A DNA stretch of 64,000 nucleotides, taken from assembly GCA_016745035.1 (NCBI GenBank), contig JADGDE010000001.1:1359677-1423676 (forward strand). Direction: 5' to 3'. Each line of letters starts with the position of its first letter. Within the stretch, counting starts at the first letter, position 1. Positions 1-64,000 of the stretch are shown piece by piece. This DNA comes from Thiotrichales bacterium. GTDB lineage: Bacteria; Pseudomonadota; Gammaproteobacteria; Beggiatoales; Beggiatoaceae. A program made the translations under genes and the position numbers. The notes under the pieces were generated by a model that saw only the letters and a program-made list of their open reading frames with translations, made no database searches and had not been told where the DNA came from.

Positions 1-221
1 CGGATTTTATGGCAGGTGGTGAAACCATCCATCCCTGGCATCATGACATCAAGTAAAATCATGTCAGGGAGGTTTTTTTGGAATGATTTGAGTGCGACTA
101 GACCGTCTTCAGCCTCATCAACGATAAATCCGGCCTTTTTTAGCGTATGACGCATAAGTAGACGCATAGTTGCGTCATCATCAACCACTAAAATACGTTT
201 TGCTTCGTTATTTTTGTCCAT
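1..221 (-). CDS. CheY-like response-regulator receiver domain (3' part outside window)
   Basis: The minus strand from an ATG at 221 encodes MDKNNEAKRILVVDDDATMR..., continues with EDGLVALKSF and reaches LLDVMMPGMDG at the window edge. The acidic pair in VVDDD and the aspartate in LLDVMMP are the Mg-binding and phospho-acceptor sites of a receiver domain. About 73 residues are visible, so any output domain lies outside the window and cannot be judged. The receiver is probably phosphorylated by a sensor kinase. The gene is divergent from rph. Confidence 0.85.
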   Translation of the reverse strand, partial: MDKNNEAKRILVVDDDATMRLLMRHTLKKAGFIVDEAEDGLVALKSFQKNLPDMILLDVMMPGMDGFTTCHKI

Positions 222-398
222 AAACGTCAACAGCCTGGCACTCAATGAAGGCCTTAAAATTATTGATTAACTAACACTAATAAAATGATCATACATTTGC
301 CGATTATAACACAGAGCACTAAGGATATTAATGCAATATTATGATCAAATCAGGGCTAAAGCTGATGGTCATGATATTTTTTTCAGCACCAAAAATTA

Positions 399-429
399 TT
401 CCACATCCCGCAGTAAAACCCGTTATAAT
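399..429 (+). promoter_or_regulatory. Probable sigma70 promoter of rph
   Basis: A perfect TATAAT lies at 424-429, about 28 bp upstream of the rph start. The best -35 is a weak TTCCAC at 399-404 with a long 19-bp spacer. The assignment rests mainly on the -10. It may also drive smpB, which follows without a terminator. Confidence 0.5.
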
Positions 430-457
430 GCGCGGCTCAGTCTAGGAAGGATATATG

Positions 458-1177
458 ATGCGTCCCAGTGGTCGAGCACTTAACAGTTTGCGCGAAGTAA
501 CAATAGAGCGCCAGTACACCAAACATGCCGAAGGATCGGTATTAATCAGTTTTGGTGATACCAAGGTGTTGTGTACTGCCAGTATCGAAGAGCGTGTGCC
601 TTTTTTCCTCAAAAATAAAAAACGCGGCTGGGTTACGGCTGAGTATGCCATGTTGCCCCGCTCGACTCATACCCGCAGCCAACGCGATGCCAACAAAAAC
701 AAACCCAATGGCCGCTCTCTAGAAATTCAACGCTTGATTGCCCGCTCTATGCGTGCGGTAGTCGATTTAGAAGCCTTGGGCGAGCGCACCATCACCTTAG
801 ATTGCGATGTCATCCAAGCCGATGGCGGCACACGTACCGCCTCTATCACAGGGGCTTATGTCGCCCTCCAAGATGCTTGCAATTATTTAGTGAATACCGG
901 CAAACTCGACAAAAACCCTTTACACGGCGCAGTGGCTGCGGTCTCTGTCGGTATTTATCAAGGTGAGGCGGTGCTAGATTTGGATTATGTCGAAGATTGC
1001 CAAGCTGAGACCGACATGAACGTGGTCATGAATGACGCGGGTGCATTTATCGAAGTCCAAGGTACCGCCGAGGGACACGCATTTCAGCGCAGTGAACTCG
1101 ATCATATGTTAGATTTTGCCGCTGCCGGTATTACCGACTTATTGGCATTACAACAGCAAGCATTGTCCGCGGACTAG
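458..1177 (+). CDS. rph: Ribonuclease PH
   Basis: The product is a phosphorolytic 3'-5' exoribonuclease that trims tRNA 3' ends. The protein is 239 aa, the usual length, and begins with the family signature MRPSGR. It also carries [18 protein letters not shown] and the conserved CDVIQADGG segment of the phosphate/RNA-binding core. Two adjacent ATGs occur (455 and 458). The second gives the canonical N-terminus and lies 7 bp after AGGAAGG (444-450), so I chose it. smpB follows with 7 bp between the genes, so the two are probably co-transcribed; both act in RNA end processing and quality control. Confidence 0.97.
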
Positions 1178-1184
1178 GTGCAAG

Positions 1185-1664
1185 ATGGCGAAGAAAAAAG
1201 CAAAACAACCCAGTAACACCATTGCCCTGAACAAAAAGGCAAAGTTTGACTTTTTTCTTTTAGACCGTTTTGAAGCGGGTATGGTGCTTGAGGGCTGGGA
1301 AGTGAAAAGCCTGCGCTCAGGTCGAGTGCAATTGCGCGACTCCTATGTATTGGTAAAAAATAACGAAGCATGGCTATTAGGGGCTTTAATTACCCCGCTG
1401 ACAACCGTTTCTACCCATGTTCACCCCGATCAGCAACGTACCCGTAAGCTGCTGTTACACCGCAAAGAATTAGATAAATTAATCGGCGCTGTGGAGCGAA
1501 AAGGGCAAACTTTAGTGCCAACGGCGCTGTATTGGAAAAAAAATCGTGTTAAACTGGAGATTGCTTTGGCTCAAGGTAAGAAGAGCCATGATAAACGCGA
1601 TACCGAACGTGACCGCGATTGGCAACGCGAAAAACAACGCTTATTTAAGAAGCATGTGGCTTAA
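1185..1664 (+). CDS. smpB: SsrA-binding protein SmpB
   Basis: SmpB binds the tRNA-like domain of tmRNA and delivers it to stalled ribosomes for trans-translation. The 159-aa protein has the N-terminal NKKAKFDFF segment, the [15 protein letters not shown] core, and the basic C-terminal tail ending [20 protein letters not shown], which forms a helix in the mRNA channel. The reading frame is open back to 1116 inside rph, but the ATG at 1185 gives the standard MAKKK N-terminus. Its RNA partner ssrA is encoded about 17 kb away in this window. Confidence 0.97.
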
Positions 1665-1705
1665 GCTTTTGGGTTTTCATTAAGAGTAATAACGATAACG
1701 ACATT

Positions 1706-4084
1706 ATGGCAAGCATAGAAATTGACGGAAAAATTTTTGAAGCCGAAAACGGTCAAATGCTCATCGAAGTAGCGGACGCGGCTGGTATCCCGATCCCCCG
1801 TTTTTGTTATCACGAAAAATTGTCTGTTTCTGCCAATTGCCGCATGTGTTTGGTCGAAGTCGAAAACGCACCCAAACCTTTACCCGCTTGCGCGACCCCT
1901 ATTATGGACGGCATGAAAGTCCATACCCGCTCCGATTTAGCCCGCGAAGCGCAAAACTCGGTGATGGAATTTCTCTTAATCAATCACCCTTTAGATTGTC
2001 CTATTTGTGACCAAGGCGGCGAATGCGAACTGCAAGATGTTGCCATTGGCTACGGTCAAGACGCATCGCGCTTTGCTGAAATTAAACGCGCTGTCCCCAG
2101 TAAAGACATTGGTCCTTTAATCGCCACCGACATGACCCGCTGCATTCATTGCACTCGCTGCGTACGTTTTGGAGTTGAGATTGGCGGTGTCAAAGAAATG
2201 GGCGCACCTGGCCGCGGTGAACATACCAAAATCACTACCTTCCTTGATGCGGGGATTAGTTCCGAACTCTCAGGGAATATGATTGATGTTTGCCCAGTCG
2301 GCGCATTAACCTCCAAGCCGTTTCGTTTTTCTGCCCGCGCTTGGGAACTGACCCAACGCGATGGCATTGCTGCTCACGATAGTTTGGGTGCAAATATTCA
2401 TTACCATGTCCGTGGTCAACAAGTGATGCGGGTTTCACCCAAAAGCAATGAAGACTTAAACGAAGTCTGGCTCTCAGACCGCGACCGCTTTAGCTATCAA
2501 GGACTCAGCGCAGAAGACCGCCTCCTCAAACCACAAATCAAAGTCGATGGTCAGTGGCAAGAAACCGATTGGCAAACCGCGCTACAGGCAGCCGCTGACA
2601 ATCTGCAACAAATTCAATCCACCGAAGGCGCAAGCAGTTTAGCTGCCTTGGCTTCCGGTAACAGCACCTCAGAAGAGGGCTATTTGTTGCAAAAAACCTT
2701 ACGTCATTTAGGCAGCGATAACATCGACCACCGTCTAAACCAAATCGATGTCAGTGATCAAGCCTCTGCGCCTTTATATGCAGGTTTCGGACAAAGCCCT
2801 GAGGCGATGGAAAACATCAACAGCGCTTTGATCATCGGCAGCAATCTGCGCAAAGAACAAGCCTTAATTAATCACCGTTTGCGCAAAGCGGTATTAAAAG
2901 ATCGCGGGCTTATCAGTGAAGAATGCATCGGTGATGTTTGGGCGGTGAATCCACTCGATTATGAATTAAACCTGCCGCTCAAAGGCAAACTTATCAGCAC
3001 ACCAGATCAAACCCTGAGTGATTTAGCTGGTATTTTAAAAGCCCTGCAAGAATCTGGTGCTAGCATTGATGCGCAAACGGCTGATATCATCGCCAGCGTT
3101 GATGTCAATGAAACTCAAAAAGCCATTGCCGAGAGTTTACAAGCGGCAGAGAACAGCAGTTTATTTGTTGGGCAATTGGCGGCGAGTCATCCGCAGTTTA
3201 GCCAAATTCGCAGCCTCGCCACTCAAATCGCCAAAGCCAGCAATTCTGTTTTAAATTATGTTGGCTTTAGTGCCAACCATGCGGGTTTATCACTGGCAGG
3301 TGTCTTACCTCTCGGACAAGCAGTTGATACAGCGGGTTTAGATGCCAACAACATTTTAAACAGTGCCGATATCAAAGGCTTGGTTTTATTAAACCTCGAA
3401 CCTGAGCAAGATGCGTGGAATAGCGCTGCTGTGGTCGATAAACTCAAACAAAGTTTTGTGATTAGCATCAGCCCCTATGCCAGCGATGCTGCCAAAGATT
3501 ATGCCGATGTTTTATTGCCTAGCGCCGCTTTTGCCGAAACCTCAGGCAGCTATGTCAACGCTTTAGGACAACAACAAAGCTTTAGTGCTGCGGTTAAAGC
3601 CCCAGCCGATGCGCGTCCAGCGTGGAAAATCTTACGGGTATTAGCCAATTTACTCGGGCTTAATATCGATTATGATAATTCAGCACAAATCACAGCCGAG
3701 CTTGTTGATATAGCTAAGCAAGCTGGAGACATCGATAATTTACAGGCCGCAAGCTTAAATAATTTAGAGATGCTAAAGTCAGGTATTCAACGCATTGGCG
3801 AGCGTGGGCTTTACCATGTCGATAGTGTGGTGCGCCGTGCTAGAGCTTTGCAAGCAACAGAAGATGCCAGACTTTGCGAGGCGATTCATCTCAGCCCAGC
3901 GCAAGCACAGGACTTACAAGTGTTTGCAGGACAGAGCCTGAAAGTTAAACAAGACGGCAATGAAATCACCATGCAAGTCATGATTAACGCGCAAGTGCCT
4001 CAAGGTGCTGCCTTGGTCTATGCGGGAACCGCAGCACACAGCCAGTTGGGCGGTTGCTACGGGGTTTTGGAATTAAGCGCCTAA
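1706..4084 (+). CDS. nuoG: NADH-quinone oxidoreductase subunit G (complex I 75 kDa type)
   Basis: NuoG is the iron-sulfur subunit of the peripheral arm of respiratory complex I, relaying electrons from NuoEF towards NuoB. The 792-aa protein has a [2Fe-2S] ferredoxin domain (Cys34, 45, 48, 62), the His-Cys3 cluster region ([15 protein letters not shown]), and a [4Fe-4S] motif (CIHCTRC ... CPVGAL). A molybdopterin-oxidoreductase-like domain follows. The region that holds the extra N7 cluster in E. coli NuoG has no cysteines ([17 protein letters not shown]), so N7 is absent. It starts 41 bp after smpB. nuoA-F are not upstream, which is unusual. Confidence 0.96.
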
Positions 4085-4121
4085 GGGCAGGAACAACAGA
4101 TTCAGAGACGGTGACAGTTTT

Positions 4122-5234
4122 ATGATTAAACTTCTGGGTGCATTTTTCTTAGCATTGGGGCTGATAGGCGCAGCTTTATTAGGCGTGGTTTACCAAATTT
4201 GGTTAAGCTCGCCTTGGCAATTGCTATGGCTACCGATTACTGTGGTGGCTTTGTTGTTAATGGTCGCTTATCTGACTTATGCCGAGCGTAAAATTATCGG
4301 CTATATGCAAATCCGTATCGGGCCTAACCGTGTTGGTCCTCGGGGTTGGCTGCAACCGATTGCCGATTCCATCAAGCTGATTTGTAAAGAAATAATCCTC
4401 CCGGCTAAATCTAACCGTTTTCTATTTATTATCGCCCCCGCGTTGGCAATGGCTCCAGCACTTGCCGCTTGGGCTGTGATTCCTTTTGATGATGGCTGGG
4501 TGTTCGCCGATATTAATGCCGCGCTTTTATACTTACTGGCGATGACTTCTCTTGGGGTCTACGGTGTGATTATCGCCGGCTGGGCCTCTAACTCTAAATA
4601 TGCCTTTCTAGGTGCGATTCGTTCCACCGCACAAATCGTCTCATATGAAATCGCTATGGGCTTTGCTTTGGTTGGTGTCCTGATGGCATCTGGCAGCTTG
4701 AACTTGGGTGATATTGTTCGCGCACAATCAGGCTCTCATGGCATACTCGATTGGTTCTGGTTGCCCTTACTGCCTTTATTTGTGGTCTATTTTATCTCTG
4801 GGGTCGCTGAGACTAACCGCGCACCGTTCGATGTCGCCGAGGGTGAATCTGAAATTGTCGCCGGTTTCCACGTTGAATACTCAGGCATGTTGTTTGCCGT
4901 ATTCTTCCTTGCAGAATACCTCAATATGATCTTAATTGCAGCGCTGACTAGCATCATGTTCTTAGGTGGCTGGCTCTCACCATTTGCAGACACCCCTTTA
5001 GAAAGCTTATTTGCATGGGTTCCAGGCGTGGCTTGGTTATTCCTTAAAACCAGCATTTTCTTATTCTTATTCCTCTGGTTCCGTGCCACCTTCCCGCGTT
5101 ATCGCTATGACCAAATCATGCGTTTGGGTTGGAAAGTCTTTATTCCGTTGACCATTGTTTGGATTTTGGTCTTAGGCGTGATGGTTGTCTCTGAGTTTGC
5201 ATGGTTTGCACCCGCCGTTAGTAGCACAGTCTAA
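4122..5234 (+). CDS. nuoH: NADH-quinone oxidoreductase subunit H
   Basis: This is a membrane subunit of complex I at the junction of the two arms; it forms much of the quinone chamber. The 370-aa protein has about eight hydrophobic segments. It carries the conserved [22 protein letters not shown] loop, split here by its usual position after TM1, and the acidic [15 protein letters not shown] loop that contacts the quinone channel. It sits in the order G-H-I as in other nuo operons, 37 bp after nuoG and 12 bp before nuoI. Confidence 0.97.
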
Positions 5235-5246
5235 GGGTTTATACTG

Positions 5247-5735
5247 ATGAAAAGTTTAAGTAGTTATGTTAAAAGTTTCGCCTTAGCTGAATTAGTCAAA
5301 GGCTTAGGGGTGACTGGGCGTTATTTATTTAAGCCCAAATTTACCGTGCAATATCCTGAGGAAAAAACCCCGATGTCGCCTAGGTTTCGCGGTCATCATG
5401 CCCTCAGACGCTACGAAAATGGCGAAGAGCGTTGTATTGCTTGTAAACTGTGTGAGGCAGTATGTCCGGCGCAAGCGATTACCATTGAAGCACAGCCACG
5501 TGAAGATGGCAGCCGCCGTACTACCCGTTATGATGTCGATTTATATAAATGTATTTTTTGTGGCTTTTGTGAAGAAGCTTGCCCTGTGGATGCGATTGTG
5601 GAAACCCGTTTATTTGAGTACCACGGCGAAGAAGCAGGGGACTTGTTATTAAACAAAGAAAAATTATTGGCACTTGGCGATAAACTCGAAGCTGAGATTG
5701 CAGCGGATAGAGAACAACAAGCGAGTGTGCGCTAA
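5247..5735 (+). CDS. nuoI: NADH-quinone oxidoreductase subunit I
   Basis: NuoI carries the two [4Fe-4S] clusters N6a and N6b, which pass electrons to NuoB/N2. The protein is 162 aa, typical for proteobacteria. Both cluster motifs are complete: [16 protein letters not shown] and [16 protein letters not shown]. The [15 protein letters not shown] lead-in is also family-typical. In most nuo operons nuoJ follows directly; here two unrelated genes and a small hairpin come first. Confidence 0.97.
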
Positions 5736-5736
5736 T

Positions 5737-5754
5737 TTGCCAACACTTTGGCAA
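5737..5754 (+). other. Small inverted repeat between nuoI and the inserted genes
   Basis: TTGCCAA and TTGGCAA form a 7-bp stem with a 4-nt loop directly after the nuoI stop. No T-run follows, so it is not a classic terminator. It could stabilise or process the nuoGHI part of the transcript. It marks the exact point where the usual nuoI-nuoJ junction is broken. Confidence 0.5.
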
Positions 5755-5798
5755 CGTATAGCGTCAGTCCTTGCCCAATATCATATGTAGGAGGCTAG

Positions 5799-6446
5799 AT
5801 GATTAAGTATGTTTTACCCTTAATTATGCTTTGCAGCGTAAGCCAATTAAGTTTTGCAAAAAAAGAAGACACGTTTTATAACAATGGACAAGCACAATTT
5901 GTTTATAGTTATAAAGGTGAAATGCTTCATGGCATCAGCCGAGAATATTTTTCCAGTGGCGAATTAAAAGTCGAGCTAAGCTATGAGGATGGCCAACTTG
6001 TACAAGAAAAGCATTATCGCTTGGATGGACAAGTTGAATACACTTTGAAAGTCAAAGAAGACAAACGCTATGAGATTCAGCGCAAATTTCATCCCAGTGG
6101 CAAGTTATTTCGAGAAAGACGTTTAATCGATGGCAAACAAACCGGGGTGGAGAAAGAATATTATCCTTCGGGCAAGATCAAAGCCGAACGCGCTTACAAA
6201 GGCGGTAAAAAACAAGGCTTAGCTAAAGGCTATTATGAAAATGGTCGCGTGCAAGGCGCTTGGGAATTTGATGGTGGCGTACCCGTAGCGGCAACTATCT
6301 TTTATCCCTCAGGTGAAAAACATTTGGTACATGAATTCAAAAATGGACGGATTCATGGCATCACCAAAGAATATGATAAAAACGGTAAATTAAAAGCCAG
6401 ACGACACTACGAACATGATCGTATGATTAAGCGCGTTAGAAAATAA
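5799..6446 (+). CDS. Secreted MORN_2 / YwqK-type repeat protein inserted in nuo operon
   Basis: The 215-aa product has a Sec signal peptide (about residues 1-20, cleaved near SFA-KKE). The rest is repeated units of about 23 aa of the type YYPSGKIKAERAYKGGKKQG, at least six of them, rich in Tyr, Gly and Lys. These match the MORN_2 repeats found in YwqK-like proteins. The family is often labelled an antitoxin, but here a signal peptide points to the periplasm or surface and there is no toxin gene beside it. A strong AGGAGG precedes the ATG. Function in relation to complex I is unknown. Confidence 0.75.
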   Translation: MIKYVLPLIMLCSVSQLSFAKKEDTFYNNGQAQFVYSYKGEMLHGISREYFSSGELKVELSYEDGQLVQEKHYRLDGQVEYTLKVKEDKRYEIQRKFHPSGKLFRERRLIDGKQTGVEKEYYPSGKIKAERAYKGGKKQGLAKGYYENGRVQGAWEFDGGVPVAATIFYPSGEKHLVHEFKNGRIHGITKEYDKNGKLKARRHYEHDRMIKRVRK

Positions 6447-6495
6447 GATTGCTGTGCTATGCTGATTGCCCAAAAAGCGTACTAGGAAGTCATTG

Positions 6496-6978
6496 ATGTC
6501 AAGTAAACAAGTCTTGGAAGTCCTCTCCAAGTGTTATATGTTCAATGACTTAACCACCCGAGAAATGTTTTACATTATTGGTTATTTTGAGCAGCGCGAG
6601 CATGCAGCGGGCGAAATTGTGATCGAAGAAGGACAAATGGTTGATGAGTTATTTATTATCAATTCGGGGCTGTGGGAAATATTTTTACCGAGAAATTCGG
6701 ATTATTTATATAGGCCCTCTGAGGTAAAATTACAAACCTTGGAAAAAGGCGACTTATTAGGAGAATACTCCTTTGTTGATGGCAATGTCGCCTCCGCTTC
6801 GGTGCGGGTTTTAGAGGCAGGCAGTTTATATTTTGTCAGCCGTGAGAATTTTGAGAAAATTGTAGAGAGCAGTAACCACGTCGGTAAACTGATTTATTAC
6901 AATTTATTGCGCTCGCTAATTATTCGCTTGCGTAAACACAATGAAGAAATGGATCTAATGCACTTACTTGATGAGTAA
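6496..6978 (+). CDS. Cyclic nucleotide-binding-domain protein, no DNA-binding domain
   Basis: The 160-aa protein is a single CNB (Crp/PKA-type) beta-roll. Visible features are AAGEIVIEEGQMVDELFIINSGLWEIF, split over the first strands, and LEKGDLLGEYSFVDG, the position of the phosphate-binding cassette. The C-terminal helices (residues about 125-160) do not form a winged helix, so it is not a Crp-like regulator. I chose the ATG at 6496 because AGGAAG sits at 6484-6489; a TTG at 6466 would add ten residues. It lies between nuoI and nuoJ in the same direction. Ligand and role are unknown. Confidence 0.8.
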   Translation: MSSKQVLEVLSKCYMFNDLTTREMFYIIGYFEQREHAAGEIVIEEGQMVDELFIINSGLWEIFLPRNSDYLYRPSEVKLQTLEKGDLLGEYSFVDGNVASASVRVLEAGSLYFVSRENFEKIVESSNHVGKLIYYNLLRSLIIRLRKHNEEMDLMHLLDE

Positions 6979-7016
6979 GGATTGTAGAACGAGAAATAAG
7001 GGAACAATAACAGCTT

Positions 7017-7613
7017 ATGACTTCACTGGTTTTTTATATATTCGCAACTATTTTAATCTTCGCCGCAATTCGTGTGGTGACGGTGAAGAACCCTGTCCAT
7101 GCATCTTTGTTTTTGGTACTTGCCTTTTTCACCTCTGCTGGGATTTGGCTTCTTTTGGAAGCTGAGTTTTTAGCCATTACGTTGGTATTGGTCTATGTCG
7201 GTGCGGTAATGGTTCTATTCTTATTCGTGATTATGATGCTAGATATTGACCATAAAACATTGCGTGAGGGTTTTGGGCGCTACTTCGCTATTGGGAGCTT
7301 CGTAGCAGTCGTGGTTTTATTGGAACTATATATGGTCTTCAAAGCCAAAGGCTCAGACTTAGCCACCACCACCGCTAAAGCGATGGCAGAAGATGTCCCC
7401 AACACCGTTGCACTGGGCAAAGTCTTATACACCGATTACCTCTATCCTTTCGAGCTAGCGGCGATGCTTTTATTAGTGGCAATGGTCGCAGCGATTACCC
7501 TGACCATGCGTCCACGGCGTTCAAACAAATATCAAGAGCCTTCTAAACAGGTCGAGGTGAAAGCCAGCGACCGCTTAAAAGTCTTGAAAATGCCTGCTGA
7601 AAAAGCCGAATAA
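7017..7613 (+). CDS. nuoJ: NADH-quinone oxidoreductase subunit J
   Basis: This is a membrane subunit of complex I next to NuoH and NuoK. The 198-aa protein has five hydrophobic segments, the conserved NPVHASLFLVLAFF and the YVGAVMVLFLFVIMMLD stretch with the pi-bulge helix TM3. The C-terminal 25 residues are a basic cytoplasmic tail. The start lies 38 bp after the CNB-domain gene, so the transcript is probably continuous across the inserted pair. Confidence 0.96.
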   Translation: MTSLVFYIFATILIFAAIRVVTVKNPVHASLFLVLAFFTSAGIWLLLEAEFLAITLVLVYVGAVMVLFLFVIMMLDIDHKTLREGFGRYFAIGSFVAVVVLLELYMVFKAKGSDLATTTAKAMAEDVPNTVALGKVLYTDYLYPFELAAMLLLVAMVAAITLTMRPRRSNKYQEPSKQVEVKASDRLKVLKMPAEKAE

Positions 7614-7664
7614 TTCCAAGGGAACTGTGATGATAATGCGAGATAATTGCTGGAGTAATGCGAA

Positions 7665-7970
7665 ATGATTGCCTTAGCTGATTTTTTAATCCTTGGCGCT
7701 GTTTTATTCTGTATCAGTGTCGCCGGGATCTTCATTAACCGGAAAAATATTCTGATTTTGCTGATGTGCATCGAACTGATGCTCTTATCGGTCAATATCA
7801 ATTTCATCGCCTTCTCCCACTTTTTAGGAGACATCGGCGGACAGGTTTTCGTCTTCTTTATCCTCACCGTCGCGGCGGCTGAGGCGGCGATTGGTTTGGC
7901 AATTTTGGTGGTCTTATTCCGTAATAAGCGCAGTATTAATGTCACCGACATCAGCAGTATGAAAGGCTAA
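7665..7970 (+). CDS. nuoK: NADH-quinone oxidoreductase subunit K
   Basis: This is a small three-helix membrane subunit (101 aa) homologous to MrpC antiporter subunits and part of the proton-translocating path. Conserved glutamates are present in [16 protein letters not shown] (TM2) and in the third helix ([15 protein letters not shown]). The stop codon is 3 bp from the nuoL start, which suggests translational coupling. Confidence 0.97.
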
Positions 7971-7973
7971 TCT

Positions 7974-9992
7974 ATGAATCTGGAAACCTTAAGTCTTATT
8001 ATTGTACTAGCGCCTTTAGTTGGGGCTATTGCCGCAGGCTTGCTGCCTTTAAGTCGCACAGCGGCACACCGTACCACCATCAGCGGTGTGTTTATCGCTT
8101 TTGTCCTCTCTGCTTTTGTGTTTTATCAAGTCACGATTCTCGGTCATGCCCCGTTTGCAGATGGCGCTTATACTCACACCTTATACCAGTGGTTGAGCAC
8201 TGGCGGCTTGAGTTTTGAAATCGGCTTTATGGTCGATACCCTGACCACCACCATGATGGTCACCGTGACTTTTGTCTCTTGGATGGTACATATTTACACC
8301 ATCGGCTATATGAAAGATGATGAGCACAATTGGTCAGATGATAGCCTTGGCGGTCGCAACAGCTATCAGCGCTTTTTCAGCTACATTTCCTTGTTTACCT
8401 TCTCGATGTTAATGCTGGTGATGTCCAACAACTTCTTACAACTGTTCTTCGGTTGGGAAGCCGTTGGTCTTGTCTCTTACTTACTTATCGGTTTTTGGTT
8501 CCAACGCGAAACCGCCGTTTATGCCAATATGAAAGCCTTCTTAGTCAACCGTGTCGGTGATTTTGGTTTCTTACTCGGTATCGCGGGCGTATTGATGTAT
8601 TTCGGCACACTGGATTATCAAACCGTGTTTAGCGCATTAGCCAATACCCCTGATGAGTACACCACCAAAACCATCGAAATTTTCTCAGGCACTGAATGGT
8701 CAGTGATTACCGTGATTTGTATCCTCTTATTTATCGGTGCAATGGGTAAATCAGCGCAAGTGCCTTTGCATGTCTGGCTACCTGATTCAATGGAAGGTCC
8801 TACCCCGATTTCGGCTTTAATTCACGCCGCCACCATGGTTACCGCAGGTATATTCATGGTCTCGCGCATGTCACCTTTATATGAACTCAGCCTCACCGCA
8901 TCGAGCTTTATTTTAGTTATTGGTGCAATCACGGCGTTATTTATGGGTTTCTTAGGTCTAATTCAGCACGACATCAAGCGTGTTGTCGCTTACTCGACTC
9001 TCTCGCAGCTTGGTTATATGACCGTCGCCTTGGGTGCATCGGCTTATGGGGCGGCGATGTTCCACTTAATGACCCACGCCTTTTTCAAAGCCTTATTATT
9101 CCTCGCCGCAGGTTCGGTGATCATCGCCATGCACCACAAACAAGACATGCGTGAGATGGGTGGTTTGAAAAAATACTTGCCGATTACTTATTGGACTTCC
9201 TTAATTGGTAGCCTTGCCTTGATTGGTTTCCCCGGGTTTGCGGGCTTCTTCTCTAAAGATGCGATTATCCATGCCGTACATGTCGCCAGTGATGGCGGTC
9301 AAGCAGGGGCTACTTTTGCTTATTATGCGGTGCTGGCTGGTGTGTTTATCACCGCGCTGTATTCTTTCCGTATGTTCTTCTTGGTCTTCCACGGTAAAGA
9401 ACACATGGACGAACATACCCGTGAACACTTGCATGAACCGAGCTGGGTTGTCACTTATCCACTGATAGCCTTAGCAATTCCTTCTGTGATTATCGGTGCG
9501 ATTGCTCTTGCTCCCATGCTTTACGGCAATTACTTTGAAGGCGCAATTGTGATGGCAGAAGGGCGTAACGCCTTCCCCGCGGCTGATTTCCACGGTGTGC
9601 TTAGTTTTGTCCTTCATGGTTTGATGTTACCGCCAGTTTACTTAGCCGCTGCGGGCGTGGGCTTAGCCTACTTCCTCTACGGCAGAGAAAGCGCTATCCC
9701 CGGTCAAATCAAATCGGCTTTCTCATGGCTACATAAACTGCTTGAAGAAAAATACTTTGCTGACCGTTTCAATGAAATATTCTTTGCCGGCGGTTCGCTC
9801 AAACTTGGCAGCTTCCTCTGGCGTATCGGTGACCGTAACATCATCGATGGCTTTATGGTCAACGGTTCTGCCCGCAGCGTCGGGTGGTTCTCAGAAAAAT
9901 TACGTTATGTACAAAGTGGTTTGTTATCACAATATGCTTTTGCGATGATCTTAGGCTTATTGTTCTTCCTCGTTTGGTTTGTACACGGATAA
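7974..9992 (+). CDS. nuoL: NADH-quinone oxidoreductase subunit L
   Basis: This is the distal antiporter-like proton-pumping subunit of complex I with the long lateral helix. The 672-aa protein shows the FGWEAVGLVSYLLIGFW motif carrying the TM5 glutamate, and GKSAQVPLHVWLPDSMEGPTP, split around the TM7 lysine. HIS-rich segments of the discontinuous helices and a C-terminal hydrophobic anchor are also seen. The length is slightly above the E. coli protein (613 aa), mainly in loops near residues 470-560. It is followed by a 78-bp gap that contains a hairpin. Confidence 0.97.
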   Translation: MNLETLSLIIVLAPLVGAIAAGLLPLSRTAAHRTTISGVFIAFVLSAFVFYQVTILGHAPFADGAYTHTLYQWLSTGGLSFEIGFMVDTLTTTMMVTVTFVSWMVHIYTIGYMKDDEHNWSDDSLGGRNSYQRFFSYISLFTFSMLMLVMSNNFLQLFFGWEAVGLVSYLLIGFWFQRETAVYANMKAFLVNRVGDFGFLLGIAGVLMYFGTLDYQTVFSALANTPDEYTTKTIEIFSGTEWSVITVICILLFIGAMGKSAQVPLHVWLPDSMEGPTPISALIHAATMVTAGIFMVSRMSPLYELSLTASSFILVIGAITALFMGFLGLIQHDIKRVVAYSTLSQLGYMTVALGASAYGAAMFHLMTHAFFKALLFLAAGSVIIAMHHKQDMREMGGLKKYLPITYWTSLIGSLALIGFPGFAGFFSKDAIIHAVHVASDGGQAGATFAYYAVLAGVFITALYSFRMFFLVFHGKEHMDEHTREHLHEPSWVVTYPLIALAIPSVIIGAIALAPMLYGNYFEGAIVMAEGRNAFPAADFHGVLSFVLHGLMLPPVYLAAAGVGLAYFLYGRESAIPGQIKSAFSWLHKLLEEKYFADRFNEIFFAGGSLKLGSFLWRIGDRNIIDGFMVNGSARSVGWFSEKLRYVQSGLLSQYAFAMILGLLFFLVWFVHG

Positions 9993-10022
9993 TGCGTCAC
10001 TGCATAGGCACAATGAATATAA

Positions 10023-10044
10023 AGGGTGGGTTTTTGCCCACCTT
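10023..10044 (+). other. Hairpin between nuoL and nuoM
   Basis: An 8-bp stem (core GGTGGG/CCCACC) encloses a loop of Ts and a G. Only mixed sequence follows, with no U-tract, so it is unlikely to stop transcription. An RNA-processing or stability role is possible, and the gap here (78 bp) is the longest within the nuoJ-N run. Confidence 0.45.
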
Positions 10045-10070
10045 GAGTTTTAGCATGATAAGGAAAGCGG

Positions 10071-11600
10071 ATGTTCTCTGAATTACCCTTACTTAGTTTA
10101 TTAATTTGGCTACCCATTATTGGGGGTATCTGGGTCTTAACCCAAGGCAAAGATGATGAGTCTAGCGTGCGTCCTATCGCCTTGAGCGTGGCTTTGCTGA
10201 CTTTTATCTTATCTTTAGGGCTTTATATTGGATTTGACCTCGAAACTGCCAATATGCAGTTTGAAGAAAAACACAGCTGGATCAGTAATTTTAATATTTA
10301 CTATCACTTAGGTGTTGATGGTATTTCCATGCCGCTGATTATCCTCACCAGTTTTATTACCATTTTTGTGGTACTCGCAGGTTGGGAAGTGATCAAAGAC
10401 CGCCCCGCGCAATACATGGCAGCGTTCCTAATCATGGAAGGCTTGATGATTGGTGTATTTGCCGCCTTGGATGCGATGCTGTTCTACGTGATGTGGGAAG
10501 CGATGCTCGTACCGATGTTTATTATCATTGGTATCTGGGGCGGGCCAAACCGCGTTTATGCGGCGATTAAATTCTTCCTCTATACCTTCTTAGGCTCGGT
10601 ACTGATGTTGATTGCCTTCTTATATCTCTACCATAAGTCCGGCAGCTTCTCGATTCTCGATTATCACCAATTACCGATTGCCTTGGATGCACAAACATTT
10701 ATTTTCATCGCCTTCTTACTCGCGTTTGCAGTCAAAGTTCCCATGTGGCCGGTGCATACATGGTTACCCGATGCCCACGTAGAAGCGCCCACAGGTGGCT
10801 CGGTGGTCTTAGCGGCAATCATGCTGAAACTCGGTACGTATGGCTTTTTACGCTTTAGCTTGCCAATTACCCCCGATGCCAGTGAAGCCCTCGCAGGCTT
10901 TATGATTGCCTTGTCCCTAATCGCTATTGTCTATATTGGTTTTGTCGCCTTGGTGCAGCAAGACATGAAAAAATTGATTGCTTACTCCTCAATTTCGCAC
11001 ATGGGCTTTGTCACCCTCGGCTTTTTCATCATTTTCCAAATCTATCAAAACACGGGCAGCCTTAGCGGTGCAGCGATGGGTATGGAAGGCGCGATGGTGC
11101 AAATGATTTCCCATGGCTTTATCTCAGGGGCGCTGTTCTTATGCGTTGGTGTGCTTTATGACCGCTTACACAGCCGCGAAATCAGCAGCTATGGCGGTGT
11201 CGCTAACACCATGCCGATGTTTGCCATGTTTGCCGTTTTGTTTGCCATGAGTAACGCAGGACTACCGGGTACTTCTGGTTTTGTTGGCGAATTTTTAGTT
11301 ATCTTAAGTAGCTTCCAAGCTAATTTCTGGATTGCCTTTGCCGCCGCCATCACCTTGATTGTCGGTGCAGCTTATACCCTTTGGATGATTAAACGGGTGG
11401 TCTTCGGTGCGATTCCGGCTGATAAAGTCGAGACCGTGGGCAAACTCAAAGATATTAACGGGCGGGAAACTTTTATCCTCGCTAGCCTCGCTTTCATGGT
11501 TTTATTATTCGGCATTTGGCCCGCACCACTTTTAGATGTGATGCACGCCAGTGTTGATAATCTCCTCAACCATGTTATTAACAGCCCGAAACTGCCTTAA
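10071..11600 (+). CDS. nuoM: NADH-quinone oxidoreductase subunit M
   Basis: This is an antiporter-like proton-pumping membrane subunit. The 509-aa protein has about 14 hydrophobic segments. Diagnostic stretches are YHLGVDGISMPL, FYVMWEAMLVPMFIIIGIWGG with the TM5 glutamate, and KVPMWPVHTWLPDAHVEAPT around the TM7 lysine. SSISHMGFVTLG marks the conserved discontinuous-helix region. nuoN begins 26 bp downstream. Confidence 0.97.
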   Translation: MFSELPLLSLLIWLPIIGGIWVLTQGKDDESSVRPIALSVALLTFILSLGLYIGFDLETANMQFEEKHSWISNFNIYYHLGVDGISMPLIILTSFITIFVVLAGWEVIKDRPAQYMAAFLIMEGLMIGVFAALDAMLFYVMWEAMLVPMFIIIGIWGGPNRVYAAIKFFLYTFLGSVLMLIAFLYLYHKSGSFSILDYHQLPIALDAQTFIFIAFLLAFAVKVPMWPVHTWLPDAHVEAPTGGSVVLAAIMLKLGTYGFLRFSLPITPDASEALAGFMIALSLIAIVYIGFVALVQQDMKKLIAYSSISHMGFVTLGFFIIFQIYQNTGSLSGAAMGMEGAMVQMISHGFISGALFLCVGVLYDRLHSREISSYGGVANTMPMFAMFAVLFAMSNAGLPGTSGFVGEFLVILSSFQANFWIAFAAAITLIVGAAYTLWMIKRVVFGAIPADKVETVGKLKDINGRETFILASLAFMVLLFGIWPAPLLDVMHASVDNLLNHVINSPKLP

Positions 11601-11625
11601 GCTTTACGATCAGGAATAATCCCCT

Positions 11626-13062
11626 ATGACTGCCGCGTTAAACCATTTACATCTGTTTGTCCCAGAAATTTTCGTCGCCAGCATGATCTGTATTATTTTG
11701 CTGGTCGATGCCTATGTGCCAAAAGCCATCAATGCGCTGACCCACCAACTCAGCCAAGCCACCGTAATCGGTGCGGCTTTGTTGACGCTGCTTAACCAAC
11801 CAACAGAAACCACGCTGCTGCTGCATAACACCTTTGTCAGCGACAGCTTGTCTGTGACCTTAAAAATGGCGATGTATGTGCTGATGTTTGGGGTCTTTGT
11901 CTACTCGCGCAGCTACCTACAACAACGTGGCTTGCTCAAAGGCGAATACTATGTCCTCGCCCTTTGTGCCCTGCTTGGCATGATGGTCTTAGCTTCAGCG
12001 GCGCATTTCTTAAGCCTCTACATGGGTCTGGAACTCATGGCCTTGTCGATTTATGCTCTGGTTGCGCTTAACCGCGACAGCGCCCAATCCTCTGAGGCAG
12101 CGATGAAATACTTTATCCTCGGTGCATTGGCATCAGGCTTATTACTCTACGGTATTTCCATGATTTACGGTGCGACCGGCACGCTGGAATTGAAAGCGGT
12201 CTCTGATGTGATTGCCGAAGGTAAAGCCGAGAGCAAACTGTTACTGTTAGGTATTACCTTTATCATGGTCGGGTTGGCATTTAAACTCGGCGTTGTGCCT
12301 TTCCATATGTGGGTTCCTGATATTTATCAAGGCTCGCCTACCGCGATCACCTTGCTGATTGCCTCTGTGCCAAAAATCGCAGGTTTCGCCATGCTGATGC
12401 GCTTATTGGTCGATGGCATGAGCGGTTTGCATAGTACTTGGGGCGATATGCTGATTATCCTCGCGGTGCTCTCTATGGCTCTAGGTAACATTGTTGCGAT
12501 TGCACAAACCAATATTAAACGCATGTTGGCTTACTCTACCATTTCACACATGGGCTTTTTAAGCTTAGGTATGTTGGTCGGCACTAACGAGGGCTACGCA
12601 GCGGCTTTATTCTATACCTTGGTTTATGCGCTGATGAGCTTAGGCGGCTTTGGTATGATTATTCTCTTAAGTCGCTCTGGATTTGAAGCTGAAAATATTG
12701 AAGACTTCAAAGGTTTAAATAAACGCAGTCCTTGGTATGCCTTTATGATGCTGATTCTGATGCTGTCGATGGCAGGCGTACCACCAATGCTGGGCTTCTG
12801 GGCAAAACTGGCTGTGATTTCGCAAATCGTCAATGCGCATATGTATGTCTTAGCGGTGATGGCGGTACTGTTCTCAGTGATTGGTATGTACTATTATTTG
12901 CGTATTATCAAATATATGTACTTTGATGCTCCCGCAGAGAATAGCCCAGAAATTGAGGCAAACACCGATATGCGCTGGACACTAAGTCTAAACGCCTTAG
13001 CTGTTTTGGGTTTGGGTTTATTCCCGCACACTCTATTGCAATTATGTCAAAATAGCCTCTAA
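11626..13062 (+). CDS. nuoN: NADH-quinone oxidoreductase subunit N
   Basis: This is the third antiporter-like subunit, next to NuoK. The 478-aa protein contains [17 protein letters not shown] with the TM5 glutamate, [19 protein letters not shown] with the TM7 lysine, and [26 protein letters not shown] is another NuoN hallmark. It is the last nuo gene; a strong terminator begins 25 bp after the stop codon. Confidence 0.97.
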
Positions 13063-13086
13063 GTCTGAATAACGATTATGTAACTC

Positions 13087-13123
13087 AAAGACCGCTTTGC
13101 TTTGGCTTAGTGGTCTTTTTTTT
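13087..13123 (+). terminator. Rho-independent terminator of the nuo operon
   Basis: AAAGACCGC at 13087-13095 pairs with GTGGTCTTT at 13110-13118 (one G-U pair, 14-nt loop), and the right arm runs into a tract of eight Ts. This is a classic intrinsic terminator directly after nuoN. Confidence 0.9.
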
Positions 13124-13154
13124 GTTTAAAAACTAATTAGGAGGCAGGACTTTT

Positions 13155-13268
13155 ATACCAATCCTAGATTTTACCGCTCCAACTCGTTCCCAAGCGCTAG
13201 CTTGGGAATACGTATTGCGTCGCTTCAGCGGCGCGTAAAATCGGAGCTATTAATATTAAAATTGGTAT
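13155..13268. repeat. Composite palindromic repeat element
   Basis: ATACCAAT (13155-13162) and ATTGGTAT (13261-13268) bracket the element. GATTTTAC (13167-13174) and GTAAAATC (13235-13242) form an inner pair. In the centre TTCCCAAGC-GCTA-GCTTGGGAA (13187-13208) makes a 9-bp stem. The central hairpin resembles dispersed GTTCCCAAGC..GCTTGGGAAC repeats that I recall from other bacterial genomes. It lies in the 309-bp gene-free stretch 13124-13432, together with the hairpin at 13335-13363. I see no gene there. Confidence 0.65.
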
Positions 13269-13334
13269 TGGTCTCACCTCAACACAGTTATTAAATAATG
13301 CTTAATCCTGTATGAGTAGTGATTTTTTGCTTAG

Positions 13335-13363
13335 GGATAACACCCCTTGAAGGGGTGTTATCC
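13335..13363. other. Near-perfect hairpin before the Tat lipoprotein gene
   Basis: GGATAACACCCCTT and AAGGGGTGTTATCC form a 14-bp perfect inverted repeat around one base. It extends a few pairs further with one mismatch. It could be a symmetrical terminator stem (no long T-run), a protein-binding palindrome or an RNA element for the downstream gene, whose start is 70 bp away. Confidence 0.55.
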
Positions 13364-13432
13364 TTAGATCACTACCTAAATGAGATTGCTAAATGATGTA
13401 ACCCCACTCAATAAAAACATTTTGGAGGAAAA

Positions 13433-14449
13433 ATGTCTGAAATTAAAAACCCCAACAGACGACAATTTTTAAGCAGCAGTAGCCAAGTGCTTGCCGGTAT
13501 CGCTATGGGCGTAGGCTTAAGCAGTTGCGCTGATGATGATAGCCCTGCTGTCAGCACCAATAGTATCGAAACCAATGAAACTGCGCCTGAAGGACAAGTA
13601 ACGCAATATTTTGAATTTCGTGTTGCGCCCCCGGTAAATAGCAAAGTCGTAGAGTTAATCAACACCCAAGCCCAAGCTTTATTATCCCAAAATGGTTTTT
13701 TAAGTCTTAGCCTCAAGCAAATGGTGGGCGAGTCCACCATGGTGAAAAATTTACCTGCGAGCTACAAAGGCTTATTAGGCAATGCCCACCAAGAAGCCAT
13801 TGCCAACCAAAGCCTGCCTTTTTTCTATAGCTTATTTGTCCGTTTTGAAGATTATGCCGCCTTACAAGCTGCCAACTTTGGCGACTGGTTTATTGATAAT
13901 GTCGTCCCTGAACTCTACGTCTATCAACCCAATGTCGGCAAAACTGATTTAGCTTTTCATTACTACACAGGGGTGTATCAAACGGTTTTATGTGGCGACC
14001 GCAGTACAGTCTATAGCGATGCCGCCGATATTAGCCAGTTTTTACGTTCGCAAACCGATAGCCCTGATAAAGGCTATACCACCGTCGCTAACCATGTGGC
14101 GATTGAAGATGCACAACTGCCCGAGTTTGAACGCCGGATTGCGCCTTTATTGAATGTGGCACAAAATACCTATCGCCCAGCCGATGCCAGCGATGGTATT
14201 GGCGAGGCGGGTAGTGCCAGCAATACCACTTATAAAAAAGCCGTGACCACCGAGATTTTACGCAATGCCTTTGCTCAAGATGGCGAGCGTGACTATTTGA
14301 TGCACGGGGTATGGGAAAGTGTGTGGGATCATGAAAACTCCCACCTAGATATTCGCTTTATGCAAGCTTCTATGCCTGTGGGTGCTTTGGTGATTAAAGG
14401 CCCAGTAGAACCTTTCTATCAAACCCGTGTGCAGGTGAATCAGGTCTAA
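13433..14449 (+). CDS. Tat-type lipoprotein of unknown function
   Basis: The 338-aa protein starts with a twin-arginine signal (NPNRRQFLSSSSQ), a hydrophobic stretch (VLAGIAMGVGL) and a lipobox-like LSSC. A mature lipoprotein anchored at Cys33 and exported folded is therefore likely. An acidic, Ser/Thr-rich linker follows. The body begins QYFEFRVAPPVNSKVVE, which reads like one strand-helix unit of a dimeric alpha-beta barrel, but I cannot assign a family. Histidines in NVAQ..YRP and WDHENSHLDIRF could bind a cofactor or metal. The gene ends 6 bp before a ferredoxin gene, so a redox role is a reasonable guess only. Start ATG follows GGAGG. Confidence 0.7.
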   Translation: MSEIKNPNRRQFLSSSSQVLAGIAMGVGLSSCADDDSPAVSTNSIETNETAPEGQVTQYFEFRVAPPVNSKVVELINTQAQALLSQNGFLSLSLKQMVGESTMVKNLPASYKGLLGNAHQEAIANQSLPFFYSLFVRFEDYAALQAANFGDWFIDNVVPELYVYQPNVGKTDLAFHYYTGVYQTVLCGDRSTVYSDAADISQFLRSQTDSPDKGYTTVANHVAIEDAQLPEFERRIAPLLNVAQNTYRPADASDGIGEAGSASNTTYKKAVTTEILRNAFAQDGERDYLMHGVWESVWDHENSHLDIRFMQASMPVGALVIKGPVEPFYQTRVQVNQV

Positions 14450-14455
14450 AGCCAA

Positions 14456-15484
14456 ATGAAAACATGGCTCAAGCACTTACAACAACAATGGCAAATACCT
14501 GAAATACAAGCCGAGCGCTGTGTTCATAGTCAGTTTGCCACTGCCAGTTGTGATGCCTGTGTGGACGTGTGTCCGCATGATGCTTGGGTCTTGGATGAGG
14601 AACAGCTCGGCATTAACACCGAGCGCTGCAATGGCTGCGGTTTGTGTCATGCCGCCTGTCCCGAATCCGCCTTACTGTTAGAACAAGCCCCGCCCCTGCG
14701 AGAATATGAGCACAAACGGCTATTATTCCTCGCCTGCCAACACAGCGGACAAAAAGGGCATAGCATTGCTTGTTTACATGCACTGAGCGATACGCAACTC
14801 TTATCCTATTATGAAGTCGGTTATCGGCATTGGCTGCAAAGTGCTTGTGATTGCCAAGGCTGTGAAAATGCCCCGGATTCTTCGCAGCAATTAAGCCCGC
14901 GCTTAGCGCGCTTAAACCAGTTACTCTCTAGTCGCGAGTTAAAACCGATTCAACTGTTTCAACTCACCACCGAGGCATGGCAAGCCTATTTCGACAAATC
15001 CCACAGCAGCAACCTTAGCCCAAGCCTGAGTCGGCGTAACTTCTTAAAACAAGCCGCCTTGGCGCTAGAAAAACAAGTAGAAAACGAGACAGGAAATACG
15101 CCAAATTTAAGCATTTTTACCGATGACAAAAAAGGCGGGCTATATTTGTATGTACCCAAATTTAAGGATAATTGCAGCGCTTGCGATGCCTGCTTAAAAC
15201 TCTGCCCCCATGAAGTTATCAGCTTAGACAAAGACCAGCAACGCTACAGTATTGCCGCCGAACACTGCACAGCTTGCGGATTATGTGTCGATGTCTGCAC
15301 CGACAAGGCCATTGAAATAAGCCATTTAAGCCCCAGTGACCAAGACCTAAGGCTTGAATTTCACACTTGCCAACGCTGTGGCGTGCCCTATCATTACCTC
15401 AGCGCCGCGCAAGGCAATGAAACGTATTGCCAAATTTGCAGCCAAACCCAAGGACGACAAACGCTATTTAGCGTTTATGATTAG
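14456..15484 (+). CDS. Double 4Fe-4S ferredoxin-domain protein with internal Tat-like motif
   Basis: The 342-aa protein has two separated ferredoxin modules. The N-terminal one reads CDACVDVCPHDAW ... CNGCGLCHAACPESA; the C-terminal one reads CSACDACLKLCPHEV ... CTACGLCVDVCTDKA. Each can hold two clusters. A last CxxC pair (CQRCG ... CQICS) looks like a small zinc ribbon. Between the modules, near residue 190, SLSRRNFLKQAALAL matches the twin-arginine consensus, although it is internal. The upstream partner is a Tat lipoprotein and the downstream gene starts 10 bp later. A cytoplasmic or membrane-associated electron carrier is likely; the partner enzyme is unknown. Confidence 0.8.
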   Translation: MKTWLKHLQQQWQIPEIQAERCVHSQFATASCDACVDVCPHDAWVLDEEQLGINTERCNGCGLCHAACPESALLLEQAPPLREYEHKRLLFLACQHSGQKGHSIACLHALSDTQLLSYYEVGYRHWLQSACDCQGCENAPDSSQQLSPRLARLNQLLSSRELKPIQLFQLTTEAWQAYFDKSHSSNLSPSLSRRNFLKQAALALEKQVENETGNTPNLSIFTDDKKGGLYLYVPKFKDNCSACDACLKLCPHEVISLDKDQQRYSIAAEHCTACGLCVDVCTDKAIEISHLSPSDQDLRLEFHTCQRCGVPYHYLSAAQGNETYCQICSQTQGRQTLFSVYD

Positions 15485-15493
15485 GAATCACCA

Positions 15494-16297
15494 ATGGATT
15501 ATCTTAACCTGCTGACCGAGCTTAAAACTGCCGTTATCCCGCTTGCCAAAGCCCACTTACTGCCAGACGATAGCCAAATCCAACGACAAACCAAACGCGA
15601 TGGCTCGTTTGTCACTGCTGTAGATCATGCCATGCAGCAAGCGATTATTGATAAACTCGCCGAGCTTACACCAGAGATTGCACGCTTGGGTGAGGAAATG
15701 GACGGCGAGCAGCAACAGGCTTTATTTGATAGCCATGAATACCTCTGGTGCATCGACCCGCTCGATGGCACGACCAATTTCGCCAGCCACTTGCCTTATT
15801 ACTGCGTCTCGATTGCACTACTTAAAAACAAATATCCCGTGCTGGGTTTGGTTTACGACCCGATTCGTGATGAAGCCTTTAGCGCTATTGCAGATACGGG
15901 CGCGTGGCTTAACGATAAAGCCCTCAACCTTGCACCAACTGGCTTGCAACTGTCGGAATGTATCGGGCTGATTGACTTCAAACGCCTTGCGCCTAACTTG
16001 CGCCAACAATTGATAGAAAACATTCCCTATGTCTCACAACGCAGCTATGGTTCAGGCGCACTGGACTGGTGCTGGATTGCCGCCGGGCGTTGCCAGCTAT
16101 ATTTGCACGGACGACAAAACCTTTGGGACTATGCCGCCGGACAACTTATTCTGACCGAAGCAGGTGGGCACAGCCTTACCATTGAGGCGGAAAAAGTTTG
16201 CAATGGTCAATTATCCAAACGCTCAGTGATGGCGGCAGTGGATAAAACTTTGTTCGAGGCTTGGGCACATTGGATTAAGCAAGCCAACGCTGATTAA
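15494..16297 (+). CDS. Inositol-monophosphatase-family phosphatase
   Basis: The 267-aa protein is a Mg-dependent phosphatase of the SuhB/HisN/CysQ superfamily. The metal ligands are in GEEMDGE and IDPLDGTTNF, and the C-terminal signature LWDYAAGQLILTEAGG is complete. The substrate cannot be told from sequence. Candidates are inositol phosphate, histidinol phosphate and 3'-phosphoadenosine phosphates. It sits directly behind the double-ferredoxin gene and is probably in the same transcript. Confidence 0.9.
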   Translation: MDYLNLLTELKTAVIPLAKAHLLPDDSQIQRQTKRDGSFVTAVDHAMQQAIIDKLAELTPEIARLGEEMDGEQQQALFDSHEYLWCIDPLDGTTNFASHLPYYCVSIALLKNKYPVLGLVYDPIRDEAFSAIADTGAWLNDKALNLAPTGLQLSECIGLIDFKRLAPNLRQQLIENIPYVSQRSYGSGALDWCWIAAGRCQLYLHGRQNLWDYAAGQLILTEAGGHSLTIEAEKVCNGQLSKRSVMAAVDKTLFEAWAHWIKQANAD

Positions 16298-16430
16298 ATC
16301 TCTTCAGGCTTTTAACACCACAAACAATCTATCGCTGCTTTGCTGCAAGCTCGGAAATGACGGCTGGTTGCGCGGGCTACTTGACTTCGGCTTGCGCCTT
16401 TCCATCTCTCACAACATTTGAAAAAACGGC

Positions 16431-17339
16431 CTAAGCGCGTTTCTGCATTAAAATGCCCACGCCCATAATCACCATCAAAGCACCCAGTCCCATCAGCCAA
16501 TCAAACGGCTCTTTTAGCCAAATAATCGCAAGGCTCATGGTGAAAATCGGTCCTAGCGTTCCGACGACTCCGGTTTGTGCTGGGCCAATACGAGCGATTG
16601 CTTCGGTCATCATAAAGCTTGGAATCACGGTACTAACCAAAGCCAGCATGAATAACCAAAACCATGCCTGTGCTGTGATCGCAGTCAAATCTATATTGAT
16701 AAACAAAAAACCATGCACGAAAACTATCAGGCTGGAGGCGCTCATAGCTAAACTGGTGAAATGTAAAGATCCGAGTTTATGTATCCACGCCTTGGAAAAT
16801 AAGACATAAAAAGAAAAGCTAAAAGCTGCGCCTAACACCAACAATGTGCCCAACAAGACATTATTGCCCGTAAGCTTAAACTCTTGCCCCATGACGACCC
16901 AAATACCCGCATAAGTAATCAATAAGGAAAAGCCTAAGCGCCAGCTTAAAGGCTGCTTAAAAAACAAAAAACCTAAAATAGCGACCATAAATGGATAGGT
17001 AAACAACGTTAGACGTTCTAACTGGGCAGTGATTAATTCTAGGCTCATTAAATCCAGCAATGAGGCAAGATAATAGCCCAAAAACCCCAAACCTAAAATA
17101 CTAAAAAAAGCACTGGATTTGAGTTTAAGCAAGGTTTTTTTAGGGTGGAGATGTAACCAAATTAAAACGCCTAAATAAAAAGGCAAAGCTAATACCATCC
17201 GCCATAATAAAACCTCATCGGCATTTAAACCTTGCAAATACAGTAGTTTAATAATGATAGATTTTAAGGAAAATAAGGCTGTACCAAAAATCGCAAGGCT
17301 AAAACCGACGACTTGGAGATGAGATGTTTTTTCGGACAT
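16431..17339 (-). CDS. EamA-family (DMT superfamily) transporter
   Basis: The 302-aa membrane protein has about ten hydrophobic helices in two EamA halves. The first starts FSLAIFGTALFSLKSIIIKLLY; the second contains the PAQTGVVGTLGPIFTMSLAIIWLKEP signature of this family, split here by the usual inner loop. It probably exports or imports a small metabolite; the substrate is unknown. It converges with the phosphatase gene. The 133-bp and 181-bp gaps on either side hold no gene that I can support. Confidence 0.88.
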   Translation of the reverse strand: MSEKTSHLQVVGFSLAIFGTALFSLKSIIIKLLYLQGLNADEVLLWRMVLALPFYLGVLIWLHLHPKKTLLKLKSSAFFSILGLGFLGYYLASLLDLMSLELITAQLERLTLFTYPFMVAILGFLFFKQPLSWRLGFSLLITYAGIWVVMGQEFKLTGNNVLLGTLLVLGAAFSFSFYVLFSKAWIHKLGSLHFTSLAMSASSLIVFVHGFLFINIDLTAITAQAWFWLFMLALVSTVIPSFMMTEAIARIGPAQTGVVGTLGPIFTMSLAIIWLKEPFDWLMGLGALMVIMGVGILMQKRA

Positions 17340-17520
17340 ATGGGGTATTTAACTGCAATTAACCTAAAATTTTTAAAAGTTGATGCGCCAACCACAGCGT
17401 AAACACAATGCGATAATCCCTAGACTCGGTTGAGATTTGGACTTAAAAAGGGGCTTTAATCTTGTTTGAGAAAAACTACCCCCTTTATCCTGCTATAGAT
17501 AATATTGGGTTTAACTTAAC

Positions 17521-18723
17521 TCAAACAAGCGCTGCTGAACCTAATTGCTGTAATTTTTTATCAAATGCTGAAACACTATCCGAAGCCAATAAATGCATAT
17601 TTTTCTGATACTTTTTACTAAAATGACGCGCTTTGTTACAAGCTGCATGACTAATACAATTGAGTGGGCAAAAAATCATATCTGCTTGGGATAACAATGG
17701 ATCTAGGCGCTGAACTTTGCCTTCTAAACCACCATCATGATATAAAAAACGCCCGCCTTTTTGTTCAACTAAATCACGTAAATGGGGACTCAAACCGGCA
17801 CGACCACCCAAGTACAAAACACATTGCCCCTCAAGGCAGGTTTGCGAGCAAGCTTGCTCCAATACGCAAGCTGTGGTGCTGAATGCTTCTTCTGGATCCA
17901 AGAGCTGTTCAAGTTCGGTATTACGTTGTTTTTCTTGCGTTAATATATTTTCTTGTTCGCCAAGCGTTTGTTTTAAATTGCTTATTTGAACTTTTAGGGC
18001 ATCGTTATGAGCTTGTAAATTAGGACTTGGTTTTGCATTCAATTGTGCTGCTGTCGGCATTTTAGATTGCTCTAATACCCTGATTTTTAATTCCGCCGCT
18101 TCTAAAGCTTGATTTAAAGTCGTATTTTTTTCTATTTGCTCTCTATGTTGTTTTTGGGAGCGTTGCAATTGTTGTTTTAAACTATCCAGATCTTGCTGGA
18201 GTTGATGGATTTTGCCAATATCTGCCCGCTCCATTGCTCCGACTTGATGCGATAACATATGCACTTGGGCATAAACTTCATGCAATAGGGCTTTATCAGC
18301 TTGGGGATGGGTACTGATAACCCATAATCCCGCTGCCACCTCTCCCCGTTGATAAGCTTGTTGCCAAAACTGTTGTAAAGTGGCTTTATCCTTGATGGCT
18401 TTAGCCTGTTTCAAATACCTTGCATATTTTTGCAGCAAATATTTTTGAGTTAAACGCATTAGTTTGTCTTTGCTTTGTTCAACTAAGCTTACAAACAACA
18501 CATGTTTGTCATAATCACTCATACCACGGGTATCGAGTTTTGCTCGCCGTGTGAGTTTATCCAGTTCAGCAACGCTCAAACAAGTCCCTATCACTGGACA
18601 GTGGTATTTTTCTGGGATTTCCCAAAGCTTACGCCAAAAATAACGCCGACAATCAAGGCAGCTCAATTTTTTTAATGGGTTGACGGACAGTTTGGCATTA
18701 TGTTGTTTAATAGATTCACACAT
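17521..18723 (-). CDS. DUF2325-domain protein with long coiled coil
   Basis: The 400-aa protein has an N-terminal Cys-containing region (LSCLDCRRYFW ... HCPVIGTC). A helical segment follows, then a coiled coil rich in Gln, Glu and Leu (about residues 165-290). The C-terminal DUF2325 domain begins VLYLGGRAGLSPHLRDLV, a Rossmann-like start, and holds FCPLNCISHAACNKARHF, which may bind metal or a cluster. A Fur-box-like palindrome lies 28 bp upstream of the start, so iron-dependent expression is likely. Molecular function is unknown. Confidence 0.8.
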   Translation of the reverse strand: MCESIKQHNAKLSVNPLKKLSCLDCRRYFWRKLWEIPEKYHCPVIGTCLSVAELDKLTRRAKLDTRGMSDYDKHVLFVSLVEQSKDKLMRLTQKYLLQKYARYLKQAKAIKDKATLQQFWQQAYQRGEVAAGLWVISTHPQADKALLHEVYAQVHMLSHQVGAMERADIGKIHQLQQDLDSLKQQLQRSQKQHREQIEKNTTLNQALEAAELKIRVLEQSKMPTAAQLNAKPSPNLQAHNDALKVQISNLKQTLGEQENILTQEKQRNTELEQLLDPEEAFSTTACVLEQACSQTCLEGQCVLYLGGRAGLSPHLRDLVEQKGGRFLYHDGGLEGKVQRLDPLLSQADMIFCPLNCISHAACNKARHFSKKYQKNMHLLASDSVSAFDKKLQQLGSAALV

Positions 18724-18750
18724 TATTTATCTCCTAGAAACGCAGTTAAA

Positions 18751-18770
18751 TAATAATGATTATCATTTAG
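18751..18770 (-). promoter_or_regulatory. Fur-box-like operator of the DUF2325 gene
   Basis: The sequence TAATAATGATTATCATTTAG contains the perfect dyad AATGAT-T-ATCATT. By eye it matches the 19-bp Fur consensus at about 14 positions, all of them in the core. Its position 28-47 bp upstream of the minus-strand start fits a repressor site. Inference only; no binding data. Confidence 0.65.
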
Positions 18771-18938
18771 ATTTTCAATTGTTTTTTGTGTGTGGGAATA
18801 ATTGATTCGTAAAAAAATAAATAAATGACTGTATTTTTTTGCGTTTTTTGCGACAACCGCAATAAGATGCTTTTTCTCCTGCCTAGTCGTATTTAGCCTT
18901 TGTGTAACATCAATAAATAATATTGGAATTGGTATTGC

Positions 18939-18966
18939 TTGACTTTTAAGCACAAAGGACTACAAT
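18939..18966 (+). promoter_or_regulatory. Promoter of ssrA
   Basis: TTGACT (18939-18944), a 16-bp spacer and TACAAT (18961-18966) lie 17 bp upstream of the predicted mature 5' end of tmRNA. Spacing and sequence are close to the sigma70 consensus. Confidence 0.75.
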
Positions 18967-18983
18967 CATTGAGCTTGATATGT

Positions 18984-19336
18984 GGGGGCGACCTGGTTTC
19001 GACGTGGGTTGCAAAACTTGAAGGGCATGTCGAGGGGCAGTATTCCTCGTAAATCTTAACTGCACATTTATTAGTTGCCAACGACGACAACTTCGCTCTA
19101 GCAGCATAATGCTAGACCCTTGCCCTACCGGGCTTGTACGCTAGACGCAAGGGTAATACTTACAAGATCGTTCAGGGTGGTGTGCGAACGCACTGAATTA
19201 AACTTAAACGTAATCGCGCTCCAATTACCCTGCCAGTCGGGTGATTTTAGCGTTAAATATAATAGACGCGGCTAAGCATGTAGAACTGATAGCAGAGGAC
19301 TTGCGGACGCGGGTTCGATTCCCGCCGCCTCCACTT
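18984..19336 (+). ncRNA. ssrA: tmRNA (SsrA)
   Basis: This RNA rescues stalled ribosomes with SmpB. The 5' end GGGGGCG pairs with CGCCTCC near the 3' end to form the acceptor stem, and GGGTTCGATTCCC is the T-arm. The tag reading frame at 19077-19109 is GCC AAC GAC GAC AAC TTC GCT CTA GCA GCA TAA, giving ANDDNFALAA, a typical gammaproteobacterial degradation tag. After the discriminator A (19333) the DNA reads CTTTTT instead of CCA, because a prophage is integrated here; the CCA remains at the right attachment site (58801-58803). Confidence 0.96.
19311..19334. repeat. attL core (24 bp)
   Basis: GGGTTCGATTCCCGCC plus GCCTCCAC at the 3' end of ssrA is repeated exactly at 58778-58801. The flanks differ on both sides (c versus t before; ttttt versus cactt after). 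This is the crossover region of the prophage, covering the T-arm and acceptor strand of tmRNA. Confidence 0.95.
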
Positions 19337-19382
19337 TTTAACCATTGATTTATAAAGGAAAAGTCAGGCATATTATGTCGGG

Positions 19383-19412
19383 TTGGCTGTAAATTGGCTG
19401 TAAATTGGCTGT
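19383..19412. repeat. Three 11-bp-phased repeats at the left phage end (arm-type sites)
   Basis: TTGGCTGT occurs at 19383, 19394 and 19405, each separated by AAA, so the period is 11 bp, about one helical turn. Related copies lie at the other phage end (58665-58683). This is what arm-type integrase or excisionase sites look like. A separate hairpin (AACCTAGA/TCTAGGTT, 19458-19477) lies further in. I see no convincing gene between 19341 and 19600. Confidence 0.75.
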
Positions 19413-19600
19413 TGAGCCTAAAATTTTCATCTCTTGAAATTCCTCAAAATCATTAAAAACCTAGATCCCTCTAGGTTCCCACTATTATTTTTTCATTCCT
19501 TTGAATTTCAGAAAAAAAAAACACGTAAAATCCGAAGGCAAATGGAGGAGAGCGGATTTAAGCTTCCGTGCTTTCTTCTGATGGACAAATCTCAGACAAC

Positions 19601-19640
19601 AAAAAACCCCACACTAGGCAACCGGTGCGGGGTTTTTTTT
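19601..19640. terminator. Bidirectional terminator at the left phage end
   Basis: CCCC (19607-19610) with following CAC pairs with GTG..GGGG (up to 19632). A run of As lies on the left and eight Ts on the right, so it can act on both strands. It would insulate ssrA and the phage end from each other. Confidence 0.8.
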
Positions 19641-19663
19641 GTGACTTAAGCTGGCGTATGGAA

Positions 19664-19810
19664 TTATGGATTAATACCTTTCTCGGTGATCCAAAGCTCA
19701 TATCTTGAAGGTAATGTTACAAGCCCCTCATTCCCCCTTACTTTGGTGACTGCAAGTTGACCACCTCTAATCCCCATATACTCAAGCCGACCTAAAATAC
19801 GACAGGTCAA
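19664..19810 (-). CDS. Possible small protein overlapping the HTH gene end
   Basis: An open frame of 48 codons starts at a TTG (19810) that overlaps the TGA of the HTH gene. It encodes LTCRILGRLEYMGIRGGQ, then LVTLPSRYELWITEKGINP. The end looks like the close of a winged-helix domain (WITEKG). An internal ATG would give 36 residues. No separate ribosome site is obvious, so coupling to the upstream gene would be needed. It ends just before the bidirectional terminator. Confidence 0.35.
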   Translation of the reverse strand: MTCRILGRLEYMGIRGGQLAVTKVRGNEGLVTLPSRYELWITEKGINP

Positions 19811-20067
19811 GCATTATTTTTTTGTTGCTTCCAAAGTCGCCAATATTCCCGATTCAATCCGCTATCTTCACGCCCTGCAAGCCATTGGTCATAGCTGTCT
19901 GTATTTAAGAGAATGGCTATATTTTCTTTTGTATCGGTGGGAATTTCTGTTTTTCCAGATTCCCAGCGCTCCCATGTTCTTTTGCTTACGCCGCCAATCA
20001 AATCGGCTGCTTGTTCTGTTTTCATCATAAGAATAAGGCGTGCAGCTTTTAGAGTAATTCGATCCAT
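19807..20067 (-). CDS. Aca2/YdiL-like helix-turn-helix regulator
   Basis: The 86-aa protein (MDRITLKAARLILMM...) has an HTH with AADLIGGVSKRTWERWESGKTEIP, given here across its two helices. It resembles the N-terminal part of YdiL (DUF1870) proteins and, from memory, the anti-CRISPR-associated repressor Aca2 (..SARSWQYWESGRSAVP). I chose the ATG at 20067 because AGAGAGG precedes it; the frame stays open to 20100. The gene is divergent from the 443-aa protein gene, and both promoters carry TGTCGCA dyads. It is probably an autoregulator and repressor of its divergent neighbour. Confidence 0.75.
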   Translation of the reverse strand: MDRITLKAARLILMMKTEQAADLIGGVSKRTWERWESGKTEIPTDTKENIAILLNTDSYDQWLAGREDSGLNREYWRLWKQQKNNA

Positions 20068-20092
20068 TTTTTTATAACCTCTCTTTTCCCAT

Positions 20093-20171
20093 TGTCGCAT
20101 ATTATGACACAGACAGAGATAGCTATCAAGCTAAATAAAAGCTTGACTTGTCGCAATTTGCGACATATAAT
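20093..20171. promoter_or_regulatory. Divergent promoters with two TGTCGCA dyad operators
   Basis: The plus promoter is TTGACT (20143-20148) and TATAAT (20166-20171). Its 17-bp spacer is exactly the perfect palindrome TGTCGCAATTTGCGACA (20149-20165). The minus promoter reads TTGATA (complement of 20124-20129), a 17-bp spacer, and CATAAT (complement of 20101-20106). That -10 lies inside a second, imperfect dyad TGTCGCATATTATGACA (20093-20109). One repressor could thus control both directions. A short hairpin (GCGGC-AATG-GCCGC, 20193-20206) precedes the ribosome site of the plus gene. Confidence 0.85.
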
Positions 20172-20220
20172 AGATTCCAAGTTAAAGCTAACGCGGCAAT
20201 GGCCGCCAAGGAAACATAAA

Positions 20221-21552
20221 ATGACTACTCATTACAAACGCATTCGTAAAAACGCAAACAAAAAAATTGCAGCATTAATCGAATCAGCTAAAAGCATTGT
20301 TTTTCATGGTAACAGTGTGCAAGTAGATGATAGCTATGAGTCTTATGAGTTTGTTGAAGAAGATTCCAGCAATGTTTTTGATTTTATGACCCAATACTAT
20401 GGCACGCTAACCATTTATGCGGTTTATGAAAATGAAGAAATGATTGCTGTTGAAATTAAAAATTATGATTACTACTGGGGCAATACCTATGAACTTAAAC
20501 TTGTTGAAGAAGTAAAAGATGAAATTATCGAAGAAGCCTCCGAAGAAGAAGCCGAGCAAGCACCAGCCCCAATGGCTCAAAATTTAGACCTCAAACAAGG
20601 TGACATCATCACCGTAGATTTTCCTGCTTTGAATAAAAATGACTCTTTAGAAATGTATAAAAAAGAATTAAATAACGGCTCTTTTCAATCCTTATCACAA
20701 GTTGAAAAATTAATTAAGGTAAACCAAAAAGAATGGGACAAATTAACTAACAGCTTTTTGGTTGATTCCGAGTTGTGGGAAAATATCGGCGGCAAAAAAT
20801 ACACAGGAAATAATCAAGAGGTTATTAATTCTCTTGATAAATTTTGGGAAATGTCAGATGTTTTGTGGGCAGAATTTCATAAAAACTCATTAACTAATGT
20901 GGTGCTTCTTGAAAATACAGAAACAGGCGAAAAAATTGCCATTGATACCTCAGGTCATGGTTATGCTCGCTATGTCGGTTTTATTATTTCAGTAGAAGAA
21001 AAAGAACCAAAAGGGGAAAAAGGACAAGCCCCCAAAAAGCTCAACTTAAGCGCAAAAGATAAAGAAGTATTAAACGAATTAAAGGGCGTAATTAAAACGG
21101 CCAGCGATGGCTACAGCTTAAAACAATACTGGCAAGGCGCGGGCGATGAACACGAAATTAAAAACACCATGTTTTTAATCGCAAATTTTGGAACATTAGA
21201 CGACTTGGCAGAAATGGTTTTTATTCGTGACGGGATGGACAAGCAAGGCAAACTCTCACATGCCCAGCGCTCAAAGTTAGACGAATTTCAAGGTGAATAT
21301 TTTCCTTTATTCCATCAACAACAAACCGGGGTGGATTGCTTTGTATTTACGCCCAGCAAAGCGGTAAATAAGCCCGAAACCAAGAAAGCCAAAGTCAAGA
21401 CAAAGCCTAAGAAATTAAAGGCAAACAAAACAAAAATAGCCAAACCTAAAACAAAGAAACCCAAGGCAGCCAAAGCCAAGAAAAATAAGCCGAAATCTAA
21501 ACAGAAAACCAACGTGATACGAGTTGATTTTAGGAAAAAATCTAACAGATAA
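20221..21552 (+). CDS. Unknown phage-end protein with acidic linker and histone-H1-like tail
   Basis: The 443-aa product has three parts. An N-terminal domain (1-100) starts MTTHYKRIRKNANKK and is rich in Tyr and acidic residues. An acidic linker (EEVKDEIIEEASEEEAEQ) follows. A middle domain (about 115-375) contains NGGSFQSL-type and GHGYARYVGFII segments. The last about 60 residues are Lys/Pro/Ala-rich (KKPKAAKAKKNKPKSKQK), like histone H1 or other non-specific DNA-binding tails. The ATG at 20221 has AAGGA 8 bp upstream; an earlier in-frame ATG lies before the -10 and is unlikely. I recognise no family. Strong regulated promoter and phage-end location suggest a moron or lysogeny-expressed gene. 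Confidence 0.75.
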   Translation: MTTHYKRIRKNANKKIAALIESAKSIVFHGNSVQVDDSYESYEFVEEDSSNVFDFMTQYYGTLTIYAVYENEEMIAVEIKNYDYYWGNTYELKLVEEVKDEIIEEASEEEAEQAPAPMAQNLDLKQGDIITVDFPALNKNDSLEMYKKELNNGSFQSLSQVEKLIKVNQKEWDKLTNSFLVDSELWENIGGKKYTGNNQEVINSLDKFWEMSDVLWAEFHKNSLTNVVLLENTETGEKIAIDTSGHGYARYVGFIISVEEKEPKGEKGQAPKKLNLSAKDKEVLNELKGVIKTASDGYSLKQYWQGAGDEHEIKNTMFLIANFGTLDDLAEMVFIRDGMDKQGKLSHAQRSKLDEFQGEYFPLFHQQQTGVDCFVFTPSKAVNKPETKKAKVKTKPKKLKANKTKIAKPKTKKPKAAKAKKNKPKSKQKTNVIRVDFRKKSNR

Positions 21553-21558
21553 AAAGGC

Positions 21559-21594
21559 GAAAAAATCAAAGCCAAGAACACTGGCTTTGATTTG
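21559..21594. terminator. Terminator between convergent genes (end of the late operon)
   Basis: AATCAAAGCCA (21564-21574) and TGGCTTTGATT (21582-21592) form an 11-bp stem with a 7-nt loop. On the minus strand the stem is followed by a T-run (complement of the As at 21559-21565). It overlaps the last codons of the methyltransferase gene and can also serve the convergent plus-strand gene. Confidence 0.8.
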
Positions 21595-22624
21595 GGATTG
21601 CGGGGAATAACAAGGGCTTGGGCGTGGGATGTTCGATCCGAGCTTTTGCTGTTGAATAATAGGCTTGATTGAGTTCTATACCGATAAAACGCCGCCCATT
21701 TGCCAAAGCAGCCACCCCAGTGGAGCCTGTGCCCATAAACGAGTCTAACACCACGGCATCGGACTTGGTGCTGGTGTTGATAACGTGAGATAGCAAATCT
21801 TGTGGTTTTTCGCAGGGGTGCTTGCCTTGGTAAAAAGCCACGGGGTCAAATTGCCAAACGTCAGTATAAGGGACTTCAGGGGATACAGAAAAAGGGCGGC
21901 GTAGGTCTTCATATTCGCAGCGTAGGTCTTCATATTCGCGGCGTAAGTCTTCATATTCACGGCGTAGGTATTTACCCACACCCAATTGATTAAAACAACG
22001 GCGCAAAGCCTGATAGTTTTCGGCTGTTGGCATCGCCCATTGTGAGTTGGTGAAGGTGTGACGGGCGACGACATAGCGCGGCAAGTCATGAGCGGCAAAC
22101 CAGTCTTGTATCTGTTTATTTAAAACCTTAGCGCGTACCTTTTCAGATTCAAAATAAGCCCGTAACGGCTCAAAAACAAACCCACGTAATTGGTCGCACT
22201 TGGTTTGATAGCCCGCCCCACTTTTGGCGATGTTATCAGCGCCATGATGTTCGGCAAAAATAATGCGCTCCGAAGATGGAAAGAAACCACGCAAAGATGC
22301 CTTGTTTGCTTTGCTCCAGCGTCCAGTGGTTTTTGCCCAGATGATGTTATTCAAGATATTAAACCGCTTCGATAGCATCACTTCCACCCGTGCTGCCATT
22401 TGCGGCGATGCGAAACAGTATAACGAGCCGTTGGGTTTTAGAACCCGCCGCCATTCGGTGGCAACCGCATCAAGCCATGCTAGAAACTGTTCGGCTTTGC
22501 CCCACTGCTTGTCCCATGCTTCGTTTTTTACTTTAAAATAAGGCGGGTCGCTCAAAATTAGATCGACACTGTTGTCGGCTAAGGTCGGTAAAATTTGCAG
22601 GCAATCGCCTTGGTGTAAGCTCAT
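21566..22624 (-). CDS. Phage DNA methyltransferase (DPPY type)
   Basis: The 352-aa protein has the catalytic motif DLILSDPPYFKVKNEAWD (about residue 30) and, near the C-terminus, the AdoMet-binding motif VVLDSFMGTGSTGVAA. This order, catalytic motif first, is that of beta-class amino-methyltransferases (N6-adenine or N4-cytosine). A heptad EYEDLRR is repeated about three times in the middle (encoded by 21-bp DNA repeats at 21901-21970). The start at 22624 overlaps the D stop (ATGA) and follows GGGGGAAAG; the frame is open 15 codons further. No restriction enzyme is nearby, so it likely protects phage DNA. It is the last gene of the late operon. Confidence 0.9.
   Translation of the reverse strand: MSLHQGDCLQILPTLADNSVDLILSDPPYFKVKNEAWDKQWGKAEQFLAWLDAVATEWRRVLKPNGSLYCFASPQMAARVEVMLSKRFNILNNIIWAKTTGRWSKANKASLRGFFPSSERIIFAEHHGADNIAKSGAGYQTKCDQLRGFVFEPLRAYFESEKVRAKVLNKQIQDWFAAHDLPRYVVARHTFTNSQWAMPTAENYQALRRCFNQLGVGKYLRREYEDLRREYEDLRCEYEDLRRPFSVSPEVPYTDVWQFDPVAFYQGKHPCEKPQDLLSHVINTSTKSDAVVLDSFMGTGSTGVAALANGRRFIGIELNQAYYSTAKARIEHPTPKPLLFPAIPNQSQCSWL
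21901..21970. repeat. 21-bp tandem repeats inside the methyltransferase gene
   Basis: Three full units of 21 bp (GTAGGTCTTCATATTCGCRGC with small changes) and part of a fourth start at 21901, 21922 and 21943. Each encodes one REYEDLR heptad, so gain or loss of a unit keeps the frame and changes a helical spacer or the target-recognition region. Confidence 0.85.
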
Positions 22625-23367
22625 ACTTTCCCCCGTACATGCGTAAAAAACCCTGTACCAACCCGCCAATCATGCCGCGCATAACTCAAACTGAATTGCT
22701 TAGATTGCACCACCAGCGCCACCCCCGCTTTATACAGTGCTTGCCCTTGCGTTTTCAGCGACAAATGTCCGTTTGCATGATTGATTTTCAATAAGTCGTT
22801 ATCCAAGCGTTTATGGGTATAAATGGGCAAACTTTGCCCCGATGCGGTTTTCCCGTTTTTACTCACAAACACCAAACGCCCAGCGCTCAGTTTGACGATA
22901 GCGCCAAACTCAGTACCAAGGCGGCTGATTAGATTTATATCGGACTCATTGAACTGTTGCCGGTGTGCAATTAGTTGGCTGGCTAAATCAGCACTAATTG
23001 CCGCTTTTAAGCCGTGTTCCCTAGCAATTGAATTGATGATATTGCTTAGCGTGGTTTCGTGCCAATCGCGGTATTTTTTCACCCGCAAACTCGGTGCATA
23101 AGCCCCGCGCCCGACAATGGTCTGGCTGGCATCTAGCTCGATGGGCGTGGTGACCACATAAGCGCCCATGTCCACATCATCAAAAAAAACTTGGATGCTG
23201 GCACTAGCTTCTGGCAAAGCTAAAGCCCCGTTTTGGTTGTTTAGCACGATCTGTAGTTTATCGGCTTTGATACCGTCCCAGTCTTCAATCAGCACCCGTT
23301 TTAAATACTGAGAAAACAAGGCGCTTTTGTCCTTGCCATTAACGACTATTTTTATAGTCAATCCCAT
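22621..23367 (-). CDS. D: P2 gpD-like late control / tail tip protein
   Basis: The 248-aa protein belongs to the gpD family of the baseplate hub (cell-puncturing platform). It has the typical opening with KIVVNGKDKSALFSQYL and VLIEDWDGIKADKLQIVL. The middle has a conserved SIAREHGLKAAISADLASQ and SDINLISRLGTEFGAIVKL. It overlaps gene X by 10 bp and the methyltransferase by 4 bp, so the tail genes U, X, D and the methyltransferase are translationally coupled. Confidence 0.88.
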   Translation of the reverse strand: MGLTIKIVVNGKDKSALFSQYLKRVLIEDWDGIKADKLQIVLNNQNGALALPEASASIQVFFDDVDMGAYVVTTPIELDASQTIVGRGAYAPSLRVKKYRDWHETTLSNIINSIAREHGLKAAISADLASQLIAHRQQFNESDINLISRLGTEFGAIVKLSAGRLVFVSKNGKTASGQSLPIYTHKRLDNDLLKINHANGHLSLKTQGQALYKAGVALVVQSKQFSLSYARHDWRVGTGFFTHVRGKV

Positions 23368-23573
23368 AAATTTACCACCGCTGTTTTTGCTTCGATTTCA
23401 ATATCAGGCAACTCGATTGTGATGCCGCGTGGCAACACCGCAGGCTGGGAGGCTAAGCCCTTGTTATGCTCTAAGACTTTCGCCACATATTCGGCAAGTT
23501 TATCTGCGCCGGGATGGTAGTATTTGTGACAAATGAGGTCTAGGCGGTCGCCTTCTTTGCTGGTGTAAATCAT
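23358..23573 (-). CDS. X: P2 gpX-like tail protein (LysM-like)
   Basis: This small protein of 71 aa starts MIYTSKEGDRLDLICHKYY and contains EHNKGLASQPAVLPRGITIELPD, with Gly-rich turns as in LysM-like phage X proteins that sit at the hub. The ATG at 23573 overlaps the U stop (ATGA), so I prefer it to the GTG/ATG further upstream. Confidence 0.85.
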   Translation of the reverse strand: MIYTSKEGDRLDLICHKYYHPGADKLAEYVAKVLEHNKGLASQPAVLPRGITIELPDIEIEAKTAVVNLWD

Positions 23574-24109
23574 TGCGAGATTAACCACGCTATTGCTTGA
23601 TCGTCTGAAACATTAGAAGAGCGCCCCGATGTGCCATGAAGCCAATCATTGCCATTATTGCTGTTGTCGTTTTGACTGTTAGTGCTACGGCTATTGCTGG
23701 CTGTTTTGGGGGTGCTGCTGTTACTGGTTTTTTTGGCGATATGGGCATGTTGCAATAGCTCAACTTTCCACGCATTTTTGATAGGTTTGCCCGCAATAAA
23801 GGTGGACAAGTCACGGCTTAAACTGGTGATGCACCAATTCCCAAGGTTTACCGCTGCGCCTGAATTGGTCAACACCAGCAAGGTTTGTGGTGTCATGCTA
23901 TCAGCGAGGGCGTTTAAACGGTCAACTACGGCGCTTTTATTCTCGCAATGATCAAAGACAACGCCTTTTAAGGTGATTTTTCGCTCACCTTTGCCCACCG
24001 GTTGCGGTGTGCCTGTGTCTTTGTCCCAAATATAATTTATCTTGTCGCTGATGCTCTGTGGGTAGGTTTTGATTGGGTTTAAGACCACCATGCCTAGGCT
24101 CATTTTCAT
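23570..24109 (-). CDS. U: P2 gpU-like tail protein
   Basis: The 179-aa protein opens with the gpU hallmark MSLGMVVLNPIKTYPQSIS. It carries WDKDTGTPQPVGKGERKITLKGVVFD. gpU forms the tail terminator or hub-adjacent disc in the P2 family. Compared with P2 gpU (159 aa) it has an extra Asn/Ser-rich C-terminal stretch (residues about 130-170: SNSRSTNSQNDNSNNGND). It overlaps the tape-measure stop by 4 bp. Confidence 0.88.
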   Translation of the reverse strand: MKMSLGMVVLNPIKTYPQSISDKINYIWDKDTGTPQPVGKGERKITLKGVVFDHCENKSAVVDRLNALADSMTPQTLLVLTNSGAAVNLGNWCITSLSRDLSTFIAGKPIKNAWKVELLQHAHIAKKTSNSSTPKTASNSRSTNSQNDNSNNGNDWLHGTSGRSSNVSDDQAIAWLISQ

Positions 24110-27100
24110 AACGTATCGACCCCGAAGACATCAATTAACAAATCGTCCTCTATATCACCATAGTTCTCGCGCAATCCTGCTAACACCTTGTCTTTCATAT
24201 CTTTAGCATTATTGGCAACACTTTCCATTGCGGTTTCAATATCGCTTGCAGCTTGTTGTATCGTATCCGATGCGTTTTGCGCGGCACTACCTAGATCATC
24301 GACATCCTCAGACAGCGTTTTGATAACCAGCTCGTTTTGCGCTTTGGTATCCGCTGCGACATCAAGTGCCATATCTTTTACATCTTCGGGTAAGCGCCCG
24401 ATAATCTCATGGACGCTTTTATCTGAGTCAGCGACAAAATCAACCGCAGCGATGACTGATTGTGCCTCGGCAAAAAGCCGTCGCCCTTCGTCCGTGGTCT
24501 TATCCAAACCTTCAACATAAGCTCTATATTCGGCATGGGTATCAATACTGGCATCGCCTTCCAAGCCGATGCGCTGATTAAAGCCCAGTACCACTCCTGC
24601 CTGTTGTCCATAGACCCGTTGGCTTTTTTCGGTGTCGGTGTAGAACTCTTTAAAATAAAAGGCATTGGCATCGTTGAGTGCTTTCGCCCCGCCTGCCAAT
24701 TGAGCCAAGGCAACAGTATTGGCGATGATTTCGTCGTTAGTATCGCCTAGCGCCCAACCTAAGCCTTGTACCAGCGGAACACTGGTGGCTGATACGGCGC
24801 TGATTTGCTCGATAGCGGCGGTTATTTCTTCAGTTTCACCTTCAAAATCAATCAGATTCTCTATCACATCAGGCAGGGCTTTGCCCATTGTTTTAATGCG
24901 GTCGGTAAACACACCAGCTAAACCGTCCACCCCATTGTGATCAACATTTTCAAAATCGGCTTTGATGCGTTCGACTTCGCTTTCATCAGCTAAACCATGA
25001 AGTAAATGGCCCATGCGCTCATCGAGGGCAAGGGATTGAATCAGGCGCTTATCTGCTTGTGCGCCAATATCGTGCGTACCGTGCGCAGCGGCGTAGAGGT
25101 TGCCGAACGGATTACGGCTAGAATAGTCTTGGGTTAATTTGCCCGTTTCTTGGAAAGTTTGCCCGTATAGCTCCGAGGCATTGGCGGCAAGGTACATGCC
25201 ATCGTTTTCTTCCAGTTTTTTATCACCAACTAAATGAGCGCGGGGGCTGTCGTCGTCTTTGAATAAAGAACCAGCAATTGCACCAAGACCTAAAGCAGCC
25301 CAGCCAATACCGGGTATAGCGGCCAAAGTAGCGCCTGCACCCGCCATAAAACTTCCACCGCCCAGCGCAGCCGACACGCCGCCCGCGATTGCGGTACTTG
25401 CTGCCCCACCCGCAAAGCCCGCTCCGATACCGTATTTTTGGCTAAGCCCAAAAGCGGCCAAGCCACCCAAGGCAGCCGCTCCCATGCCACCACCAAAGGC
25501 AGCCGCACCACTGGTTCCGGTATTTAAAGCGCCATAAGTTGCCATTGCCCCTTGTGTACCAAAACTGCCTGTCTGAGCTGCCAGCATGGCGGCTTGTTGT
25601 GTACCAGCACCGCCCAGAAGGCTTGCCCCTAGATTCGAGGCATAACCCCCGATACCAGTCAAATTAGAAAGGCTGGACAAATTCGAGAGACTAAAACCAC
25701 CACCACTACCGCTGCCACCGATAAGATTTTGGGCGGCATTTGAGCCACCCATAAGCATATTAGTAATGCCACCAGCGATAGGTGACATAATGGCGTTAAT
25801 AACCGGGCGCAAGACCATGTTATTGAACATATCCTTGACGCTGTCTTTTAAGCTAGAAAACTCAAATTTGCCTGTTTCAACTGCGCTGATAATGCCATCG
25901 GCTAAGCCGTCGCTCACAGTGCTATTAATATCACCCCATTTTTCTAAGGCGCTGATATTGTTCTCTGCTGCGATGGTTGCCTTGGCTAATTTATCACTAT
26001 AACCGGCTGTTCTAAGTTCGAATAACCGTGCCGCGTTTGCTCCTTGGGTTAAATAAATACGTTCGGATTTGAGTTGTTTATTCAGATCGACAAGGTTTTT
26101 TTCAGCCTCTTTTTTAACCTTATTTTTTTCCTGCATTTGCGCGGTTAAACGCTCATTTTGTAGCAATTCCTTGGCTTGTTCTTCACCTAAACCTTTCAGT
26201 GACAGACGATAAATATCCGCCGCCTCTTTACCTTTTACGCGCTCGATTTCTTCAGCAGCAAGCGCAAAACGATTCTGATTAAGCGTTTCTAAACCTTGCT
26301 TTCTGAGTTGTTCGGCTTCTTGTTCTTTTTGCTGTTGTTCCTGTAGTGCCTTGGTTTTTTCTTTGAGTTGAAGGACGTTTTCAGCTTGTGCGCCTGTGAC
26401 CCCATCAATACTGAGTTTATAAAGACCGGCGGCGTGCTCGCCTTGCTCCATTAGCAGGCGTTCGTATTCGTAAGCCTCAAAGGCTTTTTGGGGTTCGGTT
26501 TTTTGCGGTTTAGGTGTTTTTTTTCCGCCCTTGCCATTTTTGCCACCCGAGCTTGGGGGTGCTGGCAATGGAGGAGGCTCTGGTGTTCCTGTGGGCTTGT
26601 TATCTAAGCCTTTGAATTTATCCCGTAGCTTGTCTACTGTATTACCAGCACGCCTTAAATTAGCTATGGCATTTTCAACGTCTACCGTGGCAAAATTTAC
26701 GTTGTTACGATGGTTTTGCCCACCGCCATCCCCCATCATTAATTTTTCAAAAAAACCAGGACCTTCTTTTTTTACTGATTGTAACTTGGCTTTTGCAGCC
26801 TCTAAAACCGCGCCGGCTTCTTCCCTGTGTGCCTCGGCACTGAGCAATAAATCGCTAATACCTGCGCGAATTTCTGCACGTTTTTTTGCGTTGGCAAAAG
26901 TATATTGATGCTCTAAGCCAGTAGCTTGTTGTAAAATGTAGTTGTAACTAACCAAGCTACCATCAGCTAGCTCGACGCTATTTCTTGCCCGCTCATTTTC
27001 TTGGTAGAAGTAATAAGCGCCACCGGCTGCCAGTGCGAGTAAACCAATAGGACCACCAAGCAATGCCATTGATGCCGAAAGACCACGACTGGCAATTGTC

Positions 27101-28449
27101 ATGGTGGTTAATGTGCCAGTGGCTTTCATCGCTGCGAGCGAGGTCATCATTAATCGTGTTTGAGCAAGCAGCAAAGATCCGCCCAAACCTACGCCGATAG
27201 CGATCCCCGCAGCAGTTGCCCCATTTTTAACCATACCAATGTTGGTGGTTAAATATTTAGCTGCATCCGCCCCAGTTTTCATCATATCTGAGAGCGCGGG
27301 GCTGGCAGCTTGGAACATGGCTGCCTGAAAATTTTGTACTTCGTTTTTAGCGCGGTTTAGGTTGGCGGTGTAGGTTTCTTGGGCTTTTGCCAGCGCTTCA
27401 CCGCCAAAGGTTTTGTTTATCTCGACAGCTAAACGGGGGAGTAAATCCTCGGCCATTAATTGCCCATCAGCCATCAACTTGAGTAATTCGGCTTTGGTCA
27501 TGCCCATCGCATCAGATGCCATTTGCAACGCACCGGGCATCCGTTCGCCTAATTGCCCGTTTAATTCTTCGGCTGACACTTTGCCCTTGCTGAGCATTTG
27601 CGACAGGGCTTTTAATGATCCTTCTGTATCATCAGCAGATAAATTAAGAGTTCGTGATGCCCGGGATACAGCTAAAAATATTTCTTTTTGTTTGAAACCA
27701 GCAAGGCTGCTGTTTTCGGCTGATGCCGCCCACAGCTTATAAGAGTTTGCCAGTACGGTTAAATCAAGCCCCAGCTCGTTAGCAGTTGAACTGACAAAAG
27801 CCATTTCAGCCGTGGCTTTTTCTTGGCTTTTAAAAATGGCATTAAAAGCTGAGTCTAAACCCTCGGCAATTTGCCCTGCTTGAATGGTAGATTTGCCAGC
27901 ACTGATAATGCCTTGCAAGCCTAAATAAGCACCGCCTAATTGCAGGATTTCAGATCGAAGCCCTGACATTGCCCCGCGTTGACGGCTGGCAGCTTCCATG
28001 CTGTTTTGGTGTGCGCGTCTAAGCTGTTGCTGGCGTTGTGTTAAGCGCTCGGTTTCGTTGGCAGTATTGCGGGTATTAACACCCGCTTCACGGGCTGTAC
28101 GGTTACTGGCTGCTTGAGCTTTTCTGGCTTCTGTGTAAGCACGTTCAAGGCGTTCAAGGCTTTGTTGTGCCTTGCCCATATCCTTGTTGATTTTATCACC
28201 AGAGTTGCGCGCAGCCTCTTGGCGCAGCCGTTCCATCTCTTTGCGAGCCGCCAAAAGGTTGGCTTCAGCTTTTTTGGCTTGTTCAGTTTTGTACTGAAAA
28301 TCTTTTAATAGGTTTTGCTGCTGTTTAAGCTTGCGCATCTCCTCACGCAAACGCCCAATATCATCTTGCGCCCCGCGTGTCTCAGTTTTGAATTGAGAGC
28401 TACGCGAAGCACCGATAATTAAATTAAGCGCTTGCTGGGTGTTACTCAT
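24106..28449 (-). CDS. T: Tail tape measure protein (P2 gpT role)
   Basis: At 1447 aa this is the largest gene. Residues 1-170 are coiled coil (LREEMRKLKQQQN, EKAEANLLAARKEMERLRQ). Residues 200-400 match the tape-measure core (ASRTLNLSADDTEGSLKALSQMLSKGKVSAEELNGQLGERMPGAL, read in parts). Hydrophobic Gly/Ala segments follow (GIAIGVGLGGSLLLAQ; LLALAAGGAYYFY), then more helices and a Gly-rich region (about 930-1060). Tape-measure length sets tail length, so this tail should be clearly longer than that of P2, whose gpT is 815 aa. Confidence 0.93.
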   Translation of the reverse strand: MSNTQQALNLIIGASRSSQFKTETRGAQDDIGRLREEMRKLKQQQNLLKDFQYKTEQAKKAEANLLAARKEMERLRQEAARNSGDKINKDMGKAQQSLERLERAYTEARKAQAASNRTAREAGVNTRNTANETERLTQRQQQLRRAHQNSMEAASRQRGAMSGLRSEILQLGGAYLGLQGIISAGKSTIQAGQIAEGLDSAFNAIFKSQEKATAEMAFVSSTANELGLDLTVLANSYKLWAASAENSSLAGFKQKEIFLAVSRASRTLNLSADDTEGSLKALSQMLSKGKVSAEELNGQLGERMPGALQMASDAMGMTKAELLKLMADGQLMAEDLLPRLAVEINKTFGGEALAKAQETYTANLNRAKNEVQNFQAAMFQAASPALSDMMKTGADAAKYLTTNIGMVKNGATAAGIAIGVGLGGSLLLAQTRLMMTSLAAMKATGTLTTMTIASRGLSASMALLGGPIGLLALAAGGAYYFYQENERARNSVELADGSLVSYNYILQQATGLEHQYTFANAKKRAEIRAGISDLLLSAEAHREEAGAVLEAAKAKLQSVKKEGPGFFEKLMMGDGGGQNHRNNVNFATVDVENAIANLRRAGNTVDKLRDKFKGLDNKPTGTPEPPPLPAPPSSGGKNGKGGKKTPKPQKTEPQKAFEAYEYERLLMEQGEHAAGLYKLSIDGVTGAQAENVLQLKEKTKALQEQQQKEQEAEQLRKQGLETLNQNRFALAAEEIERVKGKEAADIYRLSLKGLGEEQAKELLQNERLTAQMQEKNKVKKEAEKNLVDLNKQLKSERIYLTQGANAARLFELRTAGYSDKLAKATIAAENNISALEKWGDINSTVSDGLADGIISAVETGKFEFSSLKDSVKDMFNNMVLRPVINAIMSPIAGGITNMLMGGSNAAQNLIGGSGSGGGFSLSNLSSLSNLTGIGGYASNLGASLLGGAGTQQAAMLAAQTGSFGTQGAMATYGALNTGTSGAAAFGGGMGAAALGGLAAFGLSQKYGIGAGFAGGAASTAIAGGVSAALGGGSFMAGAGATLAAIPGIGWAALGLGAIAGSLFKDDDSPRAHLVGDKKLEENDGMYLAANASELYGQTFQETGKLTQDYSSRNPFGNLYAAAHGTHDIGAQADKRLIQSLALDERMGHLLHGLADESEVERIKADFENVDHNGVDGLAGVFTDRIKTMGKALPDVIENLIDFEGETEEITAAIEQISAVSATSVPLVQGLGWALGDTNDEIIANTVALAQLAGGAKALNDANAFYFKEFYTDTEKSQRVYGQQAGVVLGFNQRIGLEGDASIDTHAEYRAYVEGLDKTTDEGRRLFAEAQSVIAAVDFVADSDKSVHEIIGRLPEDVKDMALDVAADTKAQNELVIKTLSEDVDDLGSAAQNASDTIQQAASDIETAMESVANNAKDMKDKVLAGLRENYGDIEDDLLIDVFGVDTL

Positions 28450-28622
28450 AGTCTAAGGCGGTATTTTTGGTATTCGTCAATGGCTTGGTTATGCCAGAAC
28501 ACCAAGTCAGCAATTGACTGGTCGTAATCTGGCGGCGGGGTACTGTAGTGATAACAAATAGTAGATATTAATTGCCTGATGTCGATTTTGTCGGCATTAC
28601 GTTGAGTTATGCCGGATAATCT
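28446..28622 (-). CDS. gpE' extension, made by -1 frameshift from gpE
   Basis: This reading frame lacks its own convincing start. It lies in the -1 frame relative to gpE and overlaps its end. After a -1 shift at T TTT TTA (28622-28628) translation reads RLSGITQRNADKID and ends with DLVFWHNQAIDEYQKYRLRL. The E-E' fusion would be about 252 aa (194 + 58). In P2 the same pair is made by a -1 shift at a similar heptamer. The fusion is the tail assembly chaperone that binds the tape measure. The E' stop overlaps the T start. Confidence 0.85.
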   Translation of the reverse strand, partial: RLSGITQRNADKIDIRQLISTICYHYSTPPPDYDQSIADLVFWHNQAIDEYQKYRLRL

Positions 28623-29203
28623 AAAAAATAGGTAAACCGCCGACAAACATTGAATAAATCGGCGAAATCCAAGCATTCCATAATCTCAGTGCCCACCTCT
28701 GAACCGTCGGCATAAGTAGCGCAGCGTTGCAATAGCGCTATCATTGTCGTGACATGCCCTTTCAAAACATCAGCCATGTTTAACCCAGATAAATTGGGTA
28801 CGCTAGGGCGCTGTATGTTGATCACCTTGCGTAATTTGCCTTTGTTTTTATTTTCACTCGGCATTTTGAAAGGGTGCAGCAAGGGCATGGTTGTGTTTGC
28901 GTGCTTGTTATCCAATTCAATATGCTGACTAAATTCAGAAAACGCGGCGATTAAAAAAAAGAAATCGGTTGGATTGAGTTGATCTAAATGTTCAACAACC
29001 ATCGGGGCGCCATCTTCAAACGAGGCACATTGCAGCAGTGCTTTTTTGCCCTCGTCAACATCGCTATTAATCAACAACTCCATTTTAATATCAAACAAGT
29101 CTGTTGGTTTCGGGCGTTGAACGGTGATTGAAGTGCGCTTTTTACCGTCAATAGTGACTGGGCGCAATAAAGTAATTTTTTTATTAGCAAGTTTGTCAGT
29201 CAT
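28607..29203 (-). CDS. E: gpE-like tail assembly chaperone with duplicated domain
   Basis: The 198-aa protein sits between tail tube and tape measure, the position of gpE. Family-typical text appears twice. Residues about 8-95 read KKITLLRPVTIDGKKRTSI ... IKMELLINSDVDEGKKALLQC ... DFFFLIAAFSEF. Residues about 112-193 read LRKVINIQRPSVPNLSG ... VTTMIALLQRCATYADGSEV ... DLFNVCRRFTYFL. P2 gpE is about 91 aa, so this looks like an internal duplication. The slippery heptamer near the end allows fusion to E'. Confidence 0.85.
   Translation of the reverse strand: MTDKLANKKITLLRPVTIDGKKRTSITVQRPKPTDLFDIKMELLINSDVDEGKKALLQCASFEDGAPMVVEHLDQLNPTDFFFLIAAFSEFSQHIELDNKHANTTMPLLHPFKMPSENKNKGKLRKVINIQRPSVPNLSGLNMADVLKGHVTTMIALLQRCATYADGSEVGTEIMECLDFADLFNVCRRFTYFLDYPA
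28622..28628 (-). promoter_or_regulatory. Programmed -1 frameshift heptamer T TTT TTA
   Basis: On the minus strand the gpE codons TAT TTT TTA GAT contain the slippery heptamer TTTTTTA in the right phase (X XXY YYZ). A shift of -1 continues as AGA TTA TCC GGC in the E' frame. The gpE stop follows six codons later. I did not find an unambiguous pseudoknot by eye. Confidence 0.85.
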
Positions 29204-29207
29204 CGTT

Positions 29208-29705
29208 TTAACCCAGTGCTTTGGCTTTGTATTCGCCTAAAATATCTTGTCCTGCGACAAAAACCCGATCTTCTTTGGGACGAATGTCGTGAAATAACAC
29301 ATCATCGTGCCATTCACTAAAGCGGGTGACATTGCCCAGTTCAATCTCACCTTCAATTTTTCCGGGTTTTAACTGGGTTTCAGGCAGTTTCTTTACTTTC
29401 GCTTGAATGATGCCTTTTTGCACGGACACACCACAGTTGCGGTCTTCAATTGCGGCGTAATACTGAATCGTAATGCCCGCATTGGCACAAACACCTAGAC
29501 CGTTTAATAGCAAAGTTGGCAGACCACCAATGGTTAATTTTGGCGCTAATTTTTCCACACCAATATCGACATCATCATCGACAAACTGACCTTCGATGTC
29601 TTCAGTTTTCATTGAAATTGGCGGCGGTGTCAGCAGAATATTGTCGTTATCAACCCAAGTGCCATTAATGGCAATTTTGATATATTTGTAAATGCTGTTA
29701 TTCAT
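29208..29705 (-). CDS. FII: Major tail tube protein (P2 gpFII)
   Basis: The 165-aa protein forms the inner tube of a contractile tail. Recognisable pieces are TWVDNDNILLTPPPISMKTEDIEG near the start, VEKLAPKLTIGGLPTLLLNGLG, and PGKIEGEIELGNVTRFSEWHD near the end. The length equals that of P2 gpFII (172 aa) within a few residues. It overlaps the sheath gene by 8 bp. Confidence 0.92.
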   Translation of the reverse strand: MNNSIYKYIKIAINGTWVDNDNILLTPPPISMKTEDIEGQFVDDDVDIGVEKLAPKLTIGGLPTLLLNGLGVCANAGITIQYYAAIEDRNCGVSVQKGIIQAKVKKLPETQLKPGKIEGEIELGNVTRFSEWHDDVLFHDIRPKEDRVFVAGQDILGEYKAKALG

Positions 29706-30885
29706 CGCTTGCCCCTAAGATTTGGTTTACATAGTTGCTTAAATAAACCGTGTTACGTTGAGAGGTGACATAAATGGTTTCACCATAGCCGTGAATGGCG
29801 TAATCGGTAGAAAATACGATCTGATTATCAGCCCAGCTTGCTGCTGAGTTGTATTCATCATCAAGCCAGACTCGACCGCCGGGTAATTCATCACGGCTAA
29901 CCATGCCATTGATGACGTTTTCAACATTGATTAAGGCATTATCAACATTGGCACGGTTTAATTTACGGGCTTGCAGTGGTTTTACGGCTTGGGTTTGTAA
30001 GAACTGCAAGGCATCATCAATACGCACCGCGTGGCGATACTTATCTTGTTTGTCATCATCACCGCTAGGCTGGTAGCTGTTGCGCATACCATGGCTCACA
30101 TATTGGCTACCGGAATGAATGGCGGTCGTAATCCCCACTTGTAACAGCTTATTGGCAGTACAGGTGCTATCACCTTCAAAAAAATCCACCGGGAAAGCTA
30201 AACCGTCAATATTAATTGGGCGGTTGCTGGTGCTTTCATGGAATTGGATTTCATCATCAAGCAAGCTGTCGATGATTGATTTTGGCACTTCCTCACTGTC
30301 AATGATGACGGGCGGCCAAACGGGGTTAATGCGTTTGTGGTTCATGGCATCATTGCCAGCGGCGGTAATTGCGGCTGAGTCGTTATTTTCGTTAATATCG
30401 ACATAAGCATGAGCACCGAGGCGGTCGGCTGCCTCTGATAGCGCTTGAACAACTTGCATATCACCGCTTAACTTCGGAGCAATAATAGTGCGAGGAGAAA
30501 AGCCCGTGACACTTTGGGCGTTAATCATGGCATGTAAGCCTGTGCCTGCTGCTGCATCACCGACGATATTAACGGCGGTAGCCGCATCGTCTGCGCCTTT
30601 TTCTACGCGCACAAAGAGGGTTGGTTTTTTCTTGGCTTTAAAAGCATGTTTTGCATAAACGGATAACATGCCAGCGCTACCCAGTGCCTCAACTTCGGCT
30701 GCTTCACCATAAAGCAAAACTGGGGTGTTTAACGGGTATTTATCCGCGTCTGCACCATCCGCCGTGCCGATAACACCGGTAATACTCCAGCGATTAAAGT
30801 CAGTGATTTGTTTTGTGTCGCTCTCGACTCGGACAGTTTTAATGCCATAAGCCAGCGAGGTATCAATGATATTATTATTAGACAT
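29698..30885 (-). CDS. FI: Tail sheath protein (P2 gpFI)
   Basis: The 395-aa protein is the contractile sheath subunit and matches P2 gpFI (396 aa) in length. Typical features are ITGVIGTADGADADKYPLNTPVLLYG near the N-terminus, ARKLNRANVDNALINVENVINGM and the C-terminal QRNTVYLSNYVNQILG. It overlaps both neighbours slightly, so the sheath and tube are translated from one message in near-equal dose. Confidence 0.93.
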   Translation of the reverse strand: MSNNNIIDTSLAYGIKTVRVESDTKQITDFNRWSITGVIGTADGADADKYPLNTPVLLYGEAAEVEALGSAGMLSVYAKHAFKAKKKPTLFVRVEKGADDAATAVNIVGDAAAGTGLHAMINAQSVTGFSPRTIIAPKLSGDMQVVQALSEAADRLGAHAYVDINENNDSAAITAAGNDAMNHKRINPVWPPVIIDSEEVPKSIIDSLLDDEIQFHESTSNRPINIDGLAFPVDFFEGDSTCTANKLLQVGITTAIHSGSQYVSHGMRNSYQPSGDDDKQDKYRHAVRIDDALQFLQTQAVKPLQARKLNRANVDNALINVENVINGMVSRDELPGGRVWLDDEYNSAASWADNQIVFSTDYAIHGYGETIYVTSQRNTVYLSNYVNQILGASDE

Positions 30886-31357
30886 TTGCGGCTGCCTCCT
30901 CTGCGGTTTGGTTGTTCATGATGCGGGTCACATCTTCATTGTTGATAATGTGATAATTTGCGCATAGCAACAAAAGTGGGTACACCGTGCCGCCGGGGTC
31001 TGGGTTTAGCACCACGTCCATTTTTACGCCGATGACTTTGGTATAAGCCATCATCAATTTACCCAGATGCTCGTTACCGATTGCTGGCGCACCCTTGGGT
31101 AAGATTTGCATTTTTACCAGCAGTTCCATGCGGGCGATAGCGTCATCGCCCAGTAGGTCTAAAAAGCGGCGGTGGGAGATGGTGGGGAGACCGGTATAGA
31201 TCAGACTGCCATCTTGTAATGCCCAATCACCAGCATTTTCTGGCGTGAAGTTATCGGGTGCAGGGTGGAATTTTTGACCTGCTTGCAGGGTAAAACGGTC
31301 GTTTGAGCTAAAAGCTAAACTCCTGCCTGTGTCTTTGTCTACTATGGCATAGTTCAT
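30878..31357 (-). CDS. Unknown tail-region protein between fibre and sheath genes
   Basis: The 159-aa protein starts MNYAIVDKDTGRSLAFSS and contains DNFTPENAGDWALQDGSLIYTG and LLVKMQILPKGAPAIGN. It occupies the place of the P2 fibre chaperone G, just before the sheath gene. The opening, a short beta-rich 'input' segment, is compatible with a fibre-assembly or fibre-tip protein, but I do not recognise a family. Overlaps of 8 and 4 bp place it in the tail operon. Confidence 0.75.
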   Translation of the reverse strand: MNYAIVDKDTGRSLAFSSNDRFTLQAGQKFHPAPDNFTPENAGDWALQDGSLIYTGLPTISHRRFLDLLGDDAIARMELLVKMQILPKGAPAIGNEHLGKLMMAYTKVIGVKMDVVLNPDPGGTVYPLLLLCANYHIINNEDVTRIMNNQTAEEAAANV

Positions 31358-32001
31358 TCGGTACGCGCTCCGATGTCGATGTAATAAATGGTCGTTGGAT
31401 AAGGGATAGAACCATTCATAAACACAGTTGGAGAAAACCCATTAAGAAATTTCCAGCCAATAAAATAGTTTGGTTCACCATGATAACTATCATCCCCAAT
31501 ATACCTAACGCTACGATCATAATTTGAAAGGAAATCATCAAGTGGGTTGTGTGTTTTTAGAATAATTGCTTTTCTGTCAACTTGAATATAATTGTTACCT
31601 GAGCTGGCAATATCGGCGATAGATAGGGCGGTATCGAAAGCCCCAGCAACACCAAAAAGCCGATCCATTGCCGCACTGCTTGTCCAGTCATCTAAGCCAA
31701 TAACCATCGCTTGCTTTGCCCCATTTTCCGAAAACCATTCTTTTAAGCTTTCGGGGTAACTGGCGATTTGCTCCAACAAATCCCCGGTATCAATTACCGC
31801 CTGCGCCGCTGCCTGATTGTGCGCAATCAAATTCACCGAAAACGGATCTGCTGGATTAAAATCATTAGCCAAATAATCAGCCAATTGATTGCTGTTGATT
31901 AGCACATGTAAATCAGCCGCTGTTTTTAGGCTAGGCGGGCATTGAGATTTTGCCCGGGGAAAATTCCCCCGCATCCCCCTTCTTATTGTTTGCTCAAGCA
32001 T
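31354..32001 (-). CDS. Unknown tail-fibre-region protein
   Basis: The 215-aa protein starts MLEQTIRRGMRGNFPRAKSQ. Its middle (ADLHVLINSNQLADYLANDFNPADPFSVNLIAHNQAAAQAV) is helical, and the C-terminus is aromatic and Gly-rich (GEPNYFIGWKFLNGFSP, TTIYYIDIG), like receptor-binding fibre tips. It overlaps the upstream gene by one base and the downstream gene by four. I infer a fibre or host-recognition role from position only. Confidence 0.7.
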   Translation of the reverse strand: MLEQTIRRGMRGNFPRAKSQCPPSLKTAADLHVLINSNQLADYLANDFNPADPFSVNLIAHNQAAAQAVIDTGDLLEQIASYPESLKEWFSENGAKQAMVIGLDDWTSSAAMDRLFGVAGAFDTALSIADIASSGNNYIQVDRKAIILKTHNPLDDFLSNYDRSVRYIGDDSYHGEPNYFIGWKFLNGFSPTVFMNGSIPYPTTIYYIDIGARTE

Positions 32002-32444
32002 CAGCCAATACCCGCATCTAAAACGCTGGCATGGAGTTCGCCCGAACCTGCAAGCGGGTCATCTGCTGTGTCATTAGCACCATTTTTAACCACGGCAATG
32101 GTCAATCTTTGCCCCGGCTGTGGGGCATATTCAAAATCAATCGCTTTGGCTACGCCGGGAATATCACCGCTGGCTGGTTCTACGCTAAGCTTGTCAACAA
32201 GGGTGCTGTTTTCGCTGTTGCGAATTTCGACAATGCACGCCTCGCTTGAGGTGTTTAACAGCCGAATACCGTTGATATAGCTCGAATAGAGCGGCGTTGC
32301 TGTTTGTTCGCCTACCACGGTTGCGGTGGTCGGTACGCTAAAGATGGTTTTTGCTTCACCGATAGCGTCTAAGACTTGCGTTGGTGATTTAGCCACACCA
32401 ATAAATAAAGGGCGAAGTTTAGGGGCTTGAACTTGATCGCTCAT
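32001..32444 (-). CDS. Unknown tail-fibre-region protein
   Basis: The 147-aa protein (MSDQVQAPKLRPLFIGVAKS...) is beta-rich: TTATVVGEQTATPLYSSYINGIRLLNTSSEACIVEIRNSEN is given in part here. Its end is acidic and Gly-rich (DDPLAGSGELHASVL). This pattern fits a structural decoration or fibre-associated protein. No family recognised. It lies 2 bp from the next upstream gene. Confidence 0.7.
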   Translation of the reverse strand: MSDQVQAPKLRPLFIGVAKSPTQVLDAIGEAKTIFSVPTTATVVGEQTATPLYSSYINGIRLLNTSSEACIVEIRNSENSTLVDKLSVEPASGDIPGVAKAIDFEYAPQPGQRLTIAVVKNGANDTADDPLAGSGELHASVLDAGIG

Positions 32445-32446
32445 GG

Positions 32447-32677
32447 TTAATAATTTCCGTTGTAGTAGTTAATGCGTTGTTGTTTCTCTAGGGTTTCCGC
32501 TGTTTCAACGACATCTTCAAATTCGGCTCTTTTAGCTTCGATTTTTGCGCGTGCAGCATCTAACCTTGCTTGCTCATCAGGCGGCAAACCGGCGGCGATA
32601 CGCGCACTGATAGTTTGACCTGCATAAGCTGCGATGTCTGCAACGCTACTGGCGACCGTGGGGCATGTGTCTGGCAC
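32447..32677 (-). CDS. Small helical protein of the fibre region
   Basis: The 76-aa protein begins MPDTCPTVASSVADIAAYAG and is mostly one charged helix (DEQARLDAARAKIEAKRAEFED). It ends in aromatic residues. The start overlaps the stop of the H-like gene by one base, so it is coupled to it. It may be a trimerisation or stalk segment of a fibre encoded in pieces. Function not known. Confidence 0.65.
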   Translation of the reverse strand: MPDTCPTVASSVADIAAYAGQTISARIAAGLPPDEQARLDAARAKIEAKRAEFEDVVETAETLEKQQRINYYNGNY

Positions 32678-33246
32678 TATAAAATACCTCCGATAATTGC
32701 CCGAATACGCGGGCTATCTAGTTCATCTTCAATGTCGAGTTTGAGTTGTTCTAATGCGGCAATTTGTTCATCTAACTGCGCCGCTTTTGCGGTCAATACG
32801 CCAATAGGAAAGCTTTGATGTAAAATATCAAGGCTATTGGCTGGCAAAGTCGCAAACAGCAGATTGATAGAAATCAACACGCTGTCCATTTGCGTCGATA
32901 CAGAAAAAAGCGCGCTGTCATTACTCGACCACAAGGCAATCGTTTCCTCTTTTTCATCTAATAACGCGATTTCAGATAAGTTAAAATCATCAGCAACTTG
33001 TCCTGCTATATCGACTTCTAAACGCCATTGAACATCAGAAACACGTTCGGCATAATTGACCACCACGCGCCCAAGCGGACTGGCTAAATTCTCGGTTAAT
33101 GAACGCCCGGCATCATCAATATCAAGAGATTGAAACCCATTGCCAAATTGAATATATCTGCCTTGTAAGGCAACCCCGCCATTAGCCACATTTAGCGCCC
33201 GGGTCATAGCGGCAAAGGTTGGGATTGGGTATATCTCTAAACTCAT
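32677..33246 (-). CDS. H: Tail fibre N-terminal attachment protein (P2 gpH-like, short)
   Basis: The 189-aa protein starts MSLEIYPIPTFAAMTRALN and continues VALQGRYIQFGNG and LASPLGRVVVNYAERVSDVQW, the baseplate-binding N-terminal domain of P2 gpH. P2 gpH is 669 aa; here the reading frame stops after the attachment domain and a coiled segment (AAQLDEQIAALEQLKLD). The distal fibre must come from the next small genes. The ATG at 33246 overlaps the I stop (ATGA); the frame stays open 9 codons upstream. Confidence 0.83.
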   Translation of the reverse strand: MSLEIYPIPTFAAMTRALNVANGGVALQGRYIQFGNGFQSLDIDDAGRSLTENLASPLGRVVVNYAERVSDVQWRLEVDIAGQVADDFNLSEIALLDEKEETIALWSSNDSALFSVSTQMDSVLISINLLFATLPANSLDILHQSFPIGVLTAKAAQLDEQIAALEQLKLDIEDELDSPRIRAIIGGIL

Positions 33247-33863
33247 ACAACTAGATCCAGTTTTTGCCAGCAAAAGAACTGCGCCGATAAACCTAAACCA
33301 AGGCTAAAACGGCTTTGTGCTTGTGCCTTCGCTGAGGCTTGAATATTTATAGCGCTGTGAAATTGTGCGCTTAGCCCAAGGGCGAATTGTGCCGGGAAAA
33401 AGTCAACGCCTAACTTAAATGTGTAATGAATACTCAGGCGCTTGTTTTGCTCAATCGTGCGTAGAATATCGCCAACAAATGCGTTATCAATTGCTGGGCT
33501 GTTTTCGGTTATCCATAGCGTGAGCTGCATGGTTCCGCGCTCACCGATGGGGTCTTGTTGCCACCACTCTTTTATATCCAACTCAACACCCAAGGCGGCT
33601 AAGCTGTCAGTTAAACCACCCGCCAGCCCTTTATGTCGGTGTACGGTTTGAGCGTTGGCAATCACGCTGCGCTTGGTTGTTTCTGGCCAGGCATCGTTCC
33701 AAGCATCAACAGACTCGAAAAAGGCAAGCCAAGGCAAAAACGCCAAAGGGCACGCCCACGGGTCAAACAATTGTTTAACTATTTCGGGGGTTAAGTTATT
33801 AGGGAGTAGGGCTTCTATGTCCCGCTCAAGCTTGCTGGCATTGTTCGGTAATAAACTAGACAT
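33243..33863 (-). CDS. I: Baseplate protein (P2 gpI)
   Basis: The 206-aa protein carries the gpI signature SSLLPNNASKLERDIEAL followed by DPWACPLAFLPWLAFFESVDAWND. It binds gpJ and the fibre in the baseplate wedge. The C-terminal 40 residues are Ala/Gln-rich (INIQASAKAQAQSRFSLG). I chose the ATG at 33863, which overlaps the J stop by 8 bp. Confidence 0.92.
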   Translation of the reverse strand: MSSLLPNNASKLERDIEALLPNNLTPEIVKQLFDPWACPLAFLPWLAFFESVDAWNDAWPETTKRSVIANAQTVHRHKGLAGGLTDSLAALGVELDIKEWWQQDPIGERGTMQLTLWITENSPAIDNAFVGDILRTIEQNKRLSIHYTFKLGVDFFPAQFALGLSAQFHSAINIQASAKAQAQSRFSLGLGLSAQFFCWQKLDLVV

Positions 33864-34842
33864 CCGCCACCCCATCATCATTGAGGTTTAAAGCGGTGCA
33901 AAACGGCGCTTGCTCAGCGCCAATGCCTATATCTTGTTCAATATCAAGCGTTAGGTCATAGACCCCCGTTTGATGTAATGCAGCTTTGTTAGCGGACTCG
34001 GAAACCTTGTGCCCTAAGCGCTCATTTTGCGCCCGCAAAGCCTCAAATGCGGCTCTAGCACTGGCTATCACTTGCTCTTTTGACACGTTTGGATAGAAAA
34101 CAATGGCAGCGGTGACGCTGTACTCGACAATCTCAGCGCTTTGTACTGTGATGCGGTCGCCTTGTACGCGGGTGTATTGGTCATGTAGGGCATCAGAGAC
34201 AACTTGCAATAAGTCAGCAGTAGCCGTGCCGTTGCCTTCAGTCGATAAAACCGTCACGACAATATCGCAAGGTTCAGGGCTGGTTATCATCGCGTCTTTA
34301 ACGCGGCTATCGGCATCTAAAGTATGAGATAAATACCAACCAGATGCACCGCCTGCGCTTTGTGATTCTGGGGTCAATAACATACGCCGGCGCAAACTGT
34401 CGTCGTCTTCGTAGACCGCCGCTGTGTTGGCTGTAGCGGCTTGAATTAAACGCCGTGTTGTGCCGAATCTCAAGGCTATTTGGTCTAAGTCATCGCCCGT
34501 CGCATAAGCAGGCAAAATATCCCGAATGGCTTGGTTAAATTGTGCCGCTTTTAAGCTGTCATCATATGCCTTAGTCATCAGCAAACGTGTGACCGGCTCC
34601 AGCGGCAAGCGTAAATCAAAGCGCCCAGCGTTATCGTCTGCGGGGATTACCCAGTAATTACCGTTATCCGTCTCTAACAACTGTGCTGGCGCAATCACGG
34701 GCTGCTGATTATCGTCTAATAACAACGGCTGCTGAGCATTAAATACCTCTTTTAGCCCTTGCCAATATGTCTCATAGTCAACTGACATAAACACCGTAGG
34801 CGCGGGCATATTGGCTAAATCAATGGCTAATAAGGTACTCAT
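33856..34842 (-). CDS. J: Baseplate wedge protein (P2 gpJ)
   Basis: The 328-aa protein is of the baseplate J family. Conserved text includes NYWVIPADDNAGRFDLRLPLEP, DSLKAAQFNQAIRDILPAYATGDDLDQIA (in parts) and GGASGWYLSHTLDADSRVKDA. P2 gpJ is 302 aa. It overlaps both W-like and I genes. Confidence 0.93.
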   Translation of the reverse strand: MSTLLAIDLANMPAPTVFMSVDYETYWQGLKEVFNAQQPLLLDDNQQPVIAPAQLLETDNGNYWVIPADDNAGRFDLRLPLEPVTRLLMTKAYDDSLKAAQFNQAIRDILPAYATGDDLDQIALRFGTTRRLIQAATANTAAVYEDDDSLRRRMLLTPESQSAGGASGWYLSHTLDADSRVKDAMITSPEPCDIVVTVLSTEGNGTATADLLQVVSDALHDQYTRVQGDRITVQSAEIVEYSVTAAIVFYPNVSKEQVIASARAAFEALRAQNERLGHKVSESANKAALHQTGVYDLTLDIEQDIGIGAEQAPFCTALNLNDDGVADV

Positions 34843-35381
34843 AAGGCAACACCTGTAGCAATGCCCTTGCCGTCTAAATCTGTGCCTTGAATATTTAAAA
34901 TTAAGTTGTTGTCGCTAATGGCAGCGCTGACATTATCTAAAGTGAAATAATGCGCAATAAATTTCAGCGCATCGGCAACGGCTGCATAAATTTGTAATAA
35001 GTTAGTTTCGCTTAAAGCTTTGCCCTTGGATAAGTGCAGCCATGAACCAAGCACCGGGCGCATAATCAACTCATTTTTTGCCGTGGTGATGGCGTACTTG
35101 ATTAATTGCTCGATGTAGCTTGAATCGGTCAAGGTTTCGCCGGTTTCTGCATCAAAAGTGACTGGGGGCAAGGTGCTTTTTATTCGGCTAACGGTCTTAA
35201 TTTGTGCTGCTGGCGCTGAATAATAAGAAGGGCTAACAGCCGTTGCTTGACTTAATTTATCAATAATTAAATCAAGCTTTTCATCTAATGTGCTTGGGGC
35301 GGGGGCAATGGCAGACTCGGCAACAAAGGCGCTAAGATGCGCCGCCATTGCTTCACCTATATAACTAAAATCGTCGCTCAT
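34839..35381 (-). CDS. Probable baseplate protein of the gpW/gp25 type with N-terminal extension
   Basis: The 180-aa protein lies immediately before J, the place of gpW. Residues about 95-180 (IMRPVLGSWLHLSKGKAL, LKFIAHYFTLDNVSAAIS, NLILNIQGTDLDG) fit the gp25-like fold that seeds sheath assembly. Residues 1-90 are an extra helical and Ser/Ala/Pro-rich part that P2 gpW (115 aa) lacks. Family assignment comes from position plus weak similarity. Confidence 0.65.
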   Translation of the reverse strand: MSDDFSYIGEAMAAHLSAFVAESAIAPAPSTLDEKLDLIIDKLSQATAVSPSYYSAPAAQIKTVSRIKSTLPPVTFDAETGETLTDSSYIEQLIKYAITTAKNELIMRPVLGSWLHLSKGKALSETNLLQIYAAVADALKFIAHYFTLDNVSAAISDNNLILNIQGTDLDGKGIATGVAL

Positions 35382-35400
35382 TGCCCCGACCCCTCACATA

Positions 35401-35865
35401 TTAAACGGTGGTAGTGCCGTCAGGATTGGCTAAACCCGCTGGTGGAGTTTTACCCGCCTCTGACCACAAAGCATTCACAAAAGCTGTGCCTTGTGCGGTT
35501 GCTTTGGCTGCCAATTCGGCGCGGGTAATAAAATCCGCTGCTTGAGCGGTTAAGCCATTAACCAAGCCTTGCAAAGCAGTGATAGCTGCTTGTGCGGCGC
35601 TAACATCAGTTTGTAAAGTCGCAACAGCGCCTTCATTAGCGGTAACACGGGCAATCAAAGCTTCAAAAGCTTGATAACCTTCAGTGTTTGGATCACCATC
35701 CAATAAAGTGTTTAAGTTAGTGACCTTGGCTTGCAAAGCGACAAAATCGACATCGTGCAAATCCATAGAGCCTTGAATCAAGGCATTAATCAGGGCGACG
35801 GTATGGGCGGCTTCGGCTTCACCGATAGACTGTAAATGAGTTTCTAACTCAGCAGAAGTGGTCAT
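35401..35865 (-). CDS. Unknown coiled-coil protein in the baseplate block
   Basis: The 154-aa protein is helical, rich in Ala, Leu and Gln, with heptad patterns (AVATLQTDVSAAQAAITALQG). It ends with ALWSEAGKTPPAGLANPDG. Such proteins in phages often act as trimeric stalks or assembly factors. It starts 4 bp inside the end of the upstream 68-aa gene. No family recognised. Confidence 0.65.
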   Translation of the reverse strand: MTTSAELETHLQSIGEAEAAHTVALINALIQGSMDLHDVDFVALQAKVTNLNTLLDGDPNTEGYQAFEALIARVTANEGAVATLQTDVSAAQAAITALQGLVNGLTAQAADFITRAELAAKATAQGTAFVNALWSEAGKTPPAGLANPDGTTTV

Positions 35866-36068
35866 ATAGAGTTCCTTTTCAGGTCTTGGAGTTGGATCAA
35901 CTCCTGATTAAATTGATTAAATGGACTGTTTGCCCATTCAATTAGCCACGCTCTCTTGTCTCTCTCGCTCTCAAATTCAAAATTGTTATTTCCAACACTG
36001 ACAAGCTTTGCCCCGCCTAATTTCATACAGGCGGCAAGCCCCACTTTGTCTGTTATGATTTTGTGCAT
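35862..36068 (-). CDS. Small unknown protein in the baseplate block
   Basis: The 68-aa protein reads MHKIITDKVGLAACMKLGGAK then NNNFEFESERDKRAWLIEW. The pattern 'residue-rich start, GA/GG turn, F-E-F-E, W' resembles small phage proteins grouped as DUF5659 (my recollection, unchecked). It overlaps gene V by 16 bp and the next gene by 4 bp, which supports real translation. Confidence 0.6.
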   Translation of the reverse strand: MHKIITDKVGLAACMKLGGAKLVSVGNNNFEFESERDKRAWLIEWANSPFNQFNQELIQLQDLKRNSI

Positions 36069-36325
36069 ATCACACCCATTAAAAATCCGATTTCATCACC
36101 GCCAGCGGGGTGTATGACTAAACCTTGCTTGCCGACATGCTCAGCCGTTAAGCCCACATGCTCGAACGTATTAAGCCAAGCGCTTGTACCGCCTTTTGCA
36201 TACTCAACGCGGCACTGTGGCACACCCGCAAGCAAGCGAAACTTGACGATTTCACCTTGCCAGCACGACATCAAAAAACGCCGTCCTAGTTCTGCCATTG
36301 CTTGCTGTTGTTGTTCGCTATTCAC
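36053..36325 (-). CDS. Short baseplate spike-region protein (P2 gpV position)
   Basis: The 90-aa protein includes GEIVKFRLLAGVPQCRVEY and SAWLNTFEHVGLTAEHVGKQGLVIHPAGGDEIGFLMGV, read in parts. This resembles the OB-fold domain of gpV (phase 'V.G.QVVVLCPGGD...G.V'). P2 gpV is 211 aa, and the beta-helix spike part is missing here. Either the spike tip is encoded elsewhere or this is a shortened spike. It overlaps its neighbours by 8 and 16 bp. Confidence 0.65.
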   Translation of the reverse strand: MNSEQQQQAMAELGRRFLMSCWQGEIVKFRLLAGVPQCRVEYAKGGTSAWLNTFEHVGLTAEHVGKQGLVIHPAGGDEIGFLMGVICTKS

Positions 36326-36716
36326 TCAAAAGCACCTCAATCATGATGTCGATAGCCGCTTGCCAGTCGTCATCATTAGCTCCGAGCAACTCACGCTCAG
36401 GCATTTTTAACCCCTGTTGGTCAACACGCCCCAAGTGATGGATAAGCGCCAAGGTACTTGCACCTGAATAGCTCAAATAGCCCCTGTCACCCGTGACATT
36501 TCTTGCTCTCAATAAACGCCTAAAACCTGTCAACATTTTGCGCTTGCGGCGCTTGTTTTTTCGTGGCGTATAGCTGCTGCCATCGGCGTTGCGCTGCTGG
36601 GTTATGCGCTTGCGATTGACATCCCGCAAATACGCCAGCCCTTTTCTGATCGCCTGCCTGCGCTTTGCAGGTCGTGTGCGCTCAAATAAAAAATCTAATT
36701 CGTCAGTTTCTGCCAC
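36318..36716 (-). CDS. S: Phage virion morphogenesis protein (P2 gpS family)
   Basis: The 132-aa basic protein includes RQAIRKGLAYLRDVNRKRITQQRNADGSSY and PRKNKRRKRKML (in parts), then STLALIHHLG near the C-terminus, typical of gpS tail completion proteins. It overlaps R by 22 bp. Tail completion proteins R and S cap the tail before head joining. Confidence 0.82.
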   Translation of the reverse strand: MAETDELDFLFERTRPAKRRQAIRKGLAYLRDVNRKRITQQRNADGSSYTPRKNKRRKRKMLTGFRRLLRARNVTGDRGYLSYSGASTLALIHHLGRVDQQGLKMPERELLGANDDDWQAAIDIMIEVLLSE

Positions 36717-37114
36717 GGATAATCCAGCCAGTCACTTTCTACCGCCTCGCTACAAATGGCGATTTGTTGCGCCCCGTCACCATCCGTGTTACTGCTTTCT
36801 AACTGCTTAATATCAAAATAAAACGATAAATTAGTTGTGCCATTATTGAGTGGCACACTCTCATAATCGACTTGTGTCTCACCCTCATAATGGGCTAAAA
36901 ACATAGCTAAAACCGCCCGCGCCCGCGCTTCTTTGTCGATGGGCAAAGCCCCAAGCAATAAATGAATACTGGGTTCAACGGTCAAAACAAACGTTTTATC
37001 CAAACTACCAGGGCTAACAAAACCGCCGCCGATTTCCCAGACTTGTACCGATTCACTATCGACCAAACCCGAATCAATAAACCACTGCTTTAGCAGCTCG
37101 CTTTTACGCTTCAT
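36695..37114 (-). CDS. R: Tail completion protein (P2 gpR)
   Basis: The 139-aa protein starts MKRKSELLKQWFIDSGLV and has the gpR-like LLGALPIDKEARARAVLAMFLAHY segment. The following text, DYESVPLNNGTTNLSFYFDIKQLESS, is also family-like. It overlaps L by 4 bp and S by 22 bp. Confidence 0.82.
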   Translation of the reverse strand: MKRKSELLKQWFIDSGLVDSESVQVWEIGGGFVSPGSLDKTFVLTVEPSIHLLLGALPIDKEARARAVLAMFLAHYEGETQVDYESVPLNNGTTNLSFYFDIKQLESSNTDGDGAQQIAICSEAVESDWLDYPWQKLTN

Positions 37115-37566
37115 ATCAAGCTAATGGTGACGTTTTCATCACCGCGTATCATGTTGATACATTTATTGCCTTGTTCGTCGTAACTATCAGCCATTGCCGC
37201 CATTTGCTGGGCTTTATCGTTGGCAGCATGGGTGGTGTCATAATTGCGATAATGTGCCAAATTTTTCGCCGCTGCCTTGGAATAAACCGCGCTTTTGTAT
37301 AGCTCAATCACCGCAGGTTTTGGCAACTCAGATAATAAAAAGAAACCCATGCGAACCTGATCACAAACCCAGCCCATCAGTTCGTCATCCACCTCATACA
37401 TAGACAAGCGTAAATTTTCTAAAAGCGGCTTATCTTCGGTGTTATCAACGCGGTAATAATCCCGCAAAGCTTGCAAAGACAACTCAGGAAAAAAATCCGT
37501 GTCTGAGACAATCAAGCTGTCTGGTGTTTCTGTCGAAAAATCTGGAGCGGTTGGCATTACAGCCAC
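37111..37566 (-). CDS. L: Head completion protein (P2 gpL)
   Basis: The 151-aa protein includes FFPELSLQALRDYYRVDNT and LRLSMYEVDDELMGWVCDQV, and near the end the conserved AHYRNYDTTHAANDKAQ. It closes the capsid after packaging. In P2, L follows M directly; here two small membrane-type genes come between them. Confidence 0.88.
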   Translation of the reverse strand: MAVMPTAPDFSTETPDSLIVSDTDFFPELSLQALRDYYRVDNTEDKPLLENLRLSMYEVDDELMGWVCDQVRMGFFLLSELPKPAVIELYKSAVYSKAAAKNLAHYRNYDTTHAANDKAQQMAAMADSYDEQGNKCINMIRGDENVTISLI

Positions 37567-37880
37567 CCCAGTTTTTTACTAATCCAAGCGCCCACTACCG
37601 TTCCAGCGATACCTAACACCCAAGCCAGCGCTTTTTTAAAAGAGCGCCATTGCTCGGCTTCAGTTTTCAATGTGTCGATAACATCGCTTTGCTCATCTAG
37701 CACTTTTTGCATTCGGTCTAGTCGCTGTTCTGACGCTGTTTGACGCTCTTGCAGCTTAATTAGTGTTTTTACTTCGTCTGAAACTTCACCAACTTTAGAA
37801 TCAATTTGTAAAACCCGATCACCCAAACTATCTAGGCTTTGGATAATTAACTCTAATGTGTTGCTATCGTTTGCTGGCAT
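37557..37880 (-). CDS. Small coiled-coil membrane protein (lysis-associated, XhlA-like)
   Basis: The 107-aa protein has a long amphipathic coiled coil (SLGDRVLQIDSKVGEVSDEV ... QRLDRMQKVLDEQSDV) and one C-terminal membrane segment (ALAWVLGIAGTVVGAWI) followed by KKLGWL. XhlA-type proteins with this layout help holins or carry other membrane functions. It overlaps gene L by 10 bp. The neighbouring 60-aa gene is also a membrane protein, so the two may form a lysis pair, although no endolysin is seen. Confidence 0.65.
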   Translation of the reverse strand: MPANDSNTLELIIQSLDSLGDRVLQIDSKVGEVSDEVKTLIKLQERQTASEQRLDRMQKVLDEQSDVIDTLKTEAEQWRSFKKALAWVLGIAGTVVGAWISKKLGWL

Positions 37881-37887
37881 AATAAAA

Positions 37888-37947
37888 ACGCTTGTGTATG
37901 CCTGAGAGGCTTGGAGTCAGCTAAGACCCGCAAACACACACAAGCGT
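37888..37947 (-). other. 60-nt stem-loop element between two membrane-protein genes
   Basis: ACGCTTGTGT (37888-37897) and ACACAAGCGT (37938-37947) are a perfect 10-bp inverted repeat with 40 nt between. A smaller hairpin (GCCT-GAG-AGGC, 37900-37910) lies inside. The element fills the 81-bp gap in an otherwise overlapping gene run. It could be a structured RNA, a processing site or a protein-binding dyad. Confidence 0.6.
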
Positions 37948-37961
37948 GGCTCTAAGGAGAC

Positions 37962-38144
37962 CTAAGACTTGTCCGGTGTAAAACTAAAAATCAAACCGCT
38001 TAAAGCTGTACCGATACCAATAATGGATTCGGTCATTTCTGGCGAAACGGTAAAACCGACTGCACCCAGAAAACCAACCACGCCCAGCCAAGTTGAACGC
38101 TCTTTTGTCCGTTGCTCGAAATATTCTCGATTAATGCTCATCAT
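37962..38144 (-). CDS. Small membrane protein, candidate holin
   Basis: The 60-aa protein (MMSINREYFEQRTKERSTW...) has a charged N-terminus, one clear membrane stretch (LGVVGFLGAVGFTV), an acidic turn and a second hydrophobic segment (SIIGIGTALSGLIF). This fits a class II or III holin or a related phage membrane protein. It overlaps the M stop by 4 bp. Position between M and L is where other P2-like phages may carry lysis genes. Confidence 0.55.
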   Translation of the reverse strand: MMSINREYFEQRTKERSTWLGVVGFLGAVGFTVSPEMTESIIGIGTALSGLIFSFTPDKS

Positions 38145-38821
38145 TTACCTTTAGCGAGTTTTTTAGTCAGTGAATCAATACGGGTTTTAACACCAATATC
38201 GTGTTTAAGTTTTGTCGCTGTTTCCAAATAGACCAGCGCCTTTTCCGGTTCGCTCTCCATGAGTAAAATACCCATTAAGCGATAAATATAGGCGCTGAAG
38301 GATTCATTAATTGACCATGTACCCGCATCCACGCGCTCGAAAATTTCTGTAAAAACTGGCAACGGCTCAGAGTTGGATTTTTGGGCAGTATCTGCGACTT
38401 GAAACACAGCATCTGCGGCAAAGGTGGCCGCATTACGAGTGAAGCCAATCGCGCTTAAATCTTGCTCACTGACAACGGCATAATCAGCGAGTTCGAGCAT
38501 CCAATCCCAGTCCTGAATGTCCGCCGCCCAAACCAGATTAAATAGCAATACTTGGTTCTCATGCTGTTGTTCCGATGCCATCCATTGGATCAAATAGTTT
38601 TTATATTTAGCAACCAAATCCGGCTTGGTTTTATCACGGTCATCGTGATTAGGCATTGCCTTGAGCAACTTGTTATCAGCGATAACGGACACCAGCCAGA
38701 CTTTGAAATCAGGGGCGGCATTTTCGGGGATTAACAAACCATCACGAGGTTTACGCTTTACGGGCTTATTGACATCTTCAATTTTTTGACGATGCTTATT
38801 AATGAATTGACTGCCTATCAT
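38141..38821 (-). CDS. M: Terminase small subunit (P2 gpM)
   Basis: The 226-aa protein is the DNA-recognition/endonuclease partner of the terminase. Typical gpM pieces are LIPENAAPDFKVWLVSVIADNKLLKAMPN, in parts, and NQVLLFNLVWAADIQDWDWMLELADYAV. The C-terminal half is helical with tandem TPR-like text (KALVYLETATKLKHDIG). The ATG at 38821 overlaps the N stop (ATGA); a TTG at 38836 would be the alternative start. Confidence 0.9.
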   Translation of the reverse strand: MIGSQFINKHRQKIEDVNKPVKRKPRDGLLIPENAAPDFKVWLVSVIADNKLLKAMPNHDDRDKTKPDLVAKYKNYLIQWMASEQQHENQVLLFNLVWAADIQDWDWMLELADYAVVSEQDLSAIGFTRNAATFAADAVFQVADTAQKSNSEPLPVFTEIFERVDAGTWSINESFSAYIYRLMGILLMESEPEKALVYLETATKLKHDIGVKTRIDSLTKKLAKGK

Positions 38822-39933
38822 GCTGCTTTCTTCCAAGTCACATCACTCAAAGGAACCCAGTCACCACTAGCATTTTTGAATAGCAAGGCATCGGGATGAG
38901 CAACAGCACACCCTTCGATATGACCAATAACAAAGCCTTCATTACAATAGTGATAATCAACGATGCCTTTCATTTCATCACTTTGTTTTAAAGAGCGACG
39001 AACCGAGGTTTTTTGATAATAGTAATGCAGGTTTTTAGGATCGGTTAAAACCAAGCCATTTGCGGGAAACTCATTAGAGCGCTCAGGTTTAAAACCGCCG
39101 ATTTCATGGTTTTTTAGAATGGTTTGTAATGCCAACCGTTCCGAAGGGGTTTGAGTGTCACCAATCAAGCCTCCGGTTTCATTCAGAATGAGATTAGAGC
39201 CGACAATAGCGCGAGTGCTTAAGGGTTTGTTGCGGAAATACTCATGGAACATCTGTTGCTCCATCAAGTGAACCAGTTGATCTAAAGATTCAAAGCCGTT
39301 ATCCCCTGCGCCCTCACCAACATGGATAGGATCAATATCATAACCATTAGGAGATGCCGCGTTAGGCGTAATACCTAGCACTTGTTCTGGTGCTACATCA
39401 ATCATGTATTGAATCCAACCGGACTGGTTATCTTGTAACAGTGGGAATGTCACAGGGTCGGTATGGCTAGCGCGAAATTGACCATTCCAAGCTTTACGCA
39501 ATAAATCAGCAGCACGGACTTGAACTAACAGTTCTCTAAACAGGGGATAAAATTCAGCTTCACCCGCCCATTCATCAATGGTGTCCCAGTCGATAAGCGC
39601 ATCTGATTCATTTTCATGCAGCCGATATTCACGCTCACTTAAGCCAATGGGATTACTTGGACGGCGGTAATGATAAGGCGCACCTTGATCGGTTCCGGTG
39701 CTTTTGGATAAAGACCCTGTGGCATCCATCGTCACAATTTTGCCCACTTTTTCGCGCTTGCCTTTCATGGTAACTTTTTTCAAAAAGGCATTGCTTAATT
39801 GAAAAGCCTTGACCAATTCTTGCGCAATTTCTGGGGTCACATTAAATTGCATCCCCGGCTTTACGTGAGAGCCATAAACTTCTTGAACGATTTTAAATAT
39901 TTGATTAGCGACGTGATAGGCTTCTGGAGTCAT
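38818..39933 (-). CDS. N: Major capsid protein (P2 gpN)
   Basis: The 371-aa protein is the HK97-fold capsid subunit of the P2 family (gpN is 357 aa). Markers are VKPGMQFNVTPEIAQELVKAFQLSNAFLKKV near the start, GASYHYRRP-like APYHYRRPSNPIGL, and LVQVRAADLLRKAWNGQ. RAIVGSNLI and the final WVPLSDVTWKKAA are also seen. The N-terminus is probably trimmed by the protease encoded by the upstream gene. Confidence 0.92.
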   Translation of the reverse strand: MTPEAYHVANQIFKIVQEVYGSHVKPGMQFNVTPEIAQELVKAFQLSNAFLKKVTMKGKREKVGKIVTMDATGSLSKSTGTDQGAPYHYRRPSNPIGLSEREYRLHENESDALIDWDTIDEWAGEAEFYPLFRELLVQVRAADLLRKAWNGQFRASHTDPVTFPLLQDNQSGWIQYMIDVAPEQVLGITPNAASPNGYDIDPIHVGEGAGDNGFESLDQLVHLMEQQMFHEYFRNKPLSTRAIVGSNLILNETGGLIGDTQTPSERLALQTILKNHEIGGFKPERSNEFPANGLVLTDPKNLHYYYQKTSVRRSLKQSDEMKGIVDYHYCNEGFVIGHIEGCAVAHPDALLFKNASGDWVPLSDVTWKKAA

Positions 39934-39944
39934 TGTGCGACCTT

Positions 39945-40931
39945 CTAATAAGTGTATTTTGGTAAATCATCAGCACCGCCCTGATTTTCAGGAATGTGAG
40001 TGCTGTTATCCGGTGTGCTTAATTCCGCTACGAGTTTTTCTGCCTCTGCCAATTTTTCATTGGCAACTTGTGCTTCAGATTTTGCCGTTGCCAATTGTTC
40101 ATTAGCTGCTTTTAATTCCGCTTTGGCTTGGTCTAGCTCTTCGTTGTTTTCTTCCGCCATCGGTTGTTTACTCATGGTTTGCTGCATGGCTTGGATTTTT
40201 TTATCTAAGCTTTGCAACATAGTGGGAATGTGGTTGTCTTGGAGATCGCCATCAGCATGGCTGGCTTGAAAATGCTGGGCTAATAATTCGGGTTGGGGTG
40301 CGCCAAAAAGCTGGGCTAAGAGACTGGCTTTATTGCTTGGTGCTTCACCGCTGTCGTTGTCATCTTCGGGTTTGAACTTTTCAAGGTCGATAGGGTCGGT
40401 AATCGCATCAATTAAGCCCGCATCTAAGGCTTCGTTAGCGGTATACCACGTTTCAGAATCAAGCAAAGCCAACACCTCGGATTCTGTCTTACCTAGGCGC
40501 TGCTGATAATCAGGTATGACCGCTTTTTCATGCTTTTTCAGCACTTCAGCGCCTTTTAATATGTTTTTAGCATCACCCCGCGCAAAGCCCTGCGCTCTAT
40601 GAATCATCACCAAAGCATTTTGGGACATTTCAACTTTATCAGCGGCGAGCATAATCAAGCTGCCCATGCTCAAGGCGTAGCCCATCACGCGCACGGTGAC
40701 TTCAGCATCGTGCTGTTTGAGTAAGTTATAAATGGCTAAGCCATCATAGAACGTCCCTCCAAGGGTGTTTAAACGAACAGTGATAGCACTCACTTTACCC
40801 AAGTTTTTTAGGTCATCAGCAAAGCTGTTGACATTAATGCGCCAACCGCCAATCACGCCAAAAATATCAATATTGGCTTGGCGACCTTCTGCGCTCATGG
40901 TGTACCAGTTCTTGTGCTTCATATCTCGCAA
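39945..40931 (-). CDS. Head maturation protease (ClpP-type) fused to scaffold
   Basis: The 328-aa protein occupies the position of P2 gpO. Residues about 15-190 are a ClpP/S49-like serine protease: LNTLGGTFYDGLAIYNLL, GYALSMGSLIMLAADKV with the nucleophile Ser, ALVMIHRAQGFARG with the His, and SETWYTANEALDAGLID. Residues about 230-310 are a Lys/Glu/Ala coiled coil (AELKAANEQLATAKSEAQ), the scaffold part. The C-terminus ends in YTY. P2 gpO has the same architecture but a different-looking protease. It is the first gene of the leftward late operon. Confidence 0.88.
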   Translation of the reverse strand: MRDMKHKNWYTMSAEGRQANIDIFGVIGGWRINVNSFADDLKNLGKVSAITVRLNTLGGTFYDGLAIYNLLKQHDAEVTVRVMGYALSMGSLIMLAADKVEMSQNALVMIHRAQGFARGDAKNILKGAEVLKKHEKAVIPDYQQRLGKTESEVLALLDSETWYTANEALDAGLIDAITDPIDLEKFKPEDDNDSGEAPSNKASLLAQLFGAPQPELLAQHFQASHADGDLQDNHIPTMLQSLDKKIQAMQQTMSKQPMAEENNEELDQAKAELKAANEQLATAKSEAQVANEKLAEAEKLVAELSTPDNSTHIPENQGGADDLPKYTY

Positions 40932-40988
40932 TAATTACAGTTAAGTTAGGCTGTATTAACGCAATTATAACGATACAAAACAAGCGCC

Positions 40989-41020
40989 TTTTTTCCTAAC
41001 CTTTTGAATATAGGAAAAAA
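40989..41020. promoter_or_regulatory. Dyad between the divergent late operons
   Basis: TTTTTTCCTA (40989-40998) and TAGGAAAAAA (41011-41020) form a perfect 10-bp inverted repeat with a 12-bp spacer, in the 130-bp gap between the leftward (O-N-M) and rightward (P-Q-ogr) operons. P2 late promoters have Ogr sites with two half-sites 12 bp apart, so it is a good candidate site for the Ogr-like activator, although the half-site differs. Confidence 0.55.
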
Positions 41021-41061
41021 ACCCCAGCCAATAGACATAATAATCTTTAAAATTCATTGCT

Positions 41062-42831
41062 ATGCCTTATTCAGAAAAAACCGTAAATGATGCGCGGGCG
41101 TTGTGGCTTGAGGGTGTGCCTATCGCAGATATTACGAAAAAACTTAACATCAATAGCGAGCGCGTGGTTTACCAATGGCGGGACAAATTCGAGTGGGCAG
41201 CACTCAAGCTACCCGAAGCGCCATTGCTTGCCACTAGCCGAGCCTATAACCGCCTATTGGAGCAACTAGAAAGCGCCGATATAGAACAAGTCCATATCAT
41301 TACTAAAAAAATGGACAGACTTGCCGACATCATGCTGAAACTTGAAAAAGTCGAATCGGTACGACGGGGCGATAGCCCGGTACAAGGGCAAAGCCAAAAA
41401 CAAGAAAAGGGCGAGCGTAAGCCCAAGAAAAAACGAAACCAAATTGACGACATAGGCGAGGATGCTTTTAGCCAATTTGAAGCCGATATTCTCTACCCAC
41501 ACCAACGTATTTGGATTAAAGCTGGTGAAGATGAAAACACCAAACGTCAGCGCTTTATTCTCAAATCACGGCAAATCGGTGCAACCTTCACCTTTGCTTA
41601 TGAAGCCTTTAAAACTGCCACAACCAAAGGTCATCATCAAATTTTTATCTCATCAACCCGCGCTCAAGCAGAGGTATTCAAATCATTTATAAGCGTCATT
41701 GCCAAGCGGCATTTTGATGTGGAACTTTCAGGCAACCCCATCAAACTCAGCAACGGTGCAGAACTGCATTTTTTAAGTCCCAATTCCTTTGCCGATAGCC
41801 GCTCGGGTGATGTCTATTTTGATGAAGTGTTTAAGACCTATAAATTCCAAAAAATGGAAGAAATAGCCGCCCCAATGGCAACCCTAAAAGACTTCAAAAA
41901 AACCTATTTTTCCTCGCCAACCGCCATCAGTCATGAGGCTTATTTGATTTGGAGCGGTGAGCGCTATACCCGCTTTAACAAAGACGTAAAAATCAAAGTT
42001 GATAACTTAGATGCAATGAAGTTAGGACGCTTAGATGATGATGGTATCTGGCGCTGTGCTTGTACCATACACCACGCCATAGAAATGGGTTGGGATAAAG
42101 TAGACCTTGAACAATTACGCCAAGAAACCCCAGACCCACGGCTGTTTGCGGTGGTCTATGAGTGCGAGTTTATTGACGACAGCCAATCGGTGTTTGACCT
42201 AAACGACCTGTTAGCCTGCGCTGTGGACTCAAGGGAATGGCTAGATTTTGATATTGAAGATGATCGCCCTTATGGCAGCAATCCGGTAACAATCGGCTAT
42301 GACCCCGCAGGCACAGGTGACAATGCCAGCGCCGTGGTACTCAGCAAACCTGCGGGCATAGAAGAAAAATTCAGAATGCTAGAAAAGCTGGTATGGCGAC
42401 ACAAAAAAGCCCCCGACCAATGCAATGAAATTGAAAATCTAACAGAAATCTATTCTGTTGAACATTTAGAAATTGATAGCACTGGACCTGGTTATTTTGT
42501 CGGTGATTTTGTTGAAAAAATTTATCCCGATGTGATCCGTATTAAATACGATATCGAATATAAAACCGCAATGGTACAAAAAGCCCAAGCGGTCATCCGC
42601 GCACACCGCTTTGAATATGACGAAAATGATACCGATTTACCCTTGGCATTCTTAACTGTCAAACAAACCACCACCAAGCATAACCGAATCACCTACGCCT
42701 CCGACCACAAAAACCACAAACAAGTGGGGCATGGTGACGAGGCATGGGCAACCATGCACGCCTTCATGTGCGAAGACATGAATCCCCAACATATGACACA
42801 CAGCACCTATACGGTTTATGACAATGAATGA
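41062..42831 (+). CDS. P: Terminase large subunit / ATPase (P2 gpP)
   Basis: The 589-aa protein translocates DNA into the head. It has an N-terminal HTH (ADITKKLNINSERVVYQW), a Walker-A-like FILKSRQIGATFTFAYE, and a Walker B VYFDEVF. The RNase H-like nuclease part holds GYDPAGTGDNASAVVL and LEIDSTGPGYFVGDF, whose aspartates bind metal. P2 gpP is 590 aa. It overlaps Q by 14 bp. Confidence 0.94.
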   Translation: MPYSEKTVNDARALWLEGVPIADITKKLNINSERVVYQWRDKFEWAALKLPEAPLLATSRAYNRLLEQLESADIEQVHIITKKMDRLADIMLKLEKVESVRRGDSPVQGQSQKQEKGERKPKKKRNQIDDIGEDAFSQFEADILYPHQRIWIKAGEDENTKRQRFILKSRQIGATFTFAYEAFKTATTKGHHQIFISSTRAQAEVFKSFISVIAKRHFDVELSGNPIKLSNGAELHFLSPNSFADSRSGDVYFDEVFKTYKFQKMEEIAAPMATLKDFKKTYFSSPTAISHEAYLIWSGERYTRFNKDVKIKVDNLDAMKLGRLDDDGIWRCACTIHHAIEMGWDKVDLEQLRQETPDPRLFAVVYECEFIDDSQSVFDLNDLLACAVDSREWLDFDIEDDRPYGSNPVTIGYDPAGTGDNASAVVLSKPAGIEEKFRMLEKLVWRHKKAPDQCNEIENLTEIYSVEHLEIDSTGPGYFVGDFVEKIYPDVIRIKYDIEYKTAMVQKAQAVIRAHRFEYDENDTDLPLAFLTVKQTTTKHNRITYASDHKNHKQVGHGDEAWATMHAFMCEDMNPQHMTHSTYTVYDNE

Positions 42832-43804
42832 TGATGTATTTTTAGAATTTGGCGACCCCACGTCGGCTGTTGATGTCAGCCATATTAGCGACTATTTAGG
42901 CGTATTTACCTCGCATGATGGGCAATACTATGTGCCCCCCGTCAGCCTCAAAGGCTTGTCTGATTTGACCAGAGCGCACCCAACACAGACGACCTTGCCG
43001 CATTTCACCACCAATATGCTGCTTAAGCACTTGGAGCCAAACACGCTATTAAATCAACGCCTAATCAGGCAAGCCAGTATTGATTTTAGAACGATGGGCA
43101 ATGCCTATATCCAGTTTTTACGCAATCGCGTTGGGCAAGTTGTCGGGGCAAAACACGTCCCCGCTATCAATGTCCGCAAACTCACCGAAGGCGGTTATGG
43201 CTGGCTTAATACCGATGGCACTATCACAAAATTCAAACCCGGTGAAATATTCCACTTAGCCGACTACGAAACCAACCAAACAATTTACGGTGTGCCCTAT
43301 TGGCACGGCGCTATTCAATCCATTTTATTGGGTGAAGATGTGACCCTATTCCCCCGTCGATTTTTCAGAAACGGCGCACATATGGGCAATCTTTTTGTGA
43401 CCTCTGGGCTAAGCAAAGAAGCGGGGGGAAAGTTTGAGGCAGATTTGCGCAAAACCAAAGGCGTGGGCAATTTTAGATCTTCACATATTGGTTTGGGAAA
43501 AAACATGGAAGCCGAAAAGCACGTTAAAGTGATTCCTATTGGCAAACTCGACGGCAAAAGTGCCGAATTTATTGCCTTTCTGAACGCCTCAAAAAGCGCG
43601 GTTTTGGAAGCTTGGCGGGTGCGCCCCGAACTGGCGGGCATGATGCCGACCAATACCGGCGGCTCAGGTGATTTACACAAGATTTTGATTATGAATTACG
43701 AGCAAGAAGTTGTACCCTACCAACAACAATGGCAAGAAATAAATGAATATTTACCTGTGCGCCACCATCTGACATTTAAAGTCCCTGACAATCGAGAGTT
43801 TTAA
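42818..43804 (+). CDS. Q: Portal protein (P2 gpQ)
   Basis: The 328-aa protein is a PBSX/P2-type portal. Markers are LTRAHPTQTTLPHFTTNML, QASIDFRTMGNAYIQFLRN, and EIFHLADYETNQTIYGVPYWHGAIQSILL, read in parts. Its end (YLPVRHHLTFKVP) is typical. It forms the DNA-entry vertex to which M and P dock. The Ogr-like gene begins one base after its stop. Confidence 0.93.
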   Translation: MTMNDDVFLEFGDPTSAVDVSHISDYLGVFTSHDGQYYVPPVSLKGLSDLTRAHPTQTTLPHFTTNMLLKHLEPNTLLNQRLIRQASIDFRTMGNAYIQFLRNRVGQVVGAKHVPAINVRKLTEGGYGWLNTDGTITKFKPGEIFHLADYETNQTIYGVPYWHGAIQSILLGEDVTLFPRRFFRNGAHMGNLFVTSGLSKEAGGKFEADLRKTKGVGNFRSSHIGLGKNMEAEKHVKVIPIGKLDGKSAEFIAFLNASKSAVLEAWRVRPELAGMMPTNTGGSGDLHKILIMNYEQEVVPYQQQWQEINEYLPVRHHLTFKVPDNREF

Positions 43805-43805
43805 A

Positions 43806-44030
43806 ATGCGTTTGACCTGTCCTAAATGCTTAAAGCCCATGACTGTTGTGTCCAAAGACATGACCAGCACCTTGCAAACAGAACAGAGCTATTCCTCAAA
43901 AGTGTATAGTGTCTGCAATCACTGTGGAACCACTGCCAAAACCCATTATGAAACCGAAATAATGTCCGAACCTTTCCCCGGTGAACCAATAAAAACCAAT
44001 CCCGAACCACAGCAAAACCTATTCCCATAA
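43806..44030 (+). CDS. ogr: Ogr/Delta-like zinc-finger late activator
   Basis: The 74-aa protein begins MRLTCPKCLKPMTVVSKD and continues SKVYSVCNHCGTTAKTHYETE. Four cysteines (CPKC ... CNHC) and the 'Y-S-V-C-N--C' stretch match P2 Ogr and P4 Delta, which activate late promoters with host RNA polymerase. P2 ogr lies behind D; here it is the third gene of the terminase-portal operon, which would give positive feedback. A hairpin follows at once. Confidence 0.82.
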   Translation: MRLTCPKCLKPMTVVSKDMTSTLQTEQSYSSKVYSVCNHCGTTAKTHYETEIMSEPFPGEPIKTNPEPQQNLFP

Positions 44031-44055
44031 AAAAAGGGGCTTAATGCCCCTTAGT
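44031..44055 (+). terminator. Hairpin after the ogr-like gene
   Basis: AAGGGGC (44034-44040) and GCCCCTT (44046-44052) form a 7-bp stem with a 5-nt loop. A-tract on the left and only a short T-rich stretch on the right. It may act as a weak terminator for the P-Q-ogr transcript and, because of the A-tract, better for the minus strand. Confidence 0.6.
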
Positions 44056-44059
44056 CGAT

Positions 44060-44230
44060 TTATCTTTGTTTTAATTGCCTCCGATCCTGTTTATTAAACT
44101 CCTTAGCAGCTATATGTCTAATTTGCTTAAACATAACGGCTAACTCGGCTGCTTTAAGGTCGGTTTCACGGGCTGATTGTTCCCCAACTTTTGCCAGTGC
44201 TTCAATATCTAATAGGGTTTCAAGTGACAT
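44060..44230 (-). CDS. Small unknown phage protein (56 aa)
   Basis: The frame encodes MSLETLLDIEALAKVGEQSA, then ELAVMFKQIRHIAAKEFNKQ and a basic end RRQLKQR. It is a helical, charged protein without recognisable family. Convergent with the ogr-like gene. No strong ribosome site is visible. It is 100 bp downstream of the large membrane-protein gene, with an imperfect hairpin (CTCGG..TTAAC / GTTAA..CCGAG, 44295-44321) in the gap. Confidence 0.45.
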   Translation of the reverse strand: MSLETLLDIEALAKVGEQSARETDLKAAELAVMFKQIRHIAAKEFNKQDRRQLKQR

Positions 44231-44330
44231 TATTTTTAATCCAAAATTTATATAAAAGGCGCTTATAAAAACAAGCAGTTTAAATGCCTAAAGCCTCGGC
44301 TTAACGAAAAGTTAAACCGAGACAAAGCAG

Positions 44331-46079
44331 CTAGTGTTTGCGATTTTTACTGTAGGTTAGCTGTGCCTTTTCAGCACAACTTTTACAGCGGCAAGCGTTG
44401 TAAGTGCGCACAATAAAATCACTGCCACAATCCTTGCAAGTGTCTACAAAGCCTACCCGTCCTTTGCCAGAAACTTGTGACAAAGAAGGGGGCACACGCT
44501 CATAATCTTTGTAGACAATACCATCCTCGCCAGCCGCGCCTATACCAGCCGCGCCTATACCAGCCGCGCCTATACCAGCCGCGCCTACACCAGCCGCGCT
44601 TGGGTCAGCAGCGCTATTGCGGTGCAGCGCGTTGAGTTCATCAATCAACCCGGGTGATATTTTTTCCAGCGCCGCCGCTGCGCCCGAATTGAGTACCGCC
44701 TCATCGGCGTGCGCATGTACCAAACCATCGGTTTGCACCCAGCCGCCTTGTTTCAATTGCGGGGCGGTTTTGGCGTGTGGCACAGGCTCAGCACCGACAG
44801 CAAAAGCACCGCTTAACGCCTGCTTGATATGAGCAGAGGCATCCACACCTAACAGCTCAAGCCCGCGCAAAACCCGCCGATTCTCAGCGCGTTTGTCACC
44901 GCCTGCGATGTTGCGCAGCATCTGCGCCACGATTAAACCAATCACCGCGATTAAATCAAAAATAAACGCCCAGACCATCCACTTCAACCAACTAGCGGTT
45001 TCAGCACTGACATCGAAAAACCGAGACAACATTCTATCCTCAGCCTTCCACTGGCTTTTGATGCCCTGGCCACTTTCAGACAACGCCGCCCGATCCTTTT
45101 CAAGCTTCACCAAATGGTTTTGCAAGCCCTTATATTCCGCGTGCTTGTCGGCGTAATCTGTGCCGCTAAACAACGCCGTCGGCAACTGCGCCTCTAGTGC
45201 TGATTTTTGCTGCTGATACGCGGCGCTCATTGCCTCCCATTCGGGGCACAACTGCCGCGCCTTGGTACGAAAAAATAGCCCATTACCATCGGTTTTGGGG
45301 CTGCAATCACTGTGCATAAACTTGGAAAAGCGACTAGGAAAACTGGGGGGCACTAAAGCGGCTAATTGCTGCTTAATCTCCGCCGTTTTTGCCTGCGCCG
45401 CTGCCACGCTTTGATTATGTGCCTGTGTTTCCGAGTGGGCTTTTTCGGCATCGGCAAAGGTTGCCATGCCGCGCAAACGCTCACGGGTAATGCTTATTTC
45501 ATTGTCTAAAGCTTGTGCTGGGGCTGAGGATTCCAGCCGTACTTGTGCCCCGTTGCCACTTTCGTTGACCAACTCAAACAAAGACGTACCCAATAAAGAC
45601 CCCGTAGTGACAAGGCTCACGACAATGGTTAAACCCAACAACAAGCCGTTGCCCTGCTGCCAAGCGTTGACCGCTGCGGGTAAAATCCTATCGCGCATGA
45701 TAACCATGCCAATGAAACCAAGGCAGAAAAACCAGCGCACCAAATTATCATCCGGTGCTTTCCAAGCCCAAACCAAAGTCAGCACCACCGACAACAAAAC
45801 CAACATCCAAACCGCCGCATGAATCCAGCGGGCTTGGGATAAAGTCGCCAATTGTTCGCTCTCGCTTAAAGCTTTTTGGCGGTTTTTAAAGCTCTGCTGT
45901 ACCGAGGCAAAAAAGCCCGACTTAAATCCCAAAGCCAATAAACCCAACAACAACAGCGTGCCGATAATCACCACCACAGGCGTGATGGATGCAGTGGTAT
46001 CCAAGCGCTGATAAGCATCGGAAATGAACACATAGCCGAAACCGAAAACCAGCAATAACAAGCCATAACGAATAATCAT
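44331..46079 (-). CDS. Large membrane protein of unknown function with zinc-ribbon C-terminus
   Basis: The 582-aa protein closes the AlpA-led operon. It has five hydrophobic helices in residues 1-175 and a coiled region (about 190-360) with two Cys (HSDCS, RQLCPEW). A further membrane segment follows near 370-395 (WMVWAFIFDLIAVIGLIVAQ). The C-terminal 170 residues contain VHAHADEAVLNSGAAAALE, which resembles a motif I know from tape-measure C-termini. A GAAGI repeat and a four-Cys zinc ribbon (CKDCG ... CRCKSC) complete it. No Walker A motif is seen, so it is not a Zot-like ATPase. Start overlaps the 49-aa gene (ATGA). Confidence 0.72.
   Translation of the reverse strand: MIIRYGLLLLVFGFGYVFISDAYQRLDTTASITPVVVIIGTLLLLGLLALGFKSGFFASVQQSFKNRQKALSESEQLATLSQARWIHAAVWMLVLLSVVLTLVWAWKAPDDNLVRWFFCLGFIGMVIMRDRILPAAVNAWQQGNGLLLGLTIVVSLVTTGSLLGTSLFELVNESGNGAQVRLESSAPAQALDNEISITRERLRGMATFADAEKAHSETQAHNQSVAAAQAKTAEIKQQLAALVPPSFPSRFSKFMHSDCSPKTDGNGLFFRTKARQLCPEWEAMSAAYQQQKSALEAQLPTALFSGTDYADKHAEYKGLQNHLVKLEKDRAALSESGQGIKSQWKAEDRMLSRFFDVSAETASWLKWMVWAFIFDLIAVIGLIVAQMLRNIAGGDKRAENRRVLRGLELLGVDASAHIKQALSGAFAVGAEPVPHAKTAPQLKQGGWVQTDGLVHAHADEAVLNSGAAAALEKISPGLIDELNALHRNSAADPSAAGVGAAGIGAAGIGAAGIGAAGEDGIVYKDYERVPPSLSQVSGKGRVGFVDTCKDCGSDFIVRTYNACRCKSCAEKAQLTYSKNRKH
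44530..44599. repeat. 15-bp tandem repeat inside the membrane-protein gene
   Basis: Four near-identical units CCAGCCGCGCCTATA (44530, 44545, 44560, 44575) and a partial fifth encode the peptide GAAGI repeatedly. Unit length is a multiple of three, so slippage changes linker length without breaking the frame. Confidence 0.88.
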
Positions 46080-46225
46080 GATTGCACCTCAATTTGGGCA
46101 TGGCTATTTAGTGCGGATGGGTAAGGCTGGGGCTTGATGTAATGGACATATATAAGCATCGTCACATAAAGACCACCGAGAAATAACAAGGCAGCTTTAC
46201 CCCAAAAAACAATTTTCTCAATCAT
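46076..46225 (-). CDS. Small membrane protein (49 aa)
   Basis: The frame encodes MIEKIVFWGKAALLFLGG, then LYVTMLIYVHYIKPQPYPS and a polar tail. One membrane helix, N-terminus probably inside. Its stop overlaps the start of the 582-aa membrane protein and its start overlaps the 51-aa gene by 8 bp. Tight packing supports translation; a partner of the large protein is plausible. Confidence 0.6.
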   Translation of the reverse strand: MIEKIVFWGKAALLFLGGLYVTMLIYVHYIKPQPYPSALNSHAQIEVQS

Positions 46226-46373
46226 GCTCTTCTTCCTCAAGTGCGCCCATTAGCCCATCGTATATTTCATCTGGGCTAAGGCCAGGAAACGGCTCACCGC
46301 CTTGTTTGATTTCAATGTCATCTAAGGGCGGTTGGCAAGTGCAATTTTCGCAAGGATGTGTGCAACCACTCAT
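46218..46373 (-). CDS. Small Cys-rich protein (51 aa)
   Basis: The frame encodes MSGCTHPCENCTCQPPLDD, with four Cys in twelve residues, and then an acidic part ending LMGALEEEEHD. It could bind zinc or a cluster. It overlaps the neighbouring genes by 4 and 8 bp in the AlpA-led operon. No family recognised. Confidence 0.6.
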   Translation of the reverse strand: MSGCTHPCENCTCQPPLDDIEIKQGGEPFPGLSPDEIYDGLMGALEEEEHD

Positions 46374-46615
46374 AGCTCACCACCTTGACGCAAAGCCGGA
46401 CAAGGCTCACCGCGCTGTTGAAACGCCTCGATGGCATCGCGGCGCAAACCCTCGGCCGCGCCTTCAAAGCCTTGGTTTTTCCAGCGGCGGATATTATTTA
46501 GCACCTCGGTGCAGTTCATGCGGCTGATAGGGTGTTGAATCACAAACCCCGGCTTGCTATTTTCGAGCGCATTCACAGGACTGGATAATAAAAAAATCAG
46601 CATCAAAGTTTTCAT
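46370..46615 (-). CDS. Small exported protein (81 aa)
   Basis: The protein starts with a Sec signal peptide (MKTLMLIFLLSSPVNALENS, cleavage near NA-LE). The mature part has two Cys (RMNCTEVLN; GEPCPALRQ) that may form a disulfide, and a basic helix (RRWKNQGFEGAAEGLRRDA). It is the only exported product of the AlpA-led operon. Function unknown; a surface or periplasmic role on the host is likely. Confidence 0.65.
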   Translation of the reverse strand: MKTLMLIFLLSSPVNALENSKPGFVIQHPISRMNCTEVLNNIRRWKNQGFEGAAEGLRRDAIEAFQQRGEPCPALRQGGEL

Positions 46616-46800
46616 AAATCACCTGCCATTAAATTATCGAGAGATTGCATGTCCTGCGCGGTCAATTCGCGCAGGCTGATTGGGCGGGTATAAAAAGGCG
46701 GCTGAAATAGCTCGTGTTCTACTGCCATGCAAGTATCACAGGCGCTGGGGGTTAAGCTGTCGAGGTTTTTATTGAATCGGCAGGTATCACAGACGCTCAT
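46612..46800 (-). CDS. Small zinc-finger-like protein (62 aa)
   Basis: The protein starts MSVCDTCRFNKNLDSLTPSA and continues CDTCMAVEHELF. The CxxC-x13-CxxC pattern fits a small zinc-binding module. The C-terminus (LRELTAQDMQSLDNLM) is helical. It overlaps both neighbours by 4 bp. No family recognised. Confidence 0.6.
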   Translation of the reverse strand: MSVCDTCRFNKNLDSLTPSACDTCMAVEHELFQPPFYTRPISLRELTAQDMQSLDNLMAGDL

Positions 46801-46997
46801 GATTGCACCTCAACCTTTTTAATGGGCAGTCCGGTTGGATTTCCTTTCTCAACTAAGTCGGCCGCCAAGTCTTCAATTTCACGAACTGTCATATCAACCA
46901 AGCGTTTTCCATTCACAGTTGTTAAGGGAATTTCTAGGGGAGTTCCTTTTGGGTGTTTATCTAAGAAGGTATTGATATAATCAAAGTCAGTTGACAT
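46797..46997 (-). CDS. Small unknown protein (66 aa)
   Basis: MSTDFDYINTFLDKHPKGTP is followed by LEIPLTTVNGKRLVDM and a helical end. Soluble, no motif recognised. It lies 3 bp after the winged-helix-like gene and overlaps the 62-aa gene by 4 bp, so it is part of the same run. Confidence 0.6.
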   Translation of the reverse strand: MSTDFDYINTFLDKHPKGTPLEIPLTTVNGKRLVDMTVREIEDLAADLVEKGNPTGLPIKKVEVQS

Positions 46998-47000
46998 GGC

Positions 47001-47231
47001 TTATTCCCCCTCACCCTTAACCGCTGTCTTTTCATAGACTTTGCCGTTTTTATCTGTTCCAACTTGGATTAAATAGCCCGCTTCGCGGAGAAGCTCTAAG
47101 CGCCCCTCTATCATGGACAATGCCCGCTGGCTTGTTTCTTCTGCGCACAATGAGGCAGCGCTCACATATTTGCCTTCTGGAATTTGTTTGAGAATTTTAA
47201 GGTCAACTTTCGTTGGTTTTAGCTTTGGCAT
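47001..47231 (-). CDS. Small winged-helix-like protein (76 aa)
   Basis: The protein reads MPKLKPTKVDLKILKQIPEG, then SAASLCAEETSQRALSMIEGRLELLREAGYLIQVG, given in parts, and a short basic hairpin. Helix, helix, LLREAGYLI and wing is the layout of a winged-helix DNA-binding domain. It follows the AlpA gene by 3 bp and is probably a second regulator. Confidence 0.6.
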   Translation of the reverse strand: MPKLKPTKVDLKILKQIPEGKYVSAASLCAEETSQRALSMIEGRLELLREAGYLIQVGTDKNGKVYEKTAVKGEGE

Positions 47232-47234
47232 GGC

Positions 47235-47456
47235 TTATACCCCCTCACTCATTTCATAACCCATTTCTTGCATCCATTGGCGCAAGTCTTGGACAGCCCA
47301 AGCGACACGGCGGGCGGAATAGCGTTTAGCAGGTTGGGGGAATTTGCCTTCTTTAATCAGGCGGTAAATACTGGATTTACTATAGGGGATATAAATTTGC
47401 GCAAATTCGTGGATTTGTAAAAACCCACTTTCAGGCAAAGGTTTTAAATCGGTCAT
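47235..47456 (-). CDS. AlpA-family DNA-binding protein
   Basis: The 73-aa protein has FLQIHEFAQIYIPYSKSSIY, then RLIKEGKFPQPAKRYSARRVAWAVQDLRQWM, the HTH pattern of AlpA/MerR-like excisionases. In P4, the AlpA homologue Vis acts as excisionase and repressor. Here it is first in a run of eight minus-strand genes and follows two dyad structures, so it may regulate its own operon and also help excision. Confidence 0.85.
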   Translation of the reverse strand: MTDLKPLPESGFLQIHEFAQIYIPYSKSSIYRLIKEGKFPQPAKRYSARRVAWAVQDLRQWMQEMGYEMSEGV

Positions 47457-47462
47457 GTTGTT

Positions 47463-47546
47463 CTCACAGGTTGTGAGACCACTGCCTACTTTGATGCAGG
47501 TTATAGTTGTGTGCTAAAATCGCGCGCAGTCGTTCAGCAGTGGTCT
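47463..47546. promoter_or_regulatory. Dyads upstream of the AlpA gene
   Basis: CTCACA-ggt-TGTGAG (47463-47477) lies just upstream of the AlpA start. AGACCACTGC (47476-47485) and GCAGTGGTCT (47537-47546) form a perfect 10-bp inverted repeat with 51 bp inside. A third imperfect dyad (CTATCG ... CGATAG) lies at 47573-47597. These are candidates for AlpA binding, a regulatory RNA or a terminator-antiterminator pair. Confidence 0.55.
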
Positions 47547-47621
47547 TTGTGGCTGGGTGAATGATTAGCGGCTATCGGAGGTGCGAACTTCGATAGTCGC
47601 GCTACAGTTTTTTATTTCATG

Positions 47622-47996
47622 TCATGCCCTATTCCTCCTCTCGATTACAAACACTTGAGTGACGGGATAATCTCGCCAAAGTTGGCGCAATACGCCTTTC
47701 ACATCCTGATAACAAAAGTCCTGATTATTCGGGGTTCTCCAGTCCAGCACTTGCGCCTTCCCATGAATGTGTGCGCCCCAGCGTGCGCCTTTTAAGCCTT
47801 GGTCTTGCTCCCAATCCCACAACTTCACCCCGCCAAGGGTTTCTATCAACGCGGCTTTGTGGCGTTCGATAAAAGTTTTTTGGCTATCGTTTAGCCCCTG
47901 ATAATTGCCAATCACTAATTGACAGGGGTCTTGTGGGTGCAAGTTAAGCGCAAAGCCTGCGTTTTTCATCCGTGCGATAACGGCTGGATAATCCAT
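47622..47996 (-). CDS. Unknown protein with TubC-like N-terminal part
   Basis: The 124-aa protein starts MDYPAVIARMKNAGFALNLH and continues LVIGNYQGLNDSQKTFIERHKAALIETL, in parts. This 'small helical start, then IERHKAALIETL' is similar to TubC docking or N-terminal domains of phage replication proteins. The C-terminal half is WDWEQDQGLKGARWGAHIHG and ends VFVIERRNRA. It overlaps the replication-initiator-like gene by one base (TGA/ATG), so it is coupled to it. Confidence 0.6.
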   Translation of the reverse strand: MDYPAVIARMKNAGFALNLHPQDPCQLVIGNYQGLNDSQKTFIERHKAALIETLGGVKLWDWEQDQGLKGARWGAHIHGKAQVLDWRTPNNQDFCYQDVKGVLRQLWRDYPVTQVFVIERRNRA

Positions 47997-48763
47997 CAGT
48001 GCGCCCTCCCTCTTAAAGCATTTTTAAGGTCAAGCATGGGCGGGGGTGTTTTCGGTTTTTTGGGGTTTTTGTGCTGGGAGGGGTTGGCTTTGCTAGCGGC
48101 TAAGCGTTGGCGTTGTTGCCGGACGTTGTTTGCGCCATCGGTTCTGAGTTCATGACTGTTGAACCTATCAATCATAAAAACCAAGCTGTCTAAGGGCTTG
48201 CGGATTTTATCATCACGATAGCGCAATTCAGCCGCATAGGCTGCCAAAGCATCCAACACCAATTGGGCGGCGCTGGGGGTTTGTTTCGGTGGGGTACTGA
48301 GTAAGGAAAGTTTTGCCATGATTTGCCCAGCATCGTAGCTGGCTAAACAGGCGGGGAGAATCAAGTCTTCGAGCTTAATAACGGTAGGCGGTTTCGGCTG
48401 GCTGTATTGCAGCGGCATTTGCCCTTTTTGCAGAGCTTTTAGCTCTGCCCGTTGCATCTTGATTAGCTTATCAAGCACATCCTGATGCAGCTCATAATAG
48501 GTGACTTGACCGTAGTAGGGATGCGAGCCAACGTGATAATCGATCACGCCGAATTTTTTTAGCTGAGTACGGGCGGTGCGGATTTCGCTTTCACTGAGAT
48601 AAAGCTCGTCGAACCATTGGGGAAAAGACTTGTAAAAGCCCTTGTTTGGGTCTCGACGGGGATACCAATATTGGATTTGGGTTAAGAGTGCGCCTGCGTT
48701 GTAAGAAAGCCCCATGCGTTTATAGAGCGTCAACACAGGAACCTTGCGGTCTGTTGATTCCAT
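47996..48763 (-). CDS. Replication-initiator-like HTH protein
   Basis: The 255-aa protein starts MESTDRKVPVLTLYKRMGLS and then YNAGALLTQIQYWYPRRD, FPQWFDELYLSESEIRTARTQLKKFGVIDYHV, split. This is the winged helix of many phage and plasmid replication proteins ('lsraLLLsqI-yW', 'WAeelglsr'). The C-terminal half is helical and ends in a Lys/Pro-rich stretch (QHKNPKKPKTPPPM). A role in initiation or loading with the primase of this phage is likely. The upstream gap (48764-49030) holds a terminator and no gene. Confidence 0.72.
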   Translation of the reverse strand: MESTDRKVPVLTLYKRMGLSYNAGALLTQIQYWYPRRDPNKGFYKSFPQWFDELYLSESEIRTARTQLKKFGVIDYHVGSHPYYGQVTYYELHQDVLDKLIKMQRAELKALQKGQMPLQYSQPKPPTVIKLEDLILPACLASYDAGQIMAKLSLLSTPPKQTPSAAQLVLDALAAYAAELRYRDDKIRKPLDSLVFMIDRFNSHELRTDGANNVRQQRQRLAASKANPSQHKNPKKPKTPPPMLDLKNALRGRAH

Positions 48764-48892
48764 CGGTGTATGTTCTTTGTGTTGGGATTTCTTCTAAAGG
48801 TGCGAACTTTATGATGAAGTCATCCGGTTGATGTTGGCGCTTATGTTACCTCCGAGTTTTAAAAGAAGTCAAGACATTTTAAGAACGGATAA

Positions 48893-48927
48893 AACAAAAA
48901 ACGACCACCCCGCCCGCTGGCGGGGTG
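48893..48927 (-). terminator. Strong terminator on the minus strand
   Basis: CACCCCGCC (48906-48914) and GGCGGGGTG (48919-48927) form a 9-bp GC-rich stem with a CGCT loop. On the minus strand it runs into TTTTTTG. It ends the moron transcripts coming from the right, so 49-51 kb is insulated from the replication genes. Confidence 0.85.
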
Positions 48928-49030
48928 TGTCTTCTAGTGTAAGTAATCTGATGATGTAATCTTATGTAGCCCCACAGCAGCGAAGGGGTGTGCAGGGCTG
49001 CTATAGGGTGGGGGATGGGGTAGTGCTGGG

Positions 49031-49468
49031 CTATTGTTTGGATAAGGTATTTTTTACAAACAAAATTAAATCATCAATTTCAGATGTATGAAAAAATTTT
49101 ATTTTAAGTGCTGTTTCTAATTTATCTCTATAAGATAAAATGTCATCCTTATCATTAGTGATAAATGCATTAACTCCAGTTTTATATGCAGAATCTAAAT
49201 GAAGAATATCAACCCGTTTATTTTCTAAACCAACAATATTTACAATCTCCTCATACTTTTCTGATTCTTTATAGTCACCCCATGTTTTAGGTGCATTTCC
49301 CCAAGTGTAGTTTTTCATATCACTCCATGTTGCCTTGGATGGAATTCCTGAGCTTTTTATATGTTTGTTTTTATTCTCATATTGAAACATCACTACTTCT
49401 ACCCTCCCTTCTTTTTCTAAAGATTTTAATTTTTTAGACCATGCACCATTATCACAATATATTTTCAT
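49031..49468 (-). CDS. PIN-like nuclease domain protein
   Basis: The 145-aa protein begins MKIYCDNGAWSKKLKSLEKE, with an early Asp, and near the end has RVDILHLDSAYKTGVNAFITNDKDDIL, in parts. The HLDSAYKTG and FITNDKDD elements fit the second and third acidic clusters of PIN-domain RNases. In between is an atypical Lys/Trp-rich insert (SDMKNYTWGNAPKTWGDY). Together with the two upstream genes it could form a toxin or defence module. AT-rich relative to phage structural genes. Confidence 0.65.
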   Translation of the reverse strand: MKIYCDNGAWSKKLKSLEKEGRVEVVMFQYENKNKHIKSSGIPSKATWSDMKNYTWGNAPKTWGDYKESEKYEEIVNIVGLENKRVDILHLDSAYKTGVNAFITNDKDDILSYRDKLETALKIKFFHTSEIDDLILFVKNTLSKQ

Positions 49469-49545
49469 AATTATTTTATAAACCCATTATTAACTTGTAA
49501 GGAATCCCAACACAATATTGTTAATGCTGGGAGGTTATATTATTT

Positions 49546-49740
49546 TTAACTTGTTAATGAACCTTTGGCAATATAAGGTTCATTCTTTTGTGTTGAAAAT
49601 TGTTTATCAAAATCTTCTAAAGATTTTGCAGCTATTTTGGCAGCATCTTCAGTTGAACCATCATTTTTATCAACAATTTTGGCATACACTGCTGTGTAGT
49701 GATACATACGTTGTTTTTGTAATTCATTGTCTTTCTTCAT
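49546..49740 (-). CDS. Small unknown protein (64 aa) beside the PIN-like gene
   Basis: The protein starts MKKDNELQKQRMYHYTAVYA and contains STEDAAKIAAKSLEDFDKQF. It is helical and charged. The ATG at 49740 has AGGAT upstream; the longer frame is unlikely. It lies 13 bp after the winged-helix gene and 77 bp before the PIN-like gene. In toxin-antitoxin-like sets a protein of this size is often the antitoxin, but I see no DNA-binding motif. Confidence 0.6.
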   Translation of the reverse strand: MKKDNELQKQRMYHYTAVYAKIVDKNDGSTEDAAKIAAKSLEDFDKQFSTQKNEPYIAKGSLTS

Positions 49741-49753
49741 GACTATTATCCTT

Positions 49754-50329
49754 TTAACTTGCTTCGACCAATTTTTTTGCTGATCTTGTAAATCGAAAAA
49801 CTCTATCCCCTTTTTTATTATTTTCAAGGAGTAAAAGCTCAAGATTAACCAATTGATTTAAATCTTCTTTTATGAACTGAGGTTCGTCAATATGAATTGA
49901 GCTGAGGGAAGTTTTAGGATCCATTATCCCGTAAACAGTACCTCCCCCCATAAATATCTCAATAAAGAAACTACCACCGGATTCATGCAATTGTTTGATT
50001 ATAGAAAATGCTTGGTCTGATAACCCTTTATTAGGTGCAAGAGCTTCTGATATTTCCTTTAACCCGCTAATATGTGCAGATACGGCAAGCATTGATGACT
50101 CTAAGGTTTTTAATTTTCCTATAACTTCATCATGATTGTTTTTTAGTAATGACTTAATACCTAATTCAAGTTTGTAATTTAAATTTATCTCGTCTACAAG
50201 TTCTTTATGTCTTTTATCACTAAGCCACAGTAAAAAATCATCGTAGCTATCCTTCTCTTGTGATTTACGCTCTGATTTAAAATTAGAGAGTAGACTAACA
50301 ATAGATGCAAGTGCAGTAGCTATGTCCAA
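49754..50329 (-). CDS. Helical and winged-helix protein of the PIN-like cluster
   Basis: The 191-aa protein has a helical N-terminal half (SIVSLLSNFKSERKSQEKDS ... IGKLKTLESSMLAVSAHISG). The C-terminal half looks like a winged helix: GLSDQAFSIIKQLHESGGSF ... LNQLVNLELLLLENNKKGDRVFRFTR, in parts. Proteins with this closing segment occur at many uncharacterised defence or mobile loci. It is the first gene of the 191-64-145 aa run, with no ribosome-site oddity. Confidence 0.6.
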   Translation of the reverse strand: MDIATALASIVSLLSNFKSERKSQEKDSYDDFLLWLSDKRHKELVDEINLNYKLELGIKSLLKNNHDEVIGKLKTLESSMLAVSAHISGLKEISEALAPNKGLSDQAFSIIKQLHESGGSFFIEIFMGGGTVYGIMDPKTSLSSIHIDEPQFIKEDLNQLVNLELLLLENNKKGDRVFRFTRSAKKLVEAS

Positions 50330-50374
50330 AATATTTTCTCCTACTTTTCTATAGGTAAATTTTTTAAACCCGTA

Positions 50375-50412
50375 AGCCCGTAGGTTGGGCTGAATTTTAT
50401 GAAGCCCAACAC
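50375..50412. repeat. Dispersed hairpin repeat, copy 1
   Basis: AGCCCGTAGGTTGGGC, TGAATTTTATGAAGCCC and AACAC form a hairpin (GGTTGGGCT / AGCCCAAC). A second copy with few changes lies at 53224-53260. Such GGTTGGG..CCCAAC elements are common as dispersed intergenic repeats in host genomes, so it may be host-derived. It fills the 95-bp gap here. Confidence 0.75.
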
Positions 50413-50424
50413 AACGAAATAAAA

Positions 50425-51228
50425 TTAACTTGATTTCACAAACTTCCTAACAAATTTGGCTCTTTGTGATTTGGAGTCATATTTTCTAATAAATTGATTT
50501 CTCCATTTATCACCGACTTTAAGCAAGTTTTTAAAAGCACCCTCTTCGTCCCAGTATTCTCTAATATTAGCCATTTTGATATTATAGTAAGACTCAAGTT
50601 GCGCTCTAGTAATCACTAATTTATATTTTTTACTAGGCAGGACAATCGTCATATCAACAACATCTAAACTAGGGATTTTATAAAAAAATCTAGCAGGCTC
50701 AATGGCAAATATTTTATTTATCTTATCGCCAGTCGTAAAATATTTGCTTGATTTATCAGGGTCTTTTAAAACAATAACCAGCTTTCCATTCTTAAAGCTC
50801 ATACTTTTTACAATACTTTGTGAAAAAGATGTAGATACCACTTTTTCAGGGCTATCGTATCGCTTAACATTTTTAGCGGCATCTTTTAACTTCAACAGCA
50901 GCATATTTGTTGGGCTTCCATCTACAGGCAGCCCATTTTCCTGTTGAAATTTCTTGATACCACGGGTCGATTTTTTCCCCATCAGACCATCAGCAACACC
51001 AACGTCATAACCTAAAGTATTTAGGTGTTTTTGCACGTCCATCACCAGCCCTTTGTCCGGCGCTGGTGGAGTATAACGAGGAGTTGGCGTTCTTGAACCA
51101 CCGTGGCAATGATAACCACCTGTTGAGCGGTCATTATGACAACCAGACGAATCAGTCCTGCCACTATGGGCGGATGCGTTTGATAACGACAAACATGCTA
51201 TTGCAAACATAGACAAAAGTATTTTCAT
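50425..51228 (-). CDS. Secreted YHYH-motif protein with peptidoglycan-binding domain
   Basis: The 267-aa protein has a Sec signal (MKILLSMFAIACLSLSNASA) followed directly by HSGRTDSSGCHNDR and GGYHCH, the so-called YHYH motif. A Pro/Thr linker follows, then a PG_binding_1 domain (QKHLNTLGYDVGVADGLMG, TRGIKKFQQENGL). The last 150 residues have no recognisable domain. I chose the ATG at 51228, with AAGGAA upstream, because it gives a clean signal peptide; the frame is open 15 codons more. It may act at the host cell wall, but no catalytic site is seen. Confidence 0.75.
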   Translation of the reverse strand: MKILLSMFAIACLSLSNASAHSGRTDSSGCHNDRSTGGYHCHGGSRTPTPRYTPPAPDKGLVMDVQKHLNTLGYDVGVADGLMGKKSTRGIKKFQQENGLPVDGSPTNMLLLKLKDAAKNVKRYDSPEKVVSTSFSQSIVKSMSFKNGKLVIVLKDPDKSSKYFTTGDKINKIFAIEPARFFYKIPSLDVVDMTIVLPSKKYKLVITRAQLESYYNIKMANIREYWDEEGAFKNLLKVGDKWRNQFIRKYDSKSQRAKFVRKFVKSS

Positions 51229-51269
51229 AAATATTTCCTTATTAATAACGTAACTTACAACTTTAAAAC

Positions 51270-51503
51270 TCACTTGGTCTTATAACGAAATTCTAAATAT
51301 TTGTTTGCTGCTTCATTCCGAGCTTTAAGATTATCTCGGAAAAAATCTAAAATATTAGAGTAATTCCCTGTTAATTTCTTTAGTTCATCAAAATTTGCAT
51401 CAAGTTTTTCTATAACTTTTTCTGCATCTTCAAAATTTGAAACCTTATCAATTTGTGATTTTATTTGCTCTAACTCATTTTTCAGTGTTTCATATGTTGC
51501 CAC
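51270..51503 (-). CDS. Small coiled-coil protein (77 aa)
   Basis: The protein (M/VATYETLKNELEQIKSQIDK ...) is one long charged helix with heptads. The GTG start at 51503 has GGAG 7 bp upstream and I prefer it to the ATG at 51554. It lies between the two YHYH-motif genes. Similar in size and charge to small phage accessory proteins; no function can be named. Confidence 0.6.
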   Translation of the reverse strand: MATYETLKNELEQIKSQIDKVSNFEDAEKVIEKLDANFDELKKLTGNYSNILDFFRDNLKARNEAANKYLEFRYKTK

Positions 51504-51568
51504 GTCTTTTCTCCAATTAATTACATTAACAAACAAAGCCCAACACTCTCGCATTGGGCTTCCCTATC

Positions 51569-52771
51569 TTAAGGCTGCGCCGTCTCTTTAGGCTTCCAAA
51601 CTTGATTGGGTGCATCATTACAATCCCAAATCTGTACATGACCGCCTTGTTTGTACAAATCATCGCCAGCCACATCGAGGCACAAACCGCCATCGCTCAG
51701 CAGTCGATTGTCTTTGTCTAGCGTCCATTTTTGGTTGGGGGCATCGTTGCAATCCCAAATCTGTACATGACCGCCTTGGCTATGCAAATCATCTCCGGCA
51801 ATATCCAAGCACAAGCCGCCTGCACTTAAGAGGCGGTTGTTTTGGAATTTCCATTTTTGATTGGGTGCATCATTACAGTCCCAAATCTGCACATGCCCAC
51901 CTTGTTTGTTTAAGTCACCGCCTGCCACGTCTAGGCAAAGTTCACCGCCATTGACTAAATTGATATAGGGGGTTTCCATTGCCCATTGTTGGTTGGGGGC
52001 ATCGTTACAATCCCATGTGTGGACGTGTCCGCCGCGTGTATGCAACTCTGAGCCGCGCACATCCAAGCAATAGCCGCCTTCGTTACGCAAGCGGTGTTGT
52101 GTGTCGATTGTCCATTGTTGGTTGGCAGCATCGTTACAATCCCAAATTTGCACATGCCCGCCTGCTTTGTGTAAGTCAGCGCCCGCTATATCAAGGCAGA
52201 GTCCGCCGCCATTAACAAGGCGGTTGTTGGTATCTAAAAACCATTGTTGATTGGGTGCGTTGTTGCAATCCCAAATTTGTACATGCCCACCGTTTTTGTT
52301 TAGGTCGCCTCCTGCCACATCTAAGCAGAGGTTGTTATCTACCCGTAAACGTCCGCCATAACGGGTCTTGGGTGTGCTGGCATCGTCTTCGTCGTTTGTA
52401 TCGGGTGTACAAATCGCCTCGCAGGGAATCGAGTCATTATCTCTGTCGAGTTCGGACATGCCGCAGCTATTCATGTGAAAGTAAGCATCATCGCAGGATG
52501 CCACGGTGGAACAGCTCACGCCGCTATCGCACTGTGGCTCTGGTTCGGCTATCGGTTCGGGGTCAGGTTCAGGCGTTGGTGTGGGGCTTGTGGTCGCAGG
52601 TGGCGTATAAACTGGGGGTGTATAAGTAGGCGCTGGCGTGGAGTTGTGGCAATGGTAGCCGCTGCTAGAACTGTTGTGACAGCCCTCGGAGTTGGTACGT
52701 CCGCCGTGGGCTTGTACAGAACTGTGTAAACCTATGAGTAATAGTGAGGTTGTGAGCAATATTTTTTTCAT
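51569..52771 (-). CDS. Secreted YHYH / excalibur / ricin-B lectin protein
   Basis: The 400-aa protein has a signal peptide (MKKILLTTSLLLIGLHSSVQA), then HGGRTNSEGCHNS with GYHCH, and a Pro/Thr-rich linker. An excalibur calcium-binding motif follows (LDRDNDSIPCEAIC, residues about 108-125). Then six repeats of about 40 aa contain CLDVAG, GGHVQIWDCNDAPNQxW, the QxW signature of ricin-type beta-trefoil lectins. Six repeats make two trefoils. It should be an exported carbohydrate-binding protein. On a prophage this suggests lysogenic conversion (surface binding or superinfection-related), which is an inference. Confidence 0.88.
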   Translation of the reverse strand: MKKILLTTSLLLIGLHSSVQAHGGRTNSEGCHNSSSSGYHCHNSTPAPTYTPPVYTPPATTSPTPTPEPDPEPIAEPEPQCDSGVSCSTVASCDDAYFHMNSCGMSELDRDNDSIPCEAICTPDTNDEDDASTPKTRYGGRLRVDNNLCLDVAGGDLNKNGGHVQIWDCNNAPNQQWFLDTNNRLVNGGGLCLDIAGADLHKAGGHVQIWDCNDAANQQWTIDTQHRLRNEGGYCLDVRGSELHTRGGHVHTWDCNDAPNQQWAMETPYINLVNGGELCLDVAGGDLNKQGGHVQIWDCNDAPNQKWKFQNNRLLSAGGLCLDIAGDDLHSQGGHVQIWDCNDAPNQKWTLDKDNRLLSDGGLCLDVAGDDLYKQGGHVQIWDCNDAPNQVWKPKETAQP

Positions 52772-52839
52772 GATGCACCATCAATTTATTTAAGGGTGCA
52801 ATGATAAGACTTTTTAAGACAAACTAATAGTTTAAAACA

Positions 52840-53199
52840 TCAAAAAATTGCCGCAGCAATGGTTTTCCATCCACCAATAGCACCGAGCGGCCCTAATAGG
52901 GCATAACCCACAGCGCCCCATGCTGCTGTACCTGCTAGGCTTTTGGCACTTTCTTGGTCTAGTTGTTCTAGCCGAGTTATGCAGCCGTGGCAACGGGCTT
53001 TTACTGTTTCATCAGGGGGATTTTTTATCAAGAGGGTTTCTGATTTTAAACCTAAAAATCCGTAACTTCTGATCATAAAATAGAAATTTTCAGCTTCTGC
53101 AATATTCCATTCACATTTTTCTAGTTCGCCACCGATAACGTTAATTTTTAACCCGTAATCGGTAAGTAGTCGAGCATGGATTTTATCACAGACATACAA
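52840..53199 (-). CDS. Unknown protein with Gly-rich hydrophobic C-terminus, possibly 5'-truncated
   Basis: The 119-aa frame has a Cys-containing soluble part (KCEWNIAEAENFYFMIRSYG, ARCHGCITRLEQL) and a C-terminal hydrophobic stretch (AAWGAVGYALLGPLGAIGGW) like a glycine-zipper membrane segment. The only start in frame is a TTG at 53199, with a stop codon a few codons upstream. The start lies at the edge of a sequence repeated at 53832, so the real 5' end may have been lost by recombination. Confidence 0.45.
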   Translation of the reverse strand: MYVCDKIHARLLTDYGLKINVIGGELEKCEWNIAEAENFYFMIRSYGFLGLKSETLLIKNPPDETVKARCHGCITRLEQLDQESAKSLAGTAAWGAVGYALLGPLGAIGGWKTIAAAIF

Positions 53200-53223
53200 A
53201 AAGCCCTGCTATGTCTTCACGAT

Positions 53224-53260
53224 AGCCCGTAGGTTGGGTTGAATTTTATGAAACCCAATA
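53224..53260. repeat. Dispersed hairpin repeat, copy 2
   Basis: AGCCCGTAGGTTGGGT, TGAATTTTATGAAACCC and AATA match copy 1 (50375-50412) with compensating changes in the stem (C to T, G to A), which keeps the base pairing. It lies in the 190-bp gap before 53390; I see no gene there. Confidence 0.75.
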
Positions 53261-53389
53261 AACGTTGGGTTTCGCAAGCTCAACTAAACATCGTGCCATC
53301 CGCTATATCGAAGCCTCAAAACTTAGAGAATATCCCCCAGCTTTTAAGCTTCGTTTATGGTGTATCGCGCTAAGGTTGACAACCGAGGC

Positions 53390-53773
53390 TTAATAGCCCG
53401 CAGGGCCTTGGAATAGCGGGATAACTAGACTTGCCAAAAAGCCCAAAATGATAAAGGCGGGGATTGATGCGAAAGCCCACTTTAAGATAAAGACAACCAT
53501 CGAACCAAAGGGCATTTTTATGTCGGTTACAACAACTTCGCGTGAGATTTTATATTCAATATTTTCGTTTGGTGATAATGTGTATTTGGGTGTTTCTTCA
53601 GCTTGTTTGGCTTGTAATGATTGTTTGTCTTCGTCAGATAAAGTGTTTTCAAAATTGGCTTGGGCTTGTTGCTTTTCGTCATCAGTGATAGGGCGTTTAC
53701 ATTTCCAGCATTTATTATCACCCATCTCATTATAAGATCCGCAATCGGGGCAAATGGTTTGTGCTTGTTTCAT
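53390..53773 (-). CDS. Zinc-ribbon and membrane-anchor protein
   Basis: The 127-aa protein has an N-terminal zinc ribbon (TICPDCGSYNEMGDNKCWKCK), a charged, Gln-rich linker, and C-terminal hydrophobic segments (VVFILKWAFASIPAFIILGFLASLVIPLF). Such 'double zinc ribbon plus membrane helix' proteins are common and of unknown function. It starts the moron block on the minus strand, after a bidirectional terminator. Confidence 0.72.
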   Translation of the reverse strand: MKQAQTICPDCGSYNEMGDNKCWKCKRPITDDEKQQAQANFENTLSDEDKQSLQAKQAEETPKYTLSPNENIEYKISREVVVTDIKMPFGSMVVFILKWAFASIPAFIILGFLASLVIPLFQGPAGY

Positions 53774-53831
53774 GTTTTTCTCCTTTAAATATTCAGAAGC
53801 TCCATTTTAATGCTTTTGTGTGGACCACAAC

Positions 53832-53880
53832 AATAAAAAAGCTCTACTGTGTCTTGACGATGTAGCAGGGCTTTTTTTCA
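53832..53880. terminator. Bidirectional terminator right of the moron block
   Basis: AAAAAAGCTCTACT pairs with AGCAGGGCTTTTTTT around a loop. The left arm has As and the right arm eight Ts. The upper part (GTCTTGACGAT) is related to 53206-53216, so half of this element is duplicated at the start of the 119-aa frame. Confidence 0.75.
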
Positions 53881-54442
53881 AATTTTTCGGTAAAACAATG
53901 GTCATCAATCTATTGGTTGTGTAAAAAATAGAAATAAAGGATGACTTTGGTGGTTTAGTTCATAATTTTTCTCTCCTTTTTAATGACTTAGGTAATTAAT
54001 TGAGGATTTATTATAACGTAATATATGCGATTTTATAATTTTATGGTAAATATTGCGAGCATAGTGTTCGGCAAAAACATAATTTCATAAGGTTTTGGGG
54101 GCTGGTGTTTATTTTTATATTTTATTTCAGTTAGTTGTATATGGTTTTGGTCAAATTAAGAAATATAAGTTTTGCATAATATTTCATAAGGTGGTTTTTT
54201 GAGTTTCCCCCTATCTCTTTGTTTTTTAAAAAAGAAAAGGGTTTTGTAAATATAAGGCAAATATAAGTTTTACATAATTTTACATAATAATTTTATTATG
54301 GTCATATTATATAAATATTATGTTTTATATATATATGTATCTATTTGTTATTATTGTTGTTTTATCTATATTTTATGCCAATCTTATATTATTATGCTTT
54401 TGCCGCATACCCTACCCTCAACTGAGAATGGTCATATTTTAG
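53881..54442. other. AT-rich non-coding region with iteron-like repeats (candidate origin)
   Basis: This 560-bp region has no gene that I can support. AAATATAAGTTTTGCATAAT (54161-54180) recurs as AAATATAAGTTTTACATAAT (54259-54278), 19 of 20 identical. CATAAT..TTCATAAGG occurs at about 54078 and 54176, and CATAAT also at 54281. The base composition is much more AT-rich than the phage average. Its position beside the primase gene fits a replication origin. Confidence 0.5.
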
Positions 54443-54477
54443 ATAAAAAAATACCCAAAATAAAAAATATTTTGGGT
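54443..54477 (-). terminator. Terminator after the primase gene
   Basis: ACCCAAAATA (54453-54462) and TATTTTGGGT (54468-54477) form a 10-bp perfect stem with a 5-A loop. On the minus strand it is followed by TATTTTTTTATC. It ends the primase transcript 23 bp after the stop codon. Confidence 0.82.
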
Positions 54478-54499
54478 TTCTTTATTTTCTTTATGGCAG

Positions 54500-57073
54500 T
54501 TATAAGGTGCGTTTAAATTTATAGAAACGTCGGGTGATGCTGTCTATAGTCGAGTGTCCATTTTCTACTTTCATGAACTTGGGTTTGATGCTGGTTTTTA
54601 GGTGGGTTCTAAGGTCGGCATCTTTGGGTAGTTCTAAGCCGTATTGTGCGCATTGGTTACGGAACGTCGCTAAATTTATCCATATTTCTGTCTCAGGATT
54701 GGAGCAGTGGTTGGCTTGGTGGTAGAGGATTTCACCGCCTTGGTTTTTCTTGGTATCGACAAATTCAAAGTTTGCCCAGAATAGTTCTACCGTCGGGTGG
54801 TTTTCGTTGAGGCTTTGTTGCCGTTGTTTGGCAAGTTCATTGATGTAGGTGTGGATTTGTTCCATATCTGTTGGGGTGAGTGGCATCAGCTTATTGAGTG
54901 CCAGTGCCATTGAGAGTAGGGCGGCGTGGGTTTCTGCTATGCGGGTGGTGGTGACTTCGGGCATGGCCGTGATTTGAGTTTCTAAACGTCTGTAGTGTTG
55001 TTTGACGGTTTGGAGGATTTGGTGTTCATTTTTGGCGATGTGCAGCAGGGTACTGGATAGTTGTTCCATCGGTAGGTCGATGAGTTTGTTAAGGGCTATT
55101 TTCCCTTTTGGGCTGTGGTGGTCTGCGCCGAAATAGATTCGGGTTATCCGTGATTGGGTGGCTGAGTCGGCATTTAACGGGGTGTTATGTTCTATAAGGA
55201 TAGCGGCTCTAAAGGGATTTTTTGTGGTGGTGTTGCTATTGTCTTTTTGCCCCACTACCCGTCCAAGCCAACCATCGTACATTTCTTTGAGTTCTTCCCA
55301 TTTAAACTTGGCGCTGTGGCTGCGGGTTTCTTCTTCACCTTCCATGAGTACAATGGGCATGTTTGATACTTTGGTGAGTTCTCTTGTGCGACCGGCAAGG
55401 CTGGATGTGGTGATATTAAAGCCTTCTTTGTCGGTTTGTCCCATGAGTTTCCAGAGAAATTTTATCATTTCGGATTTACCGGTACTGCCTCGGTCATGAA
55501 GTTCTAAAAAGGGCAGCTTTACTTTAGCTTGGTGTCTAAGTTGTTGAGTCATCAGGGTGCTTAGCCACCAGATGAGGACGACTAGCCCCTTGGTTCCAAA
55601 GGCTTGACGGTAGTCGTTTAGCCACTGGTATTGTTGTTGACCTTTGTCTATTTCGACCCGTTCGTCGGTGTAAAGTTTTATGCCGCCATTTTTTAGGGGA
55701 AAAAAGTCGTGTTGGTTAAGGTCATAGGTTTTACCTTGTTGTATTGCCATGTTTGGGAATATGTAGGCTTGTTGTTCTTTGTGATAGCCGACATAGTTTA
55801 TTTGTACTACGGTTTTTTGTCCTTTGAAAAACCAGTCTCGGTACATGGTATCTAGGTGGGCATCTGATCCGGTGAATTGTGCGCCCGGTGCTTTTCGTAC
55901 TAGGGCTTTTTTAAATTCTTTGGCACTGGTAAGGACTTTACCTGATAGGGCTATCTTTCTTGGTGGCGCTCCATTGGCGTTGGTGATTTTAAAAAAGTAT
56001 TCGCCTTCGTCACCATTGTAGGGTTCTTGATAGTAGAGATATTCGATTTTGCAGATGGCTATGTTTTTGATGCTTTTGGTTTTGTCGTCATCTTGTTTGT
56101 ATTCGGCGTGGTAAGTTCGGTTGTTGTGATCATAGATAAACCACGGGTTGTTTTGGTGTTCATAGATAATCGCGGCTTTTTCTTCTTTGCTTTCGGCGGT
56201 CAACAAATCACCATTATATTTGTAGTTGGCATAGTGGTCTTTGTTGAGTTTGCCTGCACGGTGCAAATCGTCCCAGTCTTGCCCAGCATAGGGTAGCCAG
56301 CATTGCCATGTTTCGCCTATTTCTTCTAAGTATTTGATGTGTTTGGGTATGGCTTTTCGCCCTGCATTATCGTTGTCCATTGCGATTACCCACACAATAT
56401 TTTTGCCTTTGTGGGTGTTGTAGAAGTCTCTGGGGATGTTGCCAGAGCTTAGTGCTGATGCGCTTTTGAGTCCGTGGTGTTCTAGGGCGATGCTTTTGAA
56501 AATAGCTTCGGTGATGTACACATGGTCTTTGGGGAGGATTTCTTGGTGTGGCGGTTGCCATACTTTGCCTGTGTATTTGCCTTTGATGCGGTTTTTTTGG
56601 TTTTTTTTGCTGCCATCGTCTTGGGTAACTGTGATCGGTTCGACAAAGGCTTCATAAACACAGCCTTCACTAACTTGGAATTTAACCGCATAGACGTGTT
56701 TATTTGCTTTTGGATTTTTGTAGAGGGTTTGGGTGTACCAGCCTTTGGTCACTTCGGGTCTAAAGCCGCGTTCGTGTTCTAGGTAGGCATCGGCAATGGC
56801 GTTGGGGTTTTCTTTGAGTTTGGGGGCAAATTCTTCGGTGATGCTTTTATATAGGTGGGGATAAAGGTCTTTAACACTGACGTTTGCACCACATTTATTT
56901 TCTCGACTGCAATAGATGTAGTGAGGGCGATCAACTTTTGTCCACGCTTCTTTTTTGCCACATTCGGGGCATTTGCCTTGTTGTAGTCGAGTGTTGTCGG
57001 TACTGCGCTTAAAACCGTGGTGTTCTATTAGATAGTTGACTATTTCCGGGGCATTGTCTTGTCTTTGATTCAT
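54500..57073 (-). CDS. TOPRIM primase / ATPase, phage replication protein
   Basis: The 857-aa protein combines several replication parts. A zinc motif (CPECGKKEAW ... YCSRENKCG) is near the N-terminus. A TOPRIM core follows at about 195-280 (VYITEAIFKSIALEHHGLKS, VWVIAMDNDNAGRK) with its Glu and DxD. A C-terminal P-loop ATPase at about 515-640 has HDRGSTGKSEMIKFLWKLMG and VLMEGEEETR. This is the layout of primase-helicases such as P4 alpha or related phage proteins. It replaces the rolling-circle protein A of P2. The start overlaps the 58-aa gene (TAATG). Confidence 0.87.
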   Translation of the reverse strand: MNQRQDNAPEIVNYLIEHHGFKRSTDNTRLQQGKCPECGKKEAWTKVDRPHYIYCSRENKCGANVSVKDLYPHLYKSITEEFAPKLKENPNAIADAYLEHERGFRPEVTKGWYTQTLYKNPKANKHVYAVKFQVSEGCVYEAFVEPITVTQDDGSKKNQKNRIKGKYTGKVWQPPHQEILPKDHVYITEAIFKSIALEHHGLKSASALSSGNIPRDFYNTHKGKNIVWVIAMDNDNAGRKAIPKHIKYLEEIGETWQCWLPYAGQDWDDLHRAGKLNKDHYANYKYNGDLLTAESKEEKAAIIYEHQNNPWFIYDHNNRTYHAEYKQDDDKTKSIKNIAICKIEYLYYQEPYNGDEGEYFFKITNANGAPPRKIALSGKVLTSAKEFKKALVRKAPGAQFTGSDAHLDTMYRDWFFKGQKTVVQINYVGYHKEQQAYIFPNMAIQQGKTYDLNQHDFFPLKNGGIKLYTDERVEIDKGQQQYQWLNDYRQAFGTKGLVVLIWWLSTLMTQQLRHQAKVKLPFLELHDRGSTGKSEMIKFLWKLMGQTDKEGFNITTSSLAGRTRELTKVSNMPIVLMEGEEETRSHSAKFKWEELKEMYDGWLGRVVGQKDNSNTTTKNPFRAAILIEHNTPLNADSATQSRITRIYFGADHHSPKGKIALNKLIDLPMEQLSSTLLHIAKNEHQILQTVKQHYRRLETQITAMPEVTTTRIAETHAALLSMALALNKLMPLTPTDMEQIHTYINELAKQRQQSLNENHPTVELFWANFEFVDTKKNQGGEILYHQANHCSNPETEIWINLATFRNQCAQYGLELPKDADLRTHLKTSIKPKFMKVENGHSTIDSITRRFYKFKRTL

Positions 57074-57249
57074 TATTTAAAACCCTTGCCGTAAACCGCT
57101 TTCATACCCGCATCTAGGAGCATTCGTTGTTCATCACTTAGGTTCCTGTGTGAATCTATCGCTTTGGTTTTTATTGTTTCTGCTACGTGAATATCAACTC
57201 TAAAAGATAGAGTGTGTTTTTCAAGTTTTTTGGGGTTTTGCGCTTTCAT
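57073..57249 (-). CDS. Small RHH-like protein at the head of the early operon (58 aa)
   Basis: The frame encodes MKAQNPKKLEKHTLSFRVDI, then HVAETIKTKAIDSHRNLSDE and QRMLLDAGMKAVYGKGFK. A short beta strand (HTLSFRVD) followed by two helices is the ribbon-helix-helix layout. It lies divergent from the repressor and its stop overlaps the primase start (TAATG), so it is probably the early regulator (Cox/Arc role). Too short for most ORF cut-offs. Confidence 0.7.
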   Translation of the reverse strand: MKAQNPKKLEKHTLSFRVDIHVAETIKTKAIDSHRNLSDEQRMLLDAGMKAVYGKGFK

Positions 57250-57351
57250 GATTATCTCCTATACTTTACTCAGGAATGTTTGCAATATATACGACGCAAG
57301 CATAGTATATAGTAATTATTACCAAGTCAATCTTGGTGAGGAGTCAGAGTT
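57250..57351. promoter_or_regulatory. Divergent early/repressor control region
   Basis: The 102-bp gap between the RHH-like gene and the repressor holds two dyads. ATATAC (57287-57292) and GTATAT (57305-57310) are separated by 12 bp. ACCAAG (57321-57326) and CTTGGT (57332-57337) are separated by 5 bp. Both lie where the switch operators of a P2-like phage are expected. GAGGAG at 57338-57343 is the ribosome site of the repressor, so the second dyad overlaps it. Confidence 0.65.
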
Positions 57352-57708
57352 ATGTGTTTAAGCCTTCGTATGAAAAAAGTCAGAAACTCTCGGGATTTGT
57401 CTTTGGAAAAATTCGGCGAATCATTAGGCATTACTAAAGACACAGCCTATAACATGGAGTCAGAACGCCAAAAAGTCAGTGGTGATGTTTTGGCGCTCAT
57501 CGTCAAAGAATTTGATGTGAGTGCCAATTGGTTGTTGACGGGCGATGGTGATATGTACGATGGAAAAGTTGTAAAGGGTACGATAGGCGATAAGCGCAAA
57601 AAACGGGTTAAATCTCTTGTCGATGATTATTTTAATACCCACTCTGGTGATGATTTAGTATGGTTTGAGGGACAAATTAAGCGTTGTTTTATTGGATATG
57701 AGTGTTAA
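57352..57708 (+). CDS. Prophage repressor (Cro/C1-type HTH)
   Basis: The 118-aa protein has an XRE-type HTH at residues about 8-65: SRDLSLEKFGESLGITKDTA, YNMESERQKVSGDVLALIVK, then FDVSANWLLTGDGDMYD. This is the classic 'NPNWLLTGEG' end of phage repressor HTH domains. The remaining 50 residues have no peptidase domain, so it would act like P2 C, without RecA-dependent cleavage. It overlaps the integrase start by 11 bp. ATG follows GAGGAG by 8 bp. Confidence 0.85.
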   Translation: MCLSLRMKKVRNSRDLSLEKFGESLGITKDTAYNMESERQKVSGDVLALIVKEFDVSANWLLTGDGDMYDGKVVKGTIGDKRKKRVKSLVDDYFNTHSGDDLVWFEGQIKRCFIGYEC

Positions 57709-58663
57709 AAAATTAAATAAAAAATGGTGTGTTCAGATTCAGCGAGCGAACATGCCGCGAGTGCGTCGTAGCTTTAATACGAAATCGGAGGCTTTGGATT
57801 TTGAAGCTGATTATATTGAACGGCATACAGTTGATGCGAATTATGATGGGCGGCGACTTGCTACATTAATTGATGAATGGTATCGGGCGCATGGGTTTAG
57901 TTTGGAAGATGGCAAACGGCGACAAACGGCATTATTGGCTATGGCTCAGGCGCTTGATAATCCTGTTGCTTCTTTGCTAGATCCAGTTACTTATACCAAT
58001 TATAGGTTTGAGCGTCGAAAGGTTATTTCTGCTAAAACTTGTAATAATGAGTTGGGTTATCTAAATGCTGTGTTTAATAAGCTTAGACAGTTGAAAGTCA
58101 TTGGTTATGAGTGTCCTACGTGCAGCATTGATGCTTTAAAAATGCAGGAACCACAGCTTATTTATTTAACTCGTAGTGAGATTAATGTGTTGTTTGATGA
58201 AATCCGGGCTAAAACTAAAAACTCATCTTTGGTATGGGTTTATGAACTTTGTCTTAGAACAGGGGCACGGTGGGGTGAGGCTGAGAAAATCAAACGTTCT
58301 CAATTGCATAATTGCTCTATAACTTTTGTGCGTACTAAATCGGGGAAAACTCGAACTGTACCGCTTGATAAGGCTTTTTTTCAGCAGTTGCTTAGTTTTA
58401 GTCGAGGGGCTAATCAACGTGTTTTTTCTAATTGTATTTCGGCATTTAGGCGGGCTGTTGAAAGGTCGGATATTGTTTTACCAGCAGGACAAATGACACA
58501 TATTTGTCGCCATACTTTTGCCAGTTATTTTATGATGAACGGCGGCAATATTTTAACGCTTAAGCATATTTTGGGGCATTCTGATATTAAGATGACGATG
58601 CGTTATGCTCATCTTGCCCCCGATCATCTCAAAGATGCTGTTAAATTTGGCCCCTTGTCTTAG
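57698..58663 (+). CDS. int: Tyrosine integrase (P2 type)
   Basis: The 321-aa protein catalyses integration and excision at ssrA. The N-terminal part (SVKKLNKKWCVQIQRA ... RRSFNTKSEALDFEADYI) binds the arm sites. The catalytic core shows the first Arg (LRTGARWGEAEKIKR), the Lys (KSGKTRTVPL), HICRHTFASYF (His and second Arg) and LGHSDIKMTMRYAHL (His and the nucleophile Tyr). I chose the ATG at 57698, overlapping the repressor stop; the frame is open to 57665. It ends 114 bp before attR. Confidence 0.94.
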   Translation: MSVKKLNKKWCVQIQRANMPRVRRSFNTKSEALDFEADYIERHTVDANYDGRRLATLIDEWYRAHGFSLEDGKRRQTALLAMAQALDNPVASLLDPVTYTNYRFERRKVISAKTCNNELGYLNAVFNKLRQLKVIGYECPTCSIDALKMQEPQLIYLTRSEINVLFDEIRAKTKNSSLVWVYELCLRTGARWGEAEKIKRSQLHNCSITFVRTKSGKTRTVPLDKAFFQQLLSFSRGANQRVFSNCISAFRRAVERSDIVLPAGQMTHICRHTFASYFMMNGGNILTLKHILGHSDIKMTMRYAHLAPDHLKDAVKFGPLS

Positions 58664-58664
58664 A

Positions 58665-58683
58665 TTGGCTGTTAATTGGCGGT
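58665..58683. repeat. Right-end arm-type repeats
   Basis: TTGGCTGT (58665-58672) and TTGGCGGT (58676-58683) are spaced by 11 bp and match the three repeats at the left phage end. The first begins immediately after the integrase stop codon. Confidence 0.75.
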
Positions 58684-58777
58684 CGAGATCGTATTTTTTT
58701 TCAATTTTGAAATTGTTTGTTTTAAGTAACTAATTGTTTTTATTGATGGTGTTTGTGTTTTTTATTTGCTATACGGT

Positions 58778-58801
58778 GGGTTCGATTCCCGCCGCCTCCA
58801 C
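58778..58801. repeat. attR core (24 bp)
   Basis: An exact copy of the ssrA 3' end core. It is followed by CACTTTCC, so the sequence through the junction reads CCTCCACCA, i.e. the discriminator A and the CCA of the uninterrupted tmRNA gene. It marks the right end of the prophage. Confidence 0.95.
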
Positions 58802-59190
58802 CACTTTCCTTTTTTTTGGTATTTCACCACATCCCACAAAGCCACATTTTACGCGGCTTCATGTAGATTTTCCTACTCCACTTTTGTTGTATATAAAAAT
58901 TTTTAGAATAATCTACTGAAACTATAGATTTACTGGATGAGCGAACTGCACTGCGCTTGCCGCCCATCAATGGAAATACAATCCGACTCCGTTACACTGC
59001 GCGGCTGATTTCCATTGTTAGCAACATAATCAACAATTTTTTCACTGTTAGCACCGTCGTGAACCTAGGTGGCTTGTCCTGCTTAAATGTCTGGTTTTGG
59101 CAAGCCATCGATTTGGGAACAATAGGACATTACATAAATCTGCCCAGTTCTGCGATAATACGGTTTTTCTCGCAAGCGGTTGAGTAGCTC
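58802..59190. other. Host intergenic region downstream of the prophage
   Basis: This 389-bp stretch was the original downstream flank of ssrA. A run of Ts at 58810-58817 after CACTTTCC may be part of its terminator. CAATGGAAAT (58968-58977) and ATTTCCATTG (59008-59017) form a perfect 10-bp inverted repeat. The open frames here (for example 58957-59187) look random. I see no gene. Confidence 0.6.
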
Positions 59191-61050
59191 ATGTGGTCTT
59201 TATTACAACAACGGCGTTTTTTGCCTTACTTTATCGTCCAATCCTTGGGCGCACTCAATGACAATGTCTACAAAAATGCCCTGCTGATTTTTCTTGCCTT
59301 CCAGTTGAGTGCAGGTGACACTGAGCAAAGTCATTTACTAATCAACCTCAGCGCAGCCTTGTTTGTCCTGCCTTTTTTCTTGTTTTCGGCTTTGTTTGGA
59401 CAAGTCGCAGACAAATATGAAAAAAGCATTTTAATCCAACGGGTTAAACTCCTAGAAATTAGCATTATGGGTTTAGCTTGTGTCGGTTTTTATTTGCAAA
59501 ATCCGTGGTTTTTAATGGCAGTTTTGTTTTTGATGGGCACACAATCTGCCTTATTTGGTCCTTTGAAATATAGCATCCTACCGCAGCAACTCAATGAACA
59601 TGAACTCACCGCTGGCAATGGGCTGGTGCAAATGGGCACGTTTATCGCCATTATCCTTGGAACACTATTTGGCGGTATTTTAGTCTATTGGGGGATTTTC
59701 TCAGTGGCGATAACAGTCTTTGCTCTTGCCATTTTCGGTTACATCGCCAGTTTATTTTTACCCCAAACCCCAGCAACCGATGCCACGCTTGATATTGATT
59801 GGAACCCGTGGCGACAAACCAAGCAATTATTGCGCTTTACCCGCGCCCGCCGTAGCGTATTTATGCCCGTTTTAGGCATTGCTTGGTTTTGGTTTTATGG
59901 CGCGACCTACTTGACCCAGTTACCAAATTACACCCGCCTCAACTTGGGCGCGGACGAGACCGTGGTGTCCTTATTATTGACTTTATTTGCCCTTGGGATT
60001 GGGCTTGGCTCTTTGCTTTGCGCCAAACTTTCCGGTAAACGGGTCGAGCCGGGTCTTGTGCCGATTGGTGCGTTTGGGCTTAGCGTCTTTGGCTTGGATT
60101 TATTTTTTGCCCGCCCTGACTTATGGCAAGGCGAGACCTTAATCAATGTGTTTGCCTTTACTAGCACGCTGGGCAACTGGCGCATTATTATCGACATTTT
60201 ATTACTGGGGATTTTTGGCGGTTTTTATATCGTGCCTTTATATACTCTGATGCAGCAGCGCAGTGAGGCCAGCCAACGCGCCCGTATTGTCGCTGGCAGT
60301 AATATTATCTCCGCCTTGTTCATGGTCTTATCGGCGTTGTTTGCGATGCTGTTACTGAGCACCGGATTACAAATCCCGCATTTATTTTTAAGTTTAGCGA
60401 TTATGAACGCCATGCTGGCATGGTATATCCACAATCTTGCCCCCGAATTTTTGATGCGCTTTTTGGTCTGGCTGTTGGTGCATACCTTCTACAGCGTCCG
60501 CACCAAAGGCTTGGATAACATCCCAGAGAAAGGTGCGGCGGTGCTGGTGTGTAATCATGTTAGCTTTGTCGATGCCTTGATTATCGCTGCTTTTGTTCAT
60601 CGCCCAGTACGTTTTGTCATGGATTACCGCATTTTTGCTAATCCGTGGGCAAATTTTATTTTCCGCACTGCCAAAGCGATTCCGATTGCCTCGCGGCGCG
60701 ATAATCCCGAATTACTAGATAAGGCCTATGAGCGCATGGCAGAGACTTTAGAGAAAGGCGAATTATTGATGATCTTCCCCGAGGGAAAAATTACTTATGA
60801 CGGTGAGTTAAACCCATTCAAACGCGGGATTGAAAAAATCATCGAGCGCACGCCTGCCCCCGTGGTTCCGATGGCCTTATCGGGTTTATGGCAAAGTTAT
60901 TTTAGCCGTAAAGCCGGCAAAGCCATGTATGGGCTACCGAAAAAGTTTTATTTAGCCATTGGTTTGAGTATTGCCGAGCCTGTGCCAGCCGATAAGGTCT
61001 CGGCGGCAAGTTTACAAACACAGGTGCAAGCATTACGCGAGCGACCTTAG
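59191..61050 (+). CDS. MFS transporter fused to PlsC acyltransferase (LplT-Aas-like)
   Basis: The 619-aa protein has an MFS half (residues about 1-405, 12 helices; start RRFLPYFIVQSLGALNDNVYKNAL typical of LplT) and a PlsC half (about 420-619). The acyltransferase has VLVCNHVSFVDALI (HxxxxD replaced here by N-H-V-S-F-V-D), FPEGKIT and PVVPMAL. The N-terminal half flips lysophospholipid and the second half re-acylates it. The AMP-ligase part of full Aas fusions is absent, so the acyl donor must come from another enzyme. Confidence 0.9.
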   Translation: MWSLLQQRRFLPYFIVQSLGALNDNVYKNALLIFLAFQLSAGDTEQSHLLINLSAALFVLPFFLFSALFGQVADKYEKSILIQRVKLLEISIMGLACVGFYLQNPWFLMAVLFLMGTQSALFGPLKYSILPQQLNEHELTAGNGLVQMGTFIAIILGTLFGGILVYWGIFSVAITVFALAIFGYIASLFLPQTPATDATLDIDWNPWRQTKQLLRFTRARRSVFMPVLGIAWFWFYGATYLTQLPNYTRLNLGADETVVSLLLTLFALGIGLGSLLCAKLSGKRVEPGLVPIGAFGLSVFGLDLFFARPDLWQGETLINVFAFTSTLGNWRIIIDILLLGIFGGFYIVPLYTLMQQRSEASQRARIVAGSNIISALFMVLSALFAMLLLSTGLQIPHLFLSLAIMNAMLAWYIHNLAPEFLMRFLVWLLVHTFYSVRTKGLDNIPEKGAAVLVCNHVSFVDALIIAAFVHRPVRFVMDYRIFANPWANFIFRTAKAIPIASRRDNPELLDKAYERMAETLEKGELLMIFPEGKITYDGELNPFKRGIEKIIERTPAPVVPMALSGLWQSYFSRKAGKAMYGLPKKFYLAIGLSIAEPVPADKVSAASLQTQVQALRERP

Positions 61051-61131
61051 AAGCCAAAAAACCACCATATTAGGATAAAAACTGGCTTAGTGCGTAATAT
61101 CAGCTCCTAGCACTTAGGAATCAGTTACAAC

Positions 61132-61941
61132 TCAATCTAGGTAGGCGGCAATTAAGTGTGTTTCCACATCCAGCCAAAAACCTTGTTGCGTCCATAGGTA
61201 TTGCAAAGCTTTGAGGTGTTGTTGTTGAAAGTCACCTTGTTGTTCGGGGCTAAGACCGCGTAAATGCCGACGGTTGGCGTTTTGCCATAACACAGCCCAC
61301 CAGTCCAAATCCCCGGTTAGATGATAGCCAAATTGGCGAGTGACCGCACGGGTACGTTTAAATCCGGCTTGTTTGAGCAAATCTTCAACAATGCTGGGGT
61401 CTTGATAGGCTTGTTCGCGTTGATAAGTTTCGTCTTGATAATCAATACCCCAAGTCGCCAAGTCTTTATAAAATTGTCCTAGCCCCGGCTGCAAGGCTTT
61501 CGCGCCAAAAGTAGTAATAACCAGCTTTCCTCCTGGTTTTAGTACCCGCTTCCAAGATTCTAAAGCACTTAAAGGGTCGTTTAAAAAAGGTAAGGCGTAA
61601 CTACAAGTGAGCACATCAAAATAATCTGAGCGAAAATCGAGTTTTTGCCCATCCATTTGTTGTAAATCAAGGTTATTCAAGCCCGCATGGGTCGCTTTTT
61701 CGGCAACTTTTTCCAGCATTTGTTCGCTGGTATCAATCGCTTGCACGCGTCCGCCTTGCATGGTTTGAGCCGCACTTAAGGCGACCATGCCCGTGCCCGT
61801 GGCCACATCGAGAAAACGACAGTTTTGCAGCGGTGTCAGGGCGTGTACCAATTGGTCGGCACAAAAGGCGGTATAACGCATGGCGGGATCGTCATAATCA
61901 CCGCCAATGTGGTTAAACAGATTTTGAATCAGCTTAGACAT
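61132..61941 (-). CDS. Class I SAM-dependent methyltransferase
   Basis: The 269-aa protein has a Rossmann-fold methyltransferase core: [18 protein letters not shown] (motif I), [13 protein letters not shown] (motif II), [13 protein letters not shown] (motif IV) and [13 protein letters not shown] (motif VI). It resembles UbiE/COQ5-like enzymes but the substrate is unknown. I chose the ATG at 61941 ([10 protein letters not shown]), which overlaps the hisA stop by 8 bp; the upstream frame inside hisA is spurious. Co-transcription with hisA is likely. Confidence 0.85.
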
Positions 61942-62668
61942 GTGCGTCCATATAGGCTTGGGCGGTGGCAAAGTCCAAATCGCCCTCGTATAACGCCCGA
62001 CCGCTGATAGCGCCGATAATGCCCGGCTCTTTGGCAGCGCATAAGGCTTCAATATCGGCCATATTGGTGATGCCACCGGAGGCAATCACGGGGATGTTAA
62101 TCGCAGCGGCAAGGTCGGCGGTGGCTTGTAAATTCAGCCCCTGCATCATGCCATCGCGGCTGATGTCGGTATACACAATCGCTGATACGCCATCGCCTTC
62201 AAAACGCTTGGCTAAATCTAAAGCATCGACATCCGAGACTTCTGCCCAGCCATCGGTGGCGACTTTGCCATCTTTCGCATCTAAACCCACAATGATATGT
62301 CCGGCAAAGGCTTGACACGCTTCAGCGACAAATTCAGGGCGTTTGACCGCTTGCGTACCAATAATGGCGAAATCAACGCCGACATCTAAATAAGCTTGAA
62401 TGGTTTCAAGATCACGAATACCGCCGCCGACTTGAATTTCTAAATCAGGGTAAGCGCTGGCAATTTGATTGATGACCTCAGCATTGACAGGACGACCGGC
62501 AAACGCGCCGTTTAAGTCAACAATATGCAAACGCTTAGTGCCCGCATCAATCCAGCGCCCTGCTGTGGTAACGGGACTATCTGAAAATACCGTATCGTCT
62601 TCCATACGCCCTTGGCGCAGACGTACACATAAACCATCTTTAAGGTCGATTGCAGGGATAACGATCAT
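61934..62668 (-). CDS. hisA: Phosphoribosylformimino-5-aminoimidazole carboxamide ribotide isomerase
   Basis: HisA is the fourth-step isomerase of histidine biosynthesis, a TIM barrel. The 244-aa protein starts [20 protein letters not shown] and has the N-terminal catalytic Asp (AIDLKDG), the central [22 protein letters not shown] with the second catalytic Asp, and the phosphate-binding [14 protein letters not shown]. Other his genes are not adjacent in the window; they may lie elsewhere. Confidence 0.96.
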
Positions 62669-62765
62669 AAATTAATAACTCTTTATCTCGAGCAGCGATA
62701 TAAAAACACTGCCTTAGGCTTAGGGCTGCGCCCACAAAACCTCTAATTTTACACGATTAGCGCTT

Positions 62766-63353
62766 TTAAAAGTCAATATCTGTGCGTAAGCTGGCTTGAA
62801 CATTTTCAGGCGCGGGCTTAAGAGAAACATCATAGGCAGGGTGATCAATCCCAGCATTGATAGGTGCACCGGCTTTCAGTGCTTCTATATCAGCGGCAGA
62901 TAATTGAAAACGCATAAAGTGAACCGCTGAGGTTTTATCCGCGGTGGTGCGCTCTAGGTCTTCGTTAGCAATGGCATAGACCCGCGCCGCATCACCGACT
63001 TGCAGCCAGACTTTATCTTCAATACCAACAAGGCGGCTCAAGGCCTCGCGGCGCTCATCGACATTGGTGTATTCGATCATAAAAGTGGCTTTCCAGTTGT
63101 TGCCATCGGGAATCAGGGCATTATAAACACTGAGTTCTTCTTCGATTTCAGCGGCTTCAAAAATTTTTTCGATGCGCAACATTTCTTGAATTTGATATTG
63201 CATGGTCAGCCGATCTTCAAAATACAAAGCGGCATGATCGCCTAAAGCTAAACGCCGAACTTGTTTGTGTGCCATGATTTTTGCTCTAAAATCAGCACGT
63301 TGTTCTGCATAATTTTCTAAACTGAGTAAGTCCGTACGGGTGAGTTTTTCCAT
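62766..63353 (-). CDS. DUF3501-family protein
   Basis: The 195-aa protein fits DUF3501: LTRTDLLSLENYAEQRADFR at the start, then AHKQVRRLALGDHAALYFED, TMQYQIQEMLRIEKIF and YNALIPDGNNWKATFMIEY. In other genomes DUF3501 genes lie with rubrerythrin and ferredoxin-like genes, which suggests an oxidative-stress or iron-sulfur role. Here none of them is adjacent. A promoter is visible 35 bp upstream. Confidence 0.85.
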   Translation of the reverse strand: MEKLTRTDLLSLENYAEQRADFRAKIMAHKQVRRLALGDHAALYFEDRLTMQYQIQEMLRIEKIFEAAEIEEELSVYNALIPDGNNWKATFMIEYTNVDERREALSRLVGIEDKVWLQVGDAARVYAIANEDLERTTADKTSAVHFMRFQLSAADIEALKAGAPINAGIDHPAYDVSLKPAPENVQASLRTDIDF

Positions 63354-63387
63354 GATGTCTTTACCTAATAAAGGAATGTATGCTCGA

Positions 63388-63415
63388 ATTATCTCACAAT
63401 ACTAAAGGATTGCAA
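63388..63415 (-). promoter_or_regulatory. Probable promoter of the DUF3501 gene
   Basis: On the minus strand TTGCAA (63410-63415), a 16-bp spacer and GATAAT (63388-63393) lie 35 bp upstream of the start codon. A near-consensus sigma70 promoter. Confidence 0.6.
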
Positions 63416-63466
63416 GTTAATTTGGAACTATTCTAAAAAGATATATAAGCCATTGTATAATAGTTT

Positions 63467-63838
63467 TTATTGCTTGTTTTTAAGCTTGTCTTTATTTATT
63501 AAGACAAAAAAACTCATGCTGGATAACAGTGCAAATGACCAAGTGGAAAAGACAGACGCTTGTCCCAATGAGTAGGAGGCAAATATCGCACTCAGCAAGC
63601 CAGTAGCCCATAAAATTTTATGGTTAAATACGCTTAAATCCGTTTTGGCAAGTAAGATTAAAAAAGGCGTGATACTGACAATACTACCGAATGATAATGA
63701 AGGCACAGCGATTAATTGCGATACCATTGCCATCCATACCTGATCTGCTTGTCCTCTAAGTAGCATCCAAATAGGTGTGAACAACACATGCAATAGGGAT
63801 GGGATAAAAACAGCGCTGTAATCATCCGCTTGCGACAT
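63467..63838 (-). CDS. Small multi-helix membrane protein
   Basis: The 123-aa protein has three or four hydrophobic segments (SLLHVLFTPIWMLL, LSFGSIVSITPFLILLA, ILWATGLLSAIFASYSLG, WSFALLSSMSFFVLI) and a basic end KDKLKNK. No family recognised. Its ATG overlaps the stop codon of the tautomerase gene (TGATG), so the two are coupled. Confidence 0.65.
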   Translation of the reverse strand: MSQADDYSAVFIPSLLHVLFTPIWMLLRGQADQVWMAMVSQLIAVPSLSFGSIVSITPFLILLAKTDLSVFNHKILWATGLLSAIFASYSLGQASVFSTWSFALLSSMSFFVLINKDKLKNKQ

Positions 63839-64000
63839 CAGACTTTAACTTGATAACTGAGCATCAACTCATCACCCGGCAAGCCGCGCAGCCCCCAATT
63901 CTCCATCGGTGTTTCAAATAAGGTGATTTCAATATCATCATTGGCGATGCCTGTGTGTTCATGCACATGCGTATAAAGCAGCTTGATTAGCTGTTTTTTC
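63838..64000 (-). CDS. Tautomerase-family protein (5' part outside window)
   Basis: The visible 53 residues, KKQLIKLLYTHVHEHTGIAN, DDIEITLFETPMENWGLRGL and PGDELMLSYQVKV, match the C-terminal half of 4-oxalocrotonate-tautomerase-like proteins with their typical 'P-ENWG-RG-PGDE' stretch. The catalytic N-terminal proline is beyond the window edge. Confidence 0.8.
   Translation of the reverse strand, partial: KKQLIKLLYTHVHEHTGIANDDIEITLFETPMENWGLRGLPGDELMLSYQVKV

Follow-up and report, generated by a model that had tools for sequence, protein, structure and literature searches.

Aca repressors serve as bait for finding anti-CRISPRs. Aca2 represses through inverted repeats located inside the core promoter (PMC8434428, PMC9410906), with R30 as a key DNA-binding residue (PMC8434428), and its structure has been solved with bound RNA (PMC11239489). 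In the acrIF8-aca2 operon of Pectobacterium phage ZF40, aca2 (PF08965) is located downstream inside the operon, and the promoter, TTGCTT-GTTCGCGATTGCGAACA-TATAAT, has a palindromic operator filling its -35/-10 spacer, together with a second dyad and a leader hairpin. The Aca2-like operon of Pasteurella phage CFP3 (Peduoviridae), a P2-like phage, has the promoter TTGACT-GGTCGTAATTGCGACCA-TATAAT and begins with a small upstream ORF. A further point of comparison is the class of polyvalent proteins, which combine at least two disparate domains from the polyvalent set and are injected along with the DNA. They belong to phages and conjugative elements and have been proposed to counter defences and to aid establishment (Iyer 2017, PMC5512222).

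We analysed a stretch of 64,000 nucleotides (the window) carrying a P2-like prophage with a related regulatory locus near one of its ends. The prophage is bounded by 24-bp direct att repeats (19311-19334 and 58778-58801), the first of which is the 3' end of tmRNA, where the prophage is integrated. Its genes include those for tail proteins D and U, the small and large terminase subunits, capsid, protease, and portal; a 582-aa prophage protein (44331-46079) has no PHROG match. The integrase and a C-like repressor are encoded at the end opposite to the locus, which has gene D and a DNA methyltransferase gene on one side and attL on the other. Accessory genes of P2-like phages occupy this region, between gene D and the att end. 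The att repeats bear out the phage-end location given by an earlier reading made from the letters alone (the sequence-only reading). The locus is composed of the following features:

19807-20067, minus strand: predicted HTH repressor of 86 aa, Aca2/YdiL family (PF08965), with a shortened C-terminal half
20093-20109, no strand: predicted operator O2, imperfect dyad TGTCGCATATTATGACA with 3 mismatches to O1, over the -10 of the HTH gene
20101-20129, minus strand: promoter of the HTH gene, TTGATA-17-CATAAT, 10 of 12 consensus positions, containing O2
20143-20171, plus strand: promoter of the 443-aa gene, TTGACT-17-TATAAT, 11 of 12 consensus positions
20149-20165, no strand: predicted operator O1, perfect palindrome TGTCGCAATTTGCGACA, filling the -35/-10 spacer in the geometry of an Aca2 operator
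20193-20206, plus strand: leader hairpin GCGGC-AATG-GCCGC, a possible second, RNA-level site, ending beside the Shine-Dalgarno sequence
20221-21552, plus strand: ORF of the 443-aa target protein
21566-22669, minus strand: N6/N4 DNA methyltransferase (PF01555, 3.5e-42), tail-to-tail with the 443-aa gene; context, and a putative partner at most

The methyltransferase contains in-frame repeats of EYEDLRR units (21880-21970). Compared with known Aca2 loci, the locus is unusual in its divergent layout, in its shortened HTH protein, and in having a target other than a small acr-like gene.

The HTH protein is assigned to the Aca2/YdiL family. PF08965 (Aca2_YdiL) matched it with an E-value of 2.3e-9 and 37.9 bits (cut-off, 23.8 bits), although only over residues 1-53, and the nearest solved structures were four PDB entries, all of them Aca2; the resemblance noted in the sequence-only reading was thereby corroborated. 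A tblastn search recovered ZF40 Aca2 itself and relatives from Pasteurella phages. The HTH half is 42% identical to that of ZF40 Aca2 over 45 aa and has the same recognition residues. All seven residues that are invariant in ten Aca2-like proteins are kept, R30 included, and R30, W32, W35, E36, G38, and P43 are common to the protein and ten aligned relatives. The window protein has 86 residues, whereas ZF40 Aca2 has 116. The C-terminal dimerisation domain, which takes up about 60 aa after the HTH, is unmatched in the 86-aa protein (PF08965 model positions 55-118), and a WRL-like remnant was all that could be recognized by eye in its C-terminal half. We therefore filed the protein as an Aca2/YdiL-superfamily HTH protein and not as a canonical two-domain Aca2. 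It is the only product of a PF08965 gene in the host genome.

The promoter of the 443-aa gene is the top promoter-like site within 19340-21700. Between TTGACT (20143-20148) and TATAAT (20166-20171), the 17-bp spacer is occupied exactly by the O1 palindrome, which has 8-bp arms around a central T and in which all eight arm pairs match. The related dyad O2 overlaps the minus-strand -10, CATAAT (20106-20101). On both points, the perfect palindrome in one promoter and the related dyad over the -10 of the other, the sequence-only reading proved accurate. The whole window contains eight distinct perfect palindromes with 8-bp arms and gaps of 0-3 nt (nine were listed, two being one site). A palindromic spacer is found in 2 of its 98 promoter-like sites, all eight pairs being present in the O1 promoter only, and the O1 sequence TGTCGCAnnnTGCGACA has a single copy in the 4.18-Mb host genome and none in shuffles. 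The locus thus has the Aca2-type arrangement of an inverted repeat in the core promoter and a second, similar one.

For comparison, the promoters of Aca2 relatives were extracted (ZF40, CFP3, and about eight further Aca2 operons). A palindrome-filled -35/-10 spacer was found in ZF40, CFP3, Pm86/Pmp12, P. toruni, P. damselae, Serratia, and several IMG/VR phages. The CFP3 promoter is only a few letters apart from TTGACT-TGTCGCAATTTGCGACA-TATAAT of the window, whereas the operator half-site differs from that of ZF40 (TGTCGC in the window and GTTCGC in ZF40). The spacer-filling operator can be regarded as the usual design of the Aca2 family, phage ZF40 included, which confirms the family assignment and makes the palindrome less surprising. 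The regulation of the 443-aa gene by the HTH protein is well supported by this geometry, from which we infer binding and repression. The TGTCGCAnnnTGCGACA dyad by itself is not diagnostic of Aca2, since the viral contigs scanned for it contained many sites with no Aca2-like ORF among the loci examined. Two or three copies are present on the IMG/VR contigs L063, L065, L009, and L076; because no Aca2-like ORF was found nearby, the dyad is probably used there by a different regulator.

The leader of the 443-aa gene also resembles those of Aca2 operons in containing a hairpin. In work by Birkholz et al. from 2024, Aca2 is said to repress translation through a leader stem-loop. In the Aca2 operon leaders, the hairpin comes right after the -10 and has loops such as AUGG, ACGG, AAGGG, and AAUGG. 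The window hairpin is located ~13 nt farther from the -10, and its loop register is different. The probability of its occurrence by chance is about 1.5% for the stem and 3-4% for the stem plus an Aca2-like loop, and the fold of the whole leader has a z-score of -1.55. By analogy with Aca2, the hairpin may mediate RNA-level control; owing to the differences in position and register, we treat it as a lead only.

The 443-aa protein is modular, and was divided as follows (all on the plus strand):

20221-20511, plus strand: domain A, residues 1-97, with relatives in WID42085 of phage ZRG1, in a Vibrio plasmid DUF3560/LPD25 protein, in solo form on three P2-like contigs (L213-215), and in Vibrio phages
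20572-21006, plus strand: domain B, residues 118-262, DUF6329-like, with the motif IDxxGxxYARYVGF, recurring in 48 viral loci and supported by alignment, Pfam contexts, and AF2
21007-21345, plus strand: domain C, residues 263-375, helical, assigned at low confidence from AF2 and searches, in which no relatives were found
21346-21549, plus strand: Lys/Ala/Pro-rich tail, residues 376-443, recognized by composition and disordered in AF2

An acidic linker (residues 98-117, net charge -7) lies between domains A and B, and the 68-residue tail is 38% lysine (net charge +27); both elements had been pointed out in the sequence-only reading. That reading also proposed a search of the protein against phages. 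Searches of phages, plasmids, viral contigs, GTDB contigs, 96 relatives, and 369 class genomes yielded no full-length relative, every relative matching only part of the protein, but domains A and B did recur. In phages and Vibrio plasmids, domain A occurs alone or as part of a larger protein, such as a conjugative-plasmid protein with LPD25/DUF3560 (blastp, 7.8e-11), which was taken as the one example from the Vibrio plasmid matches; some of the others may belong to virulence plasmids of a shrimp pathogen. AF2 prediction of this domain alone was unsuccessful (pLDDT 44). The C-terminal motif NVIxVDFxxR is common to the 443-aa protein (21520-21549) and a 135-aa domain-A protein (L215:4360-4402).

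Domain B, with the family hallmark VDPQGYxYARYVG, occurs as a solo protein (135-162 aa), with LPD29 in SPbeta-like proteins of about 620 aa, and together with DUF4942 in a protein of 1520 aa. DUF6329 (PF19854, a 39-aa model) matches other members, with L182 above the cut-off, but not the window protein itself. The AF2 model of domain B has pLDDT values mostly of 85-98, and a fold search with it matched no solved structure at E<0.001. One match (L219), lying in what by eye is an HldE-like metabolic gene of a chromosome, was rejected as an apparent chance match. In three gammaproteobacterial prophages (L216-L218), domain-B genes have as neighbours a terminase-like gene and one for a ParB-like/N6_N4 methyltransferase. 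A link between domain B and DNA methyltransferases, suggested by the tail-to-tail arrangement in these three genomes, was judged weak because the three appear to represent a single related type of prophage and the methyltransferase is of a different type (ParB-like N-terminus, by eye).

With domain A in an LPD25/DUF3560 protein and domain B in LPD29-containing proteins, the modules are shared with polyvalent proteins, although the window protein has only 443 residues and no recognized LPD or enzymatic domain. It is probably nucleic-acid-associated, the composition of the tail being the one pointer to DNA binding. Searches against PADLOC, NCBIfam, and PDB sequences and folds gave no match. The locus is improbable as a toxin-antitoxin-like or superinfection-exclusion module, in which the HTH protein would be an antitoxin or repressor and the released 443-aa protein would harm the host or rival phages. 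Aca2 shares its structure with the antitoxin MqsA (PMC9410906), and the HTH protein weakly matches the MqsA family, but no toxin or defence family was matched in the family, PADLOC, and NCBIfam searches, the genes are divergent and not co-transcribed, and the product is large and multidomain.

WID42085 of Pseudomonas phage ZRG1 has domains A and B in the same order (31% identity) but comprises 303 residues, without domain C, the Lys tail, or an adjoining Aca2 HTH gene. Its gene is located in the recombination/early region (RecT/SSB/nuclease) of ZRG1. On the three P2-like contigs, the solo domain-A gene comes after gene D, and DnaB is encoded within about 2 kb downstream. These positions and the basic tail would be consistent with an early DNA-metabolism or replication accessory (a recombination or replication helper) and not with counter-defence, a possibility that we regard as doubtful but real. 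In the window, however, the whole structural block lies between the 443-aa gene and the replication genes, and the gene has its own repressor, suggesting an autonomous accessory gene; the gene is also absent from the other genomes searched.

The domain-A relatives provided insight into regulation as well. On the three P2-like contigs, the promoter of the solo gene (TTGCAA-..TAGGACGAAAAGTCCTA..) has a spacer-filling palindrome and a GGCAAGGUGCC leader hairpin. This promoter and leader are repeated ahead of the following gene, so that two successive early genes each have a near-identical promoter with a spacer-filling TAGGACGAAAAGTCCTA dyad and a near-identical leader hairpin (L213:3920-4000 and 4440-4560; L215 likewise). 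A gene for a 102-aa HTH-like protein follows these two genes in L213 and L215. The domain-A gene of a Vibrio phage, which adjoins an MT-A70-annotated gene, has a dyad with 9-bp arms at its promoter. Domain-A genes thus appear repeatedly under operator-bearing promoters, the operator sequences being unrelated, and we consider this the best support for a protein that is silent in the lysogen and wanted early.

The sequence-only reading had expected an anti-defence or lysogeny-specific factor. With an active repressor in the lysogen, the latter would be improbable. The former expectation is supported insofar as the modules of the target are common to proteins of polyvalent type in phages and conjugative plasmids, but not for an anti-CRISPR role in particular. 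Cas1 was not detected in the host genome (99.6% complete); the genes are divergent, whereas in an acr-aca operon transcription runs through acr into aca; and just 3% of the Aca2-like proteins are found downstream of known acr genes (PMC9410906). The anti-CRISPR role is therefore unsupported. An Aca2-type regulator and operator would also be expected of a divergent acr-aca variant with the 443-aa protein as a true, large anti-CRISPR; we consider this very unlikely, as the protein is far above known Acr sizes, has no acr similarity, unlike the ZF40 target acrIF8, and is built from modules that plasmids and phages carry in early or polyvalent contexts that are unrelated. It would be more economical for the protein to counter some other defence or to help incoming DNA become established.

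The reading that we prefer, in which our confidence is evenly balanced, is that the locus is a self-contained control module for an early-entry/counter-defence protein of polyvalent type, repressed and transiently expressed under Aca2-type control. The family, the operators, the promoter geometry, and the modules are the steps supported by the sequence; we infer binding, repression, timing, DNA association, and counter-defence. A dimer of the HTH protein at O1, between -35 and -10, would exclude RNA polymerase from the 443-aa gene, which would consequently be off in the lysogen. By binding O2, the weaker site, over the -10 of its own gene, the HTH protein would limit its own synthesis. With no repressor present, on entry of phage DNA into a new cell or upon induction, both promoters would fire, and the 443-aa protein would be made in a burst until accumulating repressor stopped it. 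The leader hairpin at the ribosome site might further restrain expression at the RNA level, as with Aca2. The 443-aa protein, with domains A and B and its basic tail, would most likely protect or establish the incoming phage DNA, and the defence countered would be restriction-like rather than CRISPR.

A more far-reaching version, which we put forward only tentatively, is that a divergent minimal Aca2 repressor exerts DNA- and RNA-level control over a new anti-defence family of polyvalent type, with a DUF6329-like core that has no solved fold match, and that domain-A genes are a phage "entry gene" placed repeatedly under spacer-palindrome promoters. The pairing, in a divergent layout, of an Aca2-type switch with a modular protein of a very different kind would widen the range of possible targets at "Aca2" loci, and the 443-aa protein is a testable candidate for the function of the widespread, uncharacterised DUF6329/LPD29-linked domain.
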